Source of the DNA: an uncultured Alphaproteobacteria bacterium
Lineage (GTDB): Bacteria > Pseudomonadota > Alphaproteobacteria > Rhodobacterales > Rhodobacteraceae
NCBI GenBank assembly: GCA_902537235.1
Contig: CACBAO010000003.1
Coordinates: 1 to 64,000 of the forward strand
DNA length: 64,000 nt
Direction: 5' to 3'
The position numbers and the translations under genes are program-made. How positions within the stretch are numbered: the stretch's first letter is position 1; each line of letters starts with the position of its first letter. Positions 1 through 64,000 of this stretch are shown here, piece after piece. The notes beneath the pieces were generated by a model. It did no database searches and was not told the DNA's origin. It saw only the letters and a list, made by a program, of their open reading frames with translations.

Positions 1-306
1 ATTTAGTCCTTTTTCAACAAACTGCTTTTCTGTAAAAAACTTCTCTCCATCGTAAAAACTATCAGGAGTCACATTTAAAATTCCCATAATAGCCGGTGCG
101 TCAAAGCTTAAACCGAGCATGGAATTTGGTTTTGATATGAATCTGTTTAGAAACTCTTCCTTCACTTCAGAGCTTGAAACTACTATTGGTTTTTTGTTAC
201 GCTGGACAACTCTAAATGAATTAAAGATTGTGGTACTACCATAAATTGTATGAAATTTTTCAAATCCGCAAGAACCATAATTTATCTCTGGAAAAAAATA
301 TTCCAT
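1..306 (-). CDS. folP: Dihydropteroate synthase, C-terminal part cut off by window edge
   Basis: Partial gene: it starts with ATG at 306 and runs off the left edge without a stop, giving 102 residues. Residues 73-87 read IMGILNVTPDSFYDG, the first signature of dihydropteroate synthase, which condenses p-aminobenzoate with the pterin pyrophosphate in cytosolic folate synthesis. About 70 residues precede this signature, longer than the short leader of E. coli FolP; I recall similar extended leaders in Rhodobacterales FolP. The start lies 2 bases after the stop of the gph-like gene, so translation is probably coupled. Neighbouring folB supports the assignment. The catalytic C-terminal half is not visible. 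Confidence 0.93.
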   Translation of the reverse strand, partial: MEYFFPEINYGSCGFEKFHTIYGSTTIFNSFRVVQRNKKPIVVSSSEVKEEFLNRFISKPNSMLGLSFDAPAIMGILNVTPDSFYDGEKFFTEKQFVEKGLN

Positions 307-308
307 AT

Positions 309-974
309 TCAAACCAGATTTTTTTTATAGTAAGCTGTTAATTCGATAAAACTATTGAAACAAAATTCAATTCCGTCTCTTTTGGCTGTTTGGGGTGAAT
401 ACCCCTTTTTATGAAAAAAAAAGTTTGCACCAACAGCTTTTGCTAATAATAAATCAACTTCAGTATCACCAACATAAAAATACGTTCCACCACCCAATCC
501 CTTGACCGAATGATAAAATACTTTTGGATTAGGTTTAAGAGCTCCAGTGCTATCCCCATAAGCAAATCCATCAAAGTACTCATAAACGTTAAGTTGCGAC
601 AAAACTTTTTTTGCACTGTTTTCAAACTTCTGGGTGCAAACTGTCAATTTTACTCCCTGACTTTTTAAGATTTCTATTAGTTCTACCACTCCTTCATAAA
701 GATAACATTCCTTAACAGGGTCTTCGTCATATCGATCTTTAAAAAAATTAAAATAAAAGTCTAAGCCAGGATCCGGGATACCCCCGGTAGAAATTAATAG
801 TTTCTCTACTTGTTTTTTTGTTCCTCCCCCAATGAACCCTTTATACTCTTCTATCCGTATTGGCTCTCTTCCGATACTCCTTAAAACTTGGTTCCCAGCA
901 TTTAGTAACGCTGGTGCAGTATCAGCTAGAGTACCGTCTAAATCAAAAACAAAGATTTTGTCTTTTCCTGCCAT
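309..974 (-). CDS. HAD-family phosphatase, phosphoglycolate phosphatase-like
   Basis: The 221-residue product has the haloacid dehalogenase layout. The nucleophile motif DLDGT is at residues 11-15, motif II is around Thr114 (VCTQK), the motif III Lys is 147 (KPNP), and the acidic motif IV is GDTEVD at 169-174. A helical cap with a GGGTKK segment near residue 50 resembles phosphoglycolate phosphatases. The gene sits between folB and folP. It could therefore act in 2-phosphoglycolate salvage or, more speculatively, supply a phosphatase step in pterin synthesis (dihydroneopterin phosphate removal). The substrate cannot be read from sequence. The start ATG at 974 is 15 bases below the folB stop. 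Confidence 0.8.
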   Translation of the reverse strand: MAGKDKIFVFDLDGTLADTAPALLNAGNQVLRSIGREPIRIEEYKGFIGGGTKKQVEKLLISTGGIPDPGLDFYFNFFKDRYDEDPVKECYLYEGVVELIEILKSQGVKLTVCTQKFENSAKKVLSQLNVYEYFDGFAYGDSTGALKPNPKVFYHSVKGLGGGTYFYVGDTEVDLLLAKAVGANFFFHKKGYSPQTAKRDGIEFCFNSFIELTAYYKKNLV

Positions 975-989
975 TAAAACAACCTAAGT

Positions 990-1937
990 TTACAAATATT
1001 CAACAGTCACTCCATTGTTTTGCATATCCTCTGTTAATGCATCAGGCAATTTGTCTTGTTGGAATAAATAAACCTTTTGTATTAAAAGACCCTTTGTCAG
1101 ATGACAAGCCATACTTAGTGCAAATTCTTCATTAATAATCACATCCTTTTTAGAAAAATTATAGAGATCAGATGGACACCAAATACAATTCAAACCTTCT
1201 TTCAACAAAAAGGCTACCTCAGTCTTACTTCTTGCTAGTTTCAAATTGTTAATTTTTTTATTTAGCACGTAGGCGTTTTGTGCAATTGACATTGTAAGTA
1301 CTTCAATATGAATTTTGGGGTTCATTTTAGAGAATTCTGTAAAAATCTCTGAGGGGCAGACAACCCAAGTCATTGTTGAAGAGGAAAATAGTTTCTTTAA
1401 ATAATAAATATTTTTAGGAAGTAGCATCTTATTTGAAACAAATAACAGACCAGTGTTTGGGATCTTGGTCTTAATGATTAGATTACCCCTTTGAAGCGAT
1501 TTTATATTTGTTTTAGTCCCATTATATTGAACCTTAGTTCTACTGATTTGAACCCCGAGCTTGCCCAAACCCCTATCTAGCTTTTCTAGACGTACAGTAG
1601 CTGCAACCACACTATCGAGACACAGGCAAGAAAGAGCAATATTCTCCGCTAATGTTTCCAGAAGCGCTACTCTTTTTTGATCAATCTCACCCTGAATAAC
1701 TTCAATTATATTGTCATATGATAATACTAAGTCCACGTTATCATGTATTGGATGATTATTGTTATTCACCTCCAAATTGACATTGAAAGAAACCCTTTGC
1801 TTTATACCAAATTCGGACTGAAAAGCACCGATGTCGATCTCTCTTACATAGTCTCTTACTAGAATATGATCTACATTCGCCCTTTTCTTTACACCTAGGT
1901 CTAAGAGGTCTTTTTTCTTAATTTTTTCGGTAAACAA
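990..1937 (-). CDS. folB: Dihydroneopterin aldolase with extra C-terminal domain
   Basis: Residues about 25-140 form a FolB domain. IGAFQSEFGIKQRV carries the usual pterin-site beta strand, LLETLAENIA the conserved Glu, and LEKLDRGLGKLGV the conserved Lys. FolB cleaves 7,8-dihydroneopterin to 6-hydroxymethyl-dihydropterin and glycolaldehyde. Classical FolB is about 120 residues; this protein is 315, and residues about 145-315 form a second domain I do not recognise. Long FolB proteins are, as I recall, usual in Rhodobacterales. The start is TTG at 1937 with an AGGAG ribosome-binding site 6 bases upstream; no ATG or GTG precedes the domain. It is followed by the gph-like gene and folP. Confidence 0.85.
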   Translation of the reverse strand: MFTEKIKKKDLLDLGVKKRANVDHILVRDYVREIDIGAFQSEFGIKQRVSFNVNLEVNNNNHPIHDNVDLVLSYDNIIEVIQGEIDQKRVALLETLAENIALSCLCLDSVVAATVRLEKLDRGLGKLGVQISRTKVQYNGTKTNIKSLQRGNLIIKTKIPNTGLLFVSNKMLLPKNIYYLKKLFSSSTMTWVVCPSEIFTEFSKMNPKIHIEVLTMSIAQNAYVLNKKINNLKLARSKTEVAFLLKEGLNCIWCPSDLYNFSKKDVIINEEFALSMACHLTKGLLIQKVYLFQQDKLPDALTEDMQNNGVTVEYL

Positions 1938-1970
1938 TGGATGCTCCTAATGAGTTGAAACTATAAATAA

Positions 1971-2669
1971 CTAATTTTTGTAAAATATATGCCTGCCTAT
2001 TTTCCTCGTTTTTTTAAATTTTTTTGACCAACTTGGGCTTACTTCAGATGCATGAAAAAACGTCGCTCCGTTTGTCACATCGGAAAAAGCGCCATTTAAT
2101 ATCATTGATGCAAGTTTGACTATCCTTCTATAGGTTTTTTTGTCATAAATAAGCTCTAGTTTACCATCACAATTATAAGAAAATTGACATGCATGTCTTT
2201 TTGGGGCCCCTTCAGAAACCACTCCACAAATAGTATTTGGAAATTGGTTGGAATTTTTGCGATTAATAATTACATCAGCTACCGCAAGCTGACCTTCTAT
2301 CTGTTCACCCCTAGCCTCAAAATATAAAGCCTCAGATAAACACTTGAGTTCCCTAGTCATCTTAGGCATTCGTAGACTATCTAGGGCATCTTTATTAAAA
2401 AACTGCTTTTCACTCGTTTTTGATAAATAAACTCTATCATAAGAAACCAGACCTGACAGTTTTGTTAAATAATTGTCGTTAATGTTGTCCAACCGCATCA
2501 TCTCCTCTCCAACAGTTGTTCTCAAATTCTCAATTAATTGCACAAACCTGAGATTACTATCTTTCACAATATTTGAGTTTGTTTGAGAGAATATGGGATG
2601 AGTTATAGAAATTAAATATACCAATAAAATAGCGAATATTGCAGCAATATTAGGATGTAAATATTTCAT
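1971..2669 (-). CDS. Secreted cell wall hydrolase (SleB / Hydrolase_2 family)
   Basis: The C-terminal half contains LSEALYFEARGE, then VADVIINR and CQFSYNCDGK, the hallmark of the SleB/CwlJ-type cell wall hydrolase domain. The Glu in EARGE is the likely catalytic residue. The N-terminus of the 232-residue form beginning at ATG 2669 is a clean signal peptide (MKYLHPNIAAIFAILLVYLI), so the protein acts in the periplasm on peptidoglycan, probably during growth or division. A TTG at 2681 would add four residues and is less likely. The gene starts 15 bases after the PPDK-like gene and probably belongs to the glyQ-glyS transcript. It is a growth-linked hydrolase rather than a spore protein. Confidence 0.85.
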   Translation of the reverse strand: MKYLHPNIAAIFAILLVYLISITHPIFSQTNSNIVKDSNLRFVQLIENLRTTVGEEMMRLDNINDNYLTKLSGLVSYDRVYLSKTSEKQFFNKDALDSLRMPKMTRELKCLSEALYFEARGEQIEGQLAVADVIINRKNSNQFPNTICGVVSEGAPKRHACQFSYNCDGKLELIYDKKTYRRIVKLASMILNGAFSDVTNGATFFHASEVSPSWSKKFKKTRKIGRHIFYKN

Positions 2670-2683
2670 TTTAATGTCCAATT

Positions 2684-5233
2684 CTAATTTAAATTTCTTA
2701 GTCTTGATTGGGCAGCGGCAAGCCTAGCTATGGGTACTCTATATGGCGAACATGATATATATTCAAAACCAACAGATCTACAAAAACTAACGGATGAAGG
2801 GTCACCCCCATGCTCTCCGCACAATCCTGTTACTATCTTTGAATTTGTATTTCTGGCTCTTTGAACTGCTATTTTGAGCAATTCACCGACTCCTTCAACG
2901 TCGATAGTTTTGAAAGGATCACTGCTAAAAAGCTCTTTTTCTATATACTCTTTCATAAATCTATTAGAGTCATCTCTACTCAAGCCGTAAGTCATTTGAG
3001 TTAGGTCATTGGTCCCAAAACTCAAAAAATCGCATGATTGCGCTATATCACCAGCTCTCAACGCAGCTCTTGGGGTTTCCACCATTACCCCTAACTTATA
3101 TTTAAGATCTACAGAATTATCTTTATTTAGTTGTGAGAAAACCTTTCTAATCCTGTCCCTCACCAAATCAACTTCTTTATTAGCAGAAATTAATGGAATC
3201 ATAATCTCGGGATTTACCACAACTTTGTATTTCCTAAAAACCTCAATCGCCGCAAGAAAAATAGCTTGCACCTGCATATCATATATCTCAGGAACCATAA
3301 CACCGAGCCTTACGCCTCTAGTACCCAACATTGGGTTGAATTCAGATAGGTCTTTTATTCGATCCGCTAATTGTTGTTCCGTTATTGCCATTAGCTTCGC
3401 CGTTCTCTGAATTTCTTGCTGTGAATTTGGAAGAAACTCGTGCAGTGGTGGATCTAAAAGTCTTATCGTTACAGGAAGGCTCGACATTTCTTTAAAAAGT
3501 TCAATAAAATCTTCTTTTTGTATTGGCAGGAGCCTTTCAATTATTGAACCTCGTTCACTATCGCTGTTAGTAAGTATCATTTGTCTAACAAGATTTATAC
3601 GATTGGAATCACTAAACATGTGCTCCGTTCTACATAAACCGATGCCATCTACTTCATAAAACAAAGCCACTTTAGCTTCTTCTACCGTATCTGCGTTAGC
3701 TCTTATTTGAATATCACAAAACTCATCAGCCCATTGCAGAAGAGTACTGAATGTACTGGTGGTCTCGGGTGGCCTCAATTTTACTTTTTCTAGATAGATA
3801 GCACCTGTAGAACCATCAATCGTGATTTCATCACCCTCGGAGATTACATTGCCATCTTCTAGTACAAGAATTTTCTCTTGTTCCTTAAATACCACATTTC
3901 TTGCTCCTACGATGCATGGTATTCCCATGCCCCTAGCTATAACGGCGGCATGGCTCGTCATACCTCCCTTAACAGTTAGTACACCTTTAGATAAAGACAT
4001 GGCATTAATGTCATCAGATATTGTTTCACTTTTAATTAATATTGTGTCGGTTTCAGTTGAGTTATATTCAATAACTTTATTAGTTGACATAGCCACTCTG
4101 CCAGAAGCAGCCCCAGGGCTTGCTGGCACTCCCCAAAGAGCGGCCCTCAGTTTTATGTCTTCCGAGACCGATGGATGAAGGAAAATATCTAAATATTCTG
4201 GGTTTATGAGCAAAAGACCATCTTCTTTTTCTATTATCTTTTGCTGAACTGACGAAACAACAAACTCAATAAACTTCTTTTGAGGTAGTGCCACTTCCTT
4301 TAAACTGATCAAAAATAATATATCCCTGTCCAACAAAAAACTTACCTCTAATGGTGATTTAACTTTATTAGTCAAACTCCTAATTAAATAGCGTAATGAG
4401 TTAAATTTAAGTAATTTGTTTATCTCTTCTTCACTGACCGGGCTAAAAGAAGACTTTTTATTACTGTTATCTAATCTCATGCATTGGTAGCTCGATTTCC
4501 CTGTTTTACTATCAAAATTCTTAACCTTAAAATTTTCCAGTGGCTTTTCTTCAACACCATAGTGCATTTCTTGAAGAACTATTGGAATTAACTCGCCTCT
4601 CTTCCTACCACTTACCTCCCGTAATATTTTCTGAGTAGGACTAATCCATCCCTTATAAATTGAATTTATTACTTCTATTAATTGCTCTGAAATACTTGTT
4701 GGGAATTGAGACCCTGTTTCCATAGAGATTAATTGCTTAATTCTATTTATTTTTTCGAGACACCTTTCCTCAAAAACTGTTTCTAGGCTTTTTGAATATT
4801 CAAATAGACTTCGAAGTTCTACACTGTTTTCAAGATCTAGGTTATATACACTCAAAGAAAACATTTTGAGAAAGCTTAAGTAAATATCGTACGCTTTTTT
4901 TATCCCGACCTTTATTTTAATGATATCATAACTTTGATCGTTAAGCCCAATATAGAGAAAAGGCTCATTTTTTGTGGAAAGGTCAATAACCGGACTTGGC
5001 CTTATCGCAAGTAATTTATTCTTAAAGTGTGAAATGACTTCAGCCGGAACGTATTTTTTCTCAAAGATTTCTTTAACGAGTTCACCGGAAAGAAATACAG
5101 TGTCAGGAACAGGAAACTGCCACTTTTTAGCCAAACTGATATTGCACGCCTTGTGCCCAAACTGTTCGATTTTTTCTTGATCGTCTGGTATCTCGTTGAA
5201 CAAATATCTTGAGGTTAAGTTCATGTCACTCAT
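2684..5233 (-). CDS. PPDK-like PEP-utilising enzyme with degenerate ATP-binding half
   Basis: The 849-residue protein is homologous along its length to pyruvate, phosphate dikinase. The swivelling phosphohistidine domain is intact (GGMTSHAAVIARG, His428). The PEP/pyruvate barrel is also intact: GIGLCRTEHMF near 530-540, RLLDPPLHEF, MLGTRGVRLG, VMVETPRAA, FGTNDLTQ, and the catalytic Cys near 805 in GLCGEHGGD. The N-terminal ATP-grasp half is eroded. The usual GGKGxNL reads FGHKACNI, and the segment that should read DIEF...LQTRNGKRT reads LEVSF...LISLKEVAL (about 295-315), losing the nucleotide-contacting Gln and Arg. It overlaps glyS by ATGA. I recall Rhodobacterales carrying a 'putative PEP-binding protein' here. 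It may not be a genuine ATP-dependent dikinase. A different phosphodonor or acceptor, or a regulatory role, is possible. Confidence 0.85.
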   Translation of the reverse strand: MSDMNLTSRYLFNEIPDDQEKIEQFGHKACNISLAKKWQFPVPDTVFLSGELVKEIFEKKYVPAEVISHFKNKLLAIRPSPVIDLSTKNEPFLYIGLNDQSYDIIKIKVGIKKAYDIYLSFLKMFSLSVYNLDLENSVELRSLFEYSKSLETVFEERCLEKINRIKQLISMETGSQFPTSISEQLIEVINSIYKGWISPTQKILREVSGRKRGELIPIVLQEMHYGVEEKPLENFKVKNFDSKTGKSSYQCMRLDNSNKKSSFSPVSEEEINKLLKFNSLRYLIRSLTNKVKSPLEVSFLLDRDILFLISLKEVALPQKKFIEFVVSSVQQKIIEKEDGLLLINPEYLDIFLHPSVSEDIKLRAALWGVPASPGAASGRVAMSTNKVIEYNSTETDTILIKSETISDDINAMSLSKGVLTVKGGMTSHAAVIARGMGIPCIVGARNVVFKEQEKILVLEDGNVISEGDEITIDGSTGAIYLEKVKLRPPETTSTFSTLLQWADEFCDIQIRANADTVEEAKVALFYEVDGIGLCRTEHMFSDSNRINLVRQMILTNSDSERGSIIERLLPIQKEDFIELFKEMSSLPVTIRLLDPPLHEFLPNSQQEIQRTAKLMAITEQQLADRIKDLSEFNPMLGTRGVRLGVMVPEIYDMQVQAIFLAAIEVFRKYKVVVNPEIMIPLISANKEVDLVRDRIRKVFSQLNKDNSVDLKYKLGVMVETPRAALRAGDIAQSCDFLSFGTNDLTQMTYGLSRDDSNRFMKEYIEKELFSSDPFKTIDVEGVGELLKIAVQRARNTNSKIVTGLCGEHGGDPSSVSFCRSVGFEYISCSPYRVPIARLAAAQSRLRNLN

Positions 5234-7287
5234 TTTTTGTCAAATTCCGAAAAAACTACAACACTATGCGTGGTTTCGCTGATTTGACTCAAAAAATAGT
5301 ATCGTAAATTTTGTAGCTCTTTATCCTTACAATTAACCTGAACATTATCAAGGAACTGATTTACAGGATCTATCATAGACCCTAGTACCAATAAAGCCTT
5401 CTTAAAATCTTTGTCTTGTAAACTCTCCTCAACCTGTTCTTTGATTGACGTCAGATGTTTATATAATGTTTTATCCTCCTCAGTTGCGCGCTCTTGAGAG
5501 AATTTTTTTTTAAAACCTACGAACTCTTTATTAGAACTTAGCAAATTAGAAACCCTCTTATATACTGCTAAAAACCGTATCCCTGATTCAGAAGAAATGA
5601 ATTCCGTTACCTCAGCTATCACCTGTGGTAACATGGGCAAAAAATCCAACTTACATTGCTTGACTACCGCCTCTACTACCTTTTTTTGATAATTTTTTTC
5701 TGTCAGGTAATTTATAATTCTTTCTTTTAAAAACAGCTGTAGATCAGATATGTCGAAATCAACTTGTGTTAAATGAATTAAATAATCCATATCGACATCT
5801 AACTTGTTTTCCAATATAATTCTTATTATCCCGAGAGATGCCCTCCTTAAAGCAAACGGGTCTTTATTTCCAGTGGGCCTAATACCAATCTTCCAAAGGC
5901 AGGTTAAATAATCAATTTTATCACTAAGTGCCAGTACGATTGAAAGTGGTTGGTTGGGAACAACGTCATTTGAACCAACTGGTAGGTAATGATCTTTAAT
6001 TGCGTCAGAGACCAATTTTTCGTAACCCTCAACTTCTGCATAATGAGCCCCCATTATACCCTGCAAAGAAGGAAACTCAGATACGAGATTCGAAACGAGA
6101 TCAGCCTTAATAAGTATTGCGGCTTTTTTTACATCTTCCTTATCTAAATCAAATTTTCTGGCAAGCAATACAGCAATTTTTACTATTCTCTCCACTCTAT
6201 CATATTGAGAACCAAACTTTTCATGAAACCTCACGCTTTTTAACTTATCGTTCCAGGACCTCATTCCATTAATTTTCACTAGATTTAGATCATTTTGATA
6301 AAAGAAAATCGCATCTCTTAATCTCGAATTTAAAACACGCATGTTACCGTAGAGAATTGTTTTTTGCTCATCATAAGTTATAAGGTCAGCAATCACCAAA
6401 AATCCTTCAACCTTTCCGTTAGCATTACTTCTGAGAGAAAGGAACTTTTGGTGCTCTCTCATAGACGTGATTATCACTTCTTCTGGTATCGAAAGCAGTT
6501 CTTTAGGGATCTCGCCCAATATAGGAACCGGAAACTCTGTTAAGCCTACAATTTCGTCTAAAAGTTTATCATCCTCTACTAGGTAAAATCCTCTTGCTTC
6601 AGCCTGCTTCTTTCCGTCTTCCAAAACTCTTTTTTTTCGATCTGAAGGTTGAAGAATAACTTTACCCTTAAGCATCTTTTCACGGTAATCGTCAATTGAT
6701 TCAAACTCGAAAAACTCTGGATGCATTACTTGATGGGCTCTGGTTACAATATCTGACTCAATATCTCTAACAGTCAGTTGCACCCTTTCTCGGGTCTTAT
6801 TTTGAAAAAGGACAGCCATTATGCCCCGTAGCGGTCTAACCCATCTCAGCGAATAGTTGTCTCCCCAGTACATTGATTTTGGCCAATTGAACTCTTGAAT
6901 AATCTCTGTAAAAATCCGGGATAATATTTTTGACAAGGATTGCGCATTTACCTTTATGGAATAGAAATAAAAATCACCTTTTTCTGTTTTTTTCTCTTGT
7001 AATTCACTTCTAGTAATCTTATTTTTTTTCAAAAATCCTTCTACTGCAATTTCAGGTGCCCCTAACCTGGGACCACGGATCTCTTTTATGTTCTCATTAA
7101 CTTTAGTTGATATGTTTTCTAGAATTATACCTAGTCTCATTGGTGTAACAAAAGGCATCATTCTCTGAACTATCAGACCATTTTCACCAACTTTCTTCAA
7201 AGTTAAACTTTCAAGTTGACGCATTGCGGCCGTTTGCATTTTTGCAGGTATCTCTTCAGAGATTAATTCCAATATAAAATCGTTCAA
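5230..7287 (-). CDS. glyS: Glycine-tRNA ligase beta subunit
   Basis: The product matches the tetrameric (alpha2beta2) bacterial glycyl-tRNA synthetase beta chain. It begins with the characteristic ELISEEIPAKMQ, and continues through MREHQKFLSL, FYQNDL, HYAEVEGYE, NKDPFALRRASLG and the C-terminal anticodon-binding helices. It charges tRNA-Gly together with GlyQ. I place the start at TTG 7287, two bases after the stop of the small membrane gene, because this yields MNDFILELISEEIP, the usual N-terminus (685 residues). A TTG at 7326 would add 13 atypical residues and overlap the upstream gene by 37 bases. It overlaps the PPDK-like gene by 4 bases. Confidence 0.96.
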   Translation of the reverse strand: MNDFILELISEEIPAKMQTAAMRQLESLTLKKVGENGLIVQRMMPFVTPMRLGIILENISTKVNENIKEIRGPRLGAPEIAVEGFLKKNKITRSELQEKKTEKGDFYFYSIKVNAQSLSKILSRIFTEIIQEFNWPKSMYWGDNYSLRWVRPLRGIMAVLFQNKTRERVQLTVRDIESDIVTRAHQVMHPEFFEFESIDDYREKMLKGKVILQPSDRKKRVLEDGKKQAEARGFYLVEDDKLLDEIVGLTEFPVPILGEIPKELLSIPEEVIITSMREHQKFLSLRSNANGKVEGFLVIADLITYDEQKTILYGNMRVLNSRLRDAIFFYQNDLNLVKINGMRSWNDKLKSVRFHEKFGSQYDRVERIVKIAVLLARKFDLDKEDVKKAAILIKADLVSNLVSEFPSLQGIMGAHYAEVEGYEKLVSDAIKDHYLPVGSNDVVPNQPLSIVLALSDKIDYLTCLWKIGIRPTGNKDPFALRRASLGIIRIILENKLDVDMDYLIHLTQVDFDISDLQLFLKERIINYLTEKNYQKKVVEAVVKQCKLDFLPMLPQVIAEVTEFISSESGIRFLAVYKRVSNLLSSNKEFVGFKKKFSQERATEEDKTLYKHLTSIKEQVEESLQDKDFKKALLVLGSMIDPVNQFLDNVQVNCKDKELQNLRYYFLSQISETTHSVVVFSEFDKK

Positions 7288-7289
7288 CT

Positions 7290-7733
7290 CTATTCTTTCA
7301 TATACTTGGTATTTAATTGTCTCCAACGATAACTTGTTCCATCCGGGTAAATAGCTATCACATTGTCGATACCGTCAAACTCTTCTTTTTTTAATAAAAA
7401 AGCAGTTGCTATACCATCCGCCAAATCTTTTGTTATACTTTCAGCATTAAAACACTTGAACCAAAAAGGTGCTGTCAGGGGTGTCGGTTTCTTGTATTTA
7501 GGAAGATCAATATCATCCAACTTATTTACAACGAAGCATTCTCTCAACTTTAAACCTGAACTTTCAGAGTCTATTCCTCGATAATTTGAAATCTCATACC
7601 TCTTATTTCCAAACAAAATATTTTGCTTATCATCTATTGAGTCATAATAGGCATAATTTTGAAAGTAGAACAACGCAACGGTGAAAATGACCACGCTACC
7701 TAAAAATAACACAATAAAACGTCTCCCGTTCAT
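7290..7733 (-). CDS. Small membrane-anchored protein between glyQ and glyS (DUF6446-like)
   Basis: The 147-residue protein has one N-terminal hydrophobic segment (about residues 5-25), then a tract beginning YAYYD and a hydrophilic domain with FKCFN and YPDGTSYRWRQLN near the end. It is most likely anchored in the inner membrane facing the periplasm. Alphaproteobacteria of the Rhodobacterales carry a conserved protein of this size and start (short TM, then Y-x-Y-D) exactly between glyQ and glyS; I associate it with DUF6446 but cannot verify the number. The start ATG overlaps the glyQ stop by one base (TAATG), and its stop is two bases before glyS, so the three genes are coupled. Function is unknown. 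Confidence 0.8.
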   Translation of the reverse strand: MNGRRFIVLFLGSVVIFTVALFYFQNYAYYDSIDDKQNILFGNKRYEISNYRGIDSESSGLKLRECFVVNKLDDIDLPKYKKPTPLTAPFWFKCFNAESITKDLADGIATAFLLKKEEFDGIDNVIAIYPDGTSYRWRQLNTKYMKE

Positions 7734-8647
7734 TATACTCTCGATGAAACTTCGGCTATGTAAGAGTCAGCACACAACTTTGCCAATGTTCTTACTCTGC
7801 CAATATATACCTGTCTTTGAGCAATGGAGATTACACCCCTAGAGTCAAGTATATTAAATAAATGTGAAGCTTTTATGCACTGATCATATGCAGGTAGCAC
7901 AAGCTTATTTTTTTTATCTGAAGATTTTCTTTTTAGGTCCCCCATTTCTAGTATTTCTTTACACATTTTTTCTGCGTCATCAAAATGACGGAAAATAACT
8001 TCCGTGTTTGCTTCACGAAAGTTCCATTCACTATACTGCTTTTCAGCCTCCAAAAAAATATCTGAATATCTTAATGGTCTTTGACTATTTGGAGAGTTAT
8101 AGGGTAAGTCCATCACAGCGTCACACTCTAAAATAAACATTGCAAGTCTCTCAAGCCCATAAGTAATCTCTCCCGTGATTGGTTTGCAATCATGCCCGCC
8201 TACCTGTTGGAAGTAAGTGAATTGACTAATCTCCATACCGTCACACCACACCTCCCAACCAAGTCCCCATGCACCAAGAGTAGGGCTTTCCCAGTCGTCT
8301 TCTACAAATCTGATGTCGTGAACCTGGTGATCTATACCCAATAGGCGTAAGCTTTCCAAATACATTTCTTTCAATGTGGAGGGGGACGGCTTCATAACAA
8401 CTTGAAACTGATAATAGTGTTGCAGTCGATTTGGACTGTCTCCATAGCGGCCATCGGATGGTCGCCTGCAAGGTTGTACATAAGCGGCTGACCAATGATC
8501 TGGTCCTAAACTCCTTAGAGTTGTTGCTGGATGGAAAGTTCCTGCTCCCACCTCAAGGTCGTAAGGCTGGAGTATCACACAACCCTTACTGGACCAAAAA
8601 TTCTGCAGCAATAAGATGATTTGTTGAAAACACTCTGGCTTTTGCAT
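7733..8647 (-). CDS. glyQ: Glycine-tRNA ligase alpha subunit
   Basis: The 304-residue protein is the catalytic alpha chain of bacterial alpha2beta2 glycyl-tRNA synthetase. It contains the class II aminoacylation core: [35 protein letters not shown] (motif 2 region), the VVMKPSP segment, [18 protein letters not shown], and [24 protein letters not shown] with the motif 3 arginine. The length matches the family. It leads a coupled minus-strand series glyQ - small membrane protein - glyS - PPDK-like - cell wall hydrolase. A 50-base AT-rich gap separates it from folE upstream. Confidence 0.97.
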
Positions 8648-8697
8648 TAGTGGACTTTTTTTATTTTATCCGAGCTTGTGGCGTGTAAAAACATTTT

Positions 8698-9312
8698 TCA
8701 GCTTATGGATCTCAAAAACTCATTCTTCTTTTCTACATCGCTGAGTATGACACCCGTAAAGTGCATTGTTTTCATGACCGATCCCTGTTTTTTTATCCCT
8801 CTCGAACACATACAGTGGTGTTCCGCTTCAACTACAACTCCCACCCCTAAACAATCAAGGTGAGTTTGTAAAGTATTACCTATTTCGGCAGTCATCTTTT
8901 CCTGCACCTGTAAACGTCTAGCAAACATCTCGATCAATCTAGCGAGTTTTGACAACCCTACTACTTTGTTATTTGGAATATAGCCTATATGAACCTTTCC
9001 TAATATTGGGGCAAAGTGATGTTCGCAAAAACTTTGGAAGCTTACATCTTTTAAAGTTATCATCTCTCTGTAACCCTCAACTTCCTCAAAAGTTTTACTG
9101 AGAATATCAACAGGGTTTTGGCTGTACCCAGCAAACCACTCTTTATACGCCTTTAAAACTCGTTTCGGTGTCTCTTTGAGACCCTCTCTTTCAGGATTCT
9201 CGCCTATCCATTTTAATAGCAACCTTAGCGCTTGTTTCGCCTCATCATTGGACACGCCGTTTCTAAATTCTTTTTCTGAAGCATCAGACAGATTTTTTTC
9301 CACAATATTCAC
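8698..9312 (-). CDS. folE: GTP cyclohydrolase I
   Basis: The 204-residue protein carries the GTP cyclohydrolase I core: SFCEHHFAPILGKVHIGYIP with zinc and catalytic residues, VVGLSKLARLIEMFARRLQVQE, and AEHHCMCSRGIKKQGS with the second zinc Cys. It opens the imidazole ring of GTP to give 7,8-dihydroneopterin triphosphate, the first step of folate synthesis. folB and folP at the left end of the window use its product. The start is GTG at 9312 with AAGGAAA a few bases upstream. It is divergent from pyrC across a 193-base gap. Confidence 0.96.
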   Translation of the reverse strand: MNIVEKNLSDASEKEFRNGVSNDEAKQALRLLLKWIGENPEREGLKETPKRVLKAYKEWFAGYSQNPVDILSKTFEEVEGYREMITLKDVSFQSFCEHHFAPILGKVHIGYIPNNKVVGLSKLARLIEMFARRLQVQEKMTAEIGNTLQTHLDCLGVGVVVEAEHHCMCSRGIKKQGSVMKTMHFTGVILSDVEKKNEFLRSIS

Positions 9313-9505
9313 TTTATTTTCCTTGATGACTCGTAGTTAGGTGCGATTATCACTTCTTATTATATAGACTAGTAATTCGCATTTTGGAATAGCTTTAGTA
9401 TTATTTAACATAGAAAATATAAATTTCTTTTTAAACAATACCAAAAGCACTATAAATGATGAGTATAGAACCATAATAACTTGGTAAAAAATTCAAACTG
9501 GCTTT
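9313..9505. promoter_or_regulatory. Divergent folE / pyrC intergenic region
   Basis: This 193-base gap is the longest without a gene in the window. It must hold the promoters of folE (minus) and pyrC (plus). On the minus strand a perfect TATAAT lies at 9364-9359, about 47 bases before the folE GTG, but the matching -35 is poor. The rest is AT-rich, and I see no convincing riboswitch, operator palindrome or terminator. Confidence 0.35.
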
Positions 9506-10549
9506 ATGGAAAAACGTTATATTGATATTTTAGAGCCTGATGACTGGCATGTGCATTTACGTGAAGGCTCAATCCTGTCAACCGTTTTGCCTTTTACCTA
9601 TAAAAGCTTTGCCTCAGCTCTTATAATGCCTAACTTGGAAACTCCTGTTACGAATATTTCTTTAGCCGAGACCTATTACAGTGAGATTTGCAGACAGATA
9701 CCGAGGGAAATTAAGTTTACTCCACATATGACTCTTTATTTAACGAGTCATTTAAGTAAACAACAGATCATAAATGTTAGCACTCACCAATATATCAAGG
9801 CCATCAAGATGTATCCAAAAGGAGCAACAACGAATTCTGACTCAGGATTTTCAAATATTATAGAATTGTATCCTTTGTTTGAAGTGATGGAAAAATATGG
9901 GGTTATACTATCGATACACGGTGAAGTTACTAATGAAAAAGTTGACGTATTTGAGCGAGAAAAAGTTTTTATTGAAACAATCTTAACGCAAATAATCAAT
10001 AATTTCCCAAATTTAAGAATAGTTTTAGAGCATATTACATCTGCAGATGCGGTGAATTTCATTAAAGAACAAAAAAAGCTGGCCGCGACAATCACCAACC
10101 ATCACCTCATGGTAAACAGAAACATAATGCTGTCGAAGGGGATACGACCAAATTTCTACTGCGCTCCAATATTGAAAACAGAAGAAGATCGTCTTGCTCT
10201 AGTGCAAGCTGCAATATCCGGTAATGGTAAATTTTTTTTAGGTACAGACAGTGCTCCACATGTTGATAGTAAAAAAGTCTCTTCCTGCGGTTGCGCAGGA
10301 ATATTTAGTAGCCCGCTAGCAATTCCACTTTTGATACAACTCTTTGAGGACCATTCTTCTTTAAACAAAATTGAAAACTTCATATCTAGAAATGGAAGGG
10401 CATTTTATGGTTTAAATCAACATAACGAAAGAGTACGCTATGTTAAAAGGTCTAATCCAGTTGACGCAATAAAAAATATCAAAACTAATCAAGGGGAAAT
10501 AACTGTCTTTAACCCCTACGATGAACTTTATTGGGAAAAAGAAAATTAG
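9506..10549 (+). CDS. pyrC: Dihydroorotase (class II)
   Basis: The 347-residue protein is a class II dihydroorotase. The zinc ligands appear in DDWHVHLREG (HxH, about residues 14-16). The bridging Lys is in IKMYPKGATTNSDSG, further ligands in SIHGE and LEHIT, and the metal Asp in GTDSAPH. It cyclises carbamoyl-aspartate to dihydroorotate in pyrimidine synthesis. Length and motif order agree with E. coli PyrC. pyrE follows 20 bases downstream on the same strand, so the two probably form an operon. Confidence 0.96.
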   Translation: MEKRYIDILEPDDWHVHLREGSILSTVLPFTYKSFASALIMPNLETPVTNISLAETYYSEICRQIPREIKFTPHMTLYLTSHLSKQQIINVSTHQYIKAIKMYPKGATTNSDSGFSNIIELYPLFEVMEKYGVILSIHGEVTNEKVDVFEREKVFIETILTQIINNFPNLRIVLEHITSADAVNFIKEQKKLAATITNHHLMVNRNIMLSKGIRPNFYCAPILKTEEDRLALVQAAISGNGKFFLGTDSAPHVDSKKVSSCGCAGIFSSPLAIPLLIQLFEDHSSLNKIENFISRNGRAFYGLNQHNERVRYVKRSNPVDAIKNIKTNQGEITVFNPYDELYWEKEN

Positions 10550-10569
10550 GGTTAGCTGTGTGAGGAAAA

Positions 10570-11241
10570 ATGAGCAAGAGTGAAAGATCTAAAGTTACAG
10601 CTAAAATTCTTATTAAAATCGGAGCAATTAACTTTAGTCCGAGCTCTCCTTTTAAACTTTCTTCTGGTTTTTTGTCACCAAGCTATATCGATTGCAGAAA
10701 AATTATGGCATACCCAGCAGCGTTTAAAATGATAACAGATATGATGATAGATACCATAAACTCTGATATGATTGCTCGATCACCAAATTATATAATAGGC
10801 GGTGAGACTGCAGGAATACCTTTTGCAGCGGCGATCGCTGAAAAAATGGGTCTCCCGCTATCTTATGTTAGGAAAAAACCTAAAGACTATGGGAAGAGCA
10901 AATTAATCGAAGGAGAGATTTTAAAAAACAAAAATAGTCTGCTAGTTGAAGATTTAATGACGGATGGAAAGTCAAAAATAAATTTTGTCAACAATATTAG
11001 ATCACACGAAATTAAGTGCCATCTTGGCATAGTAGTTTTCAATTATAATATATTCGAGTATACAGATTCAATTCTGAAAAAGAATAACATTAAAGTACAT
11101 TATCTTACCGATTGGGAAGATGTTTATAACGAAATTTGTAAAATGGATAAATTTGGTTTTGATATTCGTTCCGAAATTAGAAGGTTTTTAGACGACCCTG
11201 TTGCTTGGTCAGATAATAAAAATCAGATCAATGATATTTAG
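10570..11241 (+). CDS. pyrE: Orotate phosphoribosyltransferase
   Basis: The 223-residue protein shows the PRTase fold. FKLSSGFLSPSYIDCRKIM is the orotate-binding start, IGGETAGIPFAAAIAEKMGLPLSYVRKKPKDYGKSKLIEG holds the flexible catalytic loop, and LLVEDLMTDGKSK is the PRPP-binding motif. It converts orotate and PRPP to OMP, two steps after PyrC. The sequence sits in an operon with pyrC and ends two bases before the stop of the convergent olsB gene, with no obvious terminator between them. Confidence 0.95.
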   Translation: MSKSERSKVTAKILIKIGAINFSPSSPFKLSSGFLSPSYIDCRKIMAYPAAFKMITDMMIDTINSDMIARSPNYIIGGETAGIPFAAAIAEKMGLPLSYVRKKPKDYGKSKLIEGEILKNKNSLLVEDLMTDGKSKINFVNNIRSHEIKCHLGIVVFNYNIFEYTDSILKKNNIKVHYLTDWEDVYNEICKMDKFGFDIRSEIRRFLDDPVAWSDNKNQINDI

Positions 11242-11242
11242 A

Positions 11243-11935
11243 CTAGATTCTAAATTTTTTACTTTTTAAATCTACAAAAGTAAAGACATGCAGTGTATCC
11301 AAATCTCTGTCGATAACCGCATGATCAGATACTTTTCCGCCAAGCCTTAAGTAAAACTTCAATAAAGGAGGTAAAAAATTCTTTGCCGGTTTATCCTTTT
11401 CCCGACTAGCAATTTGGTCCTTAATATTCAAAATGCTCGACGCTTTTTTTCTAACTAGAAATTTCGATCCCGCTATTTGGTTTTGTTCTAAAGAAGATAG
11501 TGAAGCTAAATGTAACGGGTTATCCGCGCCAACAAAGCTGGTACACCCAAATATAAAATCTGCTCCACAATTTGATATTAGGGACGCAAGATATTTAAAA
11601 GCACTCAAAAGTAAAAATGGGTCATTAGAGTCTTCATCTATGCATAATCTTCCAATCTCCATGGGTTTGAAAGGTAAATCTTTGAGCTTTGTTAAGTCGT
11701 AATATTGAGCCGAATAGCTACTTAATATCTCTTTCATGCTAAAAAACGTTCTTGACCTAAACACTAAAACCAACTTATCTTCACTTTTTTTATCAAATAC
11801 AAGGCAATGGTCTGATAGGTCGTCGAACTTATCCGAGTCCAAACCACTTTCAGATTCTCTAAAAACTTTTTGTCTAAATTTTTGAGCTTTTAACCTATTT
11901 GCATGCGAACTGCCGAATTCTATTCTATATCTCAA
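11243..11935 (-). CDS. olsB: Ornithine acyltransferase OlsB-like (GNAT fold)
   Basis: The 230-residue protein has an acyl-ACP N-acyltransferase pattern. FRQKVF near residue 25, DDLSDHCLVFD, a central MEIGRLCIDED acetyl-CoA-like site, IFGCTSFVGADN, and a C-terminal LPPLLKFYLRLGGKVSDHAVIDRDLDTLHVF together typify OlsB. OlsB transfers a 3-hydroxyacyl chain from ACP to ornithine, giving lyso-ornithine lipid for phosphorus-free membranes. No olsA is visible in the window. The start is TTG at 11935, preceded by an AGGAAA-like site. It is convergent with pyrE (a one-base gap) and divergent from msrB. A hemolysin-like acyltransferase label is the alternative. Confidence 0.8.
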   Translation of the reverse strand: MRYRIEFGSSHANRLKAQKFRQKVFRESESGLDSDKFDDLSDHCLVFDKKSEDKLVLVFRSRTFFSMKEILSSYSAQYYDLTKLKDLPFKPMEIGRLCIDEDSNDPFLLLSAFKYLASLISNCGADFIFGCTSFVGADNPLHLASLSSLEQNQIAGSKFLVRKKASSILNIKDQIASREKDKPAKNFLPPLLKFYLRLGGKVSDHAVIDRDLDTLHVFTFVDLKSKKFRI

Positions 11936-11997
11936 TATTTGATCTTTCCTATTTTTGGCGCTATATAGATAGTAACGTGAATATTATAATGTAGCCC

Positions 11998-12360
11998 GTG
12001 GAAAATAAAAAGTTATCTAGCATAGAATACGCCGTCACTCAGCTTGGAGAGACTGAGCCACCGTTTTCACACCCAGGATTTCCCAATGAATCGGGTTACT
12101 TCCTCTGCGTATGCTGTTCCAATAAATTGTTTTCTTCTTCCAGCAAGTTTGAGAGTGGGTCCGGATGGCCAAGCTTCAACAGCCCTTTCTCAAAAAAAGC
12201 AGTGGCAACTAAAATAGATCTTTCACATGGGATGAGGAGAATAGAAGTGCTTTGTGGGAATTGTGAAGCACATTTAGGACATGTGTTCGAAGACGGGCCT
12301 GACCCTACTGGTTTAAGATTTTGTATTAATGGAGTAGCTTTAAAGTTCAAGCCTGCTTAG
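11998..12360 (+). CDS. msrB: Peptide-methionine (R)-S-oxide reductase
   Basis: The 120-residue protein is MsrB, which reduces methionine-R-sulfoxide in proteins. The zinc site is CVCC and CGNCEAH. The substrate groove motif is SGSGWPSF, and the catalytic Cys is in RFCINGVAL near the C-terminus. The start is GTG at 11998: an in-frame TAG sits two codons upstream, and no later start would keep the N-terminus. No Shine-Dalgarno sequence precedes it, while TATAAT ends 7 bases upstream, so a leaderless transcript is possible. Its stop overlaps the 3' end of the convergent BamE-like gene by 4 bases. Confidence 0.95.
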   Translation: MENKKLSSIEYAVTQLGETEPPFSHPGFPNESGYFLCVCCSNKLFSSSSKFESGSGWPSFNSPFSKKAVATKIDLSHGMRRIEVLCGNCEAHLGHVFEDGPDPTGLRFCINGVALKFKPA

Positions 12361-12797
12361 TCTATAGATCTTGGCCCACCAAAACCAGCATTCGAGAAGA
12401 GCGTTGAAATTAAAGACCGTTGCTCAGCGTTTAAGTTAGTAGAGTCTGTGTTTAAAGCAAAAGACTTGCCGTCCCTTAAGTCGAACCTTTTAAGCTTCTT
12501 TAATTTCTTATTTTTATTAAAATAAAGCACTAAGACATCTCTGGAAATTACTTTAGGCTCGAAAAACAAAACCCTGTTTGTCACCTGCGAAGCATAGATA
12601 AACATAGGTTCTCGGCTACCTAAAATCAAAGCAGGCTCTCCCAATTTAACTCTTGCAGAAGATGTAGAAGTTACATCAACTTTAAGTTGCATAACGTTAT
12701 CTTCCACTGGCATATAGCCATTATTACTTCTTATTCCTGAGCAGGCACTTAAAAATAAATATATTGAAATCAATACTATAATTTTTGGTTTAAGCAT
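12357..12797 (-). CDS. bamE: BamE/SmpA-like outer membrane lipoprotein
   Basis: From ATG 12797 the product begins MLKPKIIVLISIYLFLSAC, a lipoprotein signal peptide with lipobox LSAC. It continues into a compact domain with SARVKLGEPALIL and VLVLYFNKNKKLKKLKRF, which resembles the SmpA/OmlA (BamE) fold. BamE is an accessory lipoprotein of the beta-barrel assembly machine; BamD is encoded at 49289-50059. An ATG at 12836 would add 13 residues before the signal peptide and cross the divergent yceD region, so I reject it. Placement next to yceD-rpmF-plsX is common in alphaproteobacteria. Confidence 0.75.
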   Translation of the reverse strand: MLKPKIIVLISIYLFLSACSGIRSNNGYMPVEDNVMQLKVDVTSTSSARVKLGEPALILGSREPMFIYASQVTNRVLFFEPKVISRDVLVLYFNKNKKLKKLKRFDLRDGKSFALNTDSTNLNAEQRSLISTLFSNAGFGGPRSID

Positions 12798-12846
12798 TTT
12801 TAATTGGTTGATATTTTCTGAATTTTCAAATAACAAAATTTATATC

Positions 12847-13377
12847 ATGAAAAAAGTTCAAGAAATAGATAAATTTACTCACATAGTTGCATTGGAACAC
12901 TTAAGAAGAGAAATCGAGTACGAGTTTAACCTTATTTGTTCAGAGATTGCTCTAAAAGGATTGGCACAGCACTTAAACATACCAGAGGCAAAGAAAGCGA
13001 GCATCAAAGGTACATTAAAATTACAAACAGAAAAGCAGATTTTTTTAAACGCAATTATCAGAGCAAAGCTTATACAGTCTTGCTCACTGACACTCGACCC
13101 AATAGTAACGAACATAACCAAACAAATTTTGAGGACTTTCTCCATTGGCTCAAATGAAAAGATGAAAATAAAAAAAAATGTTTTTGAGCTTAATGAAAAA
13201 TGCTTCGATAATGATATGATCATAGACGAAATTAATTTAGGTGATGTACTATTAGAAACTATAAGCCTAGAAACTCCCGACTATCCTAAAAAGTCTGGAG
13301 CTTCAATACATCTAGCCCGAAAGGAAGATATAAATGTTGAGAGTCCTTTTTCAATATTGAATAAACTTAAAGAGTGA
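12847..13377 (+). CDS. yceD: YceD family protein (DUF177)
   Basis: The product (about 176 residues from ATG 12847) lies directly upstream of rpmF and plsX, the standard position of YceD/DUF177. Internal features fit: an N-terminal half with ALEHLRREIEYEFN, a mixed central region, then a conserved acidic IIDEINLGDVLLETISLETPDYPK segment. YceD is linked to 23S rRNA accumulation and ribosome assembly in plants and bacteria; its biochemical role is unsettled. The upstream ATG at 12808 would overlap the regulatory gap shared with the BamE-like gene, so 12847 is preferred. It is followed 78 bases later by rpmF. Confidence 0.8.
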   Translation: MKKVQEIDKFTHIVALEHLRREIEYEFNLICSEIALKGLAQHLNIPEAKKASIKGTLKLQTEKQIFLNAIIRAKLIQSCSLTLDPIVTNITKQILRTFSIGSNEKMKIKKNVFELNEKCFDNDMIIDEINLGDVLLETISLETPDYPKKSGASIHLARKEDINVESPFSILNKLKE

Positions 13378-13455
13378 TTAGAAGATTTTACTTGCGCTAT
13401 TTGCAATTTTCCTTATGGTGCGAAGTCAAATCGATAAATACAACGAGGAAACCAA

Positions 13456-13671
13456 ATGGGCGTGCCGAAAAGTAAAATTACGAGATCTAAAAGAGGTTTA
13501 AGAAGAGCGCACGACGGAATAATATCTAGCCAATATGGTGAGTGTAGCAATTGCGGTGAATTAAAGCTTTCTCATCACGTTTGTAGTGCATGTGGATACT
13601 ATGGTTCTGGTAATAAACAGAGAAGAGTAATAAATCAAATAGAATCTGACGTCGGTGATGACGAAGATTGA
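13456..13671 (+). CDS. rpmF: 50S ribosomal protein L32
   Basis: The 71-residue protein opens with the universal L32 start [20 protein letters not shown] and carries two CxxC pairs (CSNCGE and CSACGY) for a zinc ribbon. It is a small structural component of the large ribosomal subunit. The C-terminus extends into an acidic tail ending GDDED. The gene lies between yceD and plsX, the usual bacterial arrangement that couples ribosome and membrane lipid synthesis. A GAGGAAACC ribosome-binding site lies just upstream. Confidence 0.97.
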
Positions 13672-13706
13672 CGTTAATTAGCTCGATTAAGCGTACCTGT
13701 TAGCTA

Positions 13707-14705
13707 ATGAATATAGATAAGAAAATCACTATCTCAGTTGATTGTATGGGAGGCGATAACTCTATAGATGATATTGTTGGGGGAGTACACTCTTTTTGTT
13801 CTGAAAATAACAACGATACTTTAATTTTGCATGGAAATAAGAAAATTATTACTAATGCACTTAAAAAATACCCCGAGATAAAACAGATGTGTAAAGTTAA
13901 GCACTGCGACAAAGTTATTAATATGGGGGATAAGCCATCTCAATCAATCAGAGGGGGAAAAAACTCAAGCATGTGGAATGCGATAGAAAGCGTTAAGGCA
14001 TCAAAAGCAGAAGCAGCGATATCATGTGGAAACACAGGCTCATTGATGGCTATTTCAACTCTACTTTTAAGAAAGCTACCTGACGTCAAAAGACCTGCTA
14101 TAGCCATTTTTTGGCCTTCAACATCAAATTCGGGCTTTAATGTTGTTCTAGATGCTGGCGCTGACATAAAGGCACAGGCATCTGACCTTCTTGCTTACTC
14201 AAGATTTGGATCAGACATTTTTTCTAGGGTTTTTAACACACAATGGGTAAATGTGGGTTTATTGAATGTAGGTACAGAAACACATAAAGGAAATGAACAG
14301 TTAAAAAAAGCATCAGAGATGTTTATGGACACTTTCAAAGAGGGAAAAATTAAGTATGTTGGGTTTGTGGAAGGTAGTGATTTTTCTTCCGATAAGGCTG
14401 ATGTTATTGTGACCGATGGTTTCAGTGGAAACATAGCATTGAAAACTGCTGAAGGTACCGCAAATTTGATAAAAAAATTTTTCGTGGACGAGTTTAGTTC
14501 ATCTATATCAGGATTATTTATGGGTTTACTTATGAAGAAAAAACTTAGGAGACTCAAAGAAAGAATGGACCCAAGGACACTAAATGGCGGGGTATTTGTT
14601 GGCTTAAATGGTCTGGTGATAAAATCACATGGTAGCTCCGACTCCAAAAGTTTTTATTCAGCGCTAAAGCTAGCGAGAAATATGTGCCAGACTACCTCAA
14701 CTTAG
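13707..14705 (+). CDS. plsX: Phosphate acyltransferase PlsX
   Basis: The 332-residue protein is PlsX, which converts acyl-ACP to acyl phosphate for phosphatidic acid synthesis. It contains ISVDCMGGDNS at the N-terminus, SSMWNAIESVK, AAISCGNTGSLMAI, RPAIAIFWPS, VLDAGAD and VTDGFSGNIALKTAEG. PlsX normally works with PlsY; plsY is not in the window. It is downstream of rpmF, and the next gene is ihfA after 66 bases. In related genomes fabH normally stands in this gap and is missing here. Confidence 0.96.
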   Translation: MNIDKKITISVDCMGGDNSIDDIVGGVHSFCSENNNDTLILHGNKKIITNALKKYPEIKQMCKVKHCDKVINMGDKPSQSIRGGKNSSMWNAIESVKASKAEAAISCGNTGSLMAISTLLLRKLPDVKRPAIAIFWPSTSNSGFNVVLDAGADIKAQASDLLAYSRFGSDIFSRVFNTQWVNVGLLNVGTETHKGNEQLKKASEMFMDTFKEGKIKYVGFVEGSDFSSDKADVIVTDGFSGNIALKTAEGTANLIKKFFVDEFSSSISGLFMGLLMKKKLRRLKERMDPRTLNGGVFVGLNGLVIKSHGSSDSKSFYSALKLARNMCQTTST

Positions 14706-14725
14706 CTTACTGGAAAAAACTTAAG

Positions 14726-14755
14726 TTGACATCTCATTAACACTTAAATTAATTT
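14726..14755 (+). promoter_or_regulatory. Candidate ihfA promoter
   Basis: A perfect TTGACA at 14726-14731 is followed after 18 bases by TAATTT at 14750-14755, only a partial -10 match. It lies in the plsX-ihfA gap, 17 bases before the ihfA start, so the leader would be very short. This is weak support in AT-rich DNA. Confidence 0.3.
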
Positions 14756-14771
14756 GTATTAAGAGGTTAAG

Positions 14772-15074
14772 ATGGAACGCAAAACACTCACTCGTCAAGA
14801 CATTAGTGAAGCACTTTATAGACATGTAGGGCTTTCAAAATATGAATCGGCTCAAATGTTAGAAACTGTTCTTGAACAGATATCTAATGCTCTAATTGAT
14901 GGTAAAAGTGTAAAGCTATCATCATTCGGTACTTTCGTTCCAAGAAAAAAACGCGAAAGGATTGGTAGAAATCCAAAGACTGGAGTTTCAGCTACTATAA
15001 ATGCTAGACGTGTAATAAGCTTTAAAGCTTCCAAACTGATGAAAGAACGCATAAACAAGTCTGAGAAACATTGA
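14772..15074 (+). CDS. ihfA: Integration host factor alpha subunit
   Basis: The 100-residue protein is a HU/IHF-type DNA-bending protein. LTRQDISEALYRHVGLSK forms the N-terminal helices, VKLSSFGTFVPRKKRERIGRNPKTG is the family signature, and INARRVISFKASKLMKERIN forms the beta arm and last helix. The GRNPKTG arm and the plsX-ihfA-merR context identify the alpha subunit rather than HU. It bends DNA at specific sites as a heterodimer with IhfB and affects transcription and recombination. Its stop overlaps the start of the MerR-type gene by 3 bases. Confidence 0.93.
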   Translation: MERKTLTRQDISEALYRHVGLSKYESAQMLETVLEQISNALIDGKSVKLSSFGTFVPRKKRERIGRNPKTGVSATINARRVISFKASKLMKERINKSEKH

Positions 15075-15538
15075 ATACAAAATTTGAAATTCAAAAAGCA
15101 CCGAGAGCTTTTCGTACTATATCCGAGGTGGCTGGTGAATTAAATTTAGAACCATATGTAATACGTTTCTGGGAAAGTCAGTTTAAGCAAATAAGACCAA
15201 TGAGAAGAAAAGGAGGGCGTAGGTATTACAGACCGGGGGATATCGATTTTTTAAGAGGTCTTAAAGCTCTACTTCATGGAGAAAATCTTACCATAAAGAA
15301 AGTTAAAGAGACTGTTATTAAAAAGGGAAAAAAGTTTATAGTTTCTTGGCCTAATGAGAAAATAGCCGAACTTTCAGCGCTCGAAAAAAGAAAAATACAA
15401 ATAAAATTGAGCTATGCCGGAAAAAAGACCTTATATGTCAAGACATTTCCAAACGAAGAGGAAAAGTTAAAGATCAATACTATAATAGAATCATTAAGCG
15501 AGTTAAAAAAACAAATGCTTGCGAGAACAAATTTTTGA
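15071..15538 (+). CDS. MerR-family transcriptional regulator
   Basis: The 155-residue protein starts with a winged-helix MerR DNA-binding domain: FRTISEVAGELNLEPYVIRFWESQFKQIRP, then RRYYRPGDIDFLRGLKALLHGENLTIKKVK. The C-terminal half lacks Cys residues, so metal sensing in the manner of MerR/CueR is unlikely. I infer the start to be TTG 15071, which overlaps the ihfA stop. The ihfA-merR pair is conserved in alphaproteobacteria, and the target is unknown. The tRNA-Pro gene begins 7 bases after its stop. Confidence 0.85.
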   Translation: MNTKFEIQKAPRAFRTISEVAGELNLEPYVIRFWESQFKQIRPMRRKGGRRYYRPGDIDFLRGLKALLHGENLTIKKVKETVIKKGKKFIVSWPNEKIAELSALEKRKIQIKLSYAGKKTLYVKTFPNEEEKLKINTIIESLSELKKQMLARTNF

Positions 15539-15545
15539 TTAATAG

Positions 15546-15622
15546 CGGGCTATGGCGCAGTCTGGTAGCGCGTTCGTCTGGGGGACGAAAGGTCGTGAGT
15601 TCAAATCTCGCTAGCCCGACCA
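15546..15622 (+). tRNA. tRNA-Pro (anticodon GGG)
   Basis: A full cloverleaf is visible. The acceptor stem CGGGCTA (15546-15552) pairs with TAGCCCG (15612-15618). The D arm carries GGCGCAGTCTGGTAGCGC and the anticodon stem is TTCGT/ACGAA. The loop CTGGGGG places GGG at positions 34-36, and the T-loop reads TTCAAAT. The CCA end is encoded (15620-15622). A C1-G72 pair is typical of tRNA-Pro. It reads the CCC and CCU codons. It lies between merR and dcd. Confidence 0.97.
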
Positions 15623-15626
15623 AAAA

Positions 15627-16727
15627 ATGAGTAACCTGATGCTTTATAAAAGAAAAGGTGCACTTCCTGCACAACAAATAGTTAGTTTATATCGGCGATC
15701 TTGCATAAAGTGTGCTAAGTCTTTAGTGGATAGACAGATCCAGCCAGCAAGCATGGATTTACGCTTGTCAAAAAAATGTTGGGAAGTAGAGGCCTCTTTT
15801 TTACCAGGACACAAAACCGTTAAGCAAAAGCTGTCAAAATTAAAAAAGAGAGCAATAGACATTAGTACTTTCAAAACTCTAACAAGAGGCAAGATTTATA
15901 TTATAGAAATACAAGAAGAATTAAGCTTGCCAGATAATATTTCGGCTATAGCTAATGCCAAAAGTTCAACAGGAAGATTAGACATATTAACTAGATTAAT
16001 CTCAGACAACTCAAGCTGCTTCGATCGCATCAGCAAGGGTTATAAAGGGAAAGTTTATGTGGAGATAGCCCCTATATCTTTTTCCATTATTATAAAGGAG
16101 GGGATAATGCTAAACCAGCTTAGATTTCATAATGAGCAGAAGGTTATAACTGATCGACAACTAGAAAAGCTAAACTCTAAATTCGATATCGTAGAAAATG
16201 CAGCGCAAATAGATAATGGCATTACAATCTCAGTGAACTTGAAAAGTAAAAAAGACGAACCAATTGGGTTCAGGGCAAAAAAAAATTGCCCAGCGATTAA
16301 TTTGAGCAAGTTGAATCACTATAAAGTAGAAACCTTTTGGGAAAAACTGTTTTCAAAAAAAGGTTATGTTACTTTGGTTCCAGGAGCATTTTATATTTTG
16401 AGAAGTAAAGAGTATGTTACAATTCCACCTCAAACTGCTGCTGAGATGGTTCCTTATGAAGTAAGGATGGGAGAGTTTCGCGTACATTACGCTGGATTTT
16501 TTGATCCTGGCTTTGGTTTTATGAATAGTATTTGTGGTGAACGCTCGAAGGCAGTGCTGGAAATTAGATGTCACGAAACCCCATTTATTCTCGAGGATAA
16601 CCAGATTATTGGTAAACTTATATATGAAAGGCTGTCAGGTAAACCGAATTCTATGTATGGAGAAATAATTGGATCTAATTATCAAGGCCAAACACTAAAG
16701 CTATCAAAGCATTTTGAAAAGTGGTAG
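15627..16727 (+). CDS. dcd: dCTP deaminase-like protein, long two-domain form
   Basis: The 366-residue protein is about twice the length of E. coli Dcd. The N-terminal half contains LVDRQIQPASMDLRLSK and ANAKSSTGRLDI, matching the dCTP deaminase/dUTPase trimer fold. The C-terminal half repeats the fold with VTIPPQTAAEMVPYE, HYAGFFDPGFGF and VLEIRCHETPFILEDNQIIGKL. Proteins of this tandem form are annotated as 2'-deoxycytidine 5'-triphosphate deaminase in alphaproteobacteria. They are expected to convert dCTP to dUTP for thymidylate supply. The ATG lies 4 bases after the tRNA-Pro 3' end, so transcript processing must separate them. Confidence 0.85.
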   Translation: MSNLMLYKRKGALPAQQIVSLYRRSCIKCAKSLVDRQIQPASMDLRLSKKCWEVEASFLPGHKTVKQKLSKLKKRAIDISTFKTLTRGKIYIIEIQEELSLPDNISAIANAKSSTGRLDILTRLISDNSSCFDRISKGYKGKVYVEIAPISFSIIIKEGIMLNQLRFHNEQKVITDRQLEKLNSKFDIVENAAQIDNGITISVNLKSKKDEPIGFRAKKNCPAINLSKLNHYKVETFWEKLFSKKGYVTLVPGAFYILRSKEYVTIPPQTAAEMVPYEVRMGEFRVHYAGFFDPGFGFMNSICGERSKAVLEIRCHETPFILEDNQIIGKLIYERLSGKPNSMYGEIIGSNYQGQTLKLSKHFEKW

Positions 16728-16731
16728 CAGG

Positions 16732-17283
16732 CTAATCTCGATTAAGTTTTTTTACGGACAAGCCTAGATCTTTTAGCTCTTTTACTCCTGGCAGATCCTT
16801 TGTGCTGCTTAAATCGAAATAATCGAGAAACTTGTCTGTTATCTGAAAAGTTATAGGACGACCTGGGCTTAATTTCCTCCTACCAAACTTAATCCATTCC
16901 AAATCCATTAGTAGATCGATGGTGCCAGATCCTACACTTACCCCTCTTATTTCTTCTATTTCTAGTTTAGTAACTGGTTGATGATATGCGATAATAGCTA
17001 AGGTTTCTCTTGCAGCTCTTGATATGTTCCTTTTGGTGACCTTTTTTTTAAGAAATAGGTATTCTAAATCTTTTGCTGTGCGTAGGACAATAGAATTACC
17101 TACACGTTTTAAATTTACTCCTCTTTGTTCATAATGCTTTTGTAGCGTTTCAATTACCGTTTCTACATCGACATTATCGGGCAAATTTTTCTCTAAATCT
17201 TTTAAGGGGAGTGGCTCCGAAGACGTAAATAATAATGCTTCTAAAACTCTCTCTGCACTTTTATTGCTCAAAGATAACTCCAC
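16732..17283 (-). CDS. scpB: Segregation and condensation protein B
   Basis: The 183-residue protein has the ScpB tandem winged-helix layout: ALLFTSSEPLPLKDL at the start, ARETLAIIAYHQPVTKLEIEEIRGVS in the middle, and GRRKLSPGRPITFQITDKFLDYFDL near the end. ScpB dimers bind ScpA and regulate the SMC complex in chromosome condensation. The GTG start overlaps the scpA stop by one base, so they are coupled. It is convergent with dcd across a 4-base gap. In many Rhodobacterales a tat gene follows scpB; here none does. Confidence 0.93.
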   Translation of the reverse strand: MELSLSNKSAERVLEALLFTSSEPLPLKDLEKNLPDNVDVETVIETLQKHYEQRGVNLKRVGNSIVLRTAKDLEYLFLKKKVTKRNISRAARETLAIIAYHQPVTKLEIEEIRGVSVGSGTIDLLMDLEWIKFGRRKLSPGRPITFQITDKFLDYFDLSSTKDLPGVKELKDLGLSVKKLNRD

Positions 17284-18059
17284 TAAACTTTAGTTACTTT
17301 TCTATTTCTAGTTAACTCCAAACTAGCAAATATATTTGATTGCTTAATTTGAATTTCACCTATTTTTGCATACTCCAATAATCCACAGAAAATAGATGCT
17401 GCACACCGCTTGGCGTTAATCCCTGACAAAGAATGGGCTTCCTTAACCAAATTTGAAAAGTTTACTGATACATTTGACCCCTTCACTTTTTGATCAATAA
17501 AACTAATCGCCTTGTCTAAAAACAAATACTCCTCTTTAGCATCAATTGGAATTTTATAATTCTTTTTATCCACAATAGCTAAATAGGTTTTTAATATATC
17601 TCCAAGCTGTACAATTAAAAAATTCTCTTTGATCACTTTTTCATTCTTATTTATATAGCTCGGAAAAAAATTCTGTAAAAATTGAGGCCTGTCAAATAAC
17701 CATGTAGCCTTTTCTCTTATTTTTGCTAACCTTTGAAGTCTAAGTGCTATTAATTCATTAATCTTTTCTGAATCGTCCTTTTCAAGCTCATCCTCCGGAA
17801 TAATTAAATGACTTTTTAATAACGTAAGCCATGCCGCCATTACTAGATAATCACCAGCAAATTCTAACTTAAGCTTATACCTTCGATCCCTTAGAAAGTT
17901 TAAAAATTGGTCAGCTAAAATTCCCAGTTGCAATTTTTTCAGATCTACTTTCTGACTCTTTGCCAGCGAAAGTAACAGATCCAATGGGCCCTCAAATCCA
18001 TCCAAACTTACATGTAATTCAGACTTTGTAAGATCATCATGTCCTGTTAAATTATCCAT
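17283..18059 (-). CDS. scpA: Segregation and condensation protein A
   Basis: The 258-residue protein is ScpA, the kleisin of the SMC-ScpAB complex. The N-terminal LDGFEGPLDLLLSLAKSQKVDLKKL, YLVMAAWLTLLKSHLIIPE and a C-terminal SGINAKRCAASIFCGLLEYAKIGEI winged helix fit the family. It bridges SMC heads and supports chromosome segregation. It lies between scpB and the SPOR gene. In related genomes nagZ often stands upstream of scpA; only 22 bases separate scpA from the SPOR gene here. Confidence 0.94.
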   Translation of the reverse strand: MDNLTGHDDLTKSELHVSLDGFEGPLDLLLSLAKSQKVDLKKLQLGILADQFLNFLRDRRYKLKLEFAGDYLVMAAWLTLLKSHLIIPEDELEKDDSEKINELIALRLQRLAKIREKATWLFDRPQFLQNFFPSYINKNEKVIKENFLIVQLGDILKTYLAIVDKKNYKIPIDAKEEYLFLDKAISFIDQKVKGSNVSVNFSNLVKEAHSLSGINAKRCAASIFCGLLEYAKIGEIQIKQSNIFASLELTRNRKVTKV

Positions 18060-18081
18060 TTATTAAACAGTTTACACCTTA

Positions 18082-18798
18082 TTAATTTAACAACAGGCAA
18101 GAAAACTGTCTGCTAGACAGGATTGAACACAATTTCGTACCTTCCTCTTCAGAATCAATATTCATTAATTCAACTGTGAAAAATTCTTTTTCGTCTTCAA
18201 ATTTCTCAAATATTTTTAAGTTGTTTATATCAATTAGGGAGTCGTTTCTTTTTGTTATGAATTGTTTGAATTCATTTGCTTGCAACAAAGAATCGAATGA
18301 ACCCAAATAAAGTCTTGGATTACCTCGTTGATTTGATTCTATTGATACATCATTTTCATCAATGTCTCCGTTAATAACCTCTTTAAGAGCATCCTCTATA
18401 GCTAAAGTTAAATTTTTTTGATCACCATCTCTAACGTCAGTGATGTTTATTTCTTTTCTAAGGCTTGCAAAATTTTGATCAGTCTTATTTAAAATGATGT
18501 TATTTTTTTCTGATATTGTAGGCCTATTTTCGAAGTTTTTGTATATTGATAAATTTTCGTCATTAAATGACTTCCCACCTGGTTCAGCAGGCTCAACTCT
18601 TAAGTCTCCTTTTATAGCGTTTACTATGGGTAATTTATTTATATTATTTTCAGGAATTTTTAAGGCCCAATATGCAATTAGGCATATAATCACTAATGAA
18701 ATGCAGCTAATAAACCAACCTCCTAACAATAGAATGTAGTATAATACTGTCTTCTTCTCTGAGTTATAAGATATTATATTGACTGCCTGTTCGCTCAT
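18082..18798 (-). CDS. SPOR-domain membrane protein
   Basis: The 238-residue protein has one transmembrane segment at about residues 18-45 (ILLLGGWFISCISLVIICLI), a low-complexity linker and a C-terminal SPOR-like domain (about 160-238, LYLGSFDSLLQANEFKQFI). SPOR domains bind denuded glycan strands at the septum, so it probably acts at the division site. The argS-SPOR-scpA order supports this. The SPOR repeat is divergent, so the identification rests on context as well as on the pattern. Confidence 0.75.
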   Translation of the reverse strand: MSEQAVNIISYNSEKKTVLYYILLLGGWFISCISLVIICLIAYWALKIPENNINKLPIVNAIKGDLRVEPAEPGGKSFNDENLSIYKNFENRPTISEKNNIILNKTDQNFASLRKEINITDVRDGDQKNLTLAIEDALKEVINGDIDENDVSIESNQRGNPRLYLGSFDSLLQANEFKQFITKRNDSLIDINNLKIFEKFEDEKEFFTVELMNIDSEEEGTKLCSILSSRQFSCLLLN

Positions 18799-18819
18799 GT
18801 TTTCTGTTTTCGTATGATA

Positions 18820-20565
18820 CTAGTACATTTCGTCTAAAGGAACAATACCTAGTAGGGAAAGCCCGTTCTTTATTACAATTTGAGTAGAATAAGCCAAAGC
18901 AAGACGGTTAATACTTAACTCCTTTGATCCCTCGACTATAAATCTGTAGGGGATAGTGTCTCTCGAAGACTGGTATAAGCTATGAAAAGAAGAAGCAACC
19001 TCGTTCAAATAAAAAGCTATCCTATGGGGTTCATGATATCTGGCGGCTTGTCTAACCACATTTGGCCATTCTGAAATTTTTTTTATCAACATTAGTTCGC
19101 TCTCCATAAAGGGGAGTGTTTTTTTATGCAAATCGCCTATCTCATCTAGGGGCCATAGCTTTAATTCCTTTGCTCGTTTTAAAACGGACGCAATTCTGGC
19201 ATGAGCATAATTCACATAAAATACTGGGTTATCTTTTGACTTGGATAGCATTAAATCAATATCGAAATCTAGTGGCACATCATTACTCCTAGTGAGCATC
19301 ACAAATCGTATGACGTCAGAGCTTACTTCCTCTAATAGATCTTGAATAAGTATATAGTCACCCGCTCGTTTTGACATCTTTAGGACTTTATTATTTTTTA
19401 TTAATTTAACTAGTTGTACAAGCTTAACTTCGAATTCAACTGGCTTCTCTGAAAACGCCTTGATAACAGCTTTTAAACGACTTACATACCCACTGTGGTC
19501 TGCTCCTAAAATATCTATGACCACATCAAATCCCCTTTTTATTTTATCAGCATGATAAGCCAAATCAGGCGCAAAATAGGTCCAAGACCCATCTGATTTT
19601 TTTATTGGTCGATCGATATCATCACCAAAATTGGTTGACTTAAACAACAGTTGCTCCCGCACTTTCCAATCGGTATATGTCTTACCTTTAGGTGGATCAA
19701 TTATACCTTTATAAATCAGCCCCTTACCTTTGAGTGTATTAAGGGACATCTCTATTCCATTCGAGTCAATCATGGCCTGCTCAGAGAAAAAATTATCCAT
19801 CTGTATATTCAAGGATCTCAGATCAGCCCTTATCACTTCCATCATGTGCTCTATAGAGAAGCTGCGAATGATTTTATCTCGTTCGACTTCTACGAGATTT
19901 TTGAGTTTCTTTCCATAGTTGGCTATAAGCTTTTCAGCAATTGGTATGAGATAATCTCCTGGATAAGATTCTTCGGGAAGCTCTATAGCCTCCCCAAGCT
20001 TTTCCAAATACCTATAATATACTGTTCTCACTAAAATACCAATCTGTGCACCACCATCATTAACGTAATATTCTCGAGTAACTTTAAAACCCACAAACTT
20101 CAATAGCCTGGAAAGAACATCTCCAAAAACGGCACCTCTTACGTGTCCAAGATGAAGTGGACCTGTAGGGTTAGCAGATACAAATTCCAAGATTACTTTT
20201 CTTCCATTACCAAGGCTAACTTCGCCATAGCAATTATCACTAGACATTATTTCTGCTATGAGCCTATGCCAGAACTTGGGATTGATTTTGATATTCAGAA
20301 AACCTGGGCCATCAAACGATACGTGATCAATAATCTCTTCATCCCTTAACTTTAATTTTATTAAATCTCCAAGATCTTTAGGGTTTAAGGAAAGTTTTTT
20401 TCCTAGAACCATCGCTGCATTTGTTGAATAATCCCCTTGATGCAGTTTTTTTGGTCGCTCTACAACAATATTATTGTTGTTAATTGGTTGTTTTAATTTT
20501 TTTTCCTCAACTAACTCATACACAATATTAAGGATTTTCTCTCTTAAAATATTGACAATGTCCAA
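18820..20565 (-). CDS. argS: Arginine-tRNA ligase
   Basis: The 581-residue protein is a class I arginyl-tRNA synthetase. It has the HIGH-type motif FVSANPTGPLHLGHVRGAVFGD, the KMSKS-type motif KVLKMSKRAGDYI, the N-terminal Add-1 domain and the C-terminal DALR anticodon-binding domain ending YSTQIVIKNGLSLLGIVPLDEM. The start is TTG at 20565, preceded by GAGGGAG at good spacing. It leads the argS-SPOR-scpA-scpB series, with dgt upstream on the same strand. Confidence 0.96.
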   Translation of the reverse strand: MDIVNILREKILNIVYELVEEKKLKQPINNNNIVVERPKKLHQGDYSTNAAMVLGKKLSLNPKDLGDLIKLKLRDEEIIDHVSFDGPGFLNIKINPKFWHRLIAEIMSSDNCYGEVSLGNGRKVILEFVSANPTGPLHLGHVRGAVFGDVLSRLLKFVGFKVTREYYVNDGGAQIGILVRTVYYRYLEKLGEAIELPEESYPGDYLIPIAEKLIANYGKKLKNLVEVERDKIIRSFSIEHMMEVIRADLRSLNIQMDNFFSEQAMIDSNGIEMSLNTLKGKGLIYKGIIDPPKGKTYTDWKVREQLLFKSTNFGDDIDRPIKKSDGSWTYFAPDLAYHADKIKRGFDVVIDILGADHSGYVSRLKAVIKAFSEKPVEFEVKLVQLVKLIKNNKVLKMSKRAGDYILIQDLLEEVSSDVIRFVMLTRSNDVPLDFDIDLMLSKSKDNPVFYVNYAHARIASVLKRAKELKLWPLDEIGDLHKKTLPFMESELMLIKKISEWPNVVRQAARYHEPHRIAFYLNEVASSFHSLYQSSRDTIPYRFIVEGSKELSINRLALAYSTQIVIKNGLSLLGIVPLDEMY

Positions 20566-20595
20566 TTTTTGCTCCCTCGGGTTCTTTTTAATAAT

Positions 20596-21747
20596 CTAAT
20601 TATTTAGCATTCTTATTCGATCAAAAGCCTCTAGAGCTTCTTTGTCGGTCATACTTGCAATGAAGTCGCAAAGCAAATTTAGTTTCCTATGTTTTAAGTT
20701 TTTGAATTTTGAATAATATTTATTTTCTAAAAATGATGCAGGTATTTTATCAAAGTTTTCAAAATAGTGTTCAAATAGTGCATTTACTACTCCACCTGCT
20801 TGACTTCTCATAGAATTAACTTCCTTACTCCTATACAAGTTTTTAAAGAGATACCCCTTCAATTCCATGACTTTTTTTACTGTATATGTGGAAAATGCTA
20901 TTTGACTTTGCAAAATCATATCAGGCGCATTTTTTTTTTGATCCGTAATGTTCTTAAATGAGCACGAAATTAAGTCGTTTACCAAATATTTGATTAAGTC
21001 TCTGCAAGCCTGCGCAACTGAAAGCGATACCGAATCTTTGAACGGAGGTTGTGAAACTAAAAACTCCCCAAAAAACGGACAGTTTTGTAAACTCGCATAT
21101 GATAAAATCCCAGCTTCATATCCATCCCCAATATCATGAGCACAATAAGCTATATCATCAGATAATGATGCAACTTGTGCCTCAAGAGAAGGAGATAGGC
21201 TTAAATATCTAGCACTCATCTTTCCCAAAGATACATTTTCATCCCAAAACGCCTTCATTACTTTATTTTTTTTATCGATAGGTCCATTGTGCTTTAATAT
21301 TCCATCTAAAGACTCGAAACATAAGTTAAGCCCATAAAAATTTGAGTATTGTCGCTCTAATATCGTGACTACTTTAAGTGTCTGAAAATTGTGATCAAAC
21401 CCCCCAATATCATGCAAAAGACTATTCAGTCTTTCCTCTCCAGTATGACCAAAAGGTGGATGACCTAAGTCATGAGCAAGGGCGATAGTCTCACAAAGAT
21501 CAATATTTAGACTAAGGTAATTTGCAATAGTTCTTGCTATTTGACTAACTTCAAGGGTATGTGTGAGCCGGGTCCTGAATATATCATTGGTAGTAGAAAA
21601 AAAAACCTGCGATTTGTTTTGTAACCTCCTAAAAGCCTTGGAGTGGATGATTCTGTCCCTATCTCTCTGGAAGGGAGATCTTATGGAACAAGGTGCTTCT
21701 TGATGCACTCTTCCTAACGACTTATTGGGATCAGATGCTATATTCAA
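20596..21747 (-). CDS. dgt: dGTP triphosphohydrolase-like HD protein
   Basis: The 383-residue protein contains SPFQRDRDRIIHSKAFRRLQNKSQVFFST and the HD metal signature in RLTHTLEVSQIARTIANYL and ALAHDLGHPPFGHTGEERLN. These define deoxyguanosinetriphosphate triphosphohydrolase-like proteins, which hydrolyse dNTPs to nucleosides and tripolyphosphate. Its length is that of the short (group 2) Dgt class. The start is TTG at 21747. It is divergent from the IscA/ErpA-type gene across 75 bases and upstream of argS. Confidence 0.92.
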   Translation of the reverse strand: MNIASDPNKSLGRVHQEAPCSIRSPFQRDRDRIIHSKAFRRLQNKSQVFFSTTNDIFRTRLTHTLEVSQIARTIANYLSLNIDLCETIALAHDLGHPPFGHTGEERLNSLLHDIGGFDHNFQTLKVVTILERQYSNFYGLNLCFESLDGILKHNGPIDKKNKVMKAFWDENVSLGKMSARYLSLSPSLEAQVASLSDDIAYCAHDIGDGYEAGILSYASLQNCPFFGEFLVSQPPFKDSVSLSVAQACRDLIKYLVNDLISCSFKNITDQKKNAPDMILQSQIAFSTYTVKKVMELKGYLFKNLYRSKEVNSMRSQAGGVVNALFEHYFENFDKIPASFLENKYYSKFKNLKHRKLNLLCDFIASMTDKEALEAFDRIRMLNN

Positions 21748-21822
21748 AAAACGCTCTATGCTTGCCTATTCTATTAGACAAGTATATATTACGCTTAGGC
21801 TTAATATGTAAAGAAAGAAAAA

Positions 21823-22161
21823 ATGAAATTACGAATACCTCCAACTGTTACAGACAGAGCGTTCAAAAAAATAGCAGTTTCTTGTAACAGCAAGACCTTG
21901 AGGATTGCAGTAAAAGGTGGCGGTTGTTCAGGCTTTCAGTATGTTTTTAACGTCGTTGAAAAGGTTAATGATAACGACCAGGTTTTCCAAAAAGATGACT
22001 GCAGAGTTATTATAGATAAAACGTCTTTACAGTTTTTAGAAGGTGCAGAAATTGACTACAGCGAAGAACTAATAGGTTCAAGCTTTAAAGTTAATAATCC
22101 AAACGCTACCTCATCATGTGGATGTGGAACGAGTTTTTCCTTCACGCCTTCATTTAAATAG
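21823..22161 (+). CDS. erpA: Iron-sulfur cluster insertion protein (ErpA/IscA type)
   Basis: The 112-residue protein is an A-type carrier. The three conserved cysteines are in KGGGCSGFQYVF and SSCGCGTSF. It delivers Fe-S clusters to apoenzymes. IscA, ErpA and SufA cannot be separated from sequence alone; the single-gene context, without suf or isc genes, favours ErpA. It is followed 8 bases later by xthA, so the two probably share a transcript. Confidence 0.88.
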   Translation: MKLRIPPTVTDRAFKKIAVSCNSKTLRIAVKGGGCSGFQYVFNVVEKVNDNDQVFQKDDCRVIIDKTSLQFLEGAEIDYSEELIGSSFKVNNPNATSSCGCGTSFSFTPSFK

Positions 22162-22169
22162 ATAGACAG

Positions 22170-22937
22170 ATGAAAATAGTCACCTTTAACGTAAATGGTG
22201 TGCGAGCAAGAATTGACACACTAATAGGTTGGCTTAAAAATACAAACCCTGAAGTTGTAGCTCTTCAGGAAATAAAAATTCAGGATACTGACTTTCCTTT
22301 GTCTAGCTTTGAGAATCTTGGCTACCACTGTTACCTCAATGGACAAAAATCATTTAATGGAGTTGCAATTCTAACAAAAGAAAAAGCTAAATTGTCGAGA
22401 AAAATTTTGCCCGGTAATAATGAAGACGAACAAGCGCGCTTTATTGAAGTATATTATAAAAAAAAGAGATTTATATGTATTTACCTACCAAATGGTAATC
22501 CAAAAGGTACAGAAAAGTTTTTATATAAATTGGAGTGGATGGATAGGTTGAATGACTATTGTTACCAAGCCCTTAAATCTGAAGAAGAAATTATTGTTCT
22601 GGGAGATTTTAACGTAATACCCCAATATAATGACTGTAAATACCCCGCACAATGGGAAGAAGATGCATTATTTGCCCCTGAAATAAGGGCAAAATTTAAT
22701 TATCTGCTTAATTTAGGATATTTAGATGCAATAAGAATTCTGGATGACGCTAATTCAATGTTTACTCAGTGGGATTACAGAGATCAAGCTTGGAAAGAAA
22801 ATAATGGCGTAAGAATTGACCATATACTTTTAAGTCCAAGTGCGGCTGATAAATTGGAGGATAGCTGGATTGAAACATCTTTAAGAGATAGAAACAAACC
22901 ATCGGACCACGTTCCGGTTTGGGCTTTGCTTAAATAG
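22170..22937 (+). CDS. xthA: Exodeoxyribonuclease III
   Basis: The 255-residue protein is an AP endonuclease/exonuclease III: FNVNGVRARIDTLIGWLKN, VVALQEIKIQ with the metal Glu, VLGDFNVIPQ, RIDHILLS and SDHVPVWALL with the catalytic Asp-His. It repairs abasic sites. Its stop is 5 bases from the stop of the convergent monooxygenase gene. Confidence 0.95.
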   Translation: MKIVTFNVNGVRARIDTLIGWLKNTNPEVVALQEIKIQDTDFPLSSFENLGYHCYLNGQKSFNGVAILTKEKAKLSRKILPGNNEDEQARFIEVYYKKKRFICIYLPNGNPKGTEKFLYKLEWMDRLNDYCYQALKSEEEIIVLGDFNVIPQYNDCKYPAQWEEDALFAPEIRAKFNYLLNLGYLDAIRILDDANSMFTQWDYRDQAWKENNGVRIDHILLSPSAADKLEDSWIETSLRDRNKPSDHVPVWALLK

Positions 22938-22942
22938 ATAGA

Positions 22943-24139
22943 TTAACCCTTATAGTTATAAATCCAATCTAGTCTCTTGAAAAACAAACTTGGAAGAAAC
23001 GCTATTATAAGGCGCAAATAAAGAAAAAAAATCCATCTAAACATTTTTCGTTCTAAATGATAGATCTTTTCATTCAGCCTGGAGACTTTGTCAAGTTTTT
23101 GCAATCGCTTCACTCTCTTTTTAGAGTATTTTTTTAAAGCTTTCTCTAGGTCTAATGGATATTCTCTTATACAATTTGCCAACACCCAGCTATCCTCTAA
23201 AGCCTTATTGGCTCCCTGAGCCATATATGGCAACATCCCTAGTGCTGCATCGCCTACCAAAACTACATTTTTTTTCTGGACCGACGAAGGTATCCCACTC
23301 TCGATTATAGGCCACTTGTAGACTGTTTTCACATTGGAGAAGCAAGCTTCAAGATTTTCATCTAATTCAAAATCATCTAAAAATTGTTTCTTTGTTACCT
23401 TTTCTCTCCACCCATTTGCAACGTATCCCTTTTCTCTTTTACAGAAAACAAAATTAATTTTCCCGTCTAGACCAGTTGGATACGTTACAAAATGTCTACC
23501 TCTGCCAAAGAATAGATTGACATTATTTTTTAAAAAAACGGAGGGTAAGTTTTTTTTACTTAAAACAAATCTGTAAGCCGATTGTGAAATACTCCGTTCT
23601 TTACTTTCGTTAAAAATAATTTTTTTCCATTTTGAGCTTACTCCATCAGCAACAACTATTAGATCTTTCTTGACTTTCTCCCCATTGCAAGAAATGGAAA
23701 CATATTGCTCATCTTCTGCAAACAAAGGAAGCGCTTCTAAACCAAAGTTAATCTTTATTTTCTCTGCCTTAACTTTTTCGAGTAAAACTTTTATCAGGTG
23801 AGATCGGTGTAAAGCAATAAAAGACCTGCCATACCGATGTTTTAGCCGGTTTAATATCTCTAAACTACCAATACTCTTTAAATCGTCCTCGTCAAATAAG
23901 CACAATTTGTCAGGCATCAAACCACCTCTAATCACTGCTTCTCCCAAAGATAACTTTTCCAGAACGAACTGCCCATTTGAGGTTATTTGTATACCTGCAC
24001 CTTCTTTTTTTGATGGCTTATCTTTTTCAAATATTGTGACGTCGCAACCTAGTTGCCTTAGAAGAAGACCAGTCGCCAACCCAGCTACTCCGGCGCCGAT
24101 GACCGCGACTTTTAAATTGGAAATTTTGCGTAGGCCCAA
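22943..24139 (-). CDS. FAD-dependent monooxygenase
   Basis: The 398-residue protein is a single-component flavoprotein hydroxylase. The N-terminal Rossmann motif is AVIGAGVAGLATGLLLRQLG, the FAD/NADPH motif is VVADGVSSKW (DG), and the second FAD motif is VVLVGDAALGMLPYMAQGANKALEDSW. The substrate is unknown. The family includes salicylate and 3-hydroxybenzoate hydroxylases and ubiquinone hydroxylases. The start is TTG 24139, 8 bases after dksA. Ten A's (T10 on plus at 24140-24149) lie immediately upstream with no Shine-Dalgarno, suggesting translation coupled to dksA. Confidence 0.85.
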   Translation of the reverse strand: MGLRKISNLKVAVIGAGVAGLATGLLLRQLGCDVTIFEKDKPSKKEGAGIQITSNGQFVLEKLSLGEAVIRGGLMPDKLCLFDEDDLKSIGSLEILNRLKHRYGRSFIALHRSHLIKVLLEKVKAEKIKINFGLEALPLFAEDEQYVSISCNGEKVKKDLIVVADGVSSKWKKIIFNESKERSISQSAYRFVLSKKNLPSVFLKNNVNLFFGRGRHFVTYPTGLDGKINFVFCKREKGYVANGWREKVTKKQFLDDFELDENLEACFSNVKTVYKWPIIESGIPSSVQKKNVVLVGDAALGMLPYMAQGANKALEDSWVLANCIREYPLDLEKALKKYSKKRVKRLQKLDKVSRLNEKIYHLERKMFRWIFFLYLRLIIAFLPSLFFKRLDWIYNYKG

Positions 24140-24147
24140 TTTTTTTT

Positions 24148-24585
24148 TTAATCGTCCCTATGATCTCTTTCGCGCCTCTCATGTCGCTCTTGAGCTTCAA
24201 CGCTTAATGTCGCTATAGGTCGAGCATCCAATCTTTTCAATGATATAGGCTCACCAGTTTCGTCACAGTAGCCATAGGACCCATCTTCTATTCTTCTTAA
24301 AGCAGCTTCAATCTTGGATATTAGCTTTCTTTGCCTGTCTCTGGTTCTTAGCTCCAATGCACGATCCGTTTCCTCTGAAGCCCTGTCAGCTAGGTCTGGA
24401 ATGTTCCTAGTCTCTTCTTTCATTCCTTTTATAGTGTCTTTACTCTCTGACAATATGGACTTTTTCCAATCAAGGAGCTTATTTCTAAAATACTCCGCTT
24501 GATTTTCATTCATGAAAGGCTCTTGGTCAGAAGGCCTGTAATCTTCTTTTAAAAATTCTTTTGACTTTATAAAATCTAAACCCAT
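24148..24585 (-). CDS. dksA: DksA-type RNA polymerase-binding regulator, cysteine-poor
   Basis: From ATG 24585 the product is 145 residues: MGLDFIKSKEFLKEDYRPS, a coiled-coil with LADRASEETDRALELRTRDR (the acidic tip), then GSYGYCDETGEPISLKRLDARPIATLS. In E. coli DksA this last region has four zinc cysteines; here only the first remains, the others being Thr, Ser and Ala. Single-Cys DksA of this form occurs in Rhodobacter and works without zinc. It modulates RNA polymerase with ppGpp. An upstream ATG at 24657 would add 24 hydrophobic residues foreign to the family, so I reject it. Confidence 0.92.
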   Translation of the reverse strand: MGLDFIKSKEFLKEDYRPSDQEPFMNENQAEYFRNKLLDWKKSILSESKDTIKGMKEETRNIPDLADRASEETDRALELRTRDRQRKLISKIEAALRRIEDGSYGYCDETGEPISLKRLDARPIATLSVEAQERHERRERDHRDD

Positions 24586-24700
24586 AATTCCCCCAACATG
24601 ATAGATTAGAAATTTAATATATATATATTCGATAATACATAATTTTGTGTTTGTCACTACAAGATTTAAAAAATTTTATTGGATGAGAAAGGAAATGTTA

Positions 24701-25549
24701 ATGAAGTTTGAAGGTACATCGGAATACATCTCTACAGATGATTTGACTCTGGCTGTTAATGCATCGATTACTTTAGAAAGACCTCTTTTGGTAAAAGGAG
24801 AACCCGGTACAGGAAAAACAGAGCTTGCCAGACAAATCGCTGAAAGTCTTTCACTTCCAATAATAGAGTGGAATATCAAGTCCACAACCAAAGCCCAACA
24901 GGGGTTATACGAGTATGATGCTGTAAGCAGATTAAGGGATAGCCAATTAGGTGATGAAAGGGTTAAGAACATAAAAAATTACATAAAGAAAGGCAAAATT
25001 TGGGAAGCCTTCGAGACAGATGGTAAAGCCGTTCTTTTGATAGATGAAATAGATAAGGCAGACATTGAATTTCCTAATGATCTTCTCCAAGAGTTAGACA
25101 AAATGGAGTTTTTTGTTTACGAAACTGGGGAGACAATACGCGCATCAAATCGGCCTATTGTTATAATTACGTCAAATAATGAAAAAGAATTACCAGACGC
25201 ATTTTTAAGAAGATGTTTTTTCCATTTTATTCAATTTCCTGAAAAAGAGGTGCTTGAGAAAATAGTTGGTGTTCACTTTCCCAATGTTAAGAAAAATTTA
25301 TTGGAAGCAGCGCTGAACCAGTTTTTTGAAGTTAGAGAAGTTCCAGGTTTAAAAAAGAAACCATCCACATCTGAGATGTTAGACTGGCTTAAACTGTTAT
25401 TAGTTGAAGAGCTTGATGCCGACGATCTGAAAATGGATGGGAAAAATATTTTACCGAAACTACATGGAGCACTTCTTAAAAACGAACAAGATGTTCATCT
25501 TTTTGAACGACTAGCTTTTATGGCTAGAAGAAATAATGAAAGCAATTAA
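24701..25549 (+). CDS. MoxR-like AAA+ ATPase
   Basis: The 282-residue protein is a MoxR-family AAA+ ATPase. Walker A GEPGTGKTE is near residues 33-41, Walker B VLLIDEIDKAD near 108, and the sensor and arginine-finger region is IITSNNEKELPDAFLRRCFFHF. MoxR proteins work as chaperones with VWA partners, here the CoxE-like protein two genes downstream. I prefer ATG 24701, preceded by GAAAGGAAA, over upstream starts from 24647. It is divergent from dksA across 115 bases. Confidence 0.9.
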   Translation: MKFEGTSEYISTDDLTLAVNASITLERPLLVKGEPGTGKTELARQIAESLSLPIIEWNIKSTTKAQQGLYEYDAVSRLRDSQLGDERVKNIKNYIKKGKIWEAFETDGKAVLLIDEIDKADIEFPNDLLQELDKMEFFVYETGETIRASNRPIVIITSNNEKELPDAFLRRCFFHFIQFPEKEVLEKIVGVHFPNVKKNLLEAALNQFFEVREVPGLKKKPSTSEMLDWLKLLLVEELDADDLKMDGKNILPKLHGALLKNEQDVHLFERLAFMARRNNESN

Positions 25550-25554
25550 ACAAT

Positions 25555-25707
25555 ATGTTTCTAGCTTCAATGACTATACTGGGACTGACGATGGGAATCC
25601 TTATAAACCGCAAGCGTAAAACGTTAGATATCTTGCATAGATCCACGGTACTTTCTATAATATTTTTTATAATGGGAATAGTGATCGCAATTATTTTTGG
25701 TAAGTAA
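25555..25707 (+). CDS. Possible small two-helix membrane protein
   Basis: An open frame of 50 codons fills the gap between the MoxR-like and CoxE-like genes. It reads MFLASMTILGLTMGILINRK, a short basic/polar loop, then a second hydrophobic stretch (about residues 32-49) ending IIFGK and stop TAA. The hydrophobic-basic-hydrophobic pattern suggests a hairpin membrane protein. The ribosome-binding site is poor. Its location inside a tight operon, in a gap of 170 bases, favours a real gene. I do not recognise the family. Confidence 0.5.
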   Translation: MFLASMTILGLTMGILINRKRKTLDILHRSTVLSIIFFIMGIVIAIIFGK

Positions 25708-25719
25708 ATAAGGTTCAAC

Positions 25720-26901
25720 ATGTTTTTAAATCTTTTTAACGAAATGAAGAATGCTAAAGTTCCCGTTTCTCTTCGGGAATACTTAACATTCTTGGAAGCA
25801 CTCACAGCTGGTGTCGCAATATTTGATGTTAACGATTTTTACTATTTGGCTCGTAGTACGCTTGTCAAAGACGAAAGGCATATTGATAGGTTTGATCAAG
25901 TCTTTTCACACGTATTTAAAGGTCTAGAAGCAATTGAAATGGAGGAGATTTTCAAAAAAATTGAAATACCACATGAATGGATTCAAAAGTTGGCTGAAAA
26001 AACTTTATCTAAAGAGGAGATGGAAAAGATAAGTAGTTTAGGTGGTTTTGAAAAACTTATGGAAACACTTAAAAAGCGCTTGGAAGAACAAAAAGATCGC
26101 CATCAGGGAGGCAATAAATGGATAGGTACTGCAGGCACATCTCCATTTGGAGCCTACGGGTATAATCCGGAGGGAATACGTATTGGCCAGCATGAAAGTA
26201 GGCATAAGCAAGCTGTGAAGGTCTGGGATAAAAGAGAATTTAAGAATTTCGATAGCGATATAGAGCTCGGCACAAGAGGAATGAAAGTAGCTCTTAAAAG
26301 GCTTAGAAGATGGGCTAGAGATGGTGCAGACGAAGAACTTGATCTAGAGAATACAATTAGTTCCTCCGCGAAAAGCGGCTTTATTGACGTTAGAACTAGA
26401 CCTGAACGTAGAAACTCAATTAAAGTTATAATATTTTTTGATGTTGGTGGGTCTATGGATGCCTATATCAGACAGGTGGAGGAGTTATTTTCAGCGGCAA
26501 GAACCGCGTTTAAGCATCTCGAATACTATTACTTTCACAATTGTCTGTATGAAGGAGTATGGAAAAACAACCATCGGCGTTGGACTGAACAAACACCTAC
26601 TACTGAAGTAATGAATACATATGGTAAGGACTACCGATGTATTTTTGTAGGAGATGCTTCGATGAGTCCATATGAAATTGAGTATCCAGGAGGAGCAAAT
26701 GAACATTATAATGCGGAGTCTGGAAGGACGTGGCTTGAAAGAGCTATTACAAAATGGCCGAATTATTTATGGATAAATCCCACTAACAAAGAGCACTGGG
26801 AATACACACACTCAACTCATATTATAAAAGACATATTTGAAGATAAAATGGTCCCACTTACTCTTAATGGCTTGAAAGAGGGCATGAGGCATCTTTCATA
26901 A
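25720..26901 (+). CDS. VWA-domain protein, CoxE-like
   Basis: The 393-residue protein is a CoxE-like von Willebrand A domain protein. The N-terminal part reads VPVSLREYLTFLEALTAGVAIFDVNDFYYLARSTLVKDE, typical of the family that pairs with MoxR ATPases. The VWA MIDAS motif appears as FFDVGGSMD near residues 238-246, that is DxGxS instead of the usual DxSxS. The C-terminal part includes WLERAITKWPNYLWINP. It probably acts with the MoxR-like ATPase in protein maturation. It is followed 5 bases later by the M48 protease. Confidence 0.88.
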   Translation: MFLNLFNEMKNAKVPVSLREYLTFLEALTAGVAIFDVNDFYYLARSTLVKDERHIDRFDQVFSHVFKGLEAIEMEEIFKKIEIPHEWIQKLAEKTLSKEEMEKISSLGGFEKLMETLKKRLEEQKDRHQGGNKWIGTAGTSPFGAYGYNPEGIRIGQHESRHKQAVKVWDKREFKNFDSDIELGTRGMKVALKRLRRWARDGADEELDLENTISSSAKSGFIDVRTRPERRNSIKVIIFFDVGGSMDAYIRQVEELFSAARTAFKHLEYYYFHNCLYEGVWKNNHRRWTEQTPTTEVMNTYGKDYRCIFVGDASMSPYEIEYPGGANEHYNAESGRTWLERAITKWPNYLWINPTNKEHWEYTHSTHIIKDIFEDKMVPLTLNGLKEGMRHLS

Positions 26902-26906
26902 TAAAG

Positions 26907-27608
26907 ATGATTACAAAGATTTTACCCATAGTTGTGTTAATATCAGCCTTTTATATAGGTTCTATCTACTCGTCTAGAAATTTAAGCAAGAAGCTTGAGA
27001 AAAACTCTCGAATTTTCCATGATCCTGTAATTGAGAATTATTTAACAACATTTAAATCAATACTTAACTTGAGCAATTTAAAGGTTTTCGTTCTTAATGA
27101 GAAACAAATTAATGGTTTGGTGACGCCTAACGGAAATATCTTTATAACACAAGGCTTTATTAACCAATACAAGATAGGCAAGGTTTCAGGAGTCGAACTG
27201 ACCTCAGTTATTGCACACGAATTAGGGCACTTAGCCCTTGGACACACAAAAAAACGGCTTATCACTTTTTCTGCAATAAGCGCAATCTCAATGTTTATTT
27301 CCACTATATTGAGTAGGCTAATACCATACCTAGGATCAATAATTGGAAGATACTTATCTCAAGTACTTATTTCTGGACTTTCTAGAAGAGATGAATTTGA
27401 AGCTGATTCATATGCGTCTGCTCTGCTAATTAAATCTGGCATTGGAACTGCTCCACAAATTAGCTTATTAAAGAAATTAGAAAATTTAACGGGCAATATT
27501 TCATCTAACATTACTTGGACACACAGTCATCCTTCGCCTGACCAAAGAATAAATGCAATCCAAAAATTAGAAGCTTCTTGGATTACTAGAATTAAAGATC
27601 AAAATTAA
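26907..27608 (+). CDS. M48-family zinc metalloprotease, membrane-anchored
   Basis: The 233-residue protein has a signal anchor (ILPIVVLISAFYIGSIY), then the zinc motif HELGH near residues 102-106 in SVIAHELGHLALGHTKKR, and the third ligand Glu in RRDEFEADSYASALL. The C-terminus contains HPSPDQRINAI, typical of M48 proteases (HtpX/BepA/LoiP relatives). It likely works in envelope protein quality control. It follows the MoxR-like/VWA pair in the same operon. Its 3' end overlaps the convergent soxG by 17 bases. Confidence 0.88.
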   Translation: MITKILPIVVLISAFYIGSIYSSRNLSKKLEKNSRIFHDPVIENYLTTFKSILNLSNLKVFVLNEKQINGLVTPNGNIFITQGFINQYKIGKVSGVELTSVIAHELGHLALGHTKKRLITFSAISAISMFISTILSRLIPYLGSIIGRYLSQVLISGLSRRDEFEADSYASALLIKSGIGTAPQISLLKKLENLTGNISSNITWTHSHPSPDQRINAIQKLEASWITRIKDQN

Positions 27609-28140
27609 TTTCTGTTCCGCGCTTTGAACAAACTTCAAACCAGTCAATCATATAATCTTTGTGAGACCTCAAAACCGATATAAGTATTTCATCCAAAGAT
27701 TTAATTAAAATATTAATTTGTATTTCACCCAATCTTGTTCTTAAAAAATTTTTTTCAGCTATTTCCAACTTACCAAAGTCTAACGGAACTCCCTTTCTTA
27801 AGAGATCTAAAGACCGATTGCCTTTAATTAAAAACCAATACCTGAGATCCGTTGTATTTTCCGCAACCCCTGTTGTTAAGTTCATTTGCTTTTCAAATTG
27901 GTTAAGCAACCCATCATTTTCTTTTTTTTCGCTTAGCAAGAGATACTCATCATTTGAAATCCAGCAAAGTGTTAATTTATTCTTCTCTGTTGTCTTTTGA
28001 ACTGATGGAAGCTTTATTCCGATGTTTCTTTGAATAATATTTAAACTCTTTTTATCCTCATGATTGACTCGTACGTTTAATGATCTAATTGATCCAATTT
28101 CATAAACGTCTACAAATGTATCACCCTTTATTCTATTCAT
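27592..28140 (-). CDS. soxG: Sarcosine oxidase gamma subunit
   Basis: From ATG 28140 the product is 182 residues. ISNDEYLLLS, TDLRYWFLIKGNRSLDLLRKGVPLDF and the C-terminal VLRSHKDYMIDWFEVCSK fit the SoxG family, itself distantly related to the glycine cleavage T-protein fold. It is the fourth subunit of heterotetrameric sarcosine oxidase. The start overlaps the soxA stop by 8 bases (ATGAATAG). A longer reading from 28251 would lie entirely inside soxA in another frame and is rejected. Confidence 0.9.
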   Translation of the reverse strand: MNRIKGDTFVDVYEIGSIRSLNVRVNHEDKKSLNIIQRNIGIKLPSVQKTTEKNKLTLCWISNDEYLLLSEKKENDGLLNQFEKQMNLTTGVAENTTDLRYWFLIKGNRSLDLLRKGVPLDFGKLEIAEKNFLRTRLGEIQINILIKSLDEILISVLRSHKDYMIDWFEVCSKRGTEINFDL

Positions 28141-31120
28141 TTTGTTTGGCACCCTCTGGGTCATAAAAATTGGGATCCACAATTTTTGCAAAAATACTCT
28201 CTTTTGACAAACTCTGAAACTCCAGAGTTGATCCTTTTCTAGACCTACCATTTTCTATTAATCCAAGTGCTATTGATCTCTTCAATGTAGGCGAGAAATA
28301 TGTTGAAGTTACATGTCCAATAGCTTTACCATCTTCAACTGCATGACATCCGTCTGGGAGAACTTTGTCTTTATCAAGGGTCAGTATACCGACTAATTGC
28401 TTTCTTAAAGTAGAATTAAGGTGAGGTAAGCTAAACGCCTTTTTTCCTATAAAGTCATTTTTCTTCTTTGAAACAATCCACTCCATGCCCAAGTCGTGAG
28501 GGGTAACGGTGCCGTCCGTCTCATCTCCAACGACTATGAATCCCTTTTCAGCCCTTAAAATGTGAAGAGCCTCCGTTCCATATGGTTGTACTTTGTATTT
28601 CTTTCCTGCCTTCACAAGCTTATTCCATAACTCTTCAGATTGATTAGAATTAACCGCTAATTCGTAAGATAGCTCACCTGAAAAGGATATTCTGTAAATC
28701 CTCACCCATATATTATCGATATCAGTTTCTATGAAATTCATAAAAGGGAGTTTTTCTGCGGATAAATCAATGGACTTGAAGGCCTGTAATAACTCCCTAG
28801 CTTTTGGTCCTGCAACGGCTATTTGTGAGTATTGTTCGGTTAAATTGACTATAAATACCTTTAAGTGATGCCACTCTGTCTGAAGCCATTCCTCTAACCA
28901 GGCATAGACCCTATCCGCACCTCCAGATGTTGTGTGACATAAAAATGATTGATCATTTAGTCGGGCGACAACGCCATCATCAAAAACAAACCCTGCTTCA
29001 TTACACATTAGACCATATCGGCATTTTCCAGCTTTCAGAGTTGACATCATATTTGTGTAAATTAAATCTAATAATCGACCAGCATCAGGTCCTTTGACCA
29101 AAATTTTACCAAGCGTTGATGCGTCAAGAAGACCAACATTTTTTCTAACGCTTAAAACTTCGCGATTGAGTGTTTCTTCCAAACTCTCTTTACCTTTGGG
29201 ATATGCGTATGCTCTTCTCCAGTCTGCTACGGGTTCCCATATTGCGTTGTTTAACGAATTCCATTTATCGATAGGAGTTTTTCTGACAGGTTTAAAAAGC
29301 TTTTTTGCATACTGGCCAGCAATTAATCCGAGTGGAATTGGTTTATATGGGGGCCTAAAAGTTGTATGCCCAATTTTATCAACAGGTTTTCCTAAGCTTT
29401 GTGATAAAACGTAAATACCATTAACGTTTGATGTTTTACCTTGATCTGTTGCCATTCCCAAGGTGGTGTATCTTTTTGCATGTTCTACATTCTCAAACCC
29501 TTCTTGTGCAGCGAGCTGCAAATCACTAAGTTTCACATCATTTTGGAAATCGATAAACATCTTGTTTTGTTTATCTTTAGACGCTCCATGAGGTAATACA
29601 AATGTCGGGATTGTTCTTTTTGTGGGCTCCTTAGAAAATATGTTTGTCTCAATATATCGTTTCGACTTAATTTTTAATCGCGAGGCCAATTGATTGATTT
29701 TGCGTGGGACTTGATCTTGGATATCATAGTTGCTAAAGACGCCTGCACAAGCACCAAGAGCCAACATATTGGTTTCACCTTCCTTACCTATTGGTGTGTT
29801 TTCAGGATCAGGCTTATAAAACCCACATTCACCATCCCATAAAAGTTTTCCTCCACAATGTGACCAAAGATTTACATTTGGCGTCCATCCACCAGAAACA
29901 GCTATTGCATTACAGGGAATCAATTCTTCAATTGTTCCTTCACCATTTACAGAACAGATACCAATAGCGGACACTTTTCTTCTACCTTCAACCTTACCTA
30001 TACATTTACCAAAAAGTATTCTAATACCTAAATCCTTAGCCTCTTTGATGATTGGGTTATCAGCTGAAGCTCTCGCATCTAGAACCACCGGTATATCAAT
30101 GCCCCTGTGCTTTAGTTCTATCACAGTTTTATATGCGTAATCATTATTAGTTGTAAGCACTAATCGATCACCTAATAAAACACCATATTTTTGTAAGTAA
30201 TCGCGAACTGATATGGCTAACATTATTCCAGGCAAATCGTTATCTGGAAATACTAATGGTCTTTCAATGGCACCAGCACAAAGAATAATTGTTTTTGCTC
30301 GAATTTTCCATAATGCTTTTTTAGTAGCTGTTTTACTATGTTGATTTTCTTCATAAGCCAACACAAAACCATGATCAAAAATACCAGTTACAGTGGTATT
30401 TAATTTAACAGAAATATCCTTAGACTTTTTCAAAATTTCCATACTGCCTTTATGTAATTTTTTGTATCGCTCTTGGTTCCCCGATTTGCAATCCTCCAGG
30501 TACCTTCCACCCATCACGCAATCCTTTTCACAAAGCATTATTGAAAGACCTCTGTCCCGAAGCGCCTTGGCAGCTGTTATGCCTGCTAATCCACCACCGA
30601 TTATTAGTACATCTGTATGGTGATAAATATGTTCATAACGCTCCTCATCATACTCTCTTGGTACATTCCCTAACCCGGATGCTCGTCTAATCATTGGCTC
30701 GAAGAGATACTTCCATGCTGCTCTTGGCCACATAAAAGTTTTATAGTAGAAGCCTGCAGCAAAGAACCTAGAGAATAAATTATTAATTGAAAGAAAATCA
30801 AATTTTAACGTTGGCCAGTGATTTTGCGATTCAACATTCATATTTTGTTTTAGTTTTATTTCTGTGGCTCTGATATTCGGTTCGAAAAAAGACCCTTTTC
30901 CTATTCCCATAAGGGCATTTGGTTCTTCTTCACCTGCCGAGAAAATACCGCGTGGCCGATGGTACTTGAAAGATCTTGCTACGAAGAGTTCATTATTGGC
31001 TAGCAGAGCAGATGCAACAGTATCTCCATCAAAACCCTTAAGATTTTTTCCATTAAATCTGAAATCAATTGTTTTTTCTCTGTTTATTCGAGAACCTTCC
31101 TGTGGCAGTCTAGAACTCAT
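28133..31120 (-). CDS. soxA: Sarcosine oxidase alpha subunit
   Basis: The product is about 995 residues. It has an N-terminal ferredoxin-like domain (IDFRFNGKNLKGFDGDTVASALLANN), a NAD-binding flavoprotein fold with VLIIGGGLAGITAAKALRDRG and TIILCAGAIERPLVFPDNDLPGI, then a C-terminal aminomethyltransferase (GcvT-like) domain with GLLDASTLGKILVKGPDA. It oxidatively demethylates sarcosine to glycine with tetrahydrofolate as C1 acceptor. ATG 31120 overlaps the soxD stop (ATGA) and gives the standard MSSRLP start. TTG 31129 is less likely. Confidence 0.96.
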   Translation of the reverse strand: MSSRLPQEGSRINREKTIDFRFNGKNLKGFDGDTVASALLANNELFVARSFKYHRPRGIFSAGEEEPNALMGIGKGSFFEPNIRATEIKLKQNMNVESQNHWPTLKFDFLSINNLFSRFFAAGFYYKTFMWPRAAWKYLFEPMIRRASGLGNVPREYDEERYEHIYHHTDVLIIGGGLAGITAAKALRDRGLSIMLCEKDCVMGGRYLEDCKSGNQERYKKLHKGSMEILKKSKDISVKLNTTVTGIFDHGFVLAYEENQHSKTATKKALWKIRAKTIILCAGAIERPLVFPDNDLPGIMLAISVRDYLQKYGVLLGDRLVLTTNNDYAYKTVIELKHRGIDIPVVLDARASADNPIIKEAKDLGIRILFGKCIGKVEGRRKVSAIGICSVNGEGTIEELIPCNAIAVSGGWTPNVNLWSHCGGKLLWDGECGFYKPDPENTPIGKEGETNMLALGACAGVFSNYDIQDQVPRKINQLASRLKIKSKRYIETNIFSKEPTKRTIPTFVLPHGASKDKQNKMFIDFQNDVKLSDLQLAAQEGFENVEHAKRYTTLGMATDQGKTSNVNGIYVLSQSLGKPVDKIGHTTFRPPYKPIPLGLIAGQYAKKLFKPVRKTPIDKWNSLNNAIWEPVADWRRAYAYPKGKESLEETLNREVLSVRKNVGLLDASTLGKILVKGPDAGRLLDLIYTNMMSTLKAGKCRYGLMCNEAGFVFDDGVVARLNDQSFLCHTTSGGADRVYAWLEEWLQTEWHHLKVFIVNLTEQYSQIAVAGPKARELLQAFKSIDLSAEKLPFMNFIETDIDNIWVRIYRISFSGELSYELAVNSNQSEELWNKLVKAGKKYKVQPYGTEALHILRAEKGFIVVGDETDGTVTPHDLGMEWIVSKKKNDFIGKKAFSLPHLNSTLRKQLVGILTLDKDKVLPDGCHAVEDGKAIGHVTSTYFSPTLKRSIALGLIENGRSRKGSTLEFQSLSKESIFAKIVDPNFYDPEGAKQNE

Positions 31121-31443
31121 TTTACCCAACCCTTGAAGTCAACTCTCGAACGTCTAATATTTGCTAAAATAGATTTGGGTGGTTGCACCTCTTTTGCTGA
31201 ATACGAGCCAAATACTTGATTGGTGATGGTGCATCTAGCGGTATGGAACCATTTTCCGCAACCATAAACATGCCTCCACCTCTCGAAAATAATACCTTTA
31301 TCATTTTTTCTCTCATATAGATATTTATAGAAATCTTTATCATTTGAAGCGTGATCTCTTCTTATTAAGTGGGCTTGACCGCCACAACTCAACTCCGTTT
31401 CATCACAATCTCTTTGGCAAGTAGGGCAAAATAAATATAACAT
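31117..31443 (-). CDS. soxD: Sarcosine oxidase delta subunit
   Basis: The 108-residue protein shows the SoxD pattern: CPTC at residues 6-9, ETELSCGGQAHLIRRD, YLYERKNDKGIIFERWRHVYGCGKWFHTARCTITNQVFGSY. The cysteines bind zinc in SoxD. It is a small structural subunit of the tetrameric sarcosine oxidase. It lies between soxB (9-base gap) and soxA (4-base overlap) in the usual B-D-A-G order. Confidence 0.94.
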   Translation of the reverse strand: MLYLFCPTCQRDCDETELSCGGQAHLIRRDHASNDKDFYKYLYERKNDKGIIFERWRHVYGCGKWFHTARCTITNQVFGSYSAKEVQPPKSILANIRRSRVDFKGWVK

Positions 31444-31452
31444 TACTCTCCT

Positions 31453-32700
31453 CTAATGAGCTACTGCTGCCGCAGCGCTCTCATCTATTAGTCTTCCCTC
31501 TAAAAATCTATCGATTGAAAATGGAGATGCTAATTTACCTGGATTTTCATTATGAATCATTTCTGCTGTAGCCCAACCTGAACCCGGAATAGCTTTAAAC
31601 CCTCCTGTTCCCCAACCACAATTTATAAATAAACCATCAACAGGAGTTTTAGAAATTATGGGAGATCTATCGCCTGTCATATCTACTATTCCTCCCCATT
31701 GCCGCAGTTGTCGTAAGCGACTTATTACTGGAAAAGTCTCGACCAAAGCACGGACTGTTTCTTCAATATGGAGAAAGCTTCCTCGTTGACTATAATTATT
31801 ATATCCATCGGCTCCTCCACCTATAACGAGCTCGCCTTTGTCAGACTGACTCAAATATCCATGTACCGTATTAGCCATAACAACACAGTCTATGATAGGC
31901 TTTATTGGCTCCGAAACCAATGCTTGGAGAGCCACTGACTCAATCGGCAATCTAAATCCTGCCAAGTCGGCCAGAATACTTGAATGGCCTGCCGCGACAA
32001 AACAAACTTTTTTTGCTTTTATGTGTCCTTTAGTAGTTTCCACTCCTACGATTTTCTCTCTTTTCTTTTTTACTCCAATAACCTCACACTGCTCAATAAT
32101 ATCGATGCCATAGTCAGAGCACTTTCTAGCATATCCCCAAGCCACAGCATCATGGCGTGCTGTTCCACCCCTAGGCTGCCAGAGTGCTCCTAAAACTGGG
32201 AATCTTGGCCCATCGATATTAATAATTGGCACTATTTCTTTTACCTCATCTGGAGTAACCATTTTTGTATCTACCCCATTAATTTTATTTGCATGCGATG
32301 TTCTCTTCATCGCTCTCAATTCATGCTCCGTCTGGCAAAGCATTAGTACTCCTCTAGGGCTAAACATAATATTATAATTGAGCTCTTGTGATAGTGTCTC
32401 ATATAGAAATCGAGACTTTTCGTAAATACCAATGGAGCTTTCTTGCAGATAGTTGGAACGTATTATAGTAGTATTGCGCCCCGTGTTTCCACCACCAATC
32501 CAACCTTTTTCTATCACTGCGATATCCGTGATATTATAGTTCTTTGCCAAATAATAGGCAGTTGCGAGCCCGTGGCCTCCACCACCCACGATGATTATCT
32601 GATATTCCTTTTTAGGCTGGTGTTTTGCCCACGCCTTTTCCCAGCCCAAGTTATCTCTGAAGGCTTCGGTGAAAATAGAAGAAAAAGAGTATCTTTTCAA
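31453..32700 (-). CDS. soxB: Sarcosine oxidase beta subunit
   Basis: The sequence contains the FAD motif YQIIIVGGGGHGLATAYYLAKN, IEKGWIGGGNTGRNTTIIRSNYL, and the RGGTARHDAVAWGYAR segment whose His is the covalent FMN site in SoxB, plus CGWGTGGFKAIPGSGWATAE and the typical C-terminus ending AAAAVAH. It binds sarcosine and carries FAD and FMN. I place the start at TTG 32700, giving about 415 residues beginning with KRYSFSSIF, as usual in SoxB, with an AGGGAAA site upstream. A start at 32778 would add 26 unusual residues. It is the first gene of soxBDAG. Confidence 0.94.
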   Translation of the reverse strand: MKRYSFSSIFTEAFRDNLGWEKAWAKHQPKKEYQIIIVGGGGHGLATAYYLAKNYNITDIAVIEKGWIGGGNTGRNTTIIRSNYLQESSIGIYEKSRFLYETLSQELNYNIMFSPRGVLMLCQTEHELRAMKRTSHANKINGVDTKMVTPDEVKEIVPIINIDGPRFPVLGALWQPRGGTARHDAVAWGYARKCSDYGIDIIEQCEVIGVKKKREKIVGVETTKGHIKAKKVCFVAAGHSSILADLAGFRLPIESVALQALVSEPIKPIIDCVVMANTVHGYLSQSDKGELVIGGGADGYNNYSQRGSFLHIEETVRALVETFPVISRLRQLRQWGGIVDMTGDRSPIISKTPVDGLFINCGWGTGGFKAIPGSGWATAEMIHNENPGKLASPFSIDRFLEGRLIDESAAAAVAH

Positions 32701-32799
32701 AATTTTGTTTTCCCTAATTAACCCTTGTTTGGCTAGTTCAAAAAATATATACCAAAGATTACTTTTTCCATAGAACAATAACTGGACAAGAAATAGATC

Positions 32800-33549
32800 A
32801 TGTACTTTCCAATTCTACTATTTGTAATAATCCTTACAAGCTTGTTTTTATCCTTCAGATACTTGATTTCAATAATGCACCTAGCTAATGAAAGTAAAAA
32901 AAATCTATCTTTTTCAGCAACCATAATAAATAAACACCATCTTTTTTCCTTGCTAAGTTTTATTGTTCTTACTGTTTTACTTTATTTTGGTTTAGGAAGA
33001 CCTGATCTCCTTCAACCACAATTACAGCAAAAAAAATTAGAGCTCCCCTTCATACAAAGCCTTCAGGCTAAAAACGATGCAGTTGAGAATGCGGAACTGC
33101 TTTCATTGTATAAAAAACTAAAGATGACGCTGGTAAAAAGACCAAACGACATTCAAGGGTACGGTTTATTGGTAAAAACCTGCCTGAGTTTAAATAAATA
33201 TTCAGAAGCACGTTTAGCACAAGAAAAAGTAATATCTTTAAAAAGTAAGTCCTCAAATTTATATGACTATATACTTCTATTGGATATATATTTTATTGCA
33301 GCTGGGGGAAGATTCTCAATAGAGGCTTCAAAAATCTTAAATAGAATAAAGAATGAATATGCTTTGAATGAAAATATTAGCTTTTTCACAGCCTTAGAGT
33401 ACATAGAACGAAAAGAGTATCCATCTGCTGTAAACCTTTATAAAAAACTGAAAAATAAAAATACTCTTAAAAGAAAAAAGTTAATTTTGTTAAAGAATAA
33501 ACTTGAAAACTTGGGTTATCCAATTGAGCAGCTAAATTACAATGATTAG
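32800..33549 (+). CDS. ccmI: CcmI-like cytochrome c biogenesis protein (short)
   Basis: The 249-residue protein begins with a membrane helix (FPILLFVIILTSLFLSFRYL), a polar stretch, a second helix (LFSLLSFIVLTVLLYFGLGRPDLL), then TPR-like helices in residues about 100-240. This topology, with a G-x-P after the second helix, matches CcmI, which presents apocytochrome c to the haem ligation complex. It is shorter than the roughly 400 residues of Rhodobacter CcmI, and only part of the TPR region is present. ruvX overlaps its 3' end by 8 bases, the alphaproteobacterial ccmI-ruvX arrangement. Confidence 0.75.
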   Translation: MYFPILLFVIILTSLFLSFRYLISIMHLANESKKNLSFSATIINKHHLFSLLSFIVLTVLLYFGLGRPDLLQPQLQQKKLELPFIQSLQAKNDAVENAELLSLYKKLKMTLVKRPNDIQGYGLLVKTCLSLNKYSEARLAQEKVISLKSKSSNLYDYILLLDIYFIAAGGRFSIEASKILNRIKNEYALNENISFFTALEYIERKEYPSAVNLYKKLKNKNTLKRKKLILLKNKLENLGYPIEQLNYND

Positions 33550-34030
33550 GGAAAATTTAAACGATTTTTTTAATTTAACAAAAAGAGTTGGTCCTTTTCT
33601 AGGCATTGACTTAGGGGAAAAAAGGGTAGGCCTGTCCATATCAGACAGAACGCAAAGCATAGCGTCAAACTATGTTACTCTCCAGAAGAAAAAATTTTCC
33701 GTTTTTTCTTTAGAACTTAAGTCAATTATTGATAAAGAAAAAATTTGTGGGATAGTAATTGGGTTACCTTTAAATATGGACGGATCAGAGGGACCAAAGT
33801 GTCAGTCTACACGTGATTTTGCTAAAAATTTTTCGAATATTGTCGATCTTCCCATTACATTTTGGGATGAAAGACTAACAACAGTCGCTGCAGAAAGATC
33901 TCTTTTATCGGCCGATTTATCACGAAAAAAAAGACGGCAGGTGATTGATTCAGTTTCTGCAGTTTTGATTTTACAAAATTTGCTTGATCGTTTAAGAAAT
34001 ATGGAACAAAAAAAGGCTGATAATTATTAA
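33542..34030 (+). CDS. ruvX: RuvX/YqgF-type RNase H-fold protein
   Basis: The 162-residue protein has the YqgF RNase H fold: FLGIDLGEKRVGLSISDR (first Asp), IVIGLPLNMDGSEGPKC, FWDERLTTVAAERSLL and a closing D in RRQVIDSVSAVLILQN. It is annotated as a putative Holliday junction resolvase; in E. coli it is essential and linked to 16S rRNA maturation. It overlaps ccmI by 8 bases. Confidence 0.92.
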   Translation: MIRENLNDFFNLTKRVGPFLGIDLGEKRVGLSISDRTQSIASNYVTLQKKKFSVFSLELKSIIDKEKICGIVIGLPLNMDGSEGPKCQSTRDFAKNFSNIVDLPITFWDERLTTVAAERSLLSADLSRKKRRQVIDSVSAVLILQNLLDRLRNMEQKKADNY

Positions 34031-34039
34031 ACTTTTCTA

Positions 34040-34067
34040 ATTGAAAATAAAAATGGTCTGCTCCATT
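34040..34067 (-). terminator. Candidate terminator after dusA
   Basis: Read on the minus strand, AATGG and CCATT form a 5-base stem with a 6-base loop, followed by TTTATTTTC. The hairpin starts within the dusA stop codon and lies in the 35-base gap between the convergent ruvX and dusA genes. The stem is short, so support is weak. Confidence 0.35.
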
Positions 34068-35040
34068 AACAATAAATCGGAACCAAATTAGAAAGCCTCT
34101 CTAATTTTTCCAAATCTGTTGTTTCATTACAGAATAAAACACGTTTGAACTCCTTTGAATTCGCTTGACCCTTAAATGCGCCCTTCAAATGTTTTAAAAT
34201 TCCTTTTATTTCCTTCCCTTCAGCCTGCTCTCGATTACAATACTCAATCATATTCCTAATGGCATCTTTCATACTTCTGATCTTTTCCTTTTGATCAAAA
34301 ATTTCACTGTCTACCTTCAATAATATTGATGGATTTTCATATGCTTCTCTTCCGATCATTACACCCGCAACTCGATTTTTCACACAAGATTTAATCTCTT
34401 TTAATTCGGTTAGCCCTCCATTTAAAATGATATCGAGTTCTGGAAAATTTTTTTGCATTTCATAAACTAAAGAATATTGGAGCGGAGGAATTGTCCTATT
34501 GTCTTTCGGGGACAGGCCGCGAAGTAGCGCTTTCCTAGCGTGTATGATAAACACGCTACAACCTGAGTTTGCCACCTTTGTTATAAATTCAGGCAGGACT
34601 TCATCAGGGTTTTGGTCATCAACGCCAATTCTTGACTTTACAGTTACTGGAATTTTTCCTGCCGAGCCTTTCATTGCTTCTACACAAGATCGAACTAAAT
34701 CAATTTTTTTCATGAGCGCAGCTCCGAAGTTTCCAGACTTCACTCTAGATGACGGGCATCCAACATTTAGGTTAACCTCATCATATCCAAAATCCACGGC
34801 TATCTTAGTGGCTTCAGATAGAAGCTTCGGATCATTTCCTCCTAGTTGGAGAGCGACTGGATGTTCAATAGGATTAAACTTCAAAAACCTTTCTCTTTCA
34901 CCAAAAATAATGGCTCTGTCGACAATCATTTCACTATATAACAAAGCGTGTTGAGACAATTGTCTGTGAAAGTATCTACAGTGCCTATCAGTGCAATCCA
35001 TCATAGGGGCAACACTTAGCAGTCTATTTAGGCTATCCAA
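34066..35040 (-). CDS. dusA: tRNA-dihydrouridine synthase A
   Basis: The 324-residue protein is a DusA-type flavoenzyme: LSVAPMMDCTDRHCRYFHR, LQLGGNDPKLLSEA, YDEVNLNVGCPSSRV with the catalytic Cys, MKKIDLVRS, VTVKSRIGVDD, IIHARKALLRGLSPKDNRTIPP and NGGLTELKEI. It reduces uridines in the D-loop of tRNA using FMN and NADPH. The start is TTG 35040, overlapping the PuuD-like gene's stop by 8 bases, with GAGAGAAG just upstream. Confidence 0.94.
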   Translation of the reverse strand: MDSLNRLLSVAPMMDCTDRHCRYFHRQLSQHALLYSEMIVDRAIIFGERERFLKFNPIEHPVALQLGGNDPKLLSEATKIAVDFGYDEVNLNVGCPSSRVKSGNFGAALMKKIDLVRSCVEAMKGSAGKIPVTVKSRIGVDDQNPDEVLPEFITKVANSGCSVFIIHARKALLRGLSPKDNRTIPPLQYSLVYEMQKNFPELDIILNGGLTELKEIKSCVKNRVAGVMIGREAYENPSILLKVDSEIFDQKEKIRSMKDAIRNMIEYCNREQAEGKEIKGILKHLKGAFKGQANSKEFKRVLFCNETTDLEKLERLSNLVPIYC

Positions 35041-35803
35041 CTAACTTCTCTCTGCTGCTAGCAAAAGTTTCGTTTTTTAATGCATCGCGAAAAGCTGAGA
35101 ACAACTTCACTGAATTCTCATCTCTCGACGCCTGCCACTCAGGATGCCATTGCACAGCCAGACAAAATCCCTTTGCTCCATTAATTGATATAGCTTCAGG
35201 TGTGCCATCAGGTGCGAAGCCATCTATTGACACCCTCTGTCCTGGTTGGTCGATACCCTGTCCGTGTAACGAATTAACATTAATCTCTTTTTTACAAAAT
35301 ATCTCCTCAAAAATACTACCGGGCAAAAAAGTTACCTTATGTCTAAGTGCAAATTTTTGTTCCAAAGTGCCATCCGGTGGCATTCTGTGGTTAATCCTAC
35401 CAGGTAAATCACGTATTTCAGGATGTAAAGAGCCTCCAAAGGCTACATTAAATTCTTGAAAGCCTCTACATATACCTAGGATAGGTTTTCCAATTCTTTC
35501 ACATTCCTTTATGAGAGGAATTACAACTTGATCTCTTCCCAAATCAAATTCCCCATGCTGTTTAGTTGCTTTTTGTCCATAAAATTTAGGATGAACATTT
35601 GGGCGCCCTCCCGTAAAGATAAAGCCATGACAGATGCTTATTAGTTCTTCAGTAGTAGCGTTTTTTGGTACCCCTGGCACTACCAGCGAAATAGCGTTAC
35701 AGATTTCCATAATTGGCTCTATATTCATTAAACCCGTTGATTGAGCCGGATAGGTGTCATTGATTAAGTGCGAATTTCCTATTATGCCTACAATTGGCTT
35801 CAA
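35033..35803 (-). CDS. Class I glutamine amidotransferase-like peptidase (PuuD type)
   Basis: The 256-residue product from TTG 35803 begins MKPIVGIIGNSHLINDTYPAQ, typical of gamma-glutamyl-GABA hydrolase (PuuD). The nucleophile Cys is in ILGICRGFQEFNVAFGG, and the catalytic His is in CLAVQWHPEWQ. The family cleaves gamma-glutamyl amides in polyamine catabolism; the true substrate here is uncertain as no other puu genes are near. A GGAG site precedes TTG 35803; a further TTG at 35815 is possible. It overlaps dusA by 8 bases and is divergent from pepN. Confidence 0.85.
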   Translation of the reverse strand: MKPIVGIIGNSHLINDTYPAQSTGLMNIEPIMEICNAISLVVPGVPKNATTEELISICHGFIFTGGRPNVHPKFYGQKATKQHGEFDLGRDQVVIPLIKECERIGKPILGICRGFQEFNVAFGGSLHPEIRDLPGRINHRMPPDGTLEQKFALRHKVTFLPGSIFEEIFCKKEINVNSLHGQGIDQPGQRVSIDGFAPDGTPEAISINGAKGFCLAVQWHPEWQASRDENSVKLFSAFRDALKNETFASSREKLVG

Positions 35804-35904
35804 TATATTCTCCAAAGCATGGTATCAAATAGCTTAATAACTATTTTTTTTAATAATCTCCGTTATCTATTAAAACATATAGTTGGATAAGTCAAAGTCG
35901 ACAT

Positions 35905-35912
35905 AAAGGAGG
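35905..35912 (+). promoter_or_regulatory. Strong Shine-Dalgarno site of pepN
   Basis: AAAGGAGG, near-perfect complement to the 16S rRNA 3' end, lies 4 bases before the GTG at 35917 and fixes that codon as the start of pepN. Confidence 0.7.
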
Positions 35913-35916
35913 CGTC

Positions 35917-38475
35917 GTGGCTGAAGTTAAATATAAACTACTTAAAGACTACGCGCCACCCATTTATAGGCAGCAGTCTGTTTCACTGGAATTTTTCTTG
36001 GACCCTAAAAAAACAATCCTTAAATCTAAGATTCAATTTTCACATGATAATGGCATACCAACAGATTTAATTCTGCAGGGAGAAAATATTCAATTGAGTG
36101 ATCTTAAAATAGATGGCAAAAAGATTGGGTTAGATCATCTTACTTTCGGGAAGCATACACTAATTATTCCCAAAAAATTTCTTGACCCAAAAGACTTTCA
36201 CGTTGAGATGGAAAATATTCTTAATCCATCAACAAATAAAACCTTAGAGGGACTATATTTATCCGAGGATATTTTCGTAACACAATGTGAGCCTGAAGGA
36301 TTCAGAAAGATCTGCTATTCTCTTGATCGTCCAGATGTGCTTTCTACATACACAGTAAGAATACATGGACCATATGCTCACATGTTATCTAATGGAAACC
36401 CGATAACAATTTCAAATAATTACTCCGAATGGTGCGATCCATTCCCAAAACCGAGCTATCTTTTTGCACTGGTAGCAGGTGATCTAATATTTGACGAAGA
36501 AACTTTTATAACTTTATCTGGCAAAAGTGTAACAATAAAAATTTTTCATAAAAGGGAACACTTTGGCAAAGTAAAACATGCTCTTATTTGCATTAAAAAA
36601 GCGATGGCGTGGGACGAGATTAATTATAACCGTGAGTATGATCTCGATGTTTTTAATATAGTGGCTGTCGATGACTTTAATGCGGGAGCAATGGAAAATA
36701 AAGGCCTTAATATTTTCAATTCCAAATACATACTTTATGATAACGATACTTCTACAGACTCGGACTATGCTCTTACAGAAGCAATAATAGCACATGAATA
36801 TTTCCATAACTGGACTGGTAATAGAGTAACATGCCGTGATTGGTTCCAACTATGTTTGAAAGAAGGGCTCACTGTTTTTCGTGAGCAAGAATACATGGAA
36901 GACCAATTAGAGAAAGAAATTTCCCGTATAAATCAAACAGATTTCCTAATTAAGAACCAATTTAAAGAGGACGCAGGACCACTTTCGCATTCTGCTAGAC
37001 CAACAAAGTACATTGAAATAAATAATTTTTACACGGCTACAGTATATGAAAAAAGTGCAGAAATAATAAGAATGCTCAAAAAAATTATTGGAAGAGAAAA
37101 GTTTTTAGAAGGAATGGCTCATTTTTTTAAAAATCAAGATGGGTGCGCATGTACGCTAGAGGATTTTCAAAAAGATTTTGAACTTGTTTTAAACAAAAAT
37201 TTAGAAAAATTTTTTAAATGGTTCCATGAACCAGGCACGCCAAAGTTAGTTGTTTCTGAAAAATTTGTTGGCAAGAATTACAAAGTGGCATTTAGACAAG
37301 AAAAGCCAATAAATCATGGAAAATATTCAAATAAAGTTATCCCAATAACTTATAAGATTTTAAACAGTAACGGATATTTTTTACAGGCAGAGAAAACACT
37401 CGTACTTGATAAAAAAACATCTTCAATTGAATTAAATAACCTAAGCGAAAAACCAGCCATTTCTCTATTGAATTCCTTTTCTGCTCCAGTCGTGGTTGAA
37501 TTTAGACAATCGATTAATGATTTATTTACAATTTTGGAGTTTGAAACAGATTTCACAAGCGTGTGGATGACAAAAAAGAAACTCGACTATATAGTTTTGG
37601 AAAAAATAGCTTCTGATCAACCCAATGTAGCAAATGTTATCTCAAGAATTTATAAAATTCTCATAAATAAAATGAATACACGTTCACTACTTGCAAAGCT
37701 TCTTGAACCACTCAATGATAATGAGTACTTCTCTAGGTTATTACAAACAACCAAACCTGATCCAAAAGCCATGCAAACAGAGCTCCGAAAATACGATGAT
37801 TTATATAAGAGATATTTTAAGGATTTTTCTATAACTTACTTTAAGCATTTTATACACAACAGGCAATATTTGAGAGAAAATTCAAATTACCAAGAAAGAT
37901 CGTTAGCATGTGCATTAATATTTTTAAATAGAGGCACAAATTTCCTTGATAATTTTCTCGATATAATCTTTGATGCTTCGAATAATATGAGCTTAAAGGT
38001 TTCGTGCCTAATTAATTACATCAGCAGAAATGATAAAGAAGAAAATATAAAAAGATTCTATCTACAGTATGGGAAGGACAATGCGCTATTGAATAAGTGG
38101 TTTGCTACCCAAATACAATATTCAACCCCTAAATTGGCTTTAGATCGACTACGCGAGCTGACAAAGCATACCGATTTCAACATGTTTAACCCCAATAACT
38201 TCCATAGCGTGATTGGAACTTTTGCAAAAAAAAATTTCCATGCTTTCCATCAAGAAGATGGGTGTGGATATAATGAAATAGCAGATTGGATAAAAAAAAT
38301 TGATCCAGAAAATCCCCAAATTGCTGCAAGTACTACTAAGGCTTTTGAGCAAATCAAATTCTTACCCAACATTTACAGGGTAAAAGCGAAAGCTACTTTA
38401 AATGCTCTTTCAGAAGGCGATAACCTCTCAAAAGACACTTCTGAAATACTTAACAAGATTGAGGCATCTTTATAA
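35917..38475 (+). CDS. pepN: Aminopeptidase N
   Basis: The 852-residue protein is an M1 zinc aminopeptidase. The exopeptidase motif GAMEN is at residues 257-261 and the zinc motif HEYFHNWTGNR at 293-303, with the third ligand Glu in LCLKEGLTVFREQEY. The proteobacterial PepN layout (catalytic domain, then a helical C-terminal domain) is complete. It trims N-terminal residues from peptides in the cytosol. The GTG start is supported by AAAGGAGG. Confidence 0.96.
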   Translation: MAEVKYKLLKDYAPPIYRQQSVSLEFFLDPKKTILKSKIQFSHDNGIPTDLILQGENIQLSDLKIDGKKIGLDHLTFGKHTLIIPKKFLDPKDFHVEMENILNPSTNKTLEGLYLSEDIFVTQCEPEGFRKICYSLDRPDVLSTYTVRIHGPYAHMLSNGNPITISNNYSEWCDPFPKPSYLFALVAGDLIFDEETFITLSGKSVTIKIFHKREHFGKVKHALICIKKAMAWDEINYNREYDLDVFNIVAVDDFNAGAMENKGLNIFNSKYILYDNDTSTDSDYALTEAIIAHEYFHNWTGNRVTCRDWFQLCLKEGLTVFREQEYMEDQLEKEISRINQTDFLIKNQFKEDAGPLSHSARPTKYIEINNFYTATVYEKSAEIIRMLKKIIGREKFLEGMAHFFKNQDGCACTLEDFQKDFELVLNKNLEKFFKWFHEPGTPKLVVSEKFVGKNYKVAFRQEKPINHGKYSNKVIPITYKILNSNGYFLQAEKTLVLDKKTSSIELNNLSEKPAISLLNSFSAPVVVEFRQSINDLFTILEFETDFTSVWMTKKKLDYIVLEKIASDQPNVANVISRIYKILINKMNTRSLLAKLLEPLNDNEYFSRLLQTTKPDPKAMQTELRKYDDLYKRYFKDFSITYFKHFIHNRQYLRENSNYQERSLACALIFLNRGTNFLDNFLDIIFDASNNMSLKVSCLINYISRNDKEENIKRFYLQYGKDNALLNKWFATQIQYSTPKLALDRLRELTKHTDFNMFNPNNFHSVIGTFAKKNFHAFHQEDGCGYNEIADWIKKIDPENPQIAASTTKAFEQIKFLPNIYRVKAKATLNALSEGDNLSKDTSEILNKIEASL

Positions 38476-38538
38476 TATTTTTTATTGATTATAATAATAG
38501 GTTTAGATACTGATTGCGTAGAGAAGCAAAGAAAAAAA

Positions 38539-40038
38539 ATGAACATAGAAAAGTCACAGTTAATAAGAGGAGCAAAGAGCGATTTCGTTTTTGTTATAGG
38601 GTTAGAAGTTCATGCTCAAGTTAGATCAAAATCTAAACTATTTTCAAGTGCTTCAACCCAGTTTGGCGCTGAACCAAACTCTAACGTAAGCTTTATAGAT
38701 GCTGGTATGCCTGGCATGCTACCTGTAGTAAATTCATTTTGCATCGAGCAGGCAGTAAAAACTGGTCTCGGAATAAATGCAGAAATTAATCTCATTTCAA
38801 GATTCGATAGAAAGAACTACTTCTACCCTGATTTGCCGCAAGGTTACCAAATTAGCCAGTTATATGAACCTATCATTGGAAAAGGAAAAATATCGATTCA
38901 ATCTGAGGAAAAACTGCAGAAGGAGATAGGGATAGAGCGAATTCACCTTGAACAAGATGCAGGAAAGTCTATACATGATATGGATCCAACCACCAGTTTT
39001 GTTGATTTGAACAGAACCGGGATTGCACTAATGGAAATTGTTTCAAAACCTGAAATCAATAGTCCCTTCGAAGCTGTAGAATACATAAAAAAATTAAGAT
39101 TGATAATGAAGTACCTTGGGACATGCGACGGTAATATGCAAGAAGGGTCCTTGAGGGCGGACGTAAATGTTTCAGTTTGTGAGGTTAACACTTTTCAAAG
39201 TTTTATAGAAACGGGTAATTATGGCTTACTTGGGACAAGGTGTGAAATAAAGAATATGAACTCACTGAAGTTCATACAACAAGCAATAAATTTTGAAGCT
39301 CGAAGACAAATAAAACTTATAGAGTCTGGAAATCAAGTTGACCAAGAGACGAGGCTCTATGACCCAAGCAAGAACGAAACTCGTCCCTTAAGAAGTAAAG
39401 AGGATGCTCATGATTACCGATATTTCCCTTGTCCCGACTTATTAAAAATCGTGTTAGAGAAAGAGTGGGTTGATAAAATTCGAGACTCCTTACCTGAATT
39501 ACCTGACCAGAAGCAACTAAGATTTATCAACGACTTCAATATAACTCCTTATGATGCAGAGGTAATAATTGCCGAGCAATCAACAGCAACATTTTTTGAA
39601 GCCATAGCAACAAATACGGATGGAAAAATAGCAGCAAACTTACTTATAAATGAATTATTCGGACGCCTAAATAAGGATAATTTACCTTTTAAAAAAAACC
39701 CAATTACAGTCAATCAGATGAGAGAATTAATAAATCTTATAAAGTCAGATCAAATCTCAAGTAAAGGAGCTAAGGAGATTTTTGATCACATCTGGAGATC
39801 TGGAGGTGATCCAGCAGAGCTAGTTGATAAGTTAGAACTTCGACAAGTACAAGATAACAGCCTTATAGAAAAGATAGTCGAAGAAGTGATAACAGAAAAT
39901 CCACAGCAGGTAAACAACGTTAAAAGCAATCCCAAGTTGATTGGCTGGTTTGTTGGTCAAGTAATGAAGAAATCTAAAGGGAAAGCAGACCCAAAAATCA
40001 TAAATAAAATTGTGAACATGAAAATAAACCGATCATAA
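38539..40038 (+). CDS. gatB: Aspartyl/glutamyl-tRNA(Asn/Gln) amidotransferase subunit B
   Basis: From ATG 38539 the product is 499 residues. FVIGLEVHAQVRSKSKLFSS, YPDLPQGYQISQLYEP, DPTTSFVDLNRTGIALMEIVS, EGSLRADVNVSV, GTRCEIKNMNS and DYRYFPCPDL identify GatB, and the C-terminal YqeY-like tail is present. GatCAB amidates misacylated Glu-tRNA(Gln) and Asp-tRNA(Asn). gatA and gatC are not here. A TTG at 38485 would add 18 unconserved residues; ATG 38539 leaves 17 residues before the first conserved block. Confidence 0.95.
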   Translation: MNIEKSQLIRGAKSDFVFVIGLEVHAQVRSKSKLFSSASTQFGAEPNSNVSFIDAGMPGMLPVVNSFCIEQAVKTGLGINAEINLISRFDRKNYFYPDLPQGYQISQLYEPIIGKGKISIQSEEKLQKEIGIERIHLEQDAGKSIHDMDPTTSFVDLNRTGIALMEIVSKPEINSPFEAVEYIKKLRLIMKYLGTCDGNMQEGSLRADVNVSVCEVNTFQSFIETGNYGLLGTRCEIKNMNSLKFIQQAINFEARRQIKLIESGNQVDQETRLYDPSKNETRPLRSKEDAHDYRYFPCPDLLKIVLEKEWVDKIRDSLPELPDQKQLRFINDFNITPYDAEVIIAEQSTATFFEAIATNTDGKIAANLLINELFGRLNKDNLPFKKNPITVNQMRELINLIKSDQISSKGAKEIFDHIWRSGGDPAELVDKLELRQVQDNSLIEKIVEEVITENPQQVNNVKSNPKLIGWFVGQVMKKSKGKADPKIINKIVNMKINRS

Positions 40039-40056
40039 AAGATATCAACCTCCATC

Positions 40057-40311
40057 TTATTGAAATCTTATTGATAGTGCATGAATATTCTGCATTATGC
40101 TAGAACCCAAAGCCTTATGAATAGCTCTCTCTCGAGATAACCTAGACATTTTTTCAAATATTTGTGCGCTTATTAATATTTTAAAGTGAGTTTGAGTACC
40201 CTCCTTAAAACCTGCATGACCGCGATGCAATTCACTTTCGTCAATAACTTCCAAAAAAACGGGATCAAAATTTTCTCGTAATAATTTATCTATTTTGTGA
40301 ACATAATTCAT
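40057..40311 (-). CDS. BolA-family protein
   Basis: The 84-residue protein matches the BolA fold: an N-terminal helix (VHKIDKLLRENFDPVFLEVIDES), the HRGH-type segment LHRGHAGFKEGTQTHFKILISA, and a second helix with ERAIHKALGSSIMQNIHALSI. The conserved His in the last part can bind a glutaredoxin-bridged Fe-S cluster. It lies divergently next to dnaJ-cobS-cobT, as in other alphaproteobacteria. Its stop is 19 bases from the gatB stop on the opposite strand. Confidence 0.9.
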   Translation of the reverse strand: MNYVHKIDKLLRENFDPVFLEVIDESELHRGHAGFKEGTQTHFKILISAQIFEKMSRLSRERAIHKALGSSIMQNIHALSIRFQ

Positions 40312-40401
40312 ATATTTTATCCAAAAGATTTAAGTTTTTCCTTGGCTATATTTATAATGTCACTATTGTATATAATTCAATATTTATAACAGAAAATCGA
40401 C

Positions 40402-41046
40402 ATGCAAAATAAATCTTTCCTTGATTTCGATATATCCGTATCTGCGGACAAAAAAAGGCGGTCTAAGAAAAATTCATCCGCGGGAGGATTTGAGTCGTCT
40501 ATAAGGACTTGTGAGGTAGATGGTTGTTCTGAAGAAGCGAAGTATAGAGCTCCTAAATCACCAAAAGATTTAGAGAATTTTCATTGGTTTTGCCTGAAGC
40601 ACGTAAAGGAGTATAACACAAGTTGGAACTACTTTAAAAATCACTCAGAAGAGGAGTTTGAAACAGAGTTAAATCTGTCAAAGACGTGGGGAAGAAAAAC
40701 AAAGCCGTTTGGTTCGAAGGCATCATCAAATAGAACCCATGCTGACGGAAACTCCAGACTTAGGTTCGGGATAGAAGATCCCTATGGATTTATTGATGCT
40801 CTAGGAAACAAAGAGACTGCCGCTGTAGGTATGAAAAAAAGACTTAATCATTCAGAACAGAAAGCTCTATCGATACTGGGCGCAACAGAGCTCATGACAA
40901 AAGACGAGATAAGGAAACTTTATAAAGTTTTAATTAAAGATTTGCATCCTGATACAAATGATGGGAAAAGAGATGATGAAGAAAGAATGACAGAAGTGGT
41001 TTGGGCGTGGGATCAAATAAGAAATAGCAAACGATTTTCCGGTTAA
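40402..41046 (+). CDS. J-domain protein
   Basis: The 214-residue protein has its J domain at the C-terminus (about residues 155-212): EQKALSILGA, EIRKLYKVLIKDLHPDTNDG with the HPD motif, and MTEVVWAWDQIRNSKRF. The N-terminal part carries CEVDGCSEEAKYRAPKS and FCLKHVKEYN, a possible Cys/His metal site. It should stimulate a DnaK-type Hsp70. Position between bolA and cobS is conserved in alphaproteobacteria. Confidence 0.88.
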   Translation: MQNKSFLDFDISVSADKKRRSKKNSSAGGFESSIRTCEVDGCSEEAKYRAPKSPKDLENFHWFCLKHVKEYNTSWNYFKNHSEEEFETELNLSKTWGRKTKPFGSKASSNRTHADGNSRLRFGIEDPYGFIDALGNKETAAVGMKKRLNHSEQKALSILGATELMTKDEIRKLYKVLIKDLHPDTNDGKRDDEERMTEVVWAWDQIRNSKRFSG

Positions 41047-41087
41047 GCAACATCAGCTCTGAAATATATATTATATAAGGATCCATA

Positions 41088-42062
41088 ATGACAAAAGAAA
41101 ATATTCCAATGAAAAAAGTTGATGTGGCGGAAGTCTTTGGAATAGATACTAAAATGGAAGTTCTTGCATTTGAAACACCGACAGAGAGAGTGCCTGAAGT
41201 GGAAAAGTCCTATGTATTTGATAATGATACTACTTTGTCAATACTGGCGGGATTTTCAAAAAACAGAAGAGTAATGGTACAGGGGTATCATGGGACAGGA
41301 AAATCCACCCACATTGAGCAGGTTGCTGCTAGATTAAACTGGCCTTGCGTTCGAGTTAACTTAGATAGCCACATTAGCCGTATAGATCTTATTGGAAAAG
41401 ATGCAATTAAACTAAAAGAGGGCAAGCAAATAACTGAATTTCAAGAAGGGATCCTTCCATGGGCCTTGAGGAACCCTTCTGCTTTAGTGTTTGATGAATA
41501 TGATGCTGGTAGACCAGACGTTATGTTTGTAATACAGAGAGTTTTAGAGACTGAGGGCAAATTAACACTATTAGATCAAAATGAAGTGATAAAACCGCAT
41601 CCTTTTTTTAGACTGTTTGCTACCGCCAACACCGTTGGACTGGGCGATACAACTGGACTTTATCACGGAACTCAGCAAATAAATCAAGGTCAAATGGATC
41701 GGTGGTCCCTAGTCGTAACTCTAAATTACCTCAAGAATGAAGTAGAAGAAGAAATAGTAATAGCAAACTGCCCAGAATATAGTAGTGACGAGCAAAGAAA
41801 AGATATTAAAAAGATGGTCTTAGTTGCCGAATTGACACGAAAAGCATTCATCGGGGGAGATATATCCACTGTTATGTCTCCAAGAACTGTCATAGCTTGG
41901 GCTCAAAATACACTAATTTTTAATGATATAGCTTTTGCTTTCAGAATGAGTTTTTTAAATAAGTGTGATGAATTGGAGAGGCCAACCGTTTCTGAATTCT
42001 TCCAACGTTGTTTCGATATTGAACTTCCGGAAAGCATCTTGTTGAAAGCTGTCTCAGAATAA
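41088..42062 (+). CDS. cobS: Cobaltochelatase subunit CobS
   Basis: The 324-residue protein is a MoxR-class AAA+ ATPase. Walker [11 protein letters not shown] is at about residues 66-75, [19 protein letters not shown] follows, Walker B is [13 protein letters not shown], and [31 protein letters not shown] is highly characteristic of CobS. With CobT and CobN it inserts cobalt into hydrogenobyrinic acid a,c-diamide in aerobic B12 synthesis. cobN is not in the window. cobT starts one base after its stop. Confidence 0.94.
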
Positions 42063-42063
42063 A

Positions 42064-43899
42064 ATGAACGGAGAAAAAAAATCTGAGGTATCTGAAGGTA
42101 TCAAGAAGTCAATATCGGAAACAACTCGAGCTATTTCTGGTAATGAAACTCTTAAAATAAAATTCTCCGCAGACCCCAGTGGCGATTACGGCGAGGTAAT
42201 AAAGCTTCCTCAAATAAGCAAAGAACCATCTGAATTGGAAATATTAAAAGTCAGGGGTACAGCAGATTCTTTAGCTTTACAGGCAAGATTTAAAAACGAA
42301 GAGACATTTTCAAAATATGACCCAACTGGTGAACAAGCAAAAGAAATATACCATGAACTAGAAATAGCGAGATGTGAATTACTTGGAGAGAAATATTATC
42401 CAGGTTCAAAGAGAAATATTTGGCAAAAAACAAAAGTAGAGGCATCGGACTATTCAGGTAAAAGCGTTATTAGAGATCAGGAAGAAAATATTTCACAGCT
42501 CGCTAGATATTTCATAAAGCGTCAACTATCTGATATGGATTTACCTTCTGAAGCATCTCAACTCTTGGATGCCAGGGAAATCTTTGAGAGCTTATCTAAT
42601 AGCCCAGAATTCAGTAAGACTGAGGACATCTTTGATCAAGAGAAATTTGCTCTTCTTAGTAGAAAATTGATTGAAAAACTTGGATATGGCGAACAGCTGG
42701 GAGAACTTGATGATGTCGAAAGTGATGTAGACGAGAATAACCCAGAAGAACTAGAACAAGAAGAGGCTGGGCAAGGATCGGATAACGAGGAAGATGATAA
42801 TTCGGAAAATAGTGAACTGGATGATGGAGAATCACAACAAAGTACAAGTGCTGATGCTCACATAGACGATAGTCAGGTTGATGAAACTATTGAAGGCGAG
42901 GACCAGAGTGAAAACCAAATTACCCCAAATATTCAAGGTGCCCAAACTAAAGAAGCACATTACCAAGTATTTGACGCAACTAGCGATGAAGAAATTAATG
43001 CAAATAAACTTGCAGATGTAGCTGAATTAGAAAAATTGAGAGAATACTTAGATCAGCAGCTAGATAGTCTAAGGGGTGCTGTATCTCGTCTGGCTAATAA
43101 GCTTCAGAGAAGACTACAAGCTAAACAAAATAGAACGTGGAAATTTGATCTAGAGGAAGGCCTTTTAGATGCAGCAAAGCTCTCGCGAATAGTCTTGAAT
43201 CCGACCACACCACTTAGCTTTAAACAAGAAAGCAGTACGAACTTTAAAGATACTATAGTCTCTTTGTTGATTGATAACTCGGGTTCAATGCGAGGGAGAC
43301 CAATATCCATAGCGGCTATATCGACTGAAATATTAGCCAAGACGCTAGAAAGGTGTAATGTTAAGTGTGAAATATTAGGATTTACTACCAAGGCGTGGAA
43401 GGGAGGGCATTCTAGAGAAAAATGGTTGTCCCTTGGTCGGCCAAAGAATCCGGGCCGACTTAATGACCTTAGACATATTATATATAAAAATGCTGATGAG
43501 CCCTGGAGAAGAGCAAAGTTAAATCTTGGTTTAATGATGAAAGAAGGGCTATTGAAAGAAAATATTGATGGAGAAGCATTGGAGTGGGCTCATAAGAGAC
43601 TTTTAAAGAGAGAAGAAAATCGGAAAATTTTGTTGGTTATATCTGATGGAGCGCCTGTAGATGACTCTACCTTATCTGTCAATCCTGCCAACTATTTAGA
43701 GAAACACCTCAGGCATGTTATAAATAAAATAGAGACAACCAATCGGGTACAGCTTCTTGCTATTGGAATTGGACATGATGTTACTAGGTACTACAAGACA
43801 GCTGTTACAATTACAGATGCTGAACAACTCGCTGGAGCAATGACAGAACAATTAGCAGATCTATTTGAGGAACAGAAAACAAACTTAGGAATTTCTTAA
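42064..43899 (+). CDS. cobT: Cobaltochelatase subunit CobT
   Basis: The 611-residue protein has the CobT layout: an N-terminal helical domain, a long acidic linker (about residues 215-285, mostly Asp, Glu, Asn, Ser), then a VWA domain with the MIDAS motif [11 protein letters not shown] near residue 401 and [12 protein letters not shown]. It forms the ring complex with CobS that powers cobalt insertion by CobN. It follows cobS directly and is followed without a gap by an aminopeptidase P gene. Confidence 0.94.
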
Positions 43900-45693
43900 G
43901 TGTTAAGTCATAGAAAACAAGAAGATAATCTACCAAAATTATCAATTAAAGAAAGACTTCTCCTTTTAAGAAGGAACCTAAAAGAGTTTAAAATAGATGC
44001 CTTTTTGGTTCCCCACAATGACATTTATTTCAATGAAATTACAGCTCCTTTTCATAATCGCTTAGAATGGATTACAGGATTTACTGGTTCTGCAGGCTTT
44101 GCAATAATATTTAAACGCTCAGCTATCATATTCACTGATGGTAGATATAACATTCAAATACGAAACGAAGTAAACCAATCTTTCTTTAAAATAATGGACA
44201 TTGCTGAGAATGCACCGTTTTCTTGGTTAAAAAAAAATATAAAAAAAAACATAACAATAGGTTTTGACCCTTGGTTACACTCCATAAAAGAGGTAGAGGA
44301 ACAAAAAGAGGCTCTTAAAAACTGTATTAAACTAAAAGCAGTTGATAATTTGATAGACAAAGTTTGGTTAGGAAGGCCGCGTGAAGTTTTTTCGGATCCT
44401 TTCTTAAGACCATCCATCTTGTCCGGAGAAAATACGAAGCAGAAAATCAAGAAAATACGGGATAAACTCAAACTGCAGGAAGGACAGGGCTTCGTACTTA
44501 CGTGTTCGGACTCAATTTGCTGGCTAGCAAACATACGAGGCCAAGATGTGCCAAACTCTCCCTTAATAAATTGTTATGCTCTAGTATACCGCAATCATAT
44601 ATGCATTTACTCAATGAGAGATAGCTATAGAGACAAGGTCATTGAACTTAGAAAGAACGTAACATTAAAGCATTTTGATCTTTATTTTTCAGATATAAAA
44701 AAATTAAAGAAAGTTCTATTTGAACCTACCAGCACACCTTTTGTTCTTAAAAGTAGAATCATAGGACAGCGCATAAAATTGGAGAAAGTGTGCAATCCAA
44801 TAACATTATTTAAGGCTATGAAAAACTCAACAGAATTAATGGGTTCTAAAAAAAGCCATGAAAAAGATGGGCTAGCCTTATTGAGATTTATTAAATGGTT
44901 TAAAAGTACAAAAATTGAGGAGCTTTATGAAATTACGCTCGTAAAAAAGTTTGAAGAAATTAGAAAATTTGAGCCTTCCTTTTACTATAACTCCTTTGAT
45001 ACCATAAGCGCAGCAGGGTCAAATGCAGCTATTACTCATTATAGAGCGTCGCATAAAAGCAATAAAAGGATAAAAACTTCAGAATTAGTTTTGGTTGATA
45101 GCGGTGGGCAATATCTTGAGGGTACAACAGATGTCACTCGAACTTTAATTAAAGGACAGGCGTTTAAGGAACAGAAGTTTCTCTATACCAAAGTATTACA
45201 AGGGCTCATATGCTTAAGTAAACTAAGGTGGCCTGCAGGAATGACAGGAAAGGAATTAGATCCATTAGCAAGATACTTTTTGTGGGAACACGGTATAGAT
45301 TATGATCATGGAACTGGACACGGAGTGGGAGTTTTTTCCGATGTACATCAAGGTCCCCAAGGAATTACAAGAGTTAATACAGTTCCACTAAAACCTGGAA
45401 TGATTTTGAGCATCGAGCCGGGGGTATATATAGAAGGTAAATTAGGAATAAGATTAGAAAACCTAGTATATGTTAAAAGAAAAAGTACACACTCTAGGAA
45501 GAAGAAAGTATTTTTAGAGTTTGAAACATTAACGCTAGCTCCTTTCGAAAAAAAACTTATCGAAAAAAAACTGCTAAGTCGCGATGAGATACAATGGCTT
45601 AACTCATACCATCGAAATGTTTACCAAAAACTAAGACCCTTTTTAAGTGGCTCTGAGAAAACCTGGCTTAGCAAAACATGTAAGGCTTTATAG
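43900..45693 (+). CDS. M24 aminopeptidase P family protein
   Basis: The 597-residue protein is a three-domain Xaa-Pro aminopeptidase. Two creatinase-like domains include WITGFTGSAGFAIIFKRSAIIFTDGRYNIQ, and a pita-bread catalytic domain has the metal ligands in LVDSGGQYLEGTTDVTRT (about 399-414), HGTGHGVGVFSDVHQGP, LSIEPGVYIE and IRLENLVYV. It releases N-terminal residues before proline. The start is GTG, immediately after the cobT stop. It ends one base from the stop of the convergent thioesterase gene. Confidence 0.92.
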   Translation: MLSHRKQEDNLPKLSIKERLLLLRRNLKEFKIDAFLVPHNDIYFNEITAPFHNRLEWITGFTGSAGFAIIFKRSAIIFTDGRYNIQIRNEVNQSFFKIMDIAENAPFSWLKKNIKKNITIGFDPWLHSIKEVEEQKEALKNCIKLKAVDNLIDKVWLGRPREVFSDPFLRPSILSGENTKQKIKKIRDKLKLQEGQGFVLTCSDSICWLANIRGQDVPNSPLINCYALVYRNHICIYSMRDSYRDKVIELRKNVTLKHFDLYFSDIKKLKKVLFEPTSTPFVLKSRIIGQRIKLEKVCNPITLFKAMKNSTELMGSKKSHEKDGLALLRFIKWFKSTKIEELYEITLVKKFEEIRKFEPSFYYNSFDTISAAGSNAAITHYRASHKSNKRIKTSELVLVDSGGQYLEGTTDVTRTLIKGQAFKEQKFLYTKVLQGLICLSKLRWPAGMTGKELDPLARYFLWEHGIDYDHGTGHGVGVFSDVHQGPQGITRVNTVPLKPGMILSIEPGVYIEGKLGIRLENLVYVKRKSTHSRKKKVFLEFETLTLAPFEKKLIEKKLLSRDEIQWLNSYHRNVYQKLRPFLSGSEKTWLSKTCKAL

Positions 45694-45694
45694 C

Positions 45695-46201
45695 TTATCT
45701 TTTTAACGAAATTTTCTTTCCTATTTCTATCGGTATATTGGCCTGCACCAAGGATGACTTAAAAAAACTGAATAGGTCTAATACTCCGTCAGGATACTGT
45801 TTAACTTTGCGTGCTCTCAAATCCATATTCATCAATACTGTCTCAAAAACAGCTGATAATTCTAAAGATTTTTCCTTTTTCATTTCACCAAATAAATGTA
45901 CCCTCTTGGAATCAAAATCTAAGATACTAATATCGACAAAAAAGCTCTCTCCTACTAATAACTCGCTGAAATAATTGTAGCTAGCTTTAAGAGCAAAAGG
46001 ACCCTCCTTATTTTTTTCAACAAAAGAGGGTCCAATACCCAAAACGTCTTCAAAAAAAAAATCTAAAGCTTTGTCAAAAGCTAAAGTGTAGTAAGCTACG
46101 TTCATGTGACCGTTATAGTCTATCCATTCCGTTAGAACAGTTTGATTTTTTGTTCTAAAAGGAGACGTGAAAGTTACTTCGCTTTTGTTATCTCTCGTCA
46201 T
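45695..46201 (-). CDS. Hotdog-fold thioesterase
   Basis: The 168-residue protein contains WIDYNGHMNVAYYTLAFDKALDFFFEDVLG, the YbgC/4HBT-type active-site region with the Asp-Tyr-Asn-Gly-His-Met-Asn pattern, followed by VGESFFVDISILDFDSKRVHLFGEM. It probably hydrolyses an acyl-CoA; some relatives act in carnitine or betaine-CoA breakdown, but nothing here shows the substrate. It is divergent from the GlcD-like gene. Confidence 0.82.
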   Translation of the reverse strand: MTRDNKSEVTFTSPFRTKNQTVLTEWIDYNGHMNVAYYTLAFDKALDFFFEDVLGIGPSFVEKNKEGPFALKASYNYFSELLVGESFFVDISILDFDSKRVHLFGEMKKEKSLELSAVFETVLMNMDLRARKVKQYPDGVLDLFSFFKSSLVQANIPIEIGKKISLKR

Positions 46202-46259
46202 TTATATTTTATTTTTTTTTTTAAACTGATAGTGTTAGAAATTATTTGAGAGAGTTAAA

Positions 46260-47633
46260 ATGTCAATTGAAAATGCAATAAGTCAGTTAAAAAATTTGAT
46301 GGCAGATCGATTAACTGCCTCCATTTCTGAAAGAAAACAGTATGGACAAAACGAAACCTATTACAAGGAAATTCTTCCTGATGCCGTCGCCTTTCCGAAA
46401 GATGAGAACGAAGTATCCAAAATCTTGCAAATATGTAATGAAAACAGGTGCCCCATAATACCTTGGGGAACCGGCACTAGCCTTGAAGGAAATTCAATTC
46501 CTGTAAATGGAGGAGTAACTTTATCCTTCGAAAACATGAAAAATATATTGAATGTAAATCCGGACGATATGGATGTTACTGTGCAACCAGGGATAACAAG
46601 AGAAGAGCTTAATGTTAACTTAAAAGAATTTGGATTATTTTTTCCTGTTGACCCAGGAGCAAACGCTTCCATTGGGGGCATGGCTGCTACAAGAGCTTCA
46701 GGAACAACAGCAGTCAGATACGGTACTATGAAAGAAAACGTAATCGGCATGAAGGTGGTCATGTCAGATGGTAGAATAATAAAAACGGGTTCAAGAGCGA
46801 GGAAATCTTCAGCTGGATATGATCTCACAAAGTTAATAGTGGGATCAGAAGGAACACTAGGTGTAATAACAGAATTAACATTACGCCTTCAAGGCATACC
46901 GGAAGAGATAGCTTCGGCAATTTGCTCATTTCCAGATACAGCTAGCGCTGTTAGGACTATAATCGAAACTATCCAACTCGGAATTCCGATAGCCAGATCA
47001 GAACTAATGGATTCGACCTCAATCGAAGCTGTAAACGAGTATTCAAAACTTGAGTTACCAATAAAAGAACATTTATTTTTTGAATTTCACGGAAGTACAA
47101 CCTCCGTTAAAGAACAATCAGAGGCAGTGCAAGAAATTGCAGCTGGAAATGGTGGCAGTGATTTCAACTGGAGTACTGCAACTGAAGATAGAAATAAACT
47201 TTGGAAAGCCAGGCATAACTATTATTACGCAATCAAAGCAAAAAACCCTAATCATACATTTTTAGTAACCGATATTTGCGTGCCAATATCAAACTTAGCA
47301 GAAATGATAGATCAGACGGCTATAGAGATGAAATCAAAAGGAATGGCCCCCAGCATAATGGGGCATGTAGGTGACGGTAATTTCCATTCTGGAATCATGG
47401 TTAGACCCAACAACGACGATGATATAAACTTAGCCAAAGATCTAACTAGACGAATAGTGCAGCGAGCGCTAGAGCTCGAGGGAACATGTACCGGGGAGCA
47501 TGGCGTAGGAATAGGTAAAATTGAGTTTATGGAAAAAGAACATGGCGAAGCTTACCAAGTGATGGCTTCGATAAAAAAAACGTTTGACCCAAATGGTATA
47601 TTAAACCCAGGAAAGGTGGTAAAAGTTAATTAG
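46260..47633 (+). CDS. FAD-linked 2-hydroxyacid dehydrogenase (GlcD / D-lactate dehydrogenase type)
   Basis: The 457-residue protein has an N-terminal FAD-binding PCMH domain (IIPWGTGTSLEGNSIPVNGGVTLSF, VDPGANASIGGMAATRASGT, GSEGTLGVITELTLRL) and a C-terminal FAD-linked oxidase domain ending GHVGDGNFHSG, GTCTGEHGVGIGKIEFM and FDPNGILNPGK. It oxidises a D-2-hydroxy acid such as D-lactate or glycolate and passes electrons to cytochrome c or quinone. The single-gene form without glcE/glcF favours a D-lactate dehydrogenase (cytochrome) type. It overlaps recN by 8 bases tail to tail. Confidence 0.88.
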   Translation: MSIENAISQLKNLMADRLTASISERKQYGQNETYYKEILPDAVAFPKDENEVSKILQICNENRCPIIPWGTGTSLEGNSIPVNGGVTLSFENMKNILNVNPDDMDVTVQPGITREELNVNLKEFGLFFPVDPGANASIGGMAATRASGTTAVRYGTMKENVIGMKVVMSDGRIIKTGSRARKSSAGYDLTKLIVGSEGTLGVITELTLRLQGIPEEIASAICSFPDTASAVRTIIETIQLGIPIARSELMDSTSIEAVNEYSKLELPIKEHLFFEFHGSTTSVKEQSEAVQEIAAGNGGSDFNWSTATEDRNKLWKARHNYYYAIKAKNPNHTFLVTDICVPISNLAEMIDQTAIEMKSKGMAPSIMGHVGDGNFHSGIMVRPNNDDDINLAKDLTRRIVQRALELEGTCTGEHGVGIGKIEFMEKEHGEAYQVMASIKKTFDPNGILNPGKVVKVN

Positions 47634-49287
47634 CCTCCTTTGCTGAATTCCTCAGTCTGGCGGCAGCTGCCAAGGCTTCAGTAGTTATTAATTCTCCTGA
47701 TAACATCCTAGCTATTTCCCTAATAATTGTTTCTTCGGATAAGGTTTCAACTTTTGTAATTGTTGACTCCTCAGAATTGATCTTCTCAACCTTGAGATGA
47801 TTATCAGAATAAGCAGCAACTTGAGGAGAGTGTGTAACCACTAATACTTGTTCGTGTCTAGATAAATCTAACAATCTCTTTCCGATTGCTGATGCCGTCG
47901 CTCCACCAACTCCTCTATCAATCTCATCAAAAATTTGTGTTTTATGAATTTTTTTCTCTAAAAAACATAGCTTTACTGCCAGAAGAAACCTTGATAGTTC
48001 TCCGCCCGAGGCAATTTTATTCAGAGGCTTTAATCCAGAGCCTGGATTAATTTCAGTTGTGAAGCAAACCTGATCGTATCCAAACCTAGTCTCTCCAGCT
48101 CTTGTTATATCTGTTTTAAACTTGGCTAGCCCAAGTTTTAATGGCTTAAACTCTTTTTCTATCTTTTTGTCCAATTTAGCAGCAAATTTATGTCTTTCTT
48201 TAGATAGATAGGATGTGTCTTTCTTATACTTCTCATCTGTAATTGAAATTTTGGTCTCTAGTTCCTTTATTTTTTGATCAACACCTTTAATACTTTCCAA
48301 TTCCTTTTCCAACAAAGATTTTAAATTAAATATTTGACTTAGTTCAACATTGTGAGCCCTACATATTCTCTTTATTGAATGGTACCGATCTTCTATTTGA
48401 AGAAGTTGCTTTTCACTATCAACACTTTTTTCTCTAAGTTTATCCAACATTTCACAAGCTTCTGAAAATTTTTCAAAAGCGTCATAAAATATTTCAATTG
48501 GAAGATGATTGTCCATTTCCTCCTTTTTTTCTAATCTTTCTAAAGATTTTATTGTGTTCAAAATACTCTCTTCGATCAGCTCTCTATTTAGACTTTTAAG
48601 AGTATCGACTATAACGGAACTACCACGAATGGCTTTTCTTAATTCATCTCTGTGCAATTCAATACTCTCGATTTCAGTGCGATCAAGTTCCAGCTCTGAT
48701 ATTTCTTGTATTGATTTATCTAAGAATTCTACATTCTCTACCAAATCTTTTCTATTAAACTCTGTCTCTAGTAATTTTTTTAATTTGTTAATTTCAGTCC
48801 AAGACTTCTCAATATTCTTAACATTTGGCTCTAAGTTACCAAAGCTATCTAGTAAGCTTCTGTGCGTTTTTACATTTAACAAACCCTGTTCTTCAAACTG
48901 ACCATTTAAGTCTAGAAGTAGGTTACCCAACTCTTTAACCGTATCCAAGGAACAGGGAAGGTCATTAATAAAAGCTCTTCTCTTACTATTCGCACCTATA
49001 CTCTGTTTTAATATAAGATTTCCTTCTATTGCAAATCCTTTCTCAGATAAAAATTGGCTTATTACTTCGTTATTCTCTAATTGGAATTCTCCAATTAGAG
49101 TAGCAGTATCGGCCCGAATACCAATCTCGATTCTTGTATTTTTTTTTCCGAGAAGATAACCCAAACAATCCAAAAGAATAGATTTACCTGCTCCCGTCTC
49201 ACCAGTTAAAATATTCAGACCTGAAGTGAATTCTAATTCCAGATTATCAAGCAAAAGAATATTTTGTACAAACAATTTTTTAATCAA
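47626..49287 (-). CDS. recN: DNA repair protein RecN
   Basis: The 553-residue protein is an SMC-like ATPase. The N-terminal Walker A is ILTGETGAGKSILLDCLGYLLG (residues 27-48), followed by the Q-containing FINDLPCSLDTVKELGNLLLDLNGQ, a coiled-coil middle, and a C-terminal half with signature and Walker B elements KIASGGELSRFLLAVKLCF and IFDEIDRGVGGATA. It acts in double-strand break repair. The start is TTG 49287, one base after the bamD stop. It lies at the end of the division cluster, as in other alphaproteobacteria. Confidence 0.95.
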   Translation of the reverse strand: MIKKLFVQNILLLDNLELEFTSGLNILTGETGAGKSILLDCLGYLLGKKNTRIEIGIRADTATLIGEFQLENNEVISQFLSEKGFAIEGNLILKQSIGANSKRRAFINDLPCSLDTVKELGNLLLDLNGQFEEQGLLNVKTHRSLLDSFGNLEPNVKNIEKSWTEINKLKKLLETEFNRKDLVENVEFLDKSIQEISELELDRTEIESIELHRDELRKAIRGSSVIVDTLKSLNRELIEESILNTIKSLERLEKKEEMDNHLPIEIFYDAFEKFSEACEMLDKLREKSVDSEKQLLQIEDRYHSIKRICRAHNVELSQIFNLKSLLEKELESIKGVDQKIKELETKISITDEKYKKDTSYLSKERHKFAAKLDKKIEKEFKPLKLGLAKFKTDITRAGETRFGYDQVCFTTEINPGSGLKPLNKIASGGELSRFLLAVKLCFLEKKIHKTQIFDEIDRGVGGATASAIGKRLLDLSRHEQVLVVTHSPQVAAYSDNHLKVEKINSEESTITKVETLSEETIIREIARMLSGELITTEALAAAARLRNSAKEAN

Positions 49288-49288
49288 G

Positions 49289-50059
49289 CTAGTTAAGTCC
49301 TGACTTATCGATTAAAAGAGACGCCTCGGCGGTCCAACTATTATTTGGGAATTTTTTTCTCATATATTCTCTTTCAGATTGGGCCTCACTCAATAGCCCA
49401 ACTAATAGAAAGCTTTCAATTAATCTGAAGGAGATTTCAGGCAAAAAACTAGAAACGTTGGTTGTTTTCTTTATCTTTTTAAATCTTCTCATAGCAGCCG
49501 TCGGGTTATTTCTTTTCAAATAATATTTACCAACATTTAACTGTTGGCCTACCAGAAATTCTCTGGCGTTGTTAATATTTTTTTCTGCTTCTTTTTTCGA
49601 CGCGCTTTTAGGATATAGACTTAGATAAGCTGAAAAGCTTGATATACAATCTCTCGCTGCAGCTTGATCTCTTTCAACAATATCTATCTCGTCACAAAAA
49701 CTTTTTGATCTAAAGTACAATACTTTTTGTGCATTTCTACTTTCAGGGTAATGGCTTAAGAACTTACTTGCTGCTAGACGTGAGTCCTCAAATTTCCTTG
49801 CTCTGTAGTAAGCATCTACGGCCTTGCTCAATCCAAGCTCATCTTCCACGGAATATGGAAAATACTTATTGATCTCTAAGTAGTAGTCTCCTGCTCGTTC
49901 AAAATAACCCTTTGCATACGCTTCATCTCCCAGTTTAATAATTTCCGCAGGCGTGTTGTTTTCGCTAATCTCACTTGGAAGTTTATTACTGCAACTTAAC
50001 ATTAGCAACACCAGAACACATGTGGTTAAAATTTTTAATAAACCAAATAAAAAGCGCAT
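49289..50059 (-). CDS. bamD: Outer membrane protein assembly factor BamD
   Basis: The 256-residue lipoprotein has the signal VLLMLSCSNK with a lipobox Cys near residue 23, then TPR-like helices: ELGLSKAVDAYYRARKFEDSRLAASKFLSHYPESRNAQKVLYFRSKSF and YYLKRNNPTAAMRRFKKI. BamD is the essential lipoprotein partner of BamA in outer membrane protein assembly. Position between lpxC and recN is the usual alphaproteobacterial one. Confidence 0.93.
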   Translation of the reverse strand: MRFLFGLLKILTTCVLVLLMLSCSNKLPSEISENNTPAEIIKLGDEAYAKGYFERAGDYYLEINKYFPYSVEDELGLSKAVDAYYRARKFEDSRLAASKFLSHYPESRNAQKVLYFRSKSFCDEIDIVERDQAAARDCISSFSAYLSLYPKSASKKEAEKNINNAREFLVGQQLNVGKYYLKRNNPTAAMRRFKKIKKTTNVSSFLPEISFRLIESFLLVGLLSEAQSEREYMRKKFPNNSWTAEASLLIDKSGLN

Positions 50060-50128
50060 TCTCTTTACTAAACTTTATAATATCTAAAAGTCAAGATAAG
50101 TAGTTTAAAAGTCCAAAATAGTGTTTGA

Positions 50129-51055
50129 TCATCGGAATATATTCTTTGTATCGGCTCTTGAAATATCAAATCCAGGAAGTTTATTTCTATCGCTCTCTGA
50201 GAAGTCCTTACTCACAAATATATCTCCACTTTTAAAGCTCTCTCGCAATAATAGATTTGTTAGTCCATGCCCACCAGCACATGATACAAATTTCCCTAAA
50301 ATTGGTCTTCCCACGAGGCTCAAATCTCCAAGAGCATCAAGAATCTTATGCCTAATACACTCATCAGTATACCTTAACCCATCTTGTGCCATCATCTCAT
50401 TTTCTCCGACAATGATTGCATTTTCTATCCCCCCACCAAGGGCGAGGCCCTCATCTTTTAGTCGAACAACGTCGCTTTTCCGACAGAAAGTCCTACTGTC
50501 ACATATTTCTCTTACGAATGCGCCATTAACAATAGGCATTTTAAGGCTTTGTTTGCTAAGAGCTGTTCCAGGCCAGTTCATCTCAAAATCTATCGAGAAT
50601 GTCTTCGCAGGTCTTAACTCTGCCCAAGCGTCTGAACTACCTACCCGGATTTTTTTCACCACTTCATATAATCGGATCTTTTTTTTCAGCTCAATAACTC
50701 CTGACTGAAGTATTGCTTTTACAAAAGTTCTTGAAGACCCATCAAAAATCGGAACCTCTGCTTCACTCAATTCAACTAACGCATTATGAATTCCTAAACC
50801 TGCAAAAGCTGCTAAAATATGCTCAGCTGTTATTACTGAAACTCCAGCACTATTTGTAAGTTGCGTTCTTAAATAAGTTTTGGATACGTTTTTAAAGCTT
50901 GCCTGGATATAGGCTTGATCACCTTTAATATTTAATCTTTTGAAAACTATACCGTGATCGGCAGGAGCAGGATGCACGACCATTCTGACGTTTTTACCGA
51001 AGTGCAGACCTTTACCTTGGAGCATAAAAGTATTTTTTATAGTCTTCTGGAACAT
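50129..51055 (-). CDS. lpxC: UDP-3-O-acyl-N-acetylglucosamine deacetylase
   Basis: The 308-residue protein is LpxC, the zinc deacetylase of the first committed lipid A step. Zinc ligands: His79 in TAEHILAAFAGLGI, and HKILDALGDL and GGHGLTN near the C-terminus. Other landmarks are GLHFGKNV, PIFDGSSRTFV and RTFCRKSDV. It sits downstream of ftsZ with an 84-base gap and upstream of bamD. Confidence 0.95.
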   Translation of the reverse strand: MFQKTIKNTFMLQGKGLHFGKNVRMVVHPAPADHGIVFKRLNIKGDQAYIQASFKNVSKTYLRTQLTNSAGVSVITAEHILAAFAGLGIHNALVELSEAEVPIFDGSSRTFVKAILQSGVIELKKKIRLYEVVKKIRVGSSDAWAELRPAKTFSIDFEMNWPGTALSKQSLKMPIVNGAFVREICDSRTFCRKSDVVRLKDEGLALGGGIENAIIVGENEMMAQDGLRYTDECIRHKILDALGDLSLVGRPILGKFVSCAGGHGLTNLLLRESFKSGDIFVSKDFSESDRNKLPGFDISRADTKNIFR

Positions 51056-51139
51056 TCTAACCCTTTACATTGAGGTTATCTAATTAGCCAGAAAGCTCAA
51101 TACACACTTATATGTCAAAATAATTCAATTATTACTACT

Positions 51140-52624
51140 CTAGTTAGCCTGTCGACGCAAAAAAGCAGGAATCTCTAATTTGCTCTCATCTTCTCTGTCT
51201 GTTAGTAATCTCTCTTTTTCTTCTTCGGTCTGGCTTTTTATTTCCACACTATCCATTTGCTCTCGTTTTTCTCCAAATCCTGTCATGCGTTTTATAAGGT
51301 TGTTCAAACCCCCTGCTGAAGTATTGGGTTCGGTACTTTGTTTTCTGGGAGGCAGATCTATTCCTGACGAAGTTTGGGTCAGTGTTGGATCTGTTTGTTT
51401 TGCGATTGCACTATCGTCGCTTTGTCGCATGTTTTCTAAAGTAGGGCGGTTAGCTGAATTCACATTACTTATCAGCGGTTCTGACTCCTTTTCTTCCCTA
51501 TCTAAAGTATCTCTGCCAATTACAGCCTCGTTTCCTTTTTTCTCACTTTCATATGAACTATTTACCGAGCTGTAACCCTGCTCGTAAGTTTTTTCGATTT
51601 CAGTTCTATTTGATTTCTCTAACTCATTTAGCACTTGAGAACTTGGCTTAGTAAATTCTGATACATCTATTCCAGTAGCTACTACGGATACCCTGATTGA
51701 ACCTGTTAGATCGGTGTCAAAAGTCGACCCAACTATTATATTCGCTTCTGGATCCACTTCGTCTCTTATTCTATTCGCTGCTTCATCTACTTCGAAAAGC
51801 GTCATGTCATTACTTCCTGTAACATTTATAAGTACACCAGTAGCTCCTTTGAGTGAAATCTCGTCTAATAAGGGATTAGCTATTGCCTTTTCCGCAGCTT
51901 GTAAGGCTCTATCCTCACCACTGGCTTCCCCTGTACCCATCATCGCTTTCCCCATCTCATCCATTACAGACCTGACATCAGCAAAGTCCAAATTTATAAG
52001 CCCAGGTTTAACCATAAGATCTGTTACTCCCTTTACGCCCTGATAGAGAACATCATCTGCCATAGAAAACGCTTCTGTAAATGTCGTTTTTTCTGTTGCT
52101 AGTCTAAATAAGTTCTGGTTCGGAATGACTATCAGAGTGTCAACCACTTTTTGCAGCGCTGATATCCCATGGTCAGCTTGCTTCATTCTGGTTGTACCCT
52201 CAAATTGAAACGGTTTCGTGACTACACCAACAGTTAGAATTCCTTTTTCTCTTGCAAGCTCAGCAACAATGGGAGCCGCACCGGTACCAGTTCCACCACC
52301 CATCCCAGCCGTAATAAAACATAGATTTGCTCCATCAAGAATGTCTGCAATCTGTTCGGTACTTTCAATGGCCGCCTCATTACCAACCTCTGGTTTTGCG
52401 CCCGCTCCAAGCCCCTGAGTTCTCTTTAACCCCAATTGCAATTTTGTTTGAGCATTGGACTGTTGAAGGGCTTGTGCATCCGTATTAGCGGCTACAAATT
52501 CCGCTCCCTCCAGATTTTTTAACATCATATTATTTACGGCGTTTCCACCGGCGCCCCCAATACCAAAAACTAGTATTCTAGGCTTCAATTCCTGATGTTC
52601 AGGAATCCTTATATTTATTGCCAT
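51140..52624 (-). CDS. ftsZ: Cell division protein FtsZ
   Basis: The 494-residue protein is Fts[14 protein letters not shown] is near residue 21, the tubulin signature GGGTGTGA at 109-116, the T7-loop in [15 protein letters not shown], and the long low-complexity linker and the C-terminal conserved peptide IPAFLRRQ for FtsA/ZipA/SepF binding are present. It polymerises with GTP into the Z ring. The 104-base gap to ftsA contains a candidate promoter with GANTC sites. Confidence 0.97.
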
Positions 52625-52653
52625 TGTTGCCTGCCATTTTTTTTTTTACTGCT

Positions 52654-52689
52654 GATTCGTATAATAACCGAATCACCCCTACTCGTCAC
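52654..52689 (-). promoter_or_regulatory. Candidate ftsZ promoter with GANTC palindrome
   Basis: On the minus strand GTGACG (52689-52684) and TATTAT (52666-52661) are spaced by 17 bases and match -35 and -10 at 4/6 and 5/6. The -10 lies inside a perfect 6-base inverted repeat GATTCG-N9-CGAATC (52674-52654); both arms contain GANTC, the CcrM methylation target. A run of eleven A's (52647-52637) follows in the leader, ending about 13 bases before the start codon. CcrM methylation promotes ftsZ transcription in Caulobacter; the same here is inference. Confidence 0.45.
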
Positions 52690-52728
52690 TAATTTTATGC
52701 TCTATCAGACTTGTTATAAGGATATGTT

Positions 52729-54060
52729 TCACCAATTTGATTTTACCCACCGCCATGTTCTTCTTATTAATTCATCTCCTTCGTGCTCAAAAGGCGCTTT
52801 AAAATCCCATACCTCATCTTGCGGTTGCGCCAAGTTCAATGCGAGACCGACAACAGCAGCTGCTTCTGGTCCATGAGCCGAGGATGGTAGGCCCTGAATT
52901 CTCATTGGCACGGCAACTCGTGCTGGTTTTCCAAGAAATATTGATGTGAAATCTAATATGTTTGCCAACTTGCTACCACCACCAGTCAAAACAATTTTTT
53001 GTCCAGGTAGAAATTCGAAATCAGATCTATCTAATATAGACCTAAGAGAGTCAAAAGTTTCTTCAACTCTAGGCCTTATTACCCCTAATAGTTCCGACTT
53101 TGTTATCGTTCTTCTGTCAGTGTAAAGATCTTCATTGTTTTCAGGCAATTCTATGGTTTCTCTATCATCTGAGTTGGCAGGTATCAAACCTCCATGTAAA
53201 ACTTTCAATCTTTCAGCTGCTTCATAAGATATTTGGAACGCCTGCATGATATCACTAGTTATATGATGCCCGCCAATTCGTATTGACTCGGAAAAGATTA
53301 AATTCTTTCGAAAGAAAACCGACACACTTGAATTGGCAGCACCTAAATCAATACAAACAACACCCAATTGCATCTCATCTTCAAGAAGGCTAGATTGTCC
53401 GGATACGTAAGGAGCAAGCGCTATACCTGCTAAGGATAGGTCACATTTATTCAAACAACTAACCATGTTCTTTATCGTATCTGATTGGATGGAAACTACA
53501 TTTACATCCACCAAAAGGTTAGAGGCACTTATTCCCCTTGGATCCATATACCCGTGTTTACCATCGATGCTAAAATTGACTGGCAAAGCGTGAATTATTT
53601 CTCTTTTAAAATCATAATTAACTAAACTAAGCTTTGACAAGGCGTGTCCAATATCTGCTTCTGTTACTTCTCTCTGGTTAAAGCCAATAGATGATGATAC
53701 TAAAGTGGATTTTTGAGACCCACTGGAAAAAGTGAGAAAAACATTCTCAATAAGGCAACCAGCCATTTTTTGGGCACGTTGAATTACAGTTCTAATTGCA
53801 CTTTCTGCCTCCCTCATCTCATATATCTCACCGTTCCAAATTCCCCTAGATTTTGTAGTTGAAGCCCCTATAACTCTGAAAGTCACTTCTCTCTTCAACT
53901 TAACCGTTGAAAATGAGTTAACCTCATTTGACTCTGCAATTGATAATACAAGGCACATTACCTTAGAGCTTCCGAGATCTATAAGGGCAACCGTTCCCTT
54001 TTTTATTGCGGCAGTCCTTTTTTGTCTTAATTGCCTTTGGCTCTGCAACAGTTTCCTCAA
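52729..54060 (-). CDS. ftsA: Cell division protein FtsA
   Basis: The 443-residue protein is the actin-like FtsA: the phosphate 1 motif VALIDLGSSKVMCLV, the SHS2 domain insertion (about residues 100-190), VCIDLGAANSSVSVFF, IRIGGHHITSDIM, and IVLTGGGSKLANI. The C-terminus ends TWRWVKSNW, the amphipathic membrane-targeting helix. It tethers FtsZ to the membrane. The start is TTG, overlapping the ftsQ stop (TTGA), with GGAAGG upstream. Confidence 0.94.
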   Translation of the reverse strand: MRKLLQSQRQLRQKRTAAIKKGTVALIDLGSSKVMCLVLSIAESNEVNSFSTVKLKREVTFRVIGASTTKSRGIWNGEIYEMREAESAIRTVIQRAQKMAGCLIENVFLTFSSGSQKSTLVSSSIGFNQREVTEADIGHALSKLSLVNYDFKREIIHALPVNFSIDGKHGYMDPRGISASNLLVDVNVVSIQSDTIKNMVSCLNKCDLSLAGIALAPYVSGQSSLLEDEMQLGVVCIDLGAANSSVSVFFRKNLIFSESIRIGGHHITSDIMQAFQISYEAAERLKVLHGGLIPANSDDRETIELPENNEDLYTDRRTITKSELLGVIRPRVEETFDSLRSILDRSDFEFLPGQKIVLTGGGSKLANILDFTSIFLGKPARVAVPMRIQGLPSSAHGPEAAAVVGLALNLAQPQDEVWDFKAPFEHEGDELIRRTWRWVKSNW

Positions 54061-54920
54061 CTTTGAAGCCTTCCTATTTTTTCAGTAGTATCCTCTATAG
54101 ATGAAACGTTCCTAAACTTTACTACAGGTTTGTCGATATTTCTTAAATCAACAGAAACTATAGGTCTTAAGGGCATATTTGTCTCATCTAGAAAAATACT
54201 CATCAGCTCCACTGCTTTACTTAAATTATTCTCTGGCAGCTTAAAGACCAAATCATTTTTCATATGAATATTCCATCGCCTTTCACCAATCCACTCATAG
54301 TATAATACCTCTGACTTATTTGCTCCTATTTCATTTACCAGTAATAAAAGTTCTTTAATTTTTCTTGGCCCATGTTTTCCAACCAAAAGTGGAAAACCTG
54401 ATAGACCTTGATAATTTGGCTTTATTGATAGAATAATTCCATTACTATCTAGAACTTCATAAAGATCATTGTTAAAAAACACCACTGCTTCTTTTCTTTC
54501 AACAACACTAACAATTACCAATCCATCTGTAGAAAACTTAACAAAAGCTTTTTCGACTCTGTTAATTGCTTGTATTTTTTCTCTTAAAGCTTGTGCTTTC
54601 AACACTGAAAACCCCTCAGTTGCCAAATTTTGAACCATAGTTGAAATTTCTTTTTTCAATGGTTCTTGGGCACCTTTTACTAAAACGCTGCTTATAGACA
54701 ATTCTGTCAGATCTTTATAAAAAGCAGAGCTTTCCTTACTTAAAAGTTTAATTTCCTCATTTAGATCATAATTCTTATAAAGAAATTTTTTTGCCAACAA
54801 GGCGCTTAAAATCAAAGAAACTGTGATCAAAAGAACTTTAAACCAAAGCCTGTAAAATAATCTATTTATTTTATAATATAACCTTGATGGGGCAGGATCT
54901 TTAGATTTTAACAAATTCAT
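54057..54920 (-). CDS. ftsQ: Cell division protein FtsQ
   Basis: From ATG 54920 the product is 287 residues: a basic cytoplasmic start, a transmembrane helix (about 27-50), a POTRA domain and the FtsQ beta domain (VVERKEAVVFFNNDLYEVLDSNGIIL). It links the Z ring to the late divisome. An alternative start at 54947 would overlap ddl by 20 bases. The chosen ATG lies 7 bases after the ddl stop behind a TAGG-type site. Confidence 0.9.
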   Translation of the reverse strand: MNLLKSKDPAPSRLYYKINRLFYRLWFKVLLITVSLILSALLAKKFLYKNYDLNEEIKLLSKESSAFYKDLTELSISSVLVKGAQEPLKKEISTMVQNLATEGFSVLKAQALREKIQAINRVEKAFVKFSTDGLVIVSVVERKEAVVFFNNDLYEVLDSNGIILSIKPNYQGLSGFPLLVGKHGPRKIKELLLLVNEIGANKSEVLYYEWIGERRWNIHMKNDLVFKLPENNLSKAVELMSIFLDETNMPLRPIVSVDLRNIDKPVVKFRNVSSIEDTTEKIGRLQS

Positions 54921-54927
54921 TTTTAAC

Positions 54928-55872
54928 CTACTTGTTACACGATGCATCTTTAATCAATTCCAAGCACAAGTACTGTAGGTCCATTCCGACGTATCTTGCT
55001 TGTTCCGGGACAAGAGAAGTTTTGGTCATTCCAGGTTGGGTATTTAGTTCAAGAATAAATAACCCTTCCTTTCCTTTGTTTTCGTTCCATCTAAAATCAG
55101 AGCGAGTAACACCTCTACACCCCAAGCAGTAATGCGCTCTGACTGCATAATTGATACACAAATCAAATATCTCCCTAGGGATGTCCGCAGGTATTATATG
55201 TTTTGAACCACCTGTTTTATATTTCGCATCATAATTATACCAATCTTCAGTTACTATATCGGTAACAGTCAATGGCCGACCGTTTAGCACGGCAACGGTA
55301 AGTTCTCTACCAGGAATGTATTTTTCTAAAAGATACCTTCTACCTAAATGTTTACCAAACTCCCCGACCCCTTGGATTTCCTCTTTATATCTAATAAAGT
55401 GAACTCCGACGGAAGAGCCTCCGTTATTCGGCTTAATAACAAACGGTGGAGTTAAAGGTATTCCATTTAATTGATCTCCGCCATTTAATAGTAGATCCTC
55501 TACTACTGGTAACCCCGATGCCTTAAATATTTTCTTTGAGATAAATTTATCCATTGCCATGGCAGAAGATAAAACCCCAGAGTGTGTGTATGGAATCCTA
55601 AGCATTTCAAATAGTCCCTGAATAGATCCATCCTCTCCTCCACCTCCGTGAAGGGCGTTAAATATTACATCAGGACTTTTACTTTTCACATTCTCAGCCA
55701 ACTCGTTTATATTTCGCGAGTCTATATTTATCGCTTCAACATCAAAACTCGCTTTTTGTAGCGCCTCTATACAGCTTTCGGCAGTTAAATCAGAGACCTC
55801 CTTCTCTTCCGAAACTCCTCCTTGCAGTACTAAAACTTTAGAGATATTCTTTGGATTTACTGTTTCGATCAA
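54928..55872 (-). CDS. ddl: D-alanine-D-alanine ligase
   Basis: From TTG 55872 the product is 314 residues. VLVLQGGVSEEKEVSDLTAESC starts the ligase fold; further marks are NALHGGGGEDGSIQGLFEMLRIPYTHSG, VIKPNNGGSSVGV, the ATP-grasp EKYIPGRELTVAVL and the metal site FILELNTQPGMTKTSLVPEQA. It makes the D-Ala-D-Ala dipeptide for MurF. A GGGAG site 9 bases before supports TTG 55872; TTG 55905 lacks one. It follows murB. Confidence 0.94.
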   Translation of the reverse strand: MIETVNPKNISKVLVLQGGVSEEKEVSDLTAESCIEALQKASFDVEAINIDSRNINELAENVKSKSPDVIFNALHGGGGEDGSIQGLFEMLRIPYTHSGVLSSAMAMDKFISKKIFKASGLPVVEDLLLNGGDQLNGIPLTPPFVIKPNNGGSSVGVHFIRYKEEIQGVGEFGKHLGRRYLLEKYIPGRELTVAVLNGRPLTVTDIVTEDWYNYDAKYKTGGSKHIIPADIPREIFDLCINYAVRAHYCLGCRGVTRSDFRWNENKGKEGLFILELNTQPGMTKTSLVPEQARYVGMDLQYLCLELIKDASCNK

Positions 55873-55874
55873 AT

Positions 55875-56804
55875 TTATTTTCTCCCTACCCTTATTACCT
55901 CCCAATCCAGTGAAATTTTGTATTTCTCATAAACTGATTGCCTAACGTACTCTCCTAGGGATTCCATTTCTTGGGCTGTTGCTCCACCTAGATTTATTAA
56001 AAAATTGGGATGCTTGTTTGATACCATTGCTTTTCCTAATTTTTTACCCCTTAACCCTGCTCCATCAATGACTCTCCAAGCTTTTAATTCAATTGACTCT
56101 TCTAGTAAAAGTGATGATTTTCCATCAGGGTTTTTGAAAGTTGAACCACAAGTAGCTGTATTTGTTGGCTGCGTCTCTTTTCTTTTGGATAACATCTTTG
56201 TCATTTTCTCATCTATTAGACTTTTATTTTCTTTTTTTGGCCTAACAATGGTAGAAGTTATTATGAAATTATCTGGGAAACTACTAGAACGGTATTTAAA
56301 TTGAAAACACTCTTTTCCCAAATGGATAAATTTTCCTGATCTGTCAACTCCCTCAATGCTTTGAACGTAATCCCCTATGTAATTTCCATAGCAGCCAGCG
56401 TTCATAGCTAGTGCTCCTCCGATAGTTCCAGGAATTGTTCTTAAAAAAGATAAATCGTAGCCCAGTTCAGATAGTTTAATAGCAACTTTTGAGCTAAAAT
56501 TCCCTGCGCCAAGCTTTACTTGATTATCCTTTACTTCAATTTCCGAAAAGTTTCTTCCTAACTTTACCGCAACCCCTGAAAGACCGCCGTCTCTAACCAA
56601 AAGATTTGAACAAGCTCCTATGGGCATAACGTGCACTTCAACGGGCATTAAGGAAAGGAACCTAGATAACTCGTTCAAACTTTTTGGCCTGAACAAAATA
56701 TCTACTGGCCCACCAACTTTTAGCCAACTAATTTTTGACAAAGGAAAAGAATAATTTATTGATCCTGAGAATCGATTTTCATCAAAAAACGCCAACTTAC
56801 GCAT
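55875..56804 (-). CDS. murB: UDP-N-acetylenolpyruvoylglucosamine reductase
   Basis: From ATG 56804 the product is 309 residues: the FAD motif WLKVGGPVDILFRPKSLNEL, MPIGACSNLLVRDGG, TIPGTIGGALAMNAGCYG, KFKYRSS-type FKYRSSSF, and the active Ser in PTNTATCGSTFKNPDG. It reduces the enolpyruvyl group to MurNAc. The ATG overlaps the murC stop by 8 bases; GTG 56813 is an alternative. It is part of the overlapping murC-murB-ddl-ftsQ-ftsA series. Confidence 0.95.
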   Translation of the reverse strand: MRKLAFFDENRFSGSINYSFPLSKISWLKVGGPVDILFRPKSLNELSRFLSLMPVEVHVMPIGACSNLLVRDGGLSGVAVKLGRNFSEIEVKDNQVKLGAGNFSSKVAIKLSELGYDLSFLRTIPGTIGGALAMNAGCYGNYIGDYVQSIEGVDRSGKFIHLGKECFQFKYRSSSFPDNFIITSTIVRPKKENKSLIDEKMTKMLSKRKETQPTNTATCGSTFKNPDGKSSLLLEESIELKAWRVIDGAGLRGKKLGKAMVSNKHPNFLINLGGATAQEMESLGEYVRQSVYEKYKISLDWEVIRVGRK

Positions 56805-58212
56805 TGTCTTCACGTCCTGACTTATTCTCTATAAAAGAGAGGTTATTAACCCAACTAGTTATACTGCCAGCTCCAAGTGTTAGGAAAATGTCACCTTTAT
56901 TACAATTCTTTTTTAAAAATCTACTAAAAGACACTTCGTCCTCAACATACTCAACCTTTTGCGTCTCAATTCTAATAACAGAATTGATCAAAGTTTTACT
57001 ATCAAAACCATCAATCTGAGGTTCACCGGCAGCAAAAACGGGTGTAATACCAACTATATCTGCATCTCTGAAGCATTTCATGAAGTCTGTAAATAATGAT
57101 TTAAGCCTTGAAAATCTATGAGGCTGATGAACCACTATAATTTTTCTTTTTGCTATCTTTTTGGCTGCAGAAATAACAGCTTTAATTTCTGCAGGGTGGT
57201 GCGCATAATCATCTATAATCGTAGCACCATTAAAAAAGCCAACTCTAGTAAAGCGTCTTGACACTCCTTCAAATTTTTCTAATGCGCCTTTGATAAACTT
57301 TATTGGAATTGATAGATTTGAAGCGGCCAAAATTGCAGCACAAGCATTTAGGGCGTTATGTTGCCCAATCATTGGCAAATTAAAATCTCTCAAATAGATG
57401 TTGGCTATCTTGTCATCGAGGTCAAATCTGGTGCCTTTTTCATCTACCCTTAAATTTCTTACTATTATATCAGCATTTTCTGAAAATCCATATGTAATGA
57501 TTTTCCGATCCTTTATATAAGAAGTTACCTTATCAACGTTTTTATCGTCTATACAGCAAATAGCCACTCCGTAGAAAGGAACGCTTGAAATAAATCGTTC
57601 AAAAGCTCTCTTTAAATTTTGAAAACTTCCATAATAGTCCAAGTGCTCCTTATCGATATTTGTTACTATAGCAACTGTTACGGGTAGTTTGTTAAAAGAT
57701 CCGTCACTTTCATCCGCTTCAACTACCATCCAATCTCCCTCTCCTAACCTAGCATTTGAGCCGTAGGCTTTTATGACGCCACCATTTATGACAGTTGGGT
57801 CCAAATTACCTGCTTCGGCAATTGAGGCAACAAGAGATGTCGTTGTTGTCTTTCCATGAGAGCCTGCAACCACAATGTTCAATTTCATTCTCATCAATTC
57901 TGCTAACATTTCTGCTCTGGAAACTATTGGGATCCCACGCTGTTTTGCAAAGGATAATTCAATATTTTCTTTTCTTATTGCAGAAGAAATAACCACTACA
58001 GAACAATCGCTAATGTTTTTTTTGTCATGCTCATAAAATATCTTTACACTAAGCGAGGAGAGCCTCTCTGTGATATTTGTCTTCTTTATATCAGACCCTT
58101 GTACGGCGTAGCCAAGATTTAAAAGAATCTCAGCAATTCCAGACATTCCTATGCCACCAATACCAATAAAATGTATCGGCCCTAAATTTAGAGGTAATCT
58201 AGTAGCAATCAT
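56797..58212 (-). CDS. murC: UDP-N-acetylmuramate-L-alanine ligase
   Basis: The 471-residue ligase has IHFIGIGGIGMSGIAEILLNLGY, the P-loop AGSHGKTTTTSLVA (residues 117-124), VEADESDGSF, TNIDKEHLDYYGS and IIDDYAHHPAEIKAVI with the ATP-site Asp and His. It adds L-Ala to UDP-MurNAc. The start overlaps the murG stop by 4 bases, and it precedes murB. Confidence 0.97.
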   Translation of the reverse strand: MIATRLPLNLGPIHFIGIGGIGMSGIAEILLNLGYAVQGSDIKKTNITERLSSLSVKIFYEHDKKNISDCSVVVISSAIRKENIELSFAKQRGIPIVSRAEMLAELMRMKLNIVVAGSHGKTTTTSLVASIAEAGNLDPTVINGGVIKAYGSNARLGEGDWMVVEADESDGSFNKLPVTVAIVTNIDKEHLDYYGSFQNLKRAFERFISSVPFYGVAICCIDDKNVDKVTSYIKDRKIITYGFSENADIIVRNLRVDEKGTRFDLDDKIANIYLRDFNLPMIGQHNALNACAAILAASNLSIPIKFIKGALEKFEGVSRRFTRVGFFNGATIIDDYAHHPAEIKAVISAAKKIAKRKIIVVHQPHRFSRLKSLFTDFMKCFRDADIVGITPVFAAGEPQIDGFDSKTLINSVIRIETQKVEYVEDEVSFSRFLKKNCNKGDIFLTLGAGSITSWVNNLSFIENKSGREDNA

Positions 58213-59306
58213 TTCTTTTCTCCTAAAAACTCCTCAATTGCCCTAATTATATTTTTTGAAGCATTAGGCTTTCCCATTTTTAATGCGTTGGAAGCCATAT
58301 TTCTTGTTTTTGAAGGAGATTTTAAAATTAGGGCCAACGTTTTGGCTAAATCTTTAGCAAGATTTGGTCCTTCTTCGATGACAGTTGCCCCACCTTCGTC
58401 AGCAAATATTCTGGCATTTCGAAGTTGGTGATCATCTTTGGCATGCTTTAGAGGGATAAGTATTGATGGTCTTCCAACGATCGCTATATCTGCCAATGTA
58501 TTAGAACCTGATCTACAAATTATTACCTGAGATTCTGACATTAATCTTTCAACATCTTCAAAGAATGGTTTAACGCATGCTCTTAAGTCAATATTTTTAT
58601 AAGATGCTAAAACGCGGTCAATATCATCTTTCCTTGCTTGATGAAATATTGTTAATCGATCTCTAGTTTTTTTAGAAAGCATTGCTATGCAATTCGGTAT
58701 AACGTCAGATAGCAACCGTGCGCCTTGAGATCCGCCAAGAACCAATATTGTATTGGGCCACGGACCAGGCTCTAAGTACTGGGAGTTATTTTTTTTCAGC
58801 ACTTTATTCCTTACTGGATTACCAGTAATCATGCTGTTTTTTGGATTCAAATATAAGGTATTAGAAAAATGACAAAAAACTTTAATGCTAAACTTTTGGA
58901 AAAATCTATTTACTCTTCCCAGAACAGCGTTCTGTTCTTGTATGAATAGGGGGATTCTGAGGAGAACCGACATTAATAGAATTGGAAACGTAGAAATACC
59001 CCCAAAACCTACTATGAACTTTGGCTTTTTCCTAAACATAAGCTTTCCTGAGCGGAAAGCTCCTAGGGGTATTTGATAAGATAATTCCATGAGTTTTTTT
59101 AGACGTGTCACTGTTTCCGAAGAGATTTTGACAGCCTCTATTGAATAGTCGTTTGAATTTTCATCCAAATAATGTGACCCTCTCACATCAGTAAAAATTA
59201 TAACCTCCCATCCAAGATTTCTCAGGTCAGTTGCTAGGGCAACGCATGGTAACACATGACCTCCCGTACCTCCGGTCGATAAGACACAAACACCTTTTTT
59301 CTCCAT
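58209..59306 (-). CDS. murG: UDP-GlcNAc undecaprenyl-PP-MurNAc-pentapeptide transferase
   Basis: The 365-residue protein is MurG. STGGTGGHVLPCVALATDL is the lipid-side glycine loop, VGFGGISTFPILL a membrane-association region, ILVLGGSQGARLL the second Rossmann loop, and VICRSGSNTLADIAIVGRPSILIPLKHAKDDHQLRNA the UDP-GlcNAc pocket. It makes lipid II at the inner face of the membrane. Its start overlaps the ftsW stop by one base. Confidence 0.96.
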   Translation of the reverse strand: MEKKGVCVLSTGGTGGHVLPCVALATDLRNLGWEVIIFTDVRGSHYLDENSNDYSIEAVKISSETVTRLKKLMELSYQIPLGAFRSGKLMFRKKPKFIVGFGGISTFPILLMSVLLRIPLFIQEQNAVLGRVNRFFQKFSIKVFCHFSNTLYLNPKNSMITGNPVRNKVLKKNNSQYLEPGPWPNTILVLGGSQGARLLSDVIPNCIAMLSKKTRDRLTIFHQARKDDIDRVLASYKNIDLRACVKPFFEDVERLMSESQVIICRSGSNTLADIAIVGRPSILIPLKHAKDDHQLRNARIFADEGGATVIEEGPNLAKDLAKTLALILKSPSKTRNMASNALKMGKPNASKNIIRAIEEFLGEKK

Positions 59307-60466
59307 TAGGTACCACCCATGAAACTATCGATATTTTCGCTGGTTCTACGCCTAGTCACATTAAGTAAGAGACCCATTAATATACCCATAGCAAGCATTG
59401 AAGAGCCTCCATAACTTATGAAAGGTAGGGTCATGCCCTTGGTAGGAAGCAAGCGAGCCGCTACCCCCAAATTAATAAGAGCTTGTGCCTGAATAATCGT
59501 CATCAATCCAAGACCAACTAACAATAGAAAAGGATTTCTTTCAATTATTAACCTTGACAATGTTCGTAACAAAATAATCATAAAGAGTGTTAATATTAAA
59601 ATAAACACTATTAGACCAAACTCCTCTATGGCAACAGCAATAATAAAATCAGTGTGGGCGTCAGGTAGGCTCCATTTAATCTTTCCATTTCCAGCACCAA
59701 CGCCCAAAAATCCACCCGATTGAATTGCTTGTTCAACTAAACCCATCTGAGATGTAGGTTCAATAACATTCGAAAAGAAATTTTTTAATCTGCCTGCAAC
59801 ATGGTTTGAAAATTGATAAAATATTAGTGCGACTGTTGAAAGGAAAGTAAAAAAGACTGCGGAGAAAAGCCAAGAAACACCAACAATAAAATGAATCAAA
59901 ACCCAACAACCAATCAAAACCACAGTCTGACCAAGGTCAGGTTGCAAGATTAGTAAAAATACACAAATGCTTAATGAAAAAAAAGATAAAAGAAGTCCTG
60001 CTCGTGGATTACTATTTACATTCCCTGCTACAACCCAAGAAATAAAAACTACAAAGAACGGTTTTAAGTATTCAGATGGTTGAATTGTTAGCCAGTCTAA
60101 AGAGAACCACCGAACTGCTCCCTTACCAAAATCAGTACCAAAAATTGGAAGGAGTGCAAGTGCGATAACCACTAAAAAAAAGCCTAAGATCCCAAATCTC
60201 CGCACAACAGACAAGCTTGTAGTAGACAAAAATAAAATTAGAGAAAAGGAAATAACTCCATAAATAGCTTGCCTGTAAACATAGTAAAAAGTAGGCATAT
60301 CATTGGTGTCTGCCAAAGGCACAGACGCTGCCATTGACAGTAGCAACCCGGTAACAATAAGAGCTAAGGTCGCAACTAGTGTCCATTGATCAATCGATTG
60401 CCACCAACGGAAAAATGGGTTGTCTACAGGCACGGCACGAGAGCTGCCGTGTATTATATCTGTCAT
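59306..60466 (-). CDS. ftsW: Lipid II glycosyltransferase FtsW
   Basis: The 386-residue SEDS protein has about ten transmembrane helices. Marks are VRWFSLDWLTIQPSEYLKPFFVVFISW, ILQPDLGQTVVLIGCW, FLGVGAGNGKIKWSLPDAHTDFIIAVAIEEFGL with the catalytic Asp region, and LPTKGMTLPFISYGGSSMLAMG. It polymerises lipid II in septal peptidoglycan. It overlaps murG by one base. Confidence 0.95.
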   Translation of the reverse strand: MTDIIHGSSRAVPVDNPFFRWWQSIDQWTLVATLALIVTGLLLSMAASVPLADTNDMPTFYYVYRQAIYGVISFSLILFLSTTSLSVVRRFGILGFFLVVIALALLPIFGTDFGKGAVRWFSLDWLTIQPSEYLKPFFVVFISWVVAGNVNSNPRAGLLLSFFSLSICVFLLILQPDLGQTVVLIGCWVLIHFIVGVSWLFSAVFFTFLSTVALIFYQFSNHVAGRLKNFFSNVIEPTSQMGLVEQAIQSGGFLGVGAGNGKIKWSLPDAHTDFIIAVAIEEFGLIVFILILTLFMIILLRTLSRLIIERNPFLLLVGLGLMTIIQAQALINLGVAARLLPTKGMTLPFISYGGSSMLAMGILMGLLLNVTRRRTSENIDSFMGGT

Positions 60467-60521
60467 TCTTACTGCTCGTTTTTATCTAGAAGAATATCAT
60501 CACTTGAATTAAAAAGACATA

Positions 60522-61922
60522 CTAAATTATATTTTTTCTATATTCTTTAACTAGGGAAACAAAGTGCTTTCCTCTTTCCTCAAAATTCAAGTATTGATCA
60601 AAACTTGCACAGGCAGGCGAAAATAAAATTGTATCTCCTTCGGTAGCATTACTTACTGCTCTATCAACTGCTTTTTTTAGTGTATCACATTGCTCAATTT
60701 CATGACCTACAAAACTTTTTTCTATAAGAGCTGCCGCCTCCCCTATTAGATATATCCTTGATACATTTTCCATATTATTTTTAAGTTGATAAAAATTATT
60801 ATCTTTTGCTTGTCCACCTAAAATTAAGTGGACATTTTTATGAGTTTTCAAAGCATGGCTAGTTGCATCAACATTTGTGGCTTTGCTGTCATTAACAAAT
60901 ACCACCCCGTCAATCACGTCAACCTTCTGATTTCTGTGGGCAAGTGGCTTAAATCCCGCAAAATTGCTAAAAATGTTTTTAGGAGCTATGCCAAGCGTCC
61001 TTGCCAAAGCATAAACAACTAAAAGCGTTTCTCGTAACACCATCAGATTGTTATCTAGTCTTCTCAAATCAAAGGACGAGACTTGTTTGCCCTTTTTCCA
61101 TTCTGTAATAAAATATCCTCGTAGGGCTACTCCCCATAAATAATCTTTCAATTCTACTTTAGTACTTATAGCGATTATCTTATTTTCTGTATCATTAAGT
61201 CTTCGATATAAAAATAATCCCTCTGCAGTATCAATACTAATAACCGACATATCTATTAAGTTTTCCAAAAATAATCGAGCTTTGGCATAAAAATAACCCC
61301 CTAACCCTCCATGCCTTTTAAGATGATCTGAAGAAAAATTAATGAATGCACCGATATTTGGAGCTAAACATTTCGCTAATTCAATTTGATAAGAAGAGAG
61401 CTCCAAGATTCTGATGGAGCCTTCATCAGGAGGACTTAATTCCAAAACCGGTTTTCCGATATTGCCCCCAATCTCAACATCTCTAAAGAGTTTAGAAAAG
61501 ATGTGCCCAGCCAACGCCGTTGCCGTAGATTTTCCGTTGGACCCGGTTATAGCAATAATCTTCGGTGGAATATTAAAAGTTTTATACTCTTCTTCAACGT
61601 GGTTTGAAAAAAAAAGTCCAATATCATTATCCACTTTTATATTTAACTTATAAGCTAAGGTAACTATTGGATGTGGCTTTGGGTACAAGTGAGGGATCCC
61701 TGGACTTACAACAAGAAGATCAAGCTCTCTCATTAAGTTTTTATCATTCAGATCTCTAACAGTGACCCCATTATTTTCTAAATTATCCCTCTTTTCTTTA
61801 TCATCGTCCCAACAGATCAACAATCCACCTGCTTTCTCAACAGCCTTGACAACGGACAAACCAGTTTTTTCAAGCCCCAAAACTCCAATTTTTTTATCTC
61901 TCAGACTTTTAAGATTGATCAT
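60522..61922 (-). CDS. murD: UDP-N-acetylmuramoyl-L-alanine-D-glutamate ligase
   Basis: The 466-residue ligase has IGVLGLEKTGLSVVKAVEKAGG, VVSPGIPHLYP, IAITGSNGKSTATALAGHIF (P-loop near 124-135), ELSSYQIELA, INFSSDHLKRHG, LAHRNQKV, VNDSKATNVDAT and LFSPACASFDQYLNFEERG. It adds D-Glu. It starts one base after the mraY stop; the 55-base gap to ftsW is AT-rich with nothing recognisable. Confidence 0.96.
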   Translation of the reverse strand: MINLKSLRDKKIGVLGLEKTGLSVVKAVEKAGGLLICWDDDKEKRDNLENNGVTVRDLNDKNLMRELDLLVVSPGIPHLYPKPHPIVTLAYKLNIKVDNDIGLFFSNHVEEEYKTFNIPPKIIAITGSNGKSTATALAGHIFSKLFRDVEIGGNIGKPVLELSPPDEGSIRILELSSYQIELAKCLAPNIGAFINFSSDHLKRHGGLGGYFYAKARLFLENLIDMSVISIDTAEGLFLYRRLNDTENKIIAISTKVELKDYLWGVALRGYFITEWKKGKQVSSFDLRRLDNNLMVLRETLLVVYALARTLGIAPKNIFSNFAGFKPLAHRNQKVDVIDGVVFVNDSKATNVDATSHALKTHKNVHLILGGQAKDNNFYQLKNNMENVSRIYLIGEAAALIEKSFVGHEIEQCDTLKKAVDRAVSNATEGDTILFSPACASFDQYLNFEERGKHFVSLVKEYRKNII

Positions 61923-61923
61923 T

Positions 61924-63009
61924 TTATCTGAGCTTTAGCGTTGCCATTCCAAGCGCAGCTAGTATGACAGCTATAATCCAAAACCTTATCACTATTTGTG
62001 ACTCTGACCAGCCCAGTTTTTCAAAATGATGATGAATAGGTGCCATAAGAAAAACTCGTTTTCCTGTAATCTTAAAAAATATCACTTGAATAATTACAGA
62101 AAATGTCTCAATTACGAACAAACCTCCAACTATCAATAGGACAAGTTCATGTTTAATTGATACAGCTATACAACCAAGAGCTGCGCCGAGAGATAGAGAC
62201 CCAGTGTCTCCCATAAAAACCGCTGCTGGAGGTGCGTTGTACCACAAAAACCCCAAACCACTTCCTATAAGGGCAGCAGAAAATATAAGAATTTCACCGC
62301 TACCTTTGATATAATGAATGTCTAAGTAGGATGAGTAATCTGCCCTACCAACTATATAAGAAATTATACCTAATGATGCTCCTGCAATTATAACTGGCAT
62401 AATAGCTAATCCATCCAGTCCGTCTGTTAAATTAACAGCATTAGCGGAACCAACAATTACAATCATAGCAAAGGGAAAAAAGAAAACACCTAAGAGAACC
62501 AAATAGTCTTTAAAAATTGGTAGGGCAAGAGATTTACTCAAACCATCAATGTGTTGTTCTTGAATAAAATAGACAGCGATAAAAGCTATTAGAAATCCAA
62601 ATAGCAGACGCAAGCGACCAGAAAGACCTCTATAACTTCTTTTGACAACTTTGATGTAATCATCAATCAACCCTATAATACCGAAAGAAAAAGTCACAAA
62701 CAGAATAATCCAAACATACTCATTATCTAAACGAGCCCATAAAATAGTGGAAGTTGTAACTGCTAATAATATTATGACGCCCCCCATTGTGGGTGTCCCA
62801 GCCTTTTTAATAATATGATCACTAGGACCATCCTCTCTTATTGGTTGACCCTCTTTCTGCAATTTTTTTAAAAAATTTATACTGTGCTTTCCAAAAGTAA
62901 AAAATATAATGAGCGCTGTAAAAAAAGCGCCACCAGCACGAAATGTTATATAACGAAAAAGATTAAACAAATCTCCACCGTCTGATAAAAAACTCAAAAA
63001 ATATAGCAT
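61924..63009 (-). CDS. mraY: Phospho-MurNAc-pentapeptide-transferase
   Basis: The 361-residue protein has about ten membrane helices with the metal and substrate motifs KKAGTPTMGGV, GLIDDYIKV, VNLTDGLDGLAIMP, AAVFMGDTGSLSLGAALG and APIHHHFEKLGWSESQIVIRFW. It attaches the muropeptide to undecaprenyl phosphate, making lipid I. It follows murF with an 18-base gap. Confidence 0.97.
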   Translation of the reverse strand: MLYFLSFLSDGGDLFNLFRYITFRAGGAFFTALIIFFTFGKHSINFLKKLQKEGQPIREDGPSDHIIKKAGTPTMGGVIILLAVTTSTILWARLDNEYVWIILFVTFSFGIIGLIDDYIKVVKRSYRGLSGRLRLLFGFLIAFIAVYFIQEQHIDGLSKSLALPIFKDYLVLLGVFFFPFAMIVIVGSANAVNLTDGLDGLAIMPVIIAGASLGIISYIVGRADYSSYLDIHYIKGSGEILIFSAALIGSGLGFLWYNAPPAAVFMGDTGSLSLGAALGCIAVSIKHELVLLIVGGLFVIETFSVIIQVIFFKITGKRVFLMAPIHHHFEKLGWSESQIVIRFWIIAVILAALGMATLKLR

Positions 63010-63027
63010 TGCTGAAACTCTAACTTG

Positions 63028-64000
63028 TTACATGTTTTTCAATTTTTTTACTATTGTGTTCATTCCCATAGAGAAAGAGCCTTTAATCATTACTATATCT
63101 CCGTTGCTAAGTTTATTAACTAAAACATTTTGCATATCTAGAGCGGTTTCAGTCCAGGCCCCTCGCTTAGAGTACGGCAATACATCATATAAGTTTCTCA
63201 TTCGCGGACCCACACAAAAAATTTTATCAATTTTATCCAATCTTGCAAACTTCGATATATTTATATGTTCTTTTACTTCAGAACAGCCTAGTTCCAGCAT
63301 GTCTCCTAAAACAGCAATTCTTCTTGGTTGGTGGTAATTAATTTTTTTGCTTGTAAAAATACAGACAAGCGTCTCTAAAGAAGATTTTACTGAACTTGGG
63401 TTTGCATTATAGCTTTCGTCTATAAGGTGTATAGATATTTTGTTATAATCGTTTTTAAATTTTATTTCCGTAACTTGACCGCGTCCAGCCAATGGCGACC
63501 ACTTCTCTAGGGCCAAAATCGCTTCTGCTGGGTTTAACTTCAGCGAGCATACTAGAGTCAATAGCGCAGCTGCATTTTTAATGTAATGTTTTCCCGCAGT
63601 TTCTAGCTTTATATTCCATACATTTCGTTCTTGATCTAAAATTCTTGAAGTAATAGTGTTTCTATACACTTCTATATCGCTAATCCTTACATCACTGCAT
63701 TCTTCTTCTCCAAATGAGATTATATGTGAACCAAATCCTTGAACCTTTGTTTTAAGCTTACTAAATTTTTCAATTCCTCTCGGAATTATGGCTATACCTT
63801 TTTCTTTCTGCCCATAGCAAATGGAAGCCTTTTCGTCTACAATGTTATTTAAAGACTTAAGACCTTCAATATGACCAATTGATACGTCTGTTATAATGAC
63901 ATGATCGGGTTTAACTAACTGGGATAATTCCGCAATTTCTCCTAAGCAATTTGTACCAATTTCCACTAAAACGTATTTGGTATCTTTCGGTATAGTAGCC
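63028..64000 (-). CDS. murF: UDP-MurNAc-tripeptide-D-Ala-D-Ala ligase, N-terminal part beyond window
   Basis: Partial gene: the frame stays open to the right edge, where it reads ATIPKDTKYVLVEIGTN. It therefore continues beyond the window, and the internal GTG at 63966 is not its start. Visible marks are VEIGTNCLGEIAEL, ITDVSIGHIEG, the ATP-site LIDESYNANPSSVKSSLETL, AVLGDMLELG and the C-terminal VMIKGSFSMGMNTIVKKL. It adds D-Ala-D-Ala made by Ddl. The P-loop lies outside the window. Confidence 0.95.
   Translation of the reverse strand, partial: ATIPKDTKYVLVEIGTNCLGEIAELSQLVKPDHVIITDVSIGHIEGLKSLNNIVDEKASICYGQKEKGIAIIPRGIEKFSKLKTKVQGFGSHIISFGEEECSDVRISDIEVYRNTITSRILDQERNVWNIKLETAGKHYIKNAAALLTLVCSLKLNPAEAILALEKWSPLAGRGQVTEIKFKNDYNKISIHLIDESYNANPSSVKSSLETLVCIFTSKKINYHQPRRIAVLGDMLELGCSEVKEHINISKFARLDKIDKIFCVGPRMRNLYDVLPYSKRGAWTETALDMQNVLVNKLSNGDIVMIKGSFSMGMNTIVKKLKNM

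Follow-up and report, generated by a model that had tools for sequence, protein, structure and literature searches.

The closest described systems to the protein reported here are PPDK, PEP synthase, PTS enzyme I and VadK of M. tuberculosis. The catalytic residues of PPDK are given here in C. symbiosum numbering; in the ATP-grasp half they are K22, R92, D321, E323, Q335 and R337. The K22A and R337A mutants are deposited in the PDB under titles that support a catalytic role of K22 and R337, and Ye and colleagues are said to have described the roles of D321, E323 and Q335 in 2001. PDRP is the regulator of PPDK and acts through T453. Lim and colleagues reportedly found in 2007 that the triple mutant R219E/E271R/S262D loses only the ATP partial reaction. 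In VadK, the ATP and His parts are present and the PEP barrel is missing. In the Clostridium R219E/E271R/S262D mutant, the His domain rests at the PEP domain and not near the ATP half (PMC5371819); the structure 2R82 is this mutant, and the changed letters are visible in the structure-sequence alignment. VadK (Rv1127c) has been described as a truncated, autophosphorylating PPDK descendant turned phosphohistidine regulator or histidine kinase (PMC13400623). The R. pomeroyi gene is annotated as ppdK (PMC4334477), and the genome-scale model of D. shibae is described as running PPDK in reverse in every state (PMC3789786). Literature searches found no description of ATP-site loss in this PPDK family.

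The window, by which we mean the whole stretch of 64,000 nucleotides analysed, encodes on the minus strand an 849-aa PPDK-like protein (2684..5233; ATG at 5233, stop at 2686-2684). The gene belongs to a head-to-tail series on the minus strand, in the order glyQ (glycyl-tRNA synthetase alpha subunit, 7733..8647), a DUF6446 protein (7290..7733), glyS (glycyl-tRNA synthetase beta subunit, 5230..7326), the PPDK-like gene and, directly downstream, a SleB-like cell wall hydrolase (Hydrolase_2, PF07486; 1971..2681) that is mostly retained behind the PPDK-like gene across the family loci. Further along the same strand lies a 315-aa protein (990-1937), residues 26-130 of which match FolB (dihydroneopterin aldolase) and whose approximately 185 other residues are without a Pfam match above the cut-off; its homologue is found close to the glyQ-glyS-PPDK operon in most family loci.

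The PPDK-like protein consists of a remodelled ATP-grasp (nucleotide-binding) half (residues 1-340; 4214..5233, minus strand), in which the PPDK fold is kept and catalytic residues are lost, a swivelling phosphohistidine domain (about residues 361-485; PF00391; 3779..4153, minus) and a PEP/pyruvate-binding barrel (residues 490-849; PF02896; 2687..3766, minus), in which all tested catalytic residues are kept. Although PF00391 and PF02896 match, PF01326 (PPDK_N) gave no match at E<0.1, and the Pfam search found no PF05524 (PEP-utilisers_N, the HPr-binding domain) in the protein. The score against TIGR01828 (PPDK) is 736 bits, below the cut-off of 843, and that against TIGR01418 (PEP synthase) is 152.7 bits compared to a cut-off of 739.75. 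The solved structures nearest to the protein are PPDKs.

Alignment to the C. symbiosum enzyme shows that the ATP-grasp sextet (K22/R92/D321/E323/Q335/R337) reads KRESSK in the window protein. K28 (5150..5152, minus) occupies the position of K22, which is Arg in the family core, and R78 (5000..5002, minus) that of R92; both are retained. The other four positions hold E, S, S and K: E296-V-S298 (4340..4348, minus) stands in place of D321-x-E323, with the catalytic Glu lost, and S310-L-K312 (4298..4306, minus) in place of Q335-T-R337, both of which are lost. If the alignment slipped by two residues, E296 could fall at E323, with Q335 and R337 still lost. In the other two domains, T453, H455, R561, R617, E745, N768 and C831 are all kept: T426 aligns with the regulatory position T453, H428 (3950..3952, minus; within TSHAAVIARGMG) with the phosphorylated H455, and C805 (2819..2821, minus) with the catalytic C831. 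The first-pass annotation of this DNA had reported loss of the ATP-grasp hallmark residues next to an intact His428 and an intact Cys near 805, and the alignment bears out both statements. It had also reported that the GGKG loop reads FGHKA; this segment does sit on the GGKGA loop (GHKAC in the window protein), but the loop Lys, K28, is in place. Likewise, the proposed loss of ATP contacts applies to four of the six positions and not to K22 and R92, which are retained in the genus.

We then compared these positions across 146 aligned proteins. In all 75 non-family PPDKs, which come from Clostridia, archaeal bins, SAR11, sphingomonads, rhizobia, Geobacteraceae and other groups, the ATP-grasp half reads KRDEQR and the seven remaining positions THRRENC; one more partial sequence reads DEQR. 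Among the 70 PPDK homologues read from the Rhodobacteraceae-type family, the ATP-grasp catalytic residues are altered in 69; the exception, in the outlier genus represented by genome G095, is a canonical enzyme (KRDEQR, THRRENC). The family core reads RRQEDV and THRRENC, or close to it, whereas the basal eroded proteins read KRSEAR, KRREDQ, KRREDV or RRQEDM, and the genus of the window reads KRESGK or close to it. R92 is kept throughout, and E323 is kept in most core members and gone in the genus of the window. The residues of the His and PEP domains (T453, H455, R561, R617, E745, N768 and C831) are constant wherever covered, in canonical and family proteins alike, save for Ser at T453, the residue that PDRP phosphorylates, in three family members (L055, L061 and L095). 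Because the window-like state is shared by 14 other genomes of the genus, and a related state is found family-wide, the residue loss is not due to chance or to an assembly error. The family has well-studied genera, both marine and phototrophic, and those in which its protein was read include Roseovarius, Tritonibacter, Pelagimonas and Planktomarina; Dinoroseobacter, Phaeobacter and Ruegeria are inferred to belong to the same group from their family membership, not protein by protein.

At the level of genomes, a TIGR01828-level match was found in 146 of 150 family genomes (one per genus, at least 90% completeness requested, with the window's own genome included), with one match each except in G103, which has a second, partial match. 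The score is 1091 bits in G095 and 666-909 bits in the others, the eroded state of family genomes whose locus was not fetched being inferred from this HMM score only. Four family genomes that are 95-100% complete (G133, G139, G160 and G164) have no PPDK-level match, and the PPDK-like gene can therefore be lost. An HMM of the core N-half, searched against 289 alphaproteobacterial genomes, scored 562-594 bits in four core family genomes, against a maximum of 164 bits in genomes of other families.

The window gene is firmly placed as the direct positional orthologue of the glyS-linked alphaproteobacterial PPDK. In a tree of the His/PEP half, the eroded proteins form one clade (SH-aLRT 90), which is adjoined by the G095 PPDK (SH-aLRT 99) inside the alphaproteobacterial PPDKs, and the glyQ-glyS-ppdK arrangement is common around canonical PPDK (SAR11, Acidiphilium, sphingomonads, Geobacteraceae and Omnitrophota). 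Since canonical PPDK shares the locus, including in G095, where the order is glyQ-DUF6446-glyS-PPDK-SleB with the canonical enzyme in the same place, the eroded gene changed in place. The first-pass annotation had proposed that the gene may be a family-wide paralogue, had called its coupling to glyS suggestive, and had raised the question of a second, canonical ppdK. The gene is indeed family-wide, but it is present as a single copy at the ancestral locus, which rejects a paralogue, and no second PPDK copy was found in the window's genome (80.6% complete). The glycyl-tRNA synthetase link was rejected as a functional clue as well: the same linkage surrounds canonical PPDK in many groups, and it is inherited. 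In two family loci (L067 and L083, Marinovum and Pelagimonas) the gene is present but does not follow glyS immediately and codirectionally; the linkage is therefore dispensable. The DUF6446 gene between glyQ and glyS was seen in nearly all family loci read and in no non-family locus among those read; as the G095 locus, with its canonical PPDK, also has it, the insertion is older than the change in PPDK.

Taken together, these observations suggest, with somewhat better than even confidence, that the protein is a glyS-linked PPDK descendant that would have lost the partial reaction with ATP/Pi and retained that with PEP/pyruvate. Under this proposal, PEP would phosphorylate His428 (E-His + PEP <-> E-His-P + pyruvate), the protein would be phosphorylated according to the PEP:pyruvate ratio, and its remodelled N-half, which would have ceased to supply phosphate from ATP, would either receive the phosphohistidine for an acceptor or read the state out to a partner. 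Transfer of phosphate from PEP to an acceptor, as proposed in the first-pass annotation, would fit. The acceptor would not be HPr in the window's genus, because the PTS is absent there: neither the EI N-domain nor HPr was found in 21 of the 22 genus genomes, which excludes HPr as the candidate. The sole genus genome with PTS enzyme I and HPr genes, G011, has them on one contig (C2, L141-L143), either as a horizontal gain or as a foreign contig. PEP carboxykinase is present in 18 of the 22 genus genomes, and pyruvate kinase in 20 of 22 as well as in 150/150 family genomes, so that other enzymes serve the formation and use of PEP. Replacement of PPDK by PEP synthase was rejected, as PEP synthase is present in only 26 of 150 family genomes.

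One rival reading is that the protein still is a PPDK, with an ATP site rebuilt from other residues, in which case the full reaction would persist, if perhaps at a slow rate or with a different nucleotide or donor of phosphate; we consider this unlikely. Four of the six catalytic residues are changed, in the core as in the window, and the window's genus is also without E323 and the Asp. The docking residues, by which the His domain reaches the ATP site, are altered as well: R219 and E271 are present in 75/75 canonical PPDKs and in G095, whereas the core has Thr (26) or Ser (14) at R219 and Arg in 40/40 at E271. Arg also stands at E271 in those remaining eroded proteins from beyond the window's genus that cover this column. 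In the genus itself, R219 is replaced by Thr and E271 mostly by Phe; the window protein has T200 (4634..4636, minus) and M252 (4478..4480, minus), respectively. Furthermore, with a conserved column defined as at least 95% identical, 80 of the 116 canonical-invariant columns of the N-half are not kept in the core (36 kept; 26 in the window's genus). The fold itself speaks for a surviving PPDK. AlphaFold models of the window protein (mean pLDDT 84.8) and of a Roseovarius homologue (88.0), built on alignments of 33 and 24 sequences, both match PPDK over the full length, and the window model is predicted to have all three PPDK domains, with residues 7..847 aligned to 5JVL chains at TM 0.81-0.85 and Z scores of 53.8 to 2R82 and 51.7 to 5JVL. 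The ATP-grasp fold is thus intact in the model, and the beta hairpin of the catalytic residues is present without these residues.

The retained residues also set a limit on our main reading: the genus keeps K22 and R92 and most of the core keeps R92 and E323, so that nucleotide binding is conceivable, and the Asp at Q335 in the core could still hold Mg2+. PDRP (PF03618) is present in eight of the 150 family genomes, namely in G095 and in seven genomes whose protein is eroded (G022, G025, G036, G098, G114, G138 and G189), which are mostly among the top TIGR01828 scorers; only G114 among the eight has PEP synthase. The occurrence of PDRP in eroded lineages, most of which have no PEP synthase, counts in favour of a working PPDK, and more of the old chemistry may survive in these seven genomes. 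In the PDRP lineages, the phosphohistidine protein seems to have stayed under regulation after its ATP residues were lost, and this regulation seems to have been dropped later; PDRP is absent from all 22 genus genomes. Flux data point the other way: D. shibae and P. gallaeciensis, two roseobacters, formed no PEP from pyruvate on glucose in a 13C study despite the annotated gene (PMC2761930), and R. denitrificans showed a weak pyruvate-to-PEP flux (PMC2749216, 13C), with the caveat that these studies used conditions under which PPDK need not run and that the eroded state of the strains is assigned by family membership. On the features tested, the protein fails as a PPDK enzyme, and its orthology, with a shared locus and a place nested within the PPDK tree, holds.

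The new conservation in the N-half bears on another reading with a low probability, that of a PEP/pyruvate sensor or scaffold, in which the output would be conformational, by binding of a partner to the N-half, and no phosphate would be passed, His chemistry being possible. Of the 111 columns conserved in the core N-half, 59 have a letter that differs from the canonical one, and many of these are charged or aromatic; the genus has lost HPr and EI and yet keeps the PPDK-like protein. However, a protein that only binds would have no need of H455, T453, C831 and the PEP-site residues, all of which, as far as tested, are kept. The His/PEP half retains 139/153 canonical-invariant columns in the core and 136/153 in the genus. 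A PEP phosphatase or slow pyruvate-kinase bypass, in which the phosphohistidine would be hydrolysed to give pyruvate and Pi, is consistent with sequence support for the PEP partial reaction only; it is nevertheless highly improbable, as it would be wasteful and without obvious use next to the ubiquitous pyruvate kinase of the family, and it leaves the new N-half conservation unexplained.

Purifying selection acts over the whole protein and is looser in the N-half: in comparisons within the genus of the window, residues 1-360 have a dN/dS of 0.13-0.27 and the remainder one of 0.02-0.12, in agreement with the first-pass view of divergence under constraint in a full-length frame. Identity between the core and alphaproteobacterial PPDK is 0.27 in the N-half and 0.54 in the C-half, compared to 0.63 and 0.73 within the core and 0.64 and 0.65 within canonical alphaproteobacteria, and the core N-half is shorter than the canonical one by 36 residues, mostly in two loops. 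A relic under relaxed selection, with an N-half drifting to loss, is very hard to credit, for although the N-half evolves faster than the remainder and fewer conserved residues survive in the genus than in the core, the dN/dS of the N-half is low, the frame is open in every copy recovered from the genus, and N-half identity within the core is about equal to that within canonical alphaproteobacteria. A basic, nucleic-acid-binding N-half was rejected: its net charge is +7.5 in the genus and -9 in the core, and the basic N-half of the genus is probably an effect of an AT-rich, Lys-rich genome.

The gene labelled as the central-metabolism enzyme PPDK in this large family, whose members live in the sea and in soil, thus probably does a different job, overlooked by databases and metabolic models. 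More tentatively, and at rather less than an even chance, the proposed loss of the ATP reaction with retention of the PEP reaction may represent a family-wide phosphohistidine relay or sensor, driven by PEP and acting through the remodelled ATP-grasp half on a target other than HPr; this would be a third route of PEP phosphotransfer beside the PTS and PPDK/PEP synthase. Proposals for CO2 fixation draw on the ppdK of this family, as does the D. shibae model (PMC3789786), and if the ATP half is dead, these routes do not run as drawn; a dead ATP half would also fit the 13C studies in which strains with an annotated gene had no flux from pyruvate to PEP. With a graded series of states on the tree, and the canonical enzyme still present in one genus, the change of function is open to direct testing.

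Comparison to the known systems shows that canonical PPDK (EC 2.7.9.1, TIGR01828; C. symbiosum 1DIK/1KBL/2R82) shares with the window protein its domain plan, fold, catalytic His and Thr, PEP site and glyQ-glyS locus, and differs from it by D321, E323, Q335 and R337, lost in the window protein; in the family core, D321, Q335 and R337 are lost and K22 is replaced by Arg. The docking residues R219 and E271 are replaced in the family protein, and the N-half of the core and genus is about 40 aa shorter between anchors and 19-27% identical to that of alphaproteobacterial PPDK. The engineered C. symbiosum mutant shares its E271R change with the family core. PEP synthase (TIGR01418) has His and PEP domains of shared ancestry, the window protein being far below its cut-off. 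PTS enzyme I (PtsI/PtsP, TIGR01417) shares the PEP-dependent phosphorylation of a swivelling His domain and the same barrel fold, whereas the window protein has an ATP-grasp-derived N-half instead of PEP-utilisers_N, and in 21 of the 22 genus genomes no HPr partner was found for it. VadK is, like the window protein, a PPDK descendant that keeps part of the double reaction; the window protein does not combine an intact ATP-grasp half with the absence of a PEP domain, as a VadK-like kinase would, but is its mirror image, with the PEP barrel kept and the ATP residues gone.
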